Below the pieces are notes generated by a model. It made no database searches, was not told the DNA's origin, and worked only from the letters and a program-made list of their open reading frames with translations. Shown here piece by piece: positions 1 through 21,815 of a stretch of DNA of 21,815 nt (its first letter is position 1; each line of letters starts with the position of its first letter). The position numbers and the translations under genes are program-made. Origin of the DNA: a virus; the IMG/VR virus record IMGVR_UViG_3300027413_000037, positions 1-21,815 of that record; one strand, given 5' to 3'.

Positions 1-2757
1 TTTCTTTTTAGAATCTGAAGATTTAACATCATATTTATTCTTATTTTCTTTAGCAATTTCTAACTGTGTATTTGCTATTTCTTTTTGAGCTTGCAATCTT
101 TGTTCTTCTACTGACATTTTTTGTGAATGTTTTACCATATCATTAGCCTGTCTTTGTCTTTCAACTTGAGTTTGTTGTTGATACTGCTCAGTTTTTCTAA
201 TATCTTCCATGACATCTTTATAATCAGATTGTTGATTTTTATTAATGTCTACCGTAGAACCATAACCTGCAGCTCTAATTTCTGCAATAAGAATATCTTT
301 TTGTCTATCTTTCTCCTTCTCTATACCTTCAGCATCAAGTTTCATTTTTTCTTGTTGTTGTTGAGCTAAAAGTTGTTGCTCTTGCATTTGTTGTTGCTGT
401 TGAGCCTGCTCCTGTTGTTGTTGCTGTTGTTTTTGTTCAGAGTTTTTCATAGCAGCATTTAGTTCTGCAATAGAATCTGATTGTACGACTTTACCAAGAT
501 CATATATACTAGCACCTGTAGTATTATTTTGAAGAGCCATTTGTTTTAATTGTTCTAACACAGCTCTATGATTAGCAGTAGTAGAAGTAAATATATTAAG
601 GTCTCTCATTAGCATGTCTGTACCATTAATTTCAAAATTTACTTTTTCATCTGCAGAAGTAATATAAGTTAATCTTGTAGATGGTTTAGTACTATTATAG
701 TATTGAGCTAAATCTGTTCTCATCTGGTGAACTCTTGGCATTAAGTAATCACAGTGCTGTATAAAGTAAGTTTCAGTTTGCGCATAAGAAGCGCTAGCTG
801 CTTGTTCTACACCAGTTGCAGTCATCTGAGATAATTGCTGCCCCATTCTTTGAGGATTTACACCAATTACTTCATAAGCTTGTTGTTTAAAGTAATTAGC
901 CAATTGAATTCTTCCCATTAACCTATTAGTCTGCTCTAAATCTAATTTTTGAAAATGCTGAAAGTTTAACGCATTCTCAGTATTTGTAATAGATGTATCT
1001 AAGGGCAAAATCTGAAAATCTTTCATAGCTACAAAAGCTTTTGCATAATTACCCTTACCCCAATCTTCACCTAATGAATGTTGTGGTAATGTGTTTTGAT
1101 CAATCATTACAACTGTACCTAGTTCATCTACTAGTATATCTGCTATTTGATTATTAACCAGATTATATCCAATTTGATAAGGTTTCATTAAATCAACTAA
1201 AGCTGTAGACTTTGTATTTCTATCTGAAAATACAGCTCCTTCTACAGGAAGTTTGCAACCATATAAATTGTTATCACCTTTAAACTGAAATTTTAATTTA
1301 CCAGGTCTTTTTTTATCTATACCTATATAGATAGGAGTCATACCTGAAGGATTATTCATACCCCAATAGCTAGGAATATTAGGTCCTACTTTAACACCAC
1401 CCCAAACTTCATTTATCCATATCCATTCTATATGTTCTCCAAGTATAAGATTTTCTTTTGATTTATTCTTAAATAATCTAGTATCATATATAGGCTTATC
1501 TGTAATTTTATAATCTTCTGTAACTATTTCATTTAAAACTTCTCCTTGATCAGTTATCTTTGTTAAATGCCCTAGTTTTCTTTGAGACTTCCAATAACAT
1601 GTTGTTACTCTTAATAAATATGCAGAACCTTCATCTTGGTAATCTTCACCTTGAGAAAGTATTCTATTCACAATATCATCTCCATCTGTAACAACACCAT
1701 CTCCCATAAAACTAGTATATTGTCTCATAGCTAAAGAAGGTCTTTGAGTATTCCATTCATGAGATTGAGTAGCATCATAAAAGGAACCATCATTTTGATA
1801 ACCACCTATTGAATAACCAGCAGCTCTTATTGGATAAATTGCTTCTAATGCTTTAAGCTGCTCTTCATCCATTAGATAACCATATTTATCAATAACATCA
1901 GAAGGAGTCAACATATCTGTTTTACCAACCCAATTACAGTCAGATATATACCTAACATCAGGAGACTTGTGATAGAATGTTAAAGTAGGATTCCATAATT
2001 CTACTTCATAATCATCCTCCATCATTCTCATATGCCAGAACTCTCTATCTGTAATAAGCATGTCTCTAAAAGCTCTTTCTTCTAACTCTTCTATTTTAAA
2101 TCTTTCAGAATCTACTTTATGTTGATGAGTAGCCCATTCTTCAATCATAGATCTGTAGCTCTTTTTAAAATACATTTCTATTTCTGGAAGTGTCTTTAAA
2201 TTATCTTCATTTAACTGTTCTTGCGCTTCTTCTGATTCAGGATCTAAACCTTGAGCTAACATAGCAGACATTGTTTTTACTTTGGCTTGATTTACAAGAA
2301 CATCTTCTACTTGTAACCTTTTTTGTTCAAGCATTTCATTATATGAAAATTCGTCAACTGCTCTATAAGTTAATTTAGTAGATCTCTTAGCAAACTCTGC
2401 TACAAGCACATTAACTACATTAGGTATAATTGGATAAAATTTTAACTCTAGTGCTGCACCTTCATCGGAACCTTGATTTAATAAATCAACAATATTTCTT
2501 GTTTCATTATCTTCTTCAACTATATAATCAGATTTATCTATGTGACCTTTTGCAAGTTTATAGTTTTTAAGTAGTCTTCTAGAATTTCTTCTAAGTTGTT
2601 TAAGTCCATTCCACTCTAACCAATCTAAATTCCAAGCAGCCCACTCTTCATCTTTTCTTTTTTGAGGTAAAAATTGCAAAGGTTGTGTAATTGCACCTAT
2701 TCTTTGCTGTTCAACTTTAGCTCCTTTTTTTAATTGAAGTGCATTATATACTTGCAT
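1..2757 (-). CDS. Phage portal protein (crAss-like type), partial, C-terminus beyond window
   Basis: The frame is open from an ATG at 2755-2757 to the window edge (919 codons, no stop), so the 3' end is missing. The portal forms the dodecameric ring at one capsid vertex through which TerL pumps DNA. The call rests on its place directly after TerL, its great length (crAss-like portals are unusually long), and an acidic, charged body with the segment FYPIIPNVVNVLVAEF near residue 110, followed by long mixed alpha/beta sequence rich in Trp and Tyr. Residues about 774-803 are a glutamine-rich stretch, and the following part is a Lys/Glu/Gln-rich likely coiled coil. TerL ends 5 nt upstream, so the two are co-transcribed. 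Antisense ORFs here are shadows. Portal identity is strong by context; the exact family was not searched. Confidence 0.85.
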   Translation of the reverse strand, partial: MQVYNALQLKKGAKVEQQRIGAITQPLQFLPQKRKDEEWAAWNLDWLEWNGLKQLRRNSRRLLKNYKLAKGHIDKSDYIVEEDNETRNIVDLLNQGSDEGAALELKFYPIIPNVVNVLVAEFAKRSTKLTYRAVDEFSYNEMLEQKRLQVEDVLVNQAKVKTMSAMLAQGLDPESEEAQEQLNEDNLKTLPEIEMYFKKSYRSMIEEWATHQHKVDSERFKIEELEERAFRDMLITDREFWHMRMMEDDYEVELWNPTLTFYHKSPDVRYISDCNWVGKTDMLTPSDVIDKYGYLMDEEQLKALEAIYPIRAAGYSIGGYQNDGSFYDATQSHEWNTQRPSLAMRQYTSFMGDGVVTDGDDIVNRILSQGEDYQDEGSAYLLRVTTCYWKSQRKLGHLTKITDQGEVLNEIVTEDYKITDKPIYDTRLFKNKSKENLILGEHIEWIWINEVWGGVKVGPNIPSYWGMNNPSGMTPIYIGIDKKRPGKLKFQFKGDNNLYGCKLPVEGAVFSDRNTKSTALVDLMKPYQIGYNLVNNQIADILVDELGTVVMIDQNTLPQHSLGEDWGKGNYAKAFVAMKDFQILPLDTSITNTENALNFQHFQKLDLEQTNRLMGRIQLANYFKQQAYEVIGVNPQRMGQQLSQMTATGVEQAASASYAQTETYFIQHCDYLMPRVHQMRTDLAQYYNSTKPSTRLTYITSADEKVNFEINGTDMLMRDLNIFTSTTANHRAVLEQLKQMALQNNTTGASIYDLGKVVQSDSIAELNAAMKNSEQKQQQQQQEQAQQQQQMQEQQLLAQQQQEKMKLDAEGIEKEKDRQKDILIAEIRAAGYGSTVDINKNQQSDYKDVMEDIRKTEQYQQQTQVERQRQANDMVKHSQKMSVEEQRLQAQKEIANTQLEIAKENKNKYDVKSSDSKKK
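351..437 (-). repeat. CAA/CAG low-complexity tract coding a poly-Gln stretch in the portal
   Basis: On the coding strand this is an irregular run of CAA and CAG codons, encoding about 30 residues that are mostly Gln with a few Glu, Ala, Met and Leu. The codons are mixed rather than a pure triplet repeat, which suggests selection for the peptide as well as slippage. Confidence 0.8.
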
Positions 2758-2762
2758 AATTA

Positions 2763-4979
2763 CTATTTAATATTTTTAAAAGCAGATCTTTTACGATTCT
2801 TACCCTGCATTCTTTTATTTTTTCTACCCATATGAGTAAACGGACTACTATTTAATTTAAACAAATTTTCCGACTTTTGCAACTTTTTAGCAGCATCATC
2901 CCTAATGATTTGTTTAGTATAACCTCTATTAGATTCTTGAATTCTCATAAAAGATACAAGTGCTACAAATGATACTAATCTATCCACGTTAACTCCATCT
3001 GCATATTCTTGCATTTCTTTGATAAGCATTGGATCAGGAATTCTTTCTATTCCATAAGTAGTTTTAACTACAGTTCCATCGGGTTTTGTTTCTTGATCAA
3101 GCTCTTCTCTAACAAACTCAATTCCATAACTGAGAAGATGTGATTTAAATAAAGTACCTGTATTCTTCCAACCATATTCCTGGAATACATTTTTATTTGC
3201 ACCAAGATCTTTTAAGAACATTATCTGACTTTTAGGTACAAGGTACTTCTGCTTCTTTCTACTTATCATGTAGTTAATAAACAAAGAAATATTATTCTCT
3301 ATTACAGTCCATGCATTATACCATTCTATTATAAGCTCTAATCTTTGATGAGTTTGTTTTATATCATCAAATCTTCCGCACCATGCTGCTACAATTTTAC
3401 TTTGCTCTATATAAGTTTCTGTTTCTGTTCCAGTCACTTTAGTAACTTCTACAGAGTTTTTCATTACATAAATAGAACACAATGAATCTGATGTTGTAGT
3501 TTTACCTTCAGCTACAGGGTCAATAGAAGCATAGTAACTTCCAAAGTCTGGTTTTTCTTTATTAGGTCTTTCCCATACTACCAAACACCCTGTTTTATCT
3601 TCAGTCTTTTTGTTTACAGGAAACTCACGTATAGGTTGTCTATTACTTTTTTTAACAGTTGGTTTGCCATTAGCATCTGTAGATATATCTAAGAATTCAT
3701 ATCCATATTCTTTTTCTTCTATTCTTCTAGCTTGTGCAGAAAGAAGATGTGTAGGAAATACTGATACAGATCTATTATCAAATGCTTCTTTTATATTTCT
3801 GGGATGCTGAGATATTCTTAACTGATAATCTTCTGGATTTAATTCTCTTTTCCAATCATCAAATTGTTGTTGTAAGGCTACGGTAGCTTCTTCTACTTTA
3901 GAATTACCATACTTGTCTATGTACGGTGGCATAGACCATTGTTCAGGAATAAATAAACCTGACATACCTTCAGTACCTTTGTGATCTATTAAATTAGTTT
4001 CTACAGCATATATATCTTTAGATGTTGGATTTTGAATCATATCCTTAAGTGGGTTACATTGTGACAAATCACCTACAGATCCAGCTGCTATAAACAATCC
4101 TGTAGTAGTAAGCCCTGATCTCATTGCTGGTCTCATGTACTCATATGTCTTATCCATCTTAGGTGCAATACCCGCCTCCTCATGAAAGAAGTATTTAACT
4201 GGACCCCCTACACCATTTGTAGGATCTTTCTCAAAGGACATACCTTGTATAGTTCCTTTTAGACCTACTTCAGTTTTTCTATTACCTTTTCTGACCTCAA
4301 TCTTTTGCTGCCACATCATTACCTTACTAGGGTTCATTGGTCTATACCATGCAGTATGTTCATTTAGGAATGCTGCATACTCATCTAAGAACTTCCAAGA
4401 ACCTTTTTCATTAATGTAATCTTTAAGGCTAGCCCCTATCTTAAGAGTTACCCCTGGCTCAAACCATTGCTGATTAATAAGCTTTGCCATATGATAATAA
4501 GAAGATGCAATCTGACGTTTCTTTAGTATAGCAACATGTTTATAGTTTAACTCTGCTAACACTTCATATAATGCCATATGATACTGAGCATCTCTAATAT
4601 CAGCAAATCCAAACTTTTGAATCTCTTTGTTAAAGATCGGTAAAAAGTTTAACCACATGTAGTAGTCTCTTGCTATATACCAAACTTTATCTCCTGATTT
4701 GTATATTACACCTTTTCTACATTTTTTCTTTTCTCCTTCCCAGTAGTTAATAAAGTCTCTTGATTTAAAAGGAGCAGCACAATAAAAACCTTGTGTATTA
4801 AACTTAGTAGCTTCTCCATTAAATTCTACAGAAGTTTCATCAAATGCATACTGACCAGGTTCTTTAAATAAATCTCTTACATAAGTTGCAAAGTCTTCTC
4901 TGCTATCAAAGTCTGTACTAGTCCATGTACCATTATCCCATGTAGGAACATCTTGATATATTTCTGTATCATTGGTCAT
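2763..4979 (-). CDS. terL: Terminase large subunit (TerL), DNA packaging ATPase/nuclease
   Basis: TerL is the two-domain motor that cuts concatemeric DNA and drives it into the prohead. The ATPase domain has a degenerate Walker A region around residues 153-161 (KKRQIASSY), the non-canonical form common in large-phage terminases, and a Walker B with the catalytic acid pair at 262-268 (KYFFHEE). The RNase H-like nuclease follows from about 478: the first catalytic Asp is in YYASIDPVAEG (D487), a second acid is near E561 (VIENN), and a third lies in the GVNVDR segment near 677. At 738 aa it is at the long end of the family, with a basic tail. The start overlaps the end of the 171-aa gene by 11 nt, indicating translational coupling. 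TerL is a confident call. Confidence 0.93.
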   Translation of the reverse strand: MTNDTEIYQDVPTWDNGTWTSTDFDSREDFATYVRDLFKEPGQYAFDETSVEFNGEATKFNTQGFYCAAPFKSRDFINYWEGEKKKCRKGVIYKSGDKVWYIARDYYMWLNFLPIFNKEIQKFGFADIRDAQYHMALYEVLAELNYKHVAILKKRQIASSYYHMAKLINQQWFEPGVTLKIGASLKDYINEKGSWKFLDEYAAFLNEHTAWYRPMNPSKVMMWQQKIEVRKGNRKTEVGLKGTIQGMSFEKDPTNGVGGPVKYFFHEEAGIAPKMDKTYEYMRPAMRSGLTTTGLFIAAGSVGDLSQCNPLKDMIQNPTSKDIYAVETNLIDHKGTEGMSGLFIPEQWSMPPYIDKYGNSKVEEATVALQQQFDDWKRELNPEDYQLRISQHPRNIKEAFDNRSVSVFPTHLLSAQARRIEEKEYGYEFLDISTDANGKPTVKKSNRQPIREFPVNKKTEDKTGCLVVWERPNKEKPDFGSYYASIDPVAEGKTTTSDSLCSIYVMKNSVEVTKVTGTETETYIEQSKIVAAWCGRFDDIKQTHQRLELIIEWYNAWTVIENNISLFINYMISRKKQKYLVPKSQIMFLKDLGANKNVFQEYGWKNTGTLFKSHLLSYGIEFVREELDQETKPDGTVVKTTYGIERIPDPMLIKEMQEYADGVNVDRLVSFVALVSFMRIQESNRGYTKQIIRDDAAKKLQKSENLFKLNSSPFTHMGRKNKRMQGKNRKRSAFKNIK

Positions 4980-5484
4980 ATCCTAAACCTATTCCACCTC
5001 TTACATTACTTTGTTGTTCTTCTTGAAGATCTTTATAAGCTCCTTTAAATGATTCTCTAATTTGCTGATATTTGGCAGCTGCATTTACTAAAGAGTTAAT
5101 GTTACCATCTCTACCGTGTTCAATAGGTGTGGTTTGCATATATCTACCTAATCTATCTAGCATGGCTGCAATACCTTTGTATGCTCTTGATGTTGGTGTC
5201 TGATACATCTTTTCACAAAACTTAAGTGCTGCCCATACATCATCATCTTCTGTAGAAAACTCTCCATCTACTTCTTTCATTATAACCTCTTCTTTTTCAT
5301 GTTCAGGAGTATGAAAAAAAGGATTCATGTCTGGGTTAGGACATGTCATATAAAATAGATATTGATAAATCTTTAAATAATCATCTGGATAGTTATCCAT
5401 TATATCTTTTAATGACTTAAGTGTATAGCAATGTTCTGTTGGAACTACCTTGCCGTTTTGTATATCAAATAGTTTTGCAATCAT
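4969..5484 (-). CDS. Unknown packaging-block protein (171 aa), possible small-terminase analogue
   Basis: I do not recognise this family. It is soluble and acidic, with no signal peptide or membrane segment. It is largely helical, with a conserved-looking core at residues 80-115 (DDVWAALKFCEKMYQ, then MLDRLGRYMQ) and a Gln/Asn/Gly-rich C-terminus. It shares an ATGA start/stop overlap with the nuclease gene upstream and an 11-nt overlap with terL downstream. The position just before terL is where small terminases often sit, so a role in DNA recognition or terminase regulation is a reasonable inference. No helix-turn-helix is obvious to support it. Confidence 0.7.
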   Translation of the reverse strand: MIAKLFDIQNGKVVPTEHCYTLKSLKDIMDNYPDDYLKIYQYLFYMTCPNPDMNPFFHTPEHEKEEVIMKEVDGEFSTEDDDVWAALKFCEKMYQTPTSRAYKGIAAMLDRLGRYMQTTPIEHGRDGNINSLVNAAAKYQQIRESFKGAYKDLQEEQQSNVRGGIGLGYDQ

Positions 5485-6317
5485 TTTTTCTTTAGTTTTT
5501 TTCTGTTATCATGTAGATAATGTATTAAAGATATAACCTCATCTTTTAAATATGGAACAGGTATTGTAGTTAAATCTTTTAACACAGGGTCTCCTTGTTT
5601 TGTATATTTAGTTATAGGATATCCATGTTCATCTTTACCTTCTTCCTCAAACTGAACATGATGTATAAACATTCCACCTGGTCTTAGTTTAGGATTATGC
5701 TTTAATATAATATACATATAAATACTGAGTTGTAAAGCGTAATGATTAAAATTACAATCATCTAAATGATTAAGAGGAAACTGCATTTTTTGTGACATAC
5801 CTTCCCAATCTACATAAGATTGCATCTTGATTTCTTTATTAGTCTTATAATCTATAATACTAACTTTTCCATTTACAACTTCTACTAAATCAGACTGTCC
5901 GCATATACCAGCAGATTTAAGATATACCATATGTTCTGGATATACTCCTGGATCTAATTTTTGCTTTGGAGAAATTTTAACACCCTTACCTTTTGTTATT
6001 GGTGTAAATATAGGTACAGTAGTTCCATCTCGTTCTATTGAAGCTAAAGAACATAAATCATCTTCTCTCTGATTATGATAAAATGTTCCTAGAGACATTG
6101 CTCTTTCAGACTCTTTCTTCCAAACAGCTTGTATATCTTTTGGTTTCATACCGTACCATTTAGAGTTTTTTCTTTTAGAAACCTTTTGAGCAACTTTCTT
6201 AGCATCAAAAGGTTCTTTAAAAAAAGATGTAAGAGTTGTTACACTTATCCAATCAATTAAATCTTCTTGATTAGATGATTTGTAGCTGTGATCTTCTTCT
6301 GTAAATATTACACTCAT
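5481..6317 (-). CDS. PD-(D/E)XK nuclease (Cas4/RecB-like exonuclease fold)
   Basis: The order of motifs is that of the PD-(D/E)XK superfamily of Cas4, RecB and AddB type: LGTFYH (H81), then GQSDL (D143), then IIDYKTNK (D156, K158), followed by a helix with QLSIYMY that fits the Q-x-x-x-Y motif. No iron-sulphur cysteine set is visible, so it resembles the exonuclease without the cluster. Being inside the packaging operon, directly overlapping (ATGA) the zinc protein upstream and the 171-aa gene downstream, it may process DNA ends or recombination intermediates for packaging. A role in host DNA degradation cannot be excluded. The fold call is strong; the biological role is inferred. Confidence 0.85.
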   Translation of the reverse strand: MSVIFTEEDHSYKSSNQEDLIDWISVTTLTSFFKEPFDAKKVAQKVSKRKNSKWYGMKPKDIQAVWKKESERAMSLGTFYHNQREDDLCSLASIERDGTTVPIFTPITKGKGVKISPKQKLDPGVYPEHMVYLKSAGICGQSDLVEVVNGKVSIIDYKTNKEIKMQSYVDWEGMSQKMQFPLNHLDDCNFNHYALQLSIYMYIILKHNPKLRPGGMFIHHVQFEEEGKDEHGYPITKYTKQGDPVLKDLTTIPVPYLKDEVISLIHYLHDNRKKLKKK

Positions 6318-6610
6318 AACTCACCAAGTTTATCTTCTTCAACTTCAGTCATTAAAGCTTTCCATTCTCCTAATGGACACTCTGCAGATAGAGCTCTTGT
6401 TTTAAACCCTAAAGAGCATCCACAATCACCACAACAAGGTTGTGTGCCAGGTGCTTCACATTTAGAACCTTTTAAATCTATTTCAGGACATTCTTTACAA
6501 ATTGCCATTCTTTTAGCAGCAACATCTTCTACATAGTTATCTCTTATGACTGAATTTTTAATACCTTCATAAATCTCTTTTCTATTTTTCCAAATCTTTT
6601 TTAGATCCAT
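6314..6610 (-). CDS. Small cysteine-rich zinc-binding protein
   Basis: I start the gene at the ATG at 6608-6610 (98 aa; first residues MDLKKIWKNRKEIYEG). It follows an A-rich leader, whereas the longer frame begins with TTG at 6655 and would overlap the previous gene by 74 nt. The N-terminal half is a basic helix. The C-terminal half has eight cysteines in the order CKEC, C, CC-GDC-GC, C, which can bind one or two zinc ions. Its role is unknown: a zinc-ribbon or knuckle may bind nucleic acid or a terminase partner. It lies between the IHF-like gene (29-nt overlap) and the nuclease (ATGA overlap), in a gene order I associate with crAss-like phages. Confidence 0.78.
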   Translation of the reverse strand: MDLKKIWKNRKEIYEGIKNSVIRDNYVEDVAAKRMAICKECPEIDLKGSKCEAPGTQPCCGDCGCSLGFKTRALSAECPLGEWKALMTEVEEDKLGEL

Positions 6611-6965
6611 TTTTATTTTTTTTAAATTCTTCTTTCCTTTTTCTTTCAGAATCAATTTGTTCTTTTATAGAATGTAAAAATTCTACTTTTTCTTCTAACA
6701 TTTTTTTATTATAATATGCAGAATATGTAGAAGTATCATGATTCTTTAAATACTTTTCAAATCTAGGAATTGCTTTTTTAACAGCATTTTCTCTAGCTGT
6801 AAATATACCTAAGCCAGTAATATTTATTCTTGGATGATATAACTCACTTAATAAAGTTCTAACATTTTTATAGTAGAAATCAACTAAATTTTCTACAAGA
6901 TCTTTTGATAAATCATTTTCTTCAGATATCTCTTCGTATAATAATCTTGCTTTTTTAGGTTTCAT
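6582..6965 (-). CDS. IHF/HU-like (DNABII) DNA-bending protein
   Basis: A 127-aa protein. Residues about 10-40 form two helices typical of the HU dimerisation region, followed by PRINITGLGIFTARENAV (45-62), which matches the beta turn PVxIxGFGxFxxR of HU/IHF. The usual beta-arm with the DNA-intercalating proline is shortened or changed to KKAIPRFEKYL. The C-terminus is a long, highly charged Lys/Glu helix not found in bacterial HU. An IHF-like subunit in the packaging gene block is, as I recall, a hallmark of crAss-like phages. It may bend DNA at the packaging site or condense it. ATGA overlap with the gene upstream. Confidence 0.78.
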   Translation of the reverse strand: MKPKKARLLYEEISEENDLSKDLVENLVDFYYKNVRTLLSELYHPRINITGLGIFTARENAVKKAIPRFEKYLKNHDTSTYSAYYNKKMLEEKVEFLHSIKEQIDSERKRKEEFKKNKNGSKKDLEK

Positions 6966-7321
6966 TTAGCAAGAAAATTATAATCTAAAAATATAGATCC
7001 TGATGTTTCAACATTTATTTTAGGATTAATGTAAATAAGCTTTTTATTTTTACTATCCCTTACTACAAGTTTAAACTTTATGCATTTATTAATACAGTTT
7101 CTAACAGTTTGTTGAGATTTAAATATTTTTTGCTCATCTGATGCATCATAACAAAAATGAGAAATTTCTATAGAACCTAGAGAACTAAGTAAAGTTAAAC
7201 ATTCAAGATCAGAGTTACTCACCGTTATTCTATTTAAATAACAGTGAGTAATCAATTGAAACTTAACAATATCCTTTCTGGACATTATTACTTTTTTCTG
7301 AACTCGTTTAACAATAGCCAT
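6962..7321 (-). CDS. Winged-helix-like DNA-binding protein (119 aa)
   Basis: No family is recognised with certainty. The basic N-terminus (MAIVKRVQKKVIMSRKD) is followed by helices and the segment FKSQQTVRNCINKCIKF, which looks like the recognition helix of a winged helix-turn-helix. A strand pair (LVVRDSKNKKLIYINPKI) could be the wing. This pattern is common in phage replication or regulatory proteins. It overlaps its upstream gene by 1 nt (TAATG) and the IHF-like gene by 4 nt, so all are made together. A role as sequence-specific partner of the IHF-like protein in packaging or late regulation is inference. Confidence 0.68.
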   Translation of the reverse strand: MAIVKRVQKKVIMSRKDIVKFQLITHCYLNRITVSNSDLECLTLLSSLGSIEISHFCYDASDEQKIFKSQQTVRNCINKCIKFKLVVRDSKNKKLIYINPKINVETSGSIFLDYNFLAK

Positions 7322-7587
7322 TATGCTTCTGTTTTAAGTTTTCTTTTTTTAGCTGGTTCATGCACTGGTTCTTCTTTAGGCATGGGTTCTTCTTCAGGTG
7401 GAGCCATCATTTGAGCATACGCCATTTGAATTTGAGTTCTTTTAAGTCTCATTTCATCAATCTCCGATAACATTTTTTCATATTCAAACTGAGCTTCTAA
7501 GTAAGGCATTGACTCTTTGTAGAACTGCAGCATTTCTTCTTTCTTAGCTGTCAATTCTTCTGGTGATAAATTTTCTGGGTTTTCCAT
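7321..7587 (-). CDS. Small acidic coiled-coil protein, first gene of the packaging operon
   Basis: An 88-aa protein. The N-terminus and middle are a Glu/Lys/Met/Gln-rich helix (about residues 9-62) likely to form a coiled coil; the tail is Pro/Glu-rich and ends in a basic patch (KKRKLK). No enzyme motif, signal peptide or membrane segment. It heads the operon, with a candidate late promoter 20 nt upstream, and overlaps the next gene by 1 nt. Its position suggests a small scaffold or adaptor for packaging, but no function can be assigned from sequence. Confidence 0.7.
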   Translation of the reverse strand: MENPENLSPEELTAKKEEMLQFYKESMPYLEAQFEYEKMLSEIDEMRLKRTQIQMAYAQMMAPPEEEPMPKEEPVHEPAKKRKLKTEA

Positions 7588-7607
7588 TGGTTTAAATTTT
7601 TATTTAA

Positions 7608-7622
7608 CCAAATATACAAATA
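7608..7622 (-). promoter_or_regulatory. Candidate late promoter (TTTGTATATTTGG)
   Basis: The minus strand reads TATTTGTATATTTGG. It contains TATATTTG, a match to the Bacteroidota -7 box TAnnTTTG, and shares TTTGTATATT with the copies at 10564-10578 and 17073-17087. It lies 20 nt before the ATG of the packaging operon, which gives a very short leader. Only sequence similarity supports it. Confidence 0.5.
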
Positions 7623-7644
7623 AAGTTTAAACCACAGAAGTTTA

Positions 7645-7675
7645 AATAAAAAAACCTAGGTAATTAAACCTAGGT
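7645..7675 (-). terminator. Intrinsic terminator of the lysis operon
   Basis: On the minus strand ACCTAGGT (7668-7675) pairs with ACCTAGGT (7654-7661) around a six-base A/T loop, followed by a run of seven T. It lies after the endolysin stop and before the packaging operon promoter. The arms are themselves palindromic (CCTAGG), so a plus-strand hairpin also forms but has no T tail. Confidence 0.8.
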
Positions 7676-7711
7676 CTCTTCGATAAATTAATTAAACCTA
7701 TGAACTTTTAA

Positions 7712-8410
7712 TTAAACTTTATTCTCAGCTTCTACCTGCTGAATCATTTCAAAATGAATTTTAGCTACTCTATCTCTACCATCCTCTGAAAGAAGATACT
7801 TATGGCAGTTATCTGAGTTAGTCATAAAGAAGTTCTCAGAAAGTATTGCAGGCATAGTAGTATTTACAAGCACCCAAAAGTTTGACTCTTTATCTACATC
7901 TCCATCAGTAGTATCTTTTCTCATGTACTCTCCTTGAAATTCTCTCATAGATTTTTCAAACAGTATTGTAGCAATCCCATCTGATTTAGTTTCACCTCTT
8001 GAAGTGTAGACTGACCAGCCATTCGCAGACTCTTGGTCAAAACCATTAGCATGTATGCTAACATATATGCAAGGTTTCCCAGAGGATTTAGCAAGTGAGT
8101 TTGCTTTATCTGTTCTATAAGATAAAGGTACATCTTCTTGAGAGTCTACTAAGTTAACAGCATCTATATTATTTGCTTTACATAGATCCATTAATCTAGC
8201 TACTATAGCTCTATTAAATTCTCCTTCAAAAAGTTGTTTACCATCTGGCCAAACTGGAGATCTTTTACCAGGAGTTTGATAAACTCCATCTATTATTCCA
8301 CCGTGACCATTGTCAAATATCCAAAGATATTTAGATTCTTCAGTTTGATGAGGTGTAACAGACAAGTCAAAGTCTGTATTACAATTAGGACAAGTAATTA
8401 TTTTTTCCAT
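7712..8410 (-). CDS. Endolysin: N-acetylmuramoyl-L-alanine amidase (Amidase_3 type)
   Basis: This zinc amidase cleaves the bond between MurNAc and L-Ala in peptidoglycan at the end of infection. The zinc ligands of the Amidase_3/AmiC family are all present: NGHGG (H36), an acidic ligand in FEGEFN (E62 or E64), SIHAN (H120), and the catalytic SENFFMTN (E192). The N-terminus carries one CPNC knuckle before the catalytic domain, perhaps a half zinc ribbon. There is no signal peptide, so export would depend on the holin. At 232 aa it is typical for an endolysin. The gene lies first after the lysis terminator and downstream of the holin-like and spanin genes. Confidence 0.9.
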   Translation of the reverse strand: MEKIITCPNCNTDFDLSVTPHQTEESKYLWIFDNGHGGIIDGVYQTPGKRSPVWPDGKQLFEGEFNRAIVARLMDLCKANNIDAVNLVDSQEDVPLSYRTDKANSLAKSSGKPCIYVSIHANGFDQESANGWSVYTSRGETKSDGIATILFEKSMREFQGEYMRKDTTDGDVDKESNFWVLVNTTMPAILSENFFMTNSDNCHKYLLSEDGRDRVAKIHFEMIQQVEAENKV

Positions 8411-8484
8411 AGGTATTTGATTATTGCGGGTATTGCATATATTAAAAAGAATGTCAAATATACTAAAATTGCACTTACCCCATC

Positions 8485-8718
8485 TTATTTCTTATTTCTT
8501 GCTTTAGTAAATTTGTCAATTGATGTTAAGCCTAAAGATCCAAATGCAAATAAAGCTACAGCATCTACAAGATATTCTGCAGGCTTTATATCACCGTGGG
8601 TAAAGGTATTAGCTATTAGTGATACTACAAGTGCTAAAACGCAAAGTAAACCACCTAATCTTTTTGATGAGTAAACACCTGTCTCATCACTTAATAATTC
8701 TTTAAAAAACTTTTTCAT
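8485..8718 (-). CDS. Holin-like two-TM membrane protein
   Basis: A 77-aa protein with a charged N-terminus (MKKFFKELLSDETG), a first membrane segment at about residues 23-40, a second at about 50-66, and a basic C-terminal tail (KFTKARNKK). Size, topology and a place just before the endolysin and after the spanin fit a class II-like holin that sets the timing of lysis. No holin family is assigned with certainty. The start shares an ATGA overlap with the spanin gene. Confidence 0.72.
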   Translation of the reverse strand: MKKFFKELLSDETGVYSSKRLGGLLCVLALVVSLIANTFTHGDIKPAEYLVDAVALFAFGSLGLTSIDKFTKARNKK

Positions 8719-9161
8719 AGTAATCTTTTTTTTAAAAATAAAAACAGTCTATATACTCCATAGAGTATTGCTGCTATGATTAACCAATTGAATATCTTTT
8801 TCCAAAGTGGAGTTTTTTCATAATATCTAATTGGGATCTTTCTCTCAACTATTTTCTCTACAGTAATTGTGTCACACTCTCCTTGAATGAATACATTCTT
8901 CTTAATAGTGTCATGAAATATTTTTACAGTAAGTCTTTCTTTCTGTAATACTAATGTGTCTCTAGTTATTTCATGAAAAAAGTGTTCATTGATAATAGTA
9001 TCATGAATTACTTTAGGTACAGTAACTTTAACTGTATCATGTATAACAAGAGTATCAGTAGTAAGTAAATATGGATGTTTTTCTATTAACCTAGTAAACC
9101 TTCTCTGAGGAGTGCAAGCTATAAGAAAGCTAGCCATCATTATGTAAAGTATAAACTTCAT
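8715..9161 (-). CDS. Candidate unimolecular spanin (lipobox plus C-terminal TM)
   Basis: I start at the ATG at 9159-9161 (148 aa) because it begins a clear lipoprotein signal: MKFILYIMMASFLIAC, with lipobox LIAC and cysteine 16. The lipid-anchored N-terminus is followed by a beta-rich periplasmic part with repeated DT[ILV] units (IHDTVKV, IHDTIIN, FHDTIKK), then a C-terminal membrane segment (about 120-138) and KKRLL. Outer-membrane lipidation plus an inner-membrane anchor is the layout of u-spanins such as T1 gp11, which fuse the two membranes in the last step of lysis. An in-frame ATG at 9233 would add a zinc-ribbon half ahead of it (see findings). It overlaps the holin-like gene by 4 nt. 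Confidence 0.7.
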   Translation of the reverse strand: MKFILYIMMASFLIACTPQRRFTRLIEKHPYLLTTDTLVIHDTVKVTVPKVIHDTIINEHFFHEITRDTLVLQKERLTVKIFHDTIKKNVFIQGECDTITVEKIVERKIPIRYYEKTPLWKKIFNWLIIAAILYGVYRLFLFLKKRLL

Positions 9162-9280
9162 ATTTCTAGGTATAAATGAGTAGTCTCTCTTTCTTGTAAA
9201 ACCACATACAGTACATGTATTTCCTTTCTGCATTGTATAACCTATACAGCTTGGGCAATAATGTTTATGAGTTTTACTAA

Positions 9281-9598
9281 TTATTTACTATTAATAGCAT
9301 TGATAATTCTAATTTCCATTTGACCCATTTCTGCTTTAAGATCAGCTAGAGACTTATCATTCTTTTCTCTGTTTCTTTCTACTTGAGTCTTTAAATCATC
9401 AATCCTTTTATGTAATAGCTTTAGATTATCTTTTTTATCAGTTTTCATTTCATCTAAATCTTTTTCTAGGCTATCTAAAGTTATTTGTTGGATTGTAACT
9501 TTTCCTTTTAATGAATACCATACTCCCAACGCGCCTGTTACTGAAACTAATAATGCTATTAATGCATCAAACCCTATTTGTAAACTTGAAACTTCCAT
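9281..9598 (-). CDS. Membrane-anchored coiled-coil protein (lysis cassette)
   Basis: A 105-aa protein: an N-terminal membrane segment (about residues 8-29, DALIALLVSVTGALGVWYSL) followed by a long charged heptad helix (35-100). This is the layout of XhlA-like or Rz-like lysis accessory proteins. As first gene of the lysis operon it may be a second holin or antiholin component, or an inner-membrane partner for the lipoprotein encoded next. Which of these is right cannot be told from sequence. Confidence 0.72.
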   Translation of the reverse strand: MEVSSLQIGFDALIALLVSVTGALGVWYSLKGKVTIQQITLDSLEKDLDEMKTDKKDNLKLLHKRIDDLKTQVERNREKNDKSLADLKAEMGQMEIRIINAINSK

Positions 9599-9622
9599 TG
9601 TTTTATTATAAATATATATATA

Positions 9623-9639
9623 CTATAATATAACAAAAA
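9623..9639 (-). promoter_or_regulatory. Candidate late promoter upstream of the lysis operon
   Basis: The minus strand reads TTTTTGTTATATTATAG, about 25 nt before the ATG at 9598. It resembles TTTTTGTTATAAGG upstream of the secreted-protein gene and the TTTTTGTATATTAAG copies. The region is very AT-rich, so chance similarity is possible. Confidence 0.38.
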
Positions 9640-9659
9640 TAAGTGTAAATACGTAATGT

Positions 9660-10550
9660 TTACAAAGGAAATTTCATTGAATCTATTTGTCTATCATGAA
9701 AATCTTTACCATCTTTTCTAACTCTCTTATAATCAATGGTTAAAATTCTACCTCCAATAGGTTTTACTGGAGCACCTCTCTCAACGTGCCATCCTTTAGA
9801 TCCATCACCATACTCTTCTTTATAAGTTCCTGTGAGCATCATGTGAATTTGTTTTTGTAATTGTCTATAACCTTTAGCTCCCTGTAAGATAGTATCTCTA
9901 ACATCATTACGAGCTGCATTCTCATGAATGTGACCCATAGTAAAAACATCAAAGTCTTCATACATTTCTAAAGCTCTAGTAAGATTAAGTGCTCCTTTGG
10001 TTACTACACCACCTCCACCTGATCCATGAAAGTATCTTATTTTCATAGTAGCAGTGCAATTTGTAGCAGCAACTTTTTTTCTAACTATTTGATTAACAAT
10101 TAACCAACCACCATAACCACCTACTTGTACATCAGTATGGTTCTTAAGATTAAGTAGTTTTACAAATCTAGATAGTATGTCTGTTTCCTGCCATTTGATA
10201 ATAGCTGTTTCATGGTTACCATAACCTATAACTGTAAGTAAATGAGAATAAGGTGACCACCATTCAACTGCTGTTTCAACAATACTGTCTAGATATTTAG
10301 AATTGTTATGCTCTGGTCTAATATCAGATTTGTTTTTTCTTCTGTCTCCTTGACCCTGCATAAGGCAAAACATATCTCCATTGATCATAATAGGAATAGA
10401 TTCTTTTACACAGTAATCTAAATCTTTTTTTAATATTGACCAATCACACTTTGGATTGTCCCAGTGAATATCTGAGAACATAGCAATCTTAGCATGTGTA
10501 CCTTCAAGTTTTAACTCATGAATGTTCTTAGCATGTTTAATAATTTCCAT
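9660..10550 (-). CDS. Calcineurin-like metallophosphoesterase
   Basis: A 296-aa cytoplasmic protein with the full set of calcineurin-like metal ligands: SDIHWD (D27, H29), NGDMF (D59), GYGNHE (N112, H113), FHGSG (H175) and MGHIHE (H207, H209). The family hydrolyses phosphomono- or phosphodiesters with two metal ions. Phage members include nucleases and DNA-repair-like phosphatases, and the substrate here is unknown. It has its own candidate promoter 14 nt upstream and lies between the DOT1-like methyltransferase and the lysis operon. Fold and catalytic residues are a firm call. Confidence 0.88.
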   Translation of the reverse strand: MEIIKHAKNIHELKLEGTHAKIAMFSDIHWDNPKCDWSILKKDLDYCVKESIPIMINGDMFCLMQGQGDRRKNKSDIRPEHNNSKYLDSIVETAVEWWSPYSHLLTVIGYGNHETAIIKWQETDILSRFVKLLNLKNHTDVQVGGYGGWLIVNQIVRKKVAATNCTATMKIRYFHGSGGGGVVTKGALNLTRALEMYEDFDVFTMGHIHENAARNDVRDTILQGAKGYRQLQKQIHMMLTGTYKEEYGDGSKGWHVERGAPVKPIGGRILTIDYKRVRKDGKDFHDRQIDSMKFPL

Positions 10551-10563
10551 TTTAGATTTTTGC

Positions 10564-10578
10564 CTTAATATACAAAAA
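10564..10578 (-). promoter_or_regulatory. Candidate late promoter (TTTTTGTATATTAAG)
   Basis: A 15-base minus-strand sequence identical to the one at 17073-17087. It lies 14 nt before the phosphoesterase start, in the short gap after the methyltransferase stop. Exact identity of two distant copies, each at the start of a likely transcript, supports a shared late promoter element. Confidence 0.55.
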
Positions 10579-10582
10579 TTTT

Positions 10583-11089
10583 TTATTCTTTTACAACATA
10601 CCAGTTTCCTCTTGTAGTACTATATGTTTTTTCTATTGGTTCAGTTTTATTGAAAATAACATGAGGATTTTTTTTACGCCATGCTAAATCAGGTCTTCTT
10701 CCTAAAATAATTAAGCATCCTTTAGGAGCCATGTTATATATATCTGAATTTAAATGAATAGGCATTGCTTCATTAGATGATAAAATTATTGTAGCATCTG
10801 ATACATCTAATTTACGAAAATCAGAATTTATAAAAGAAACATTAGATAAGTTTAAATCTTTTAATTTTTCAGAAGCCACTCTATATCTTTGCTTATGCAA
10901 TTCAATGCCAACAGATTTACTTATTTTACTAGATTTAACAACTTGAATACATAAGTCTCCATATCCAGAACCTAAATCATAAAATACCCCTTGAGAATTA
11001 TTAAAATTGTCATGAAAAATATCTATTAGTTTACTAAACCCTTTCTCTGTAATTTCACCATATGCACTCCCTACAAAAACTTGCTGCAT
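10583..11089 (-). CDS. DOT1-like class I SAM-dependent methyltransferase
   Basis: A 168-aa Rossmann-fold methyltransferase. Motif I is FYDLGSGYGDL (36-46) and motif II ends in GIELHKQRY with the acidic ribose contact E63. The region SSNEAMP (104-110) takes the place of motif IV. The N-terminal AYGEIT (9-14) before motif I, and DLGSGxG followed by a G-[IV]-E segment, closely match the VYGET and DLGSGVGQ pattern of DOT1 histone H3K79 methyltransferases. It is far shorter than eukaryotic DOT1. Substrate is unknown: protein lysine methylation, or modification of a host or virion protein, are possibilities. It starts 1 nt from the end of the beta-helix fibre gene and is probably co-transcribed with the virion operon. 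Confidence 0.78.
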   Translation of the reverse strand: MQQVFVGSAYGEITEKGFSKLIDIFHDNFNNSQGVFYDLGSGYGDLCIQVVKSSKISKSVGIELHKQRYRVASEKLKDLNLSNVSFINSDFRKLDVSDATIILSSNEAMPIHLNSDIYNMAPKGCLIILGRRPDLAWRKKNPHVIFNKTEPIEKTYSTTRGNWYVVKE

Positions 11090-11090
11090 A

Positions 11091-12527
11091 TTACTCTCGT
11101 ATTAACATGGTATAGTTTGTTACTAGCATATCATCTCCACCATCTGAATATACCCATAATTCAATATAATCATTTGTTTCCAAAAGTGTCCCATATACTA
11201 AAGTTGCTACACCAGTAATATCATCTAAATCAGGTATAGCTAAAAGACTGCCTGTAAGTGGACTACCATTTTTAGCAATACTAAATCTATAGTCATCAGT
11301 TCCTTTATCTTGTTTAATAAAGTCAAAGCTACAATGTATAGAAACATAAACTTGTTTACTACCTATATATGTATTTCTACCTGTATTAGCATCTACTGTA
11401 AATCTAACACCTGCTTGTTGAATAGCAAGACCTGTATCTATAGCTACTATTTTTACTGCTCCTCCAGATGTAACAGCTGTATTAGCAGTTACTGTTGTTA
11501 CCGTTCCACATTTAGAATCTAATATACCTTGATTAGCAAATACATCATATCCCGTAGTTGCTGTAGTAGAGTAATTAGGTAATCCAGGACTGACAACTGG
11601 TAAAAATACCTCTCCTAATAAATTTCCGTTAACAAATGCATTAGATGATATAGTACCAAAACCTGTTGTAGAACCTGTTCCAATATTAACACCATTTTGA
11701 TTTTGTTGTGGATGAATAATACAACCATTAATATTTACTGCACCATATGATGCTAAATTATTATCTTGTAATTCAATCATGGAGACAGTTGCAAATCCTG
11801 AAGGTGCAGCTATAGTAGCTTCATCAAACCATCTGATTAATTCACAACTTGTAATCTGAAGCTTAGAAACATCTGTAAATCTTAATCCAAAATTAGTTGC
11901 TTCAACGTATATAAATAAACATTGGTTTATATCTACTAAATCAAAACCACTAATGTCCATAACATCATAGCAATTTCTAAATTGACAGTTATCTATACTT
12001 AATACTTTTAAACGACCTGTATTAGGCTGTCCTGCTGTTACATTATCAGCTCTTAAAATTCCTGTTCCACTTGTAGTGCTAGAAAGCTTTAAGTGAGATA
12101 TTGTAAAATTTACATCACTTACATTAAAAAGATTACCAGTTGCCCCAGTATATTCTAGATTATCTGTTTCTCTATTTGTACCAAGAATTACAGAACCTTC
12201 ATTTATAACAGATATAGATTGTGATACAGTTACCTTACCTCTAATTAGATAAACAGTGTTTGCTGCCAAAGTAGTTCCTAAATCAGACTCTTGAATAACT
12301 TCTTTAATATTCATGTTATTTGTGGTTCTAAGTATTGTAGAACCAGACCAAGTTAATCCATTTTGAATCTGAACTAATCTGTTTACTGCAATTGTACCAT
12401 CTGCAGTATATATACTACTTGCATCAGCTATTGTAGCAAATGGATTTGCAGCAGAAGGACTGTTTGCATTTATCGCAGCATTATATTCATCATTTGGTAA
12501 GTCTCTTTTTATTTTAGTTCCCGCCAT
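11091..12527 (-). CDS. Tail spike or fibre protein, right-handed beta-helix with C-terminal jelly-roll-like domain
   Basis: A 478-aa virion protein. The N-terminal 90 residues are a likely attachment region. Residues about 95-330 show short turns rich in Asn, Gly, Ile and Val (ITSCELIRW, SIDNCQFRN) typical of pectate-lyase-like right-handed beta-helices of tail spikes. Residues about 385-478 look like a beta-sandwich cap (HCSFDFIKQ, IELWVYSDGGDDM). It probably binds or degrades a host surface glycan; no catalytic acid set can be assigned. It is the last structural gene of a tightly packed operon, 2 nt after the 231-aa gene. Confidence 0.75.
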   Translation of the reverse strand: MAGTKIKRDLPNDEYNAAINANSPSAANPFATIADASSIYTADGTIAVNRLVQIQNGLTWSGSTILRTTNNMNIKEVIQESDLGTTLAANTVYLIRGKVTVSQSISVINEGSVILGTNRETDNLEYTGATGNLFNVSDVNFTISHLKLSSTTSGTGILRADNVTAGQPNTGRLKVLSIDNCQFRNCYDVMDISGFDLVDINQCLFIYVEATNFGLRFTDVSKLQITSCELIRWFDEATIAAPSGFATVSMIELQDNNLASYGAVNINGCIIHPQQNQNGVNIGTGSTTGFGTISSNAFVNGNLLGEVFLPVVSPGLPNYSTTATTGYDVFANQGILDSKCGTVTTVTANTAVTSGGAVKIVAIDTGLAIQQAGVRFTVDANTGRNTYIGSKQVYVSIHCSFDFIKQDKGTDDYRFSIAKNGSPLTGSLLAIPDLDDITGVATLVYGTLLETNDYIELWVYSDGGDDMLVTNYTMLIRE

Positions 12528-12529
12528 GA

Positions 12530-13225
12530 TTATTTAGTGTAAGTTATTAATAAATCTCCATTTATGTTTGCTACAGGATCGGGCTCATATTGAAACATGT
12601 TCGCTGGAAAACTATTAGCATTTCCACCTGCATCTAAATTAATTACCTCGCCTGCTTTTAATTCTATAGAAGTATATACTGGTGCAGTTGGATCATTATC
12701 ACTTACAAATATTGAAGCTTTTACACTACTGTAATTTGCAAATGAAATAGCTTTTACAGCATCTGTAATTGTATCAGGAGTGCCTGCAACAACATTTCCT
12801 GCTTTTCTAAGCAGTACTGGAATCACAACCTTATCTGCTAAATCAGCTTTAAGCTCATCTAAAACAGCTTTTAATGTAACCTCTGTAGCATCTCCTGCTT
12901 CTAGATAAGTAATTGTACAAGCCGCAAACTCTGAAGCTGGATATTCAGTATCACTTCCTGGAAGATAGTAGCTTATATTAGTAAATCCGCCACTTACTGT
13001 ATCCCAAGTTCTAACCTCTAAATAAAGAACAGTTCCTGCTACAGGAGTTGTTGCTGGAGGAGTGGGAGGTGGACAATCAATATTAACCAACTGAGCTTCA
13101 TACTCTGATCCATTAGCTGTACTATTGATGACATCAATGATACCTTGCAATCCTTTAAGCATTCTATATTGCCAAGGCCAATTAGTACCTTTACCTCCAT
13201 CTGTTTTTAAATTTCCTATTGACAT
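12530..13225 (-). CDS. Virion-associated protein with SIGNLKTDGGKG N-terminus (231 aa)
   Basis: The N-terminus MSIGNLKTDGGKGTNWPWQ is a short motif I recall from small structural or neck/tail-fibre proteins of Bacteroidota phages. Next come a Pro/Thr linker (about 52-63) and two beta-rich domains (65-150 and 155-231). No enzyme motif or signal peptide. Lying between fibre genes in the same operon (2 nt to the next gene, 14 nt to the previous), it is probably a fibre connector or chaperone-like virion part. The function is inferred from context only. Confidence 0.65.
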   Translation of the reverse strand: MSIGNLKTDGGKGTNWPWQYRMLKGLQGIIDVINSTANGSEYEAQLVNIDCPPPTPPATTPVAGTVLYLEVRTWDTVSGGFTNISYYLPGSDTEYPASEFAACTITYLEAGDATEVTLKAVLDELKADLADKVVIPVLLRKAGNVVAGTPDTITDAVKAISFANYSSVKASIFVSDNDPTAPVYTSIELKAGEVINLDAGGNANSFPANMFQYEPDPVANINGDLLITYTK

Positions 13226-13239
13226 TTTATTCTATTTTT

Positions 13240-14685
13240 CTAATTATGAAATCTATATTTAGTTGCATTATACAATGCTCCATGTTCTCCTGCATCTAAG
13301 GCTTTATCATAAAAACCTGCAATATTTATTTCACCTCTAAATTGACCTAATGCAGTTGATCCTGATGTAAAACTTCCAAATTGTATACCTGATCCACTAC
13401 CATCTACACCTATATTTGTATATCCTGGAGTAGGCGTATAAACATCAGAGCTAACAAGTTGACCATCTATATAAAAATTTACTGTGTTTGCAAGATAGTC
13501 ATAATCTGCAGCAATCAAATGCCAAGTATTAGCTATAGTTGGAAATGAGGTAGATTCAAATGTATTAGGAATAGCTACTGTTGATAAATCAGGTTTTTCA
13601 TACCTAGCTCTAACTTTATATCTTATTGTAGTACCTCCAGGTCCTACACCAAATACACCATTGTTAGATTTACCACCTATTCTACCAAATACAGCATATA
13701 TTTCAGGACTGCCATCTGGAGTTGTTGATGTATCTACTTTAACCCAAGCAAATGCTGTATGATTTTTTAAACTTTGATTACTTGTACCTGTAGATCTAAA
13801 TGGAAGTCTTGTAGCAGCTCCACTTGCAAAACCACTATTAAAACCATCAAATCTAAAATTCGTACCTTCAAAACTAGTTGTGTAAGGTAAAGGATTAGGG
13901 ATTAAACTAAGTCTTCCAATTTTTCTATTTTGAAAACCACCTGCAAATTCGCCTCCATCCTCTACTTTAACATAATTAGATAAAACACCTTCTTCCCATT
14001 GAGGACCATATGCATATACTCCTGATGTACCATCGCCAGCATAGTTTACATTACCAGAACCATCCTGCAAATAGATGTAAGTTCTTGCATTTAACTGAGA
14101 ACCCGCAGAAGTAAATTTTGTAGTATACCATATTCTAACCCAGCCACCACTAGCAGGTATTACACCGTAATCCTCTATTCCAGATACATTAAGTGGCGTA
14201 AGCGTACTTGTTGCAAAGTCATAAACAAGTCCCCCAGTACTTGGAGCTGTATTTGTATGAGATATTCTTATTTGTCTAGCAGCACTTGTTAAATCTTCTC
14301 TAACATACATTGAATATGTAACTCTTTCAGAAGGTCCTAAATTTATTCCTTCAATAGGCATATCTTGTCTAAAGAAATGTTCTCCTGTTTCTGCAGTTTC
14401 TCTCAAAAGTCTAGTCTGATTACCTCCATCAGGATCTAGAATCATACCATCTAATATTGGTTCTAAACGTCTTCTACCATATGGAGTTACTGAATCTTGA
14501 GTCCAAGCAGCTTTTACTAAGTTTAAATTAAAAGTATTAGTAAAAGCTTCAGTACCTGCAAATAGATTTTTACCTCTTCCTGCAATACTATTGGCTGCTT
14601 CTGACTTAATATATGACAAAGGGCTAGAAGGATCTAACCACAAAATCAAATTATCTGTGTCTATATTTCTTCTAACTGGAATCAT
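13240..14685 (-). CDS. Modular host-binding protein with LamG/concanavalin A-like C-terminal domain
   Basis: A 481-aa protein. The N-terminal part (about 1-260) includes a carbohydrate-binding-like beta-sandwich: WVRIWYTTKF and YAYGPQWEEG are typical of CBM-like modules in phage tail proteins. Residues about 300-478 match a LamG/laminin-G jelly roll: HTAFAWVKVD, WHLIAADYD, NFYIDGQLV and GEINIAGFYDKALD in the usual order. The final short helix ALYNATKYRF fits the end of the LamG fold. The domains point to glycan binding on the host surface. It is 1 nt from the collagen-like gene, so the two are probably coupled. Confidence 0.78.
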   Translation of the reverse strand: MIPVRRNIDTDNLILWLDPSSPLSYIKSEAANSIAGRGKNLFAGTEAFTNTFNLNLVKAAWTQDSVTPYGRRRLEPILDGMILDPDGGNQTRLLRETAETGEHFFRQDMPIEGINLGPSERVTYSMYVREDLTSAARQIRISHTNTAPSTGGLVYDFATSTLTPLNVSGIEDYGVIPASGGWVRIWYTTKFTSAGSQLNARTYIYLQDGSGNVNYAGDGTSGVYAYGPQWEEGVLSNYVKVEDGGEFAGGFQNRKIGRLSLIPNPLPYTTSFEGTNFRFDGFNSGFASGAATRLPFRSTGTSNQSLKNHTAFAWVKVDTSTTPDGSPEIYAVFGRIGGKSNNGVFGVGPGGTTIRYKVRARYEKPDLSTVAIPNTFESTSFPTIANTWHLIAADYDYLANTVNFYIDGQLVSSDVYTPTPGYTNIGVDGSGSGIQFGSFTSGSTALGQFRGEINIAGFYDKALDAGEHGALYNATKYRFHN

Positions 14686-14686
14686 A

Positions 14687-15484
14687 TTAAAGTATATTCA
14701 TATTTTCTAATGAAGTAATAAAGATTTTTGTGCCATCAGAAGTACCCTTCATTAGTGTAATTCCTGTAATTACAGGTTGTAAACTATTATTAGTGTACAT
14801 ATTTGTGCCAGTTTGTAAAGTTACAATCTCTGCTGCTGTATTATCAATTATAAAGATATAGTCTCCTACACCTAGGTTAGACATTGATATTGTAGTACTT
14901 CCTGTAATATCTATAGTAAACGTATTACCTGTAGAAAGATCAATTGTATCTGCAGCTCCTGCAAATGTTAAAGGTACTATAGGTGTCCATAAACTAGCTC
15001 CTGCTGGACCAATTGGACCAATAGGACCTTGTGGACCATCTAAGCCTTGTAGTGCTAAAAAAGTCCAGTTAGCTGTATCTACTGAAGGATCTGTAGCACT
15101 TGGTCCTACTGGATTTGTACATACATAACTAGATCCATCAAAGAATGCTACGTCATCAACTACATATGAAGAAGCTGCGCTCCATGTACCTGTAAAGTTT
15201 AATCCTGCTGCACCTACTGGACCTGCTGGTCCTATAGGGCCTGTTGGACCTGTTGCCCCTGGAGCACCATCTGCTCCTGGAGGTCCTGCTGGACCTTGTG
15301 GTCCTGTGCCACCTGAACCACCTAACTGTGTTTCAAGAGATTTAAAGCTAATAGCTGTATCATAATATTTAGACTTATTAATAGTATCTCTAGTTCCAAC
15401 AGGAATCATATCGCTATCAACAAGTGTTTTTTTAACTCTTCCCTTTTTGAGAATATTAAAAAAGTTATTTATATTTCTTAACAT
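14687..15484 (-). CDS. Collagen-like fibre protein with an inserted carbohydrate-binding-like module
   Basis: A 265-aa protein. The N-terminus (1-52) is basic, then helical. A Gly-X-Y run with about 12 triplets spans residues 58-94. At 98-143 a module beginning GTWSAASSYVVDDVAF and ending in NWTFLA resembles the CBM5/12-type chitin- or sugar-binding fold. A second, shorter Gly-X-Y run follows at 147-163. The C-terminal 100 residues are beta-rich (STTISMSNLGVGDYIFII) and could be the trimerisation or receptor-binding tip. Collagen-like triple helices in phages form rigid trimeric fibres. The gene is 3 nt from its upstream neighbour. Confidence 0.82.
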   Translation of the reverse strand: MLRNINNFFNILKKGRVKKTLVDSDMIPVGTRDTINKSKYYDTAISFKSLETQLGGSGGTGPQGPAGPPGADGAPGATGPTGPIGPAGPVGAAGLNFTGTWSAASSYVVDDVAFFDGSSYVCTNPVGPSATDPSVDTANWTFLALQGLDGPQGPIGPIGPAGASLWTPIVPLTFAGAADTIDLSTGNTFTIDITGSTTISMSNLGVGDYIFIIDNTAAEIVTLQTGTNMYTNNSLQPVITGITLMKGTSDGTKIFITSLENMNIL

Positions 15485-15487
15485 AGT

Positions 15488-15694
15488 TTAAGGTTTTATT
15501 ACGTGTACTGCACCTGAAGGTCTACTATATAGTTCACCTACTTTTAATCCTGCAGCTATTGCATCTGCATCACTTGCATATTCTCTTTGAGTCATTCTTA
15601 ATATTTCATTAAGATGACCAAACTTAGCGGGAGCCATATCCTCACCCTTTTTAAGGTAAGGATCTGGCGACTGTGGGACAAATCTTGCTGGCAT
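15488..15694 (-). CDS. Small virion-operon protein (68 aa)
   Basis: A short protein of unknown family: a Pro-rich N-terminus (ARFVPQSPDPYLKKG) and a middle helix (HLNEILRMTQREYAS). It has no membrane segment. It ends 3 nt before the collagen-like gene and starts 6 nt after the 166-aa gene. Its size and place suggest a fibre adaptor or assembly protein. The reading frame is credible because the operon leaves no other coding choice in this gap. Confidence 0.6.
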   Translation of the reverse strand: MPARFVPQSPDPYLKKGEDMAPAKFGHLNEILRMTQREYASDADAIAAGLKVGELYSRPSGAVHVIKP

Positions 15695-15700
15695 AGTTTA

Positions 15701-16201
15701 TTATTTAGGTTCTTCTACACCTCTAGGTCTTTTTGCAACGGCAGCAGCTGTAGCTTCAGATCTTATCTCATCTCTTCTCTTAGCTATATCGTCTTTACTA
15801 CGAGGTATTTCAGTAAGAGGTATACTAACTGATTGAGGAAGACCTTCTACACTATAAATAATTTTTACGTCACCTTTATCTCCTACAACCTTAGTTTGTA
15901 CTAATTTAAGCTTAAATGTTAATATTGTAGTGTCATAAAAACTTACATCGAAAGGTACATCTGCTTCTACTTCTAAACTTGTTAACACGCCCACTGGTGG
16001 TAATAAATCTTTAACTTTTTCTATAGGATACCACTCTGGTATCAAAAGTATACCGTCTTTAAATGATGCTTTTGACACAACATCAAAAGTTAGTTTTTTC
16101 TTAGGATCCCCACTTGCATAACCTACGTATCTAACCTTTAATGCTGCTGGTATTTTTGTAAGGGTTGTTCCTCCTCTACTTGTTATTCTAAATTTTGGCA
16201 T
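15701..16201 (-). CDS. Virion-operon beta-rich protein (166 aa), unknown
   Basis: No recognised family. It has a basic N-terminus (MPKFRITSRGGT), alternating hydrophobic strands across 20-130 (KLTFDVVSK, VSFYDTTILTFKLKLV) and a charged helical C-terminus rich in Arg, Lys and Ala (SKDDIAKRRDEIRSEATAAA). The pattern suggests a small structural protein of the tail or fibre connector. It sits between the operon's first gene and the 68-aa gene, with short gaps. Confidence 0.62.
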   Translation of the reverse strand: MPKFRITSRGGTTLTKIPAALKVRYVGYASGDPKKKLTFDVVSKASFKDGILLIPEWYPIEKVKDLLPPVGVLTSLEVEADVPFDVSFYDTTILTFKLKLVQTKVVGDKGDVKIIYSVEGLPQSVSIPLTEIPRSKDDIAKRRDEIRSEATAAAVAKRPRGVEEPK

Positions 16202-16218
16202 AATAATTTTTTTTATTT

Positions 16219-16857
16219 TTATGATGTAACTAATTGAACTGTAGCACCTTGTTCTACAATAAATTTAAAATCTACATATAAACTTGATTCAAACTCAAAG
16301 TTTGTTATTGTAGATACATAAATTTCATTATCTTCAATAGGCGCTTGATCATTATATACTGACAAATACACTACATTTGCAAATGCAGTTTCGCCAGACC
16401 CTACATTAGTAACAAGTGTTTCTTCACTAGCTAGTGGTGTATAGTCTACAGTATCAAATGTACTGTCTGCTGCTCCCATTAAACTAGAATCACTGATAAT
16501 AGCCATATTTCCTTTTGAAACATTGATTATTCCAAAGAAAGATACATTACTCCAAACTGCTGGTGCAACTTCTGAAACTGGATTGTCTGGAGATCCTATG
16601 GCTGCACTTCCTTTATGTTGCCAAACGTCATATGTAACTCCGTCTCTAACATAAGTTTCATTTTCACATTTTGAAATTGAACATGGAGAATCAAAACCTC
16701 CATCTGATATTGTTCCTGCCAATGTAGTAGTTGTTCTAAGACCTGCTGCTCTAAGGAAGAAATCTAGGCTAGTGTTTAAGTACTGCCAAACTTGTGTTCT
16801 TGCTGTAATAAATTCTTTAAGAATTCCAGAACTTCTTTTTTTACCTGTTGATGCCAT
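16219..16857 (-). CDS. First gene of virion operon, beta-rich structural protein (212 aa)
   Basis: I start at the ATG at 16855-16857. The longer frame begins with TTG and lies inside the structured non-coding region. The protein begins MASTGKKRSSGILKEFITAR. A helix with TQVWQYLNTSLDFFLRAAGL (21-40) could be an attachment or oligomerisation element. A beta-rich body follows, with four residues of possible disulphide or metal binding (CSISKC) and many Asp/Ser/Val strands. No enzyme motif. It resembles neck or tail-associated proteins but the family is unknown. A candidate promoter lies 14-25 nt upstream. Confidence 0.65.
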   Translation of the reverse strand: MASTGKKRSSGILKEFITARTQVWQYLNTSLDFFLRAAGLRTTTTLAGTISDGGFDSPCSISKCENETYVRDGVTYDVWQHKGSAAIGSPDNPVSEVAPAVWSNVSFFGIINVSKGNMAIISDSSLMGAADSTFDTVDYTPLASEETLVTNVGSGETAFANVVYLSVYNDQAPIEDNEIYVSTITNFEFESSLYVDFKFIVEQGATVQLVTS

Positions 16858-16869
16858 TTTATGTTTTTT

Positions 16870-16884
16870 AATAAATATACAGTT
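16870..16884 (-). promoter_or_regulatory. Candidate late promoter for the virion operon
   Basis: The minus strand reads AACTGTATATTTATT. It shares TGTATATTTA with the other late-promoter candidates, and its -7-like TATATTTA lies about 14 nt before the ATG at 16857. It follows the terminator-like T run of the candidate RNA at 16925, which suggests a fresh start for the virion operon. Confidence 0.42.
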
Positions 16885-16924
16885 ATAATATAGTAAAAAT
16901 AAATGATATAAAAAAGAGTAATAG

Positions 16925-17072
16925 AAAAAAACCCTCTTACTTAAAATCAAGCCTTCCTTGCGGTCAACTCTCAGGTAAGCTTGAGGGCTTTCTTATCAGC
17001 CTTTGCACTAGAGTATTCAAATCAAACCAGCTCTATCCTATGGCCGTCATCTTCATTACGCCAACTGACACT
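16925..17072 (-). ncRNA. Candidate structured non-coding RNA or attenuator leader
   Basis: On the minus strand, about 150 nt downstream of the TTTTTGTATATTAAG element form a chain of helices. P1 is UGGCGU/ACGGCCA with one bulged G. P2 is UAGAG/CUCUA. P3 is GGCU/AGCC. P4 is a stem of ten pairs with one A-A mismatch: UCAAGCUUACC (16974-16984) with GGAAGGCUUGA (16947-16957), capped by a UUG/CAA hairpin. It ends in GAGGG followed by seven U. P4 competes with CUUAC/GUAAG plus CCCU/AGGG, which would make the terminator stem. It has no ORF of note. It could be an independent small RNA or a switch before the virion operon. Folding was done by eye. Confidence 0.55.
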
Positions 17073-17087
17073 CTTAATATACAAAAA
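17073..17087 (-). promoter_or_regulatory. Candidate late promoter (TTTTTGTATATTAAG) with no gene directly after it
   Basis: Exact 15-base copy of the sequence at 10564-10578. It lies just after the terminator of the 17172-18726 operon and before the structured RNA region, as expected for the start of a separate non-coding transcript. Confidence 0.55.
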
Positions 17088-17092
17088 CTTTA

Positions 17093-17131
17093 TTAAAAAA
17101 CAAAGCCCCTAGTAGAAAAACTAGAGGCTTT
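17093..17131 (-). terminator. Intrinsic terminator of the co-chaperonin/secreted-protein operon
   Basis: The minus strand has GCCTCTAGT, a TTTTTCT loop, then ACTAGGGGC (nine pairs with one G-U), followed by TTTGTTTTTT. It is about 40 nt after the stop of the last gene. On the plus strand the wobble becomes an A-C mismatch and no U run follows, so it works for minus-strand transcription. Confidence 0.82.
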
Positions 17132-17132
17132 A

Positions 17133-17177
17133 GGCTAACTTGCCGTGAGGATTGGATGAGTGGGTAGCAAGTTAGCC
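17133..17177. repeat. Perfect 11-bp inverted repeat with 23-nt loop
   Basis: GGCTAACTTGC (17133-17143) is the exact reverse complement of GCAAGTTAGCC (17167-17177). The right arm includes the stop codon of the 67-aa gene. It lies directly before the terminator, so the transcript end carries two hairpins in tandem. There is no U run after it, so it is more likely an RNA-stability structure or a protein site than a terminator. Confidence 0.8.
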
Positions 17178-17375
17178 AAAAATATAATGATACCATAGCA
17201 TAAATATAATACCACATGCAGCAAATCCTGCATACCCTAATACCTTACCTTCAAAGTCTTCAACTTTTTTCTTTTCTACATTATCCCATATTGGCTTTAT
17301 AAGAGCATTAGCTAACACTCCTAAAAATATTATGGATATTAATGCTACTATGGTTATAAGAACTTTTACTATCAT
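17172..17375 (-). CDS. Small membrane protein, two TM segments (67 aa)
   Basis: The first membrane helix is at residues about 3-25 (VLITIVALISIIFLGVLANAL). A short charged loop (WDNVEKKKVEDFEGK) follows, then a second helix at about 46-63. There is no recognisable family. The charged loop between helices is probably cytoplasmic, with both ends outside, or the reverse. It is coupled to the co-chaperonin gene by an ATGA overlap. A role in infection of the membrane, superinfection exclusion or lysis control is possible but not shown. Confidence 0.66.
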   Translation of the reverse strand: MIVKVLITIVALISIIFLGVLANALIKPIWDNVEKKKVEDFEGKVLGYAGFAACGIIFMLWYHYIFG

Positions 17376-17674
17376 TTCCAGATCATTACTATATCATGTA
17401 CAGTTACCATCATTTTGATAGAACCGTCTAAATCCATAATCTCTGCATTGTGTAAAGCTCCTGTTTTGATATATACCTTATCTCCAACTTTTACATCTTC
17501 AACATCTGTACCTACTGCTGAAACATTTAGATGAGTCCACTCCTTCATCATTTCTTTCTCAGCATCTTTTTCCATGTTATCTGGAACGATAAGATCTAAT
17601 TCACCTTCTTTCTTCTCTTTCTTTTCAGGCTTATCAATTAATATTCGATTGCCTCTTAAAATAAATTCACTCAT
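17372..17674 (-). CDS. GroES-like co-chaperonin (Cpn10 fold)
   Basis: A 100-aa protein with the Cpn10 beta-barrel layout: an N-terminal strand LRGNRILIDKPE (6-17), a mobile loop region (18-46) and a barrel VSAVGTDVEDVKVGDKVYI (51-69), then DLDGSIKMMVTVHDIVMIW (81-99), matching the GroES order VVAVG, VKVGDxV, and the final DI-x-I. The mobile loop is highly charged and carries LDLIVPDN at 26-33, where the hydrophobic LIVP could replace the IVL tripeptide of GroES that docks on GroEL. Phages such as T4 (gp31) encode co-chaperonins to fold their capsid protein with host GroEL. This protein probably plays a similar part. It is distant from bacterial GroES. Confidence 0.78.
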   Translation of the reverse strand: MSEFILRGNRILIDKPEKKEKKEGELDLIVPDNMEKDAEKEMMKEWTHLNVSAVGTDVEDVKVGDKVYIKTGALHNAEIMDLDGSIKMMVTVHDIVMIWK

Positions 17675-17689
17675 AATCTGTTGGTTTTA

Positions 17690-17706
17690 AACAAATATAT
17701 AAATAA
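17690..17706 (-). promoter_or_regulatory. Candidate promoter upstream of the co-chaperonin gene
   Basis: The minus strand reads ATTTATATATTTGTTTA, containing TATATTTG (a -7-like box) about 18 nt before the ATG at 17674. It lies in the 34-nt gap after the 55-aa gene. Confidence 0.4.
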
Positions 17707-17708
17707 TT

Positions 17709-17876
17709 TTAAGAACCACAACCTACACAATCAATTCTTGTGTCCATTGGCTTGTTTCCATCTATCTTCATTTGTAAATTATGTATCTCATCTTTGATAT
17801 CCATATCTTCAAACATATCACCCGAAAGCTGTTCTTTTAAAAACTCAACTTTTGCCATCATCTCCTCTTTAGTCAT
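17709..17876 (-). CDS. Small acidic helical protein with C-terminal CVGCGS (55 aa)
   Basis: I prefer the ATG at 17874-17876, which overlaps the upstream stop as ATGACTAA, the same kind of 8-nt overlap seen at 20542. ATGs at 17900 and 17894 are alternatives that add up to eight residues. The body is a Glu/Met/Lys-rich helix (KEEMMAKVEFLKEQL, DIKDEIHNLQMKI). The C-terminal CVGCGS could bind a metal or form a disulphide. Function unknown. Confidence 0.55.
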   Translation of the reverse strand: MTKEEMMAKVEFLKEQLSGDMFEDMDIKDEIHNLQMKIDGNKPMDTRIDCVGCGS

Positions 17877-18726
17877 TGTATTTGATTCTTCCATCTTCAT
17901 CTATTATTAAACCTTTGTAAAATTGATTAACTTCTTGTCCCATTAAGTTATACTTTCTTGGGTCCGTAAATACATTGCGGTATGTATACACGGGACCATA
18001 TATATCTTCTTTTCCATCTATATCAATCTGAATTAACTTATAGTAGCTGTATCCAGGTAACATATCTTCATCAAAGTATCTATATGGTACTTCACTATTA
18101 CTAAACCCCGCTGCAGAGATCTCATCAAGTAACCCCCAGGTACTTCCATCTGATGATCTATATAAATCAAACTTCTGAGAGTTGTTTTCTGATGCTGTAG
18201 ACCATTCAACCATTGTTCCTTTATCTTGCAAGCTTGCAGAGAAGTCTAACATCTCTACTGGTAAAGGTTCTGGATCATATATAGAAAGAAACTCTACATG
18301 TGAATACTTACCATTAATATTACCTGATCCTGATGTGTTTAAAACAAACGCAAGAGCAATCGTTGTAGTGGGTAAAGTAACTCCATAAAACCCATTAAGA
18401 TTAGATATGTCATAGAAAAACCAACCATTGTCATAAAAATACAATCCAAAAACATCCCCAGCACGGACATCACTCTCTTGAACCCAGAGTAATTCAACAT
18501 TGGACCATGTGCTAAAATCATACATTGGGCTTTGGAATACATAGAACTCACCCGCCAAATAGTTTCCTGTAATATTAAAGCAAAGATCACCATCATGAGA
18601 ACCAGTGTTACCCCCAGGACTAAGCCACTCCCCAGTACCATTAAAACTATTAAAATCTTCATCAATTTGTGCATATGCTATAAGTATAGGGAATAATAAT
18701 AATAAAGTCAATAGAAAGTATCTCAT
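17869..18726 (-). CDS. Secreted Bacteroidota-type protein with T9SS-like C-terminal tail
   Basis: I start at the ATG at 18724-18726, because the longer frame begins with TTG. The protein (285 aa) opens with a signal peptide (MRYFLLTLLLLFPILIAYAQ). Residues about 20-150 form a beta-sandwich-like domain rich in Gly, Asn and Tyr. PLPVEMLDFSAS then MVEWSTASENNSQKF, YRSSDGSTW form the fibronectin-like module that precedes sorting tails in many Bacteroidota secreted proteins. The end YNLMGQEV..YKGLIIDEDGRIK resembles a type A type IX secretion sorting tail, though shortened. It suggests a protein exported to the surface of an infected Bacteroidota cell. Such cargo is unusual for a phage. Its job (surface masking, adhesion or exclusion) is inference. 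Confidence 0.72.
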   Translation of the reverse strand: MRYFLLTLLLLFPILIAYAQIDEDFNSFNGTGEWLSPGGNTGSHDGDLCFNITGNYLAGEFYVFQSPMYDFSTWSNVELLWVQESDVRAGDVFGLYFYDNGWFFYDISNLNGFYGVTLPTTTIALAFVLNTSGSGNINGKYSHVEFLSIYDPEPLPVEMLDFSASLQDKGTMVEWSTASENNSQKFDLYRSSDGSTWGLLDEISAAGFSNSEVPYRYFDEDMLPGYSYYKLIQIDIDGKEDIYGPVYTYRNVFTDPRKYNLMGQEVNQFYKGLIIDEDGRIKYND

Positions 18727-18805
18727 ACTATAAGATAACAATTACTGAGGACATTCCCAAGGGTAACGGTGGTAGAAATGCTTTGTGGTAGACATTGTGA
18801 TGGGT

Positions 18806-18819
18806 CCTTATAACAAAAA
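18806..18819 (-). promoter_or_regulatory. Candidate late promoter for the secreted-protein operon
   Basis: The minus strand reads TTTTTGTTATAAGG, like TTTTTGTTATATTATAG upstream of the lysis operon. It lies about 80 nt before the ATG at 18726, giving a longer leader than the other late candidates. Confidence 0.4.
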
Positions 18820-18844
18820 CCCCAGGCTACTTCTGAGTTGGTGG

Positions 18845-18900
18845 TACCCCCCATAAGGTCTGTGGGTTAAAAAAATTTCTTAGAAACAACATGGGGGGTA
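18845..18900. repeat. Perfect 10-bp inverted repeat TACCCCCCAT / ATGGGGGGTA
   Basis: The arms are 18845-18854 and 18891-18900, 36 nt apart, in a region otherwise AT-rich. The right arm ends 13 nt before the early promoter motif, and its run of six G is unusual for this genome. Candidate operator or switch site, or a hairpin. Confidence 0.7.
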
Positions 18901-18913
18901 TGTTTCTCTGCTG

Positions 18914-18930
18914 AAACAACTTTATACATA
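18914..18930 (+). promoter_or_regulatory. Early promoter motif copy 1 (AAACAACTTTATACATA)
   Basis: First of five copies of the consensus AAACAACTTTTTACATA, with one change (T for T-run base: TTTAT). It lies 33 nt before the ATG at 18964 and is followed, like the others, by a TTAAATAATTTAA-rich stretch. Confidence 0.75.
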
Positions 18931-18963
18931 GATTAAATAATTTAACATATAAATTTAAATCTT

Positions 18964-19131
18964 ATGAAAGTAATTAGTTTTATTTTGAGTACAGGGTTAT
19001 TTCTTGGTGCTCTAGCAATCGTGTGGTGTCTATGTTTATCATTAGTACCTGAAAAGAATATACCTATAATGTTAGGTATGATGGTAGCATGCTGTGTTAT
19101 TGGTAGACTCTTAGTTATAGATCCTGAGTAA
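18964..19131 (+). CDS. Small two-TM membrane protein, first early gene (55 aa)
   Basis: A short gene missed by length cut-offs: ATG at 18964, stop TAA at 19129-19131. Almost the whole protein is membrane: helix 1 at about 4-27 (ISFILSTGLFLGALAIVWCL), a short loop LVPEKN, and helix 2 at about 33-52, with a short acidic end (DPE). It has its own promoter motif upstream and terminator right after. The first early gene encoding a tiny membrane protein suggests host-membrane takeover or superinfection exclusion, but no family is known. Confidence 0.72.
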   Translation: MKVISFILSTGLFLGALAIVWCLCLSLVPEKNIPIMLGMMVACCVIGRLLVIDPE

Positions 19132-19137
19132 GATAAG

Positions 19138-19168
19138 TAGGAAGGTGTAAGAGCCTTCCTATTTATTT
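19138..19168 (+). terminator. Terminator 1 of the early arm
   Basis: TAGGAAGG (19138-19145) and CCTTCCTA (19154-19161) form an 8-bp stem, followed by TTTATTTA. It ends the 55-aa membrane gene and precedes the next promoter motif. Confidence 0.8.
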
Positions 19169-19173
19169 ACATT

Positions 19174-19203
19174 CACACCCATACTGAAACAACTTTTTAC
19201 ATA
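19174..19203 (+). promoter_or_regulatory. Early promoter copy 2, CACACCCA element plus AAACAACTTTTTACATA
   Basis: CACACCCA at 19174-19181, five bases, then AAACAACTTTTTACATA (19187-19203), 37 nt before the ATG at 19241. The C-rich octamer recurs at the same place in copies 3 and 4, so it may be part of the promoter. Confidence 0.82.
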
Positions 19204-19240
19204 ACCTAAACAATTATTTATTAATTAAATTTTATTTATT

Positions 19241-19639
19241 ATGGCAAAAATTGCTAAACAAAGAGTAATTACTCTAAACAAAGAGTATGGTTTCACTACA
19301 TTCCACAGATGGATGATAGTCAATGGTTGTTCACTAATGACAGAGAATGAAAGAGAAGTGTTTAAGAAACATTTCCCTAAATCAAACTTTGATCTTATTC
19401 CTGATCATAGGAATAAAGACTTAGTGCGCATCAAAGGCTTCTTTGATATCTGGGAGTTAAATGAGTATATGGATAGACAATCTTGTGCTAGTTTACATGT
19501 AAAAATGAACAGAGTACAAAAAGCATATCTTGAAGCTCAACTTAAGTGTAAGAAGTGGGATGATGTAAAAGCTGCTACATCAACATCTAAAAAAGCTTAT
19601 GCTGATGCAAAAAAAGCAGTAGATGATTTACCATTTTAA
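19241..19639 (+). CDS. Early phage protein with SSB-like acidic C-terminal tip (132 aa)
   Basis: No family recognised. The N-terminal 75 residues are mixed (RVITLNKEYGFTTFHRWMIV, SNFDLIPDHRNKDLVRI) and then a long basic helix (about 88-125: MNRVQKAYLEAQLKCKKW, KKAYADAKKAV) leads to the last five residues DDLPF. This matches the acidic, Phe-ended C-terminal tip of bacterial SSB proteins (DDDIPF or DDDLPF) that recruits repair and replication enzymes. No clear OB fold is seen. It may be a phage SSB-like or an SSB mimic. Preceded by early promoter copy 2 and followed by a hairpin. Confidence 0.72.
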   Translation: MAKIAKQRVITLNKEYGFTTFHRWMIVNGCSLMTENEREVFKKHFPKSNFDLIPDHRNKDLVRIKGFFDIWELNEYMDRQSCASLHVKMNRVQKAYLEAQLKCKKWDDVKAATSTSKKAYADAKKAVDDLPF

Positions 19640-19648
19640 TTATTAACC

Positions 19649-19682
19649 AAAGGGGATAGAAATGTCCCCTTTTAAATCTTTT
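19649..19682 (+). terminator. Hairpin after the 132-aa gene (weak terminator or attenuator)
   Basis: AAAGGGGA (19649-19656) pairs with TCCCCTTT (19665-19672), followed by TTTAAATCTTTT, a broken T run. The next gene starts 6-40 nt later without its own promoter motif, so read-through is likely needed. The sequence AAAGGGGATAGA is repeated in terminator 3. Confidence 0.65.
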
Positions 19683-19687
19683 ATGTT

Positions 19688-19921
19688 ATGGGAAGAAAAG
19701 TTCTAAATGAGTACAAAATTGTAAAGACATGGCATGGCTATAGCAGAAGACCTGACAAAGAAGCTTATGCTGTGGTTGCAACTTCACATCTAATAGCTGA
19801 ACCAGATGCTAAAGATGGTTATGTAAGTACAGAAGATCCAAATGATATGTATGTTATAGCTACTGGAATTAAAGAAGCTTGTATGTATGTATGGGAACAT
19901 TTTGAAGTGCCTTATGATTAG
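19688..19921 (+). CDS. Small early protein of unknown function (77 aa)
   Basis: ATG at 19688, ending before the hairpin at 19925. The protein starts with a basic part (MGRKVLNEYKIVKTWHGYSRRPDKEAY), then looks alpha/beta, with an acidic segment (EPDAKDGYVSTEDPNDMYVI) and a final helix (KEACMYVWEHFEV). No membrane helix or known motif. It has no promoter copy of its own and is probably transcribed from copy 2 by reading through the hairpin upstream. Confidence 0.66.
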   Translation: MGRKVLNEYKIVKTWHGYSRRPDKEAYAVVATSHLIAEPDAKDGYVSTEDPNDMYVIATGIKEACMYVWEHFEVPYD

Positions 19922-19924
19922 GGT

Positions 19925-19951
19925 AAAGGGGATAGAGATATCCCCTTTTTT
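19925..19951 (+). terminator. Terminator 3 of the early arm
   Basis: AAAGGGGATA (19925-19934) and TATCCCCTTT (19939-19948) are perfectly paired around a GAGA loop, followed by TTT. It is a strong short hairpin and nearly repeats the one at 19649. Confidence 0.85.
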
Positions 19952-19956
19952 ACACT

Positions 19957-19987
19957 CACACCCACAATAGAAACAACTTTTTGCATA
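19957..19987 (+). promoter_or_regulatory. Early promoter copy 3 (CACACCCA, AAACAACTTTTTGCATA)
   Basis: CACACCCA at 19957-19964, six bases, then AAACAACTTTTTGCATA (19971-19987), with one change from the consensus. It is 37 nt before the ATG at 20025, the same spacing as copy 2. Confidence 0.82.
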
Positions 19988-20024
19988 CTCTAAATAATTA
20001 TTAATTAATTAAAATTTAAAGCTT

Positions 20025-20549
20025 ATGCATTATTATGGTTATGAATGGGAAAAGCAGGTTAGTATACTTGCTTCCCGAATTACATTACATCTTCAAAAAG
20101 AAGTAGAGTTGCGCTTTTGTAACACAGCTGAAGTAAGACAACCTGGAGAAAAGGATTCAGAGTATGTCTATGGGTTCATTTTACCACAAAGATTTGACAT
20201 TGAAAAAAGTGTCCTAGCTGACATGGTTAAAGATCTAAAGTGTATTCATGTCAACAAAAGATATTGGCATTATGAAAATGCTTTTATAGCATGTAGAGAA
20301 CCTTGGGTATTACAAGAATGGTATGACATGCACTATCAGGGTACAATTGCTACTGAGTTTCTTGATAAACTTAGAGAGATGGCAAAAGATGCTGGACATG
20401 GATCTTGGAGATCTGCTTTGAACAAGTTTGACAGTACTCTTACAGAAGAAGAGTATGATGGTATACGAGATGAAGTAGAGCAAGATATGCTTGCTAAAGG
20501 CCATCTTGTAAAGTATCTAGTAGATGAAGAGGAGGTGTGCAATGAGTAA
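20025..20549 (+). CDS. Early protein of unknown function (174 aa)
   Basis: No family recognised. It starts MHYYGYEWEKQVSILASRI and is a soluble protein with a likely alpha/beta N-terminal half (to about 95, with the Trp/Tyr-rich NKRYWHYENAFIA) and a helical, acidic C-terminal half (SALNKFDSTLTEEEYDGIRD). No catalytic motif is seen. It shares an 8-nt ATGAGTAA overlap with the next gene, so the two are coupled. Antisense frames at 20310-20557 are shadows. Its early position suggests a host-takeover or replication role. Confidence 0.72.
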   Translation: MHYYGYEWEKQVSILASRITLHLQKEVELRFCNTAEVRQPGEKDSEYVYGFILPQRFDIEKSVLADMVKDLKCIHVNKRYWHYENAFIACREPWVLQEWYDMHYQGTIATEFLDKLREMAKDAGHGSWRSALNKFDSTLTEEEYDGIRDEVEQDMLAKGHLVKYLVDEEEVCNE

Positions 20550-20763
20550 ATTAACAATACAAGAGCAACTTGCTATAGTTAAACTTCAGAGTGTGTGGAA
20601 ATCTACAAATGCTATAGTCCTTAAATTGGATGCAATAACTCAAGAGGAAGCTGACATGAACTTGGCAGATTTTATAGAGTATGCTGACCAAGTTATGGAA
20701 GATGTAGAAAAGTCTATGAAAGAACATAGAAATCTTTGGGTAAAGGATCATCTATCTAAGTAG
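20542..20763 (+). CDS. Small helical early protein with a real Shine-Dalgarno start (73 aa)
   Basis: I choose the ATG at 20542 because AGGAGG lies at the usual distance (about 20529-20534), an exception in a genome where most starts lack a Shine-Dalgarno sequence. An ATG at 20524 in the same frame adds six residues but lies before that site. The stop of the previous gene overlaps as ATGAGTAA. The protein is mostly helical and charged (SKLTIQEQLAIVKLQ, EADMNLADFIEYADQVMED, EKSMKEHRNLW). No known family. Confidence 0.7.
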   Translation: MSKLTIQEQLAIVKLQSVWKSTNAIVLKLDAITQEEADMNLADFIEYADQVMEDVEKSMKEHRNLWVKDHLSK

Positions 20764-20769
20764 TAGGAT

Positions 20770-20794
20770 AAGGGGGTGTAATAACCCCCTTTTT
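20770..20794 (+). terminator. Terminator 4 of the early arm
   Basis: AAGGGGGT (20770-20777) pairs with ACCCCCTT (20784-20791) around GTAATA, followed by more T. It is just after the stop of the 73-aa gene and before promoter copy 4. Confidence 0.85.
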
Positions 20795-20799
20795 CCCAT

Positions 20800-20830
20800 C
20801 ACACCCAGCGTGTAAACAACTTTTTACATA
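20800..20830 (+). promoter_or_regulatory. Early promoter copy 4 (CACACCCA, AAACAACTTTTTACATA)
   Basis: CACACCCA at 20800-20807, six bases, then a perfect AAACAACTTTTTACATA (20814-20830), 43 nt before the ATG at 20874. Confidence 0.85.
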
Positions 20831-20873
20831 TCTTAAATAACTCAATTTAATTAATTATTTAAAACAATTTATT

Positions 20874-21386
20874 ATGAATGAATTTGAATTTATGAAAGAC
20901 CAACCAGTTGAATTTGTACAAGCATTCTACGAAGACAATGGCTATGTAGCTACTGCTAGACCAGATGATGGTAGTACTGAAATGTTAAGTAACTGTAAAT
21001 TTACAGCAAAATACTTTGCACCTGCTAAAGGATCAGGACTTACTGAAGGTAGTGAACCAAATTGGAAAACCACTGATGGTGGTAAGCAATACTGTATAGT
21101 TATGGGGTACTGCAAAGTTAAAGGGTTTCCAGAATTATCTGGTACACTACAGCAGTGTTTGCTTAACAAGAAATCATATGACACTGGGGAATTTGAACTA
21201 AATGTGCTATATTCTAGTATATCTAAGATTCCAATGCTTGATGCTAATGGTAACAAACACCCAGATTTCAATGATATCTATTTCACTGTGTTTGAAAACA
21301 AAGCTACCAATAATGATATGTCAGATTTAGCTGGTAACAAGTTTAAACTATGGTTGGAGAAAAAGAAGGCTGCTGCTGAAAAGTAA
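20874..21386 (+). CDS. Early paralogous protein A, unknown function (170 aa)
   Basis: I do not recognise this family. It starts MNEFEFMKDQPVEFVQAFYE and is soluble. It has a core with GGKQYCIVMGYCKVKGF (about 69-85) and a basic helix at the C-terminus (FKLWLEKKKAAAEK). The next gene is clearly related: VQAFYE, NC-F-A--F-P, GKQYC[IL]VMG and KVKG match in the same order. It has its own promoter copy and the strongest terminator of the arm. The high dose implied by two related copies suggests an abundant structural or nucleic-acid-binding early protein, which is inference. Confidence 0.72.
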   Translation: MNEFEFMKDQPVEFVQAFYEDNGYVATARPDDGSTEMLSNCKFTAKYFAPAKGSGLTEGSEPNWKTTDGGKQYCIVMGYCKVKGFPELSGTLQQCLLNKKSYDTGEFELNVLYSSISKIPMLDANGNKHPDFNDIYFTVFENKATNNDMSDLAGNKFKLWLEKKKAAAEK

Positions 21387-21392
21387 CAGTAC

Positions 21393-21425
21393 AATACCCT
21401 GCAGAAATGCGGGGTATTTTTTTAC
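21393..21425 (+). terminator. Terminator 5 of the early arm
   Basis: AATACCCTGCA (21393-21403) and TGCGGGGTATT (21408-21418) pair over eleven positions (one G-T) around a GAAA tetraloop, then a run of T. Very strong intrinsic terminator after paralogue A. Confidence 0.9.
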
Positions 21426-21448
21426 CTTCACAAAACAACAATTCTAGA

Positions 21449-21500
21449 TTCGGCTTTTTTCAAACAACACCCACTCCCTGTCTCGGCTTTTTCTAACAAC
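21449..21500 (+). repeat. Direct repeat TCGGCTTTTT..AACAAC upstream of paralogue B
   Basis: TTCGGCTTTTTTCAAACAAC (21449-21468) is repeated as CTCGGCTTTTTCTAACAAC (21482-21500), the second copy running into promoter copy 5. A third AACAAC (21434-21439) lies before them. Repeat of a promoter-flanking element. Confidence 0.72.
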
Positions 21501-21510
21501 TTTTTACATA
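21494..21510 (+). promoter_or_regulatory. Early promoter copy 5 (TAACAACTTTTTACATA)
   Basis: Last copy in the window. It lies 26 nt before the ATG at 21537. The C-rich octamer is replaced by ACACCCACTCCCTG farther upstream (21467-21480). Confidence 0.82.
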
Positions 21511-21536
21511 GTTTAATAATATTAAAATTTTTAATT

Positions 21537-21815
21537 ATGAATTTAGTTGATATGAATGGTGCACCCGTAGAGGATGTACAAGCGTTTTATGAATCAGAAG
21601 GAATTGGCTTTAAAGCTGAAGCAGGACAAGACAGAGATGGCAATCCTACTACTCAAATGCAAAAGAACTGCTCTTTTAGAGCAACACACTTTGTACCAGA
21701 GAGTGGTAATGAAAAAGCTACTGAACCGTTTTGGAGAACTACTCCAAGTGGTAAGCAGTATTGCCTTGTTATGGGTATTGCAAAGGTAAAAGGTTTACAA
21801 GAACTTTCTGATGAG
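21537..21815 (+). CDS. Early paralogous protein B, partial (93 codons in window)
   Basis: ATG at 21537-21539; the frame stays open to the last base, so the C-terminus is outside. It aligns through its length with the protein at 20874: AP-VEDVQAFYE, KNCSFRATHFVPESG, GKQYCLVMGIAKVKG. By eye about half the residues are identical. It lacks six or so residues at the N-terminus but has an extra loop (GQDRDGNPTTQ). It is a tandem duplicate with its own promoter copy. Confidence 0.78.
   Translation, partial: MNLVDMNGAPVEDVQAFYESEGIGFKAEAGQDRDGNPTTQMQKNCSFRATHFVPESGNEKATEPFWRTTPSGKQYCLVMGIAKVKGLQELSDE

Follow-up and report, generated by a model that had tools for sequence, protein, structure and literature searches.

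A predicted free-standing small-RNA gene, with late-type promoter and terminator of its own, in a phage distantly related to crAss-like phages

In the Pseudomonas phage PAK_P3, two intergenic RNAs of about 100 nt, sRNA1 and sRNA2, are strongly expressed late and have unknown targets (PMC4933390). At the time of that report (2016), the band C and D RNAs of phage T4, whose function is unknown, were the only small RNAs that had earlier been described from virulent phage (PMC4933390). The non-coding RNAs GOLLD and ROOL exceed 600 nt, adopt elaborate covarying folds and are often found near tRNA islands (PMC12286853). For crAss-like phages, a non-exhaustive survey of open-access text found no report of a small RNA.

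This study considers a 21.8-kb IMG/VR virus record (IMGVR_UViG_3300027413_000037), analyzed over its whole length of 21,815 nt and referred to here as the window. Its large terminase (2763-4979) matches PHROG 6681 and is about 25% identical to the terminases of crAss-like and Flavobacterium phages, suggesting that the virus is a tailed phage and a distant relative of the crAss-like group. The unit of interest runs from 17087 to 16925 in the gap between a 67-aa ORF at the end of the upstream operon (17375-17172), where it follows a GroES-like gene, and a gene encoding a 212-aa protein. The minus strand carries all of its relevant signals as well as the virion and packaging genes of the window. 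The first-pass annotation had proposed either a free small RNA or a structured leader for this region; the analyses presented here indicate that it is probably a free-standing phage small-RNA gene, predicted to carry its own late-type promoter and terminator (Table 1).

The predicted RNA resembles sRNA1 and sRNA2 of the virulent phage PAK_P3 in being a small intergenic phage RNA; however, the PAK_P3 RNAs were seen by RNA-seq whereas the RNA of the window is predicted from sequence, and sRNA2 lies between tRNA genes and contains an 11-nt tRNA loop stretch whereas no tRNA is near the RNA described here. Band C and D RNAs of the lytic phage T4 are comparable as small, stable phage RNAs to which no function has been assigned. 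With GOLLD and ROOL, the RNA shares that it is non-coding, borne by phages and of unknown function, but it is only about 140 nt long, has clear structure only in its terminator and again has no tRNA nearby. Sequence matches to the PAK_P3 sRNAs and to these T4 RNAs were not found in the phage collection, in which close relatives of the T4 RNAs would be expected to show, nor was sequence kinship with GOLLD or ROOL found. Small RNAs of phages are a known kind, and the distinctive element of this locus is a relocated cassette that extends from promoter to terminator.

Table 1. Positions of the small-RNA unit, its predicted signals and neighboring features in the window.
Feature	Position	Strand	Remarks
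Late-type promoter (predicted), TTTTTGTATATTAAG	17073..17087	-	-10-like TATATT at 17081-17076; transcription predicted to start near 17069
Non-coding small RNA (predicted), about 140-145 nt	16925..17069	-	Homologues; closed frames
Invariant 24-nt 5' block, TGTCAGTTGGCGTAATGAAGATGA	17047..17070	-	Identical in three phages; candidate functional segment
Invariant 31-nt block, GAGAGTTGACCGCAAGGAAGGCTTGATTTTA, within terminator hairpin	16942..16972	-	Identical in three phages
Alternative hairpin P4	16947..16984 (16984-16974 with 16957-16947)	-	Retained in L132 and L137
Intrinsic terminator: long hairpin with CCCUC/GAGGG as its outer stem, followed by a run of seven T (16931-16925)	16925..16993	-	z between -3.3 and -4.1 across the three copies
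Separate promoter (predicted) of downstream gene, TTTTTACTATATTATAACTG	16880..16899	-	Conserved in G048 and G002
Downstream gene, 212 aa, without family match	16219..16857	-	
Upstream-operon terminator	17101..17132	-	Sets the operon apart from the RNA
Second exact copy of TTTTTGTATATTAAG, 5' of phosphoesterase gene 10550-9660	10564..10578	-	

Exact-pattern scans covering 2.9 million viral contigs identified two true homologues on the IMG/VR phage contigs L132 and L137, with the whole unit 88-89% identical. The match runs from the promoter to the T run and is followed by a common ATTACTC just past the T run. Two further patterns gave the same two contigs, and the gapped one of these (true gap length 41 nt), run on viral contigs, gave no other; both contigs were returned again by BLAST over 50 records and by a covariance model, built from these same sequences, over 100 records. 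BLAST against phage and plasmid records gave no credible match, and the 21-mer TTGACCGCAAGGAAGGCTTGA had no match in genome_contigs; the RNA set consists of three members, all metagenomic. Seven of the nine matches from the first exact-pattern scan were due to chance, as was that of L138 to a further pattern, and a plus-strand match of the model in L132 (E 0.38) was the reverse of the same hairpin. Between copies, the RNA body is 88.4-90.6% identical compared with 72-79% at four-fold degenerate codon positions in the phosphoesterase gene (Fisher p 0.0004, 0.027 and 0.066), a difference to which recent exchange could contribute in the comparisons with the window, and less so in that of L132 with L137 because gene and RNA sit together there.

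The window contains just two perfect copies of the motif TTTTTGTATATTAAG, at 17087-17073 and at 10578-10564 on the minus strand, in agreement with the 15-base identity to the copy at 10564 that was recorded in the first-pass annotation, and any other site in the window has at least two mismatches to the motif. Motifs of the same type are also present in L132 and L137. Additionally, in all of 26 related loci, a TTTTnTATATTA motif (one mismatch allowed) lies 5' of the gene that comes next after the phosphoesterase gene, and the designation of a late-type promoter is therefore a fair one. The presence of the motif and its conservation along with the unit point to a putative promoter at 17087-17073 from which the RNA would start near 17069. 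At the opposite end, the GAGGG and run of seven T described from the letters were found at 16931-16925 for the T run, and a stable hairpin followed by seven T is present by sequence and fold in all three copies. This strong intrinsic terminator would end the RNA at about 16925, releasing a transcript of roughly 140 nt, presumably late in infection. The earlier statement that no protein is coded also holds, with stops closing every frame in the window copy and the two homologues. A mini-ORF starting ATGAAGATG was considered and rejected, as a one-base gap breaks its frame in L132 and the peptides differ between copies.

Taken whole, the unit is mildly more stable than shuffles when folded on the minus strand (z -1.56 in the window; -1.10 and -1.80 in the homologues); the plus strand folds like shuffles, and the plus-strand reading was dropped for this z value (-0.42). 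The 69-nt terminator domain is far more stable than shuffles in the three copies (z -3.59, -3.25 and -4.12), whereas no such excess is seen for the 77-nt 5' part (z +0.56, +1.41 and +0.95), so that the roughly 150 nt of nested helices originally described by eye are borne out for the terminator domain but not for the 5' part. RNAalifold proposed a three-way junction (P1 UGUCAGUU/GGCUGAUA, P2, and P3 UAGAG/CUCUA) in addition to the terminator. Among the 47 pairs, the three closely alike sequences show a two-sided change in one, by which CCCUC/GAGGG of the terminator stem becomes CCUUC/GAAGG, and covariation was not above column shuffles, which often score as well, the three sequences being too alike to decide. 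The covariance analysis that had been suggested as a check therefore yielded a single compensatory pair in the terminator stem but no excess over shuffled columns. Strong internal structure outside of the terminator is not supported by the folding energies.

The alternative hairpin P4 is as first drawn, a minus-strand helix of ten pairs interrupted by a single A.A mismatch, and it is the best fold until the 3' arm of the terminator is made. Its reported exclusion of the terminator stem is correct for the inner CUUA/UAAG pairs, which clash with P4. The CCCU/AGGG helix on the outside, however, is able to form next to P4 (in the copy of the window, -19.8 compared with -25.4 kcal/mol), with the closing of the outer helix beside P4 costing 3.5 to 7 kcal/mol. 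Therefore, P4 and the terminator constitute a weak switch at most, and termination would be expected with or without P4. These observations bear on the proposal of a 5' leader with an attenuator or riboswitch, in which the alternation between P4 and the terminator would decide transcription of the operon from 16857. An alternative hairpin that overlaps the inner terminator helix and is favored before the terminator's 3' arm appears is reminiscent of such elements, and a virion operon does lie downstream; however, the outer terminator helix can form together with P4 and no Rfam riboswitch was matched, and the genomic neighborhoods argue further against a leader.

In L132 and L137, the unit is located between a phosphoesterase gene, with 93-95% protein identity to that at 9660-10550 of the window, and a gene encoding 105 aa. 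The next gene thus differs from that of the window, again with its own promoter, and in each of the three phages a conserved promoter-like motif of the downstream gene separates that gene from the RNA. The phosphoesterase/105-aa gap of the window is about 61 nt long and contains a promoter only, and 24 of the 26 relatives tested at this gap likewise lack the RNA. At the RNA site of the window, the related phage G048 (with a 50% identical version of the 212-aa protein) has just a hairpin, a terminator and a promoter; when the 172-bp cassette is omitted, the window and G048 can be aligned across TTTTTTATATCA and the promoter of the downstream gene. In a second phage, G002, other ORFs precede the terminator at this site. 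Both lack the RNA here, and both have the downstream promoter TTTTTACTATATTATAACTG. The RNA unit is conserved independently of its neighbors, at two loci, each time with its own predicted promoter and its own terminator.

Unlike in attenuators and riboswitches, no gene depends on this RNA, with promoters of their own preceding different next genes. The leader reading fails because the downstream promoter-like motif, also found in phages without the RNA, follows the terminator, and it is considered very unlikely. Combined, the occurrence of the RNA at two sites and the conservation of the downstream promoter without it point to a free-standing, relocatable cassette rather than a leader. The free small RNA of the first-pass annotation is the proposal that gains from these results, backed by homologues at another locus and by a degree of conservation that exceeds what is seen at degenerate codon sites.

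In L132 and L137, there is no terminator between the phosphoesterase gene and the RNA, and the RNA starts about 10 nt past the phosphoesterase stop codon; therefore, the RNA in these two phages could also be the 3' end of the phosphoesterase transcript. Extended to all copies, the region would be a terminator or 3' UTR only, with an inactive promoter motif and a sequence that makes up the 3' end of the mRNA of the upstream gene, from which a 3'-UTR-derived RNA might be processed. The confinement of all folding signal to the terminator is consistent with this explanation, as is a relative, L158, with a bare, similar terminator after its phosphoesterase gene. A 3' UTR is nevertheless unlikely, given that the upstream operon of the window is closed by a strong terminator of its own ahead of the RNA, that the promoter motif was relocated along with the RNA, and that the 5' half is conserved though unstructured. 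The bare terminator of L158 (AAAACCTTCAAACTCTTTGAAGCAAGAAGGTTTTTTT, at about 3389-3446 of the locus) resembles that of the RNA without the 5' part and may be an ancestral or reduced form of it. Separately, the stretch comprising the phosphoesterase gene and the RNA is 87.5% identical between L132 (7700-8890) and L137 (742-1929), and elsewhere the two contigs have in common only a second short stretch according to BLASTN, which suggests that phosphoesterase gene and RNA have been exchanged between phages as a module.

Searches of Rfam 15 at gathering and relaxed thresholds, as had been recommended in the first-pass annotation, gave chance matches only, with no family at the gathering threshold. 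ARAGORN detected no tRNA and no tmRNA, and no tRNA lies near the unit. A decayed or imitated piece of tRNA, tmRNA or rRNA that acts on translation could be read from a T-loop-like GTTCGATTC in L132 and from TGGCGTAATGA, which equals E. coli 23S rRNA over 11 bases; however, GTTCGATTC is missing from the other two copies, 5 to 96 of 100 shuffles reach the best local scores to 23S, 16S and tRNA-Glu, and with neither ARAGORN nor Rfam matching, such an origin is highly improbable. A hammerhead suggested by CUGAUAAGAAA was rejected, having no stem II and no Rfam support.

A conserved, weakly structured 5' half followed by a stable 3' terminator hairpin is the typical build of a trans-acting bacterial sRNA. 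As a free-standing small RNA, the transcript might act in trans via the invariant segment in its weakly structured 5' half, either pairing with another RNA or DNA strand or binding a protein, with the 3' hairpin serving as terminator and stabilizer. Base pairing in trans is possible but on balance doubtful; antisense pairing in phage contigs was not above shuffles, with one of the tests being weak from its mixture of long gapped duplexes. The invariant 24-nt block provides a defined segment for testing. More broadly, and tentatively at somewhat short of an even chance, the three copies could represent a new family of mobile promoter-to-terminator sRNA cassettes (a non-coding 'moron') in environmental phages related to the crAss-like group, moving between late intergenic gaps and targeting in trans either the host or the late program of the phage. 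If true, an RNA unit that moves intact, together with its own promoter and terminator, and has a body conserved in sequence would mean that phages exchange RNA genes as they do protein genes.

Several other elements of the window were noted. The end of the upstream operon (17092-17180, minus strand) has two tandem hairpins, a 12-bp stem with a 21-nt loop and then a 13-bp terminator (z -5.7). The same two-hairpin operon end is present in G048 and G002 with a largely different stem sequence, and two-sided changes were found in 7 of 22 consensus pairs, several pairs being misaligned or broken; few others of this build were found in a scan of 20 loci. A GroES-like co-chaperonin (17372-17674, minus strand; PHROG 3188, E 1e-6) is encoded at the same place in relatives. 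Between the tail-region and phosphoesterase genes, a 168-aa protein (10583-11089, minus strand) matches Pfam DOT1 and other methyltransferase models, and a 265-aa protein (14687-15484, minus strand) has a collagen-like repeat and tail-fiber matches.
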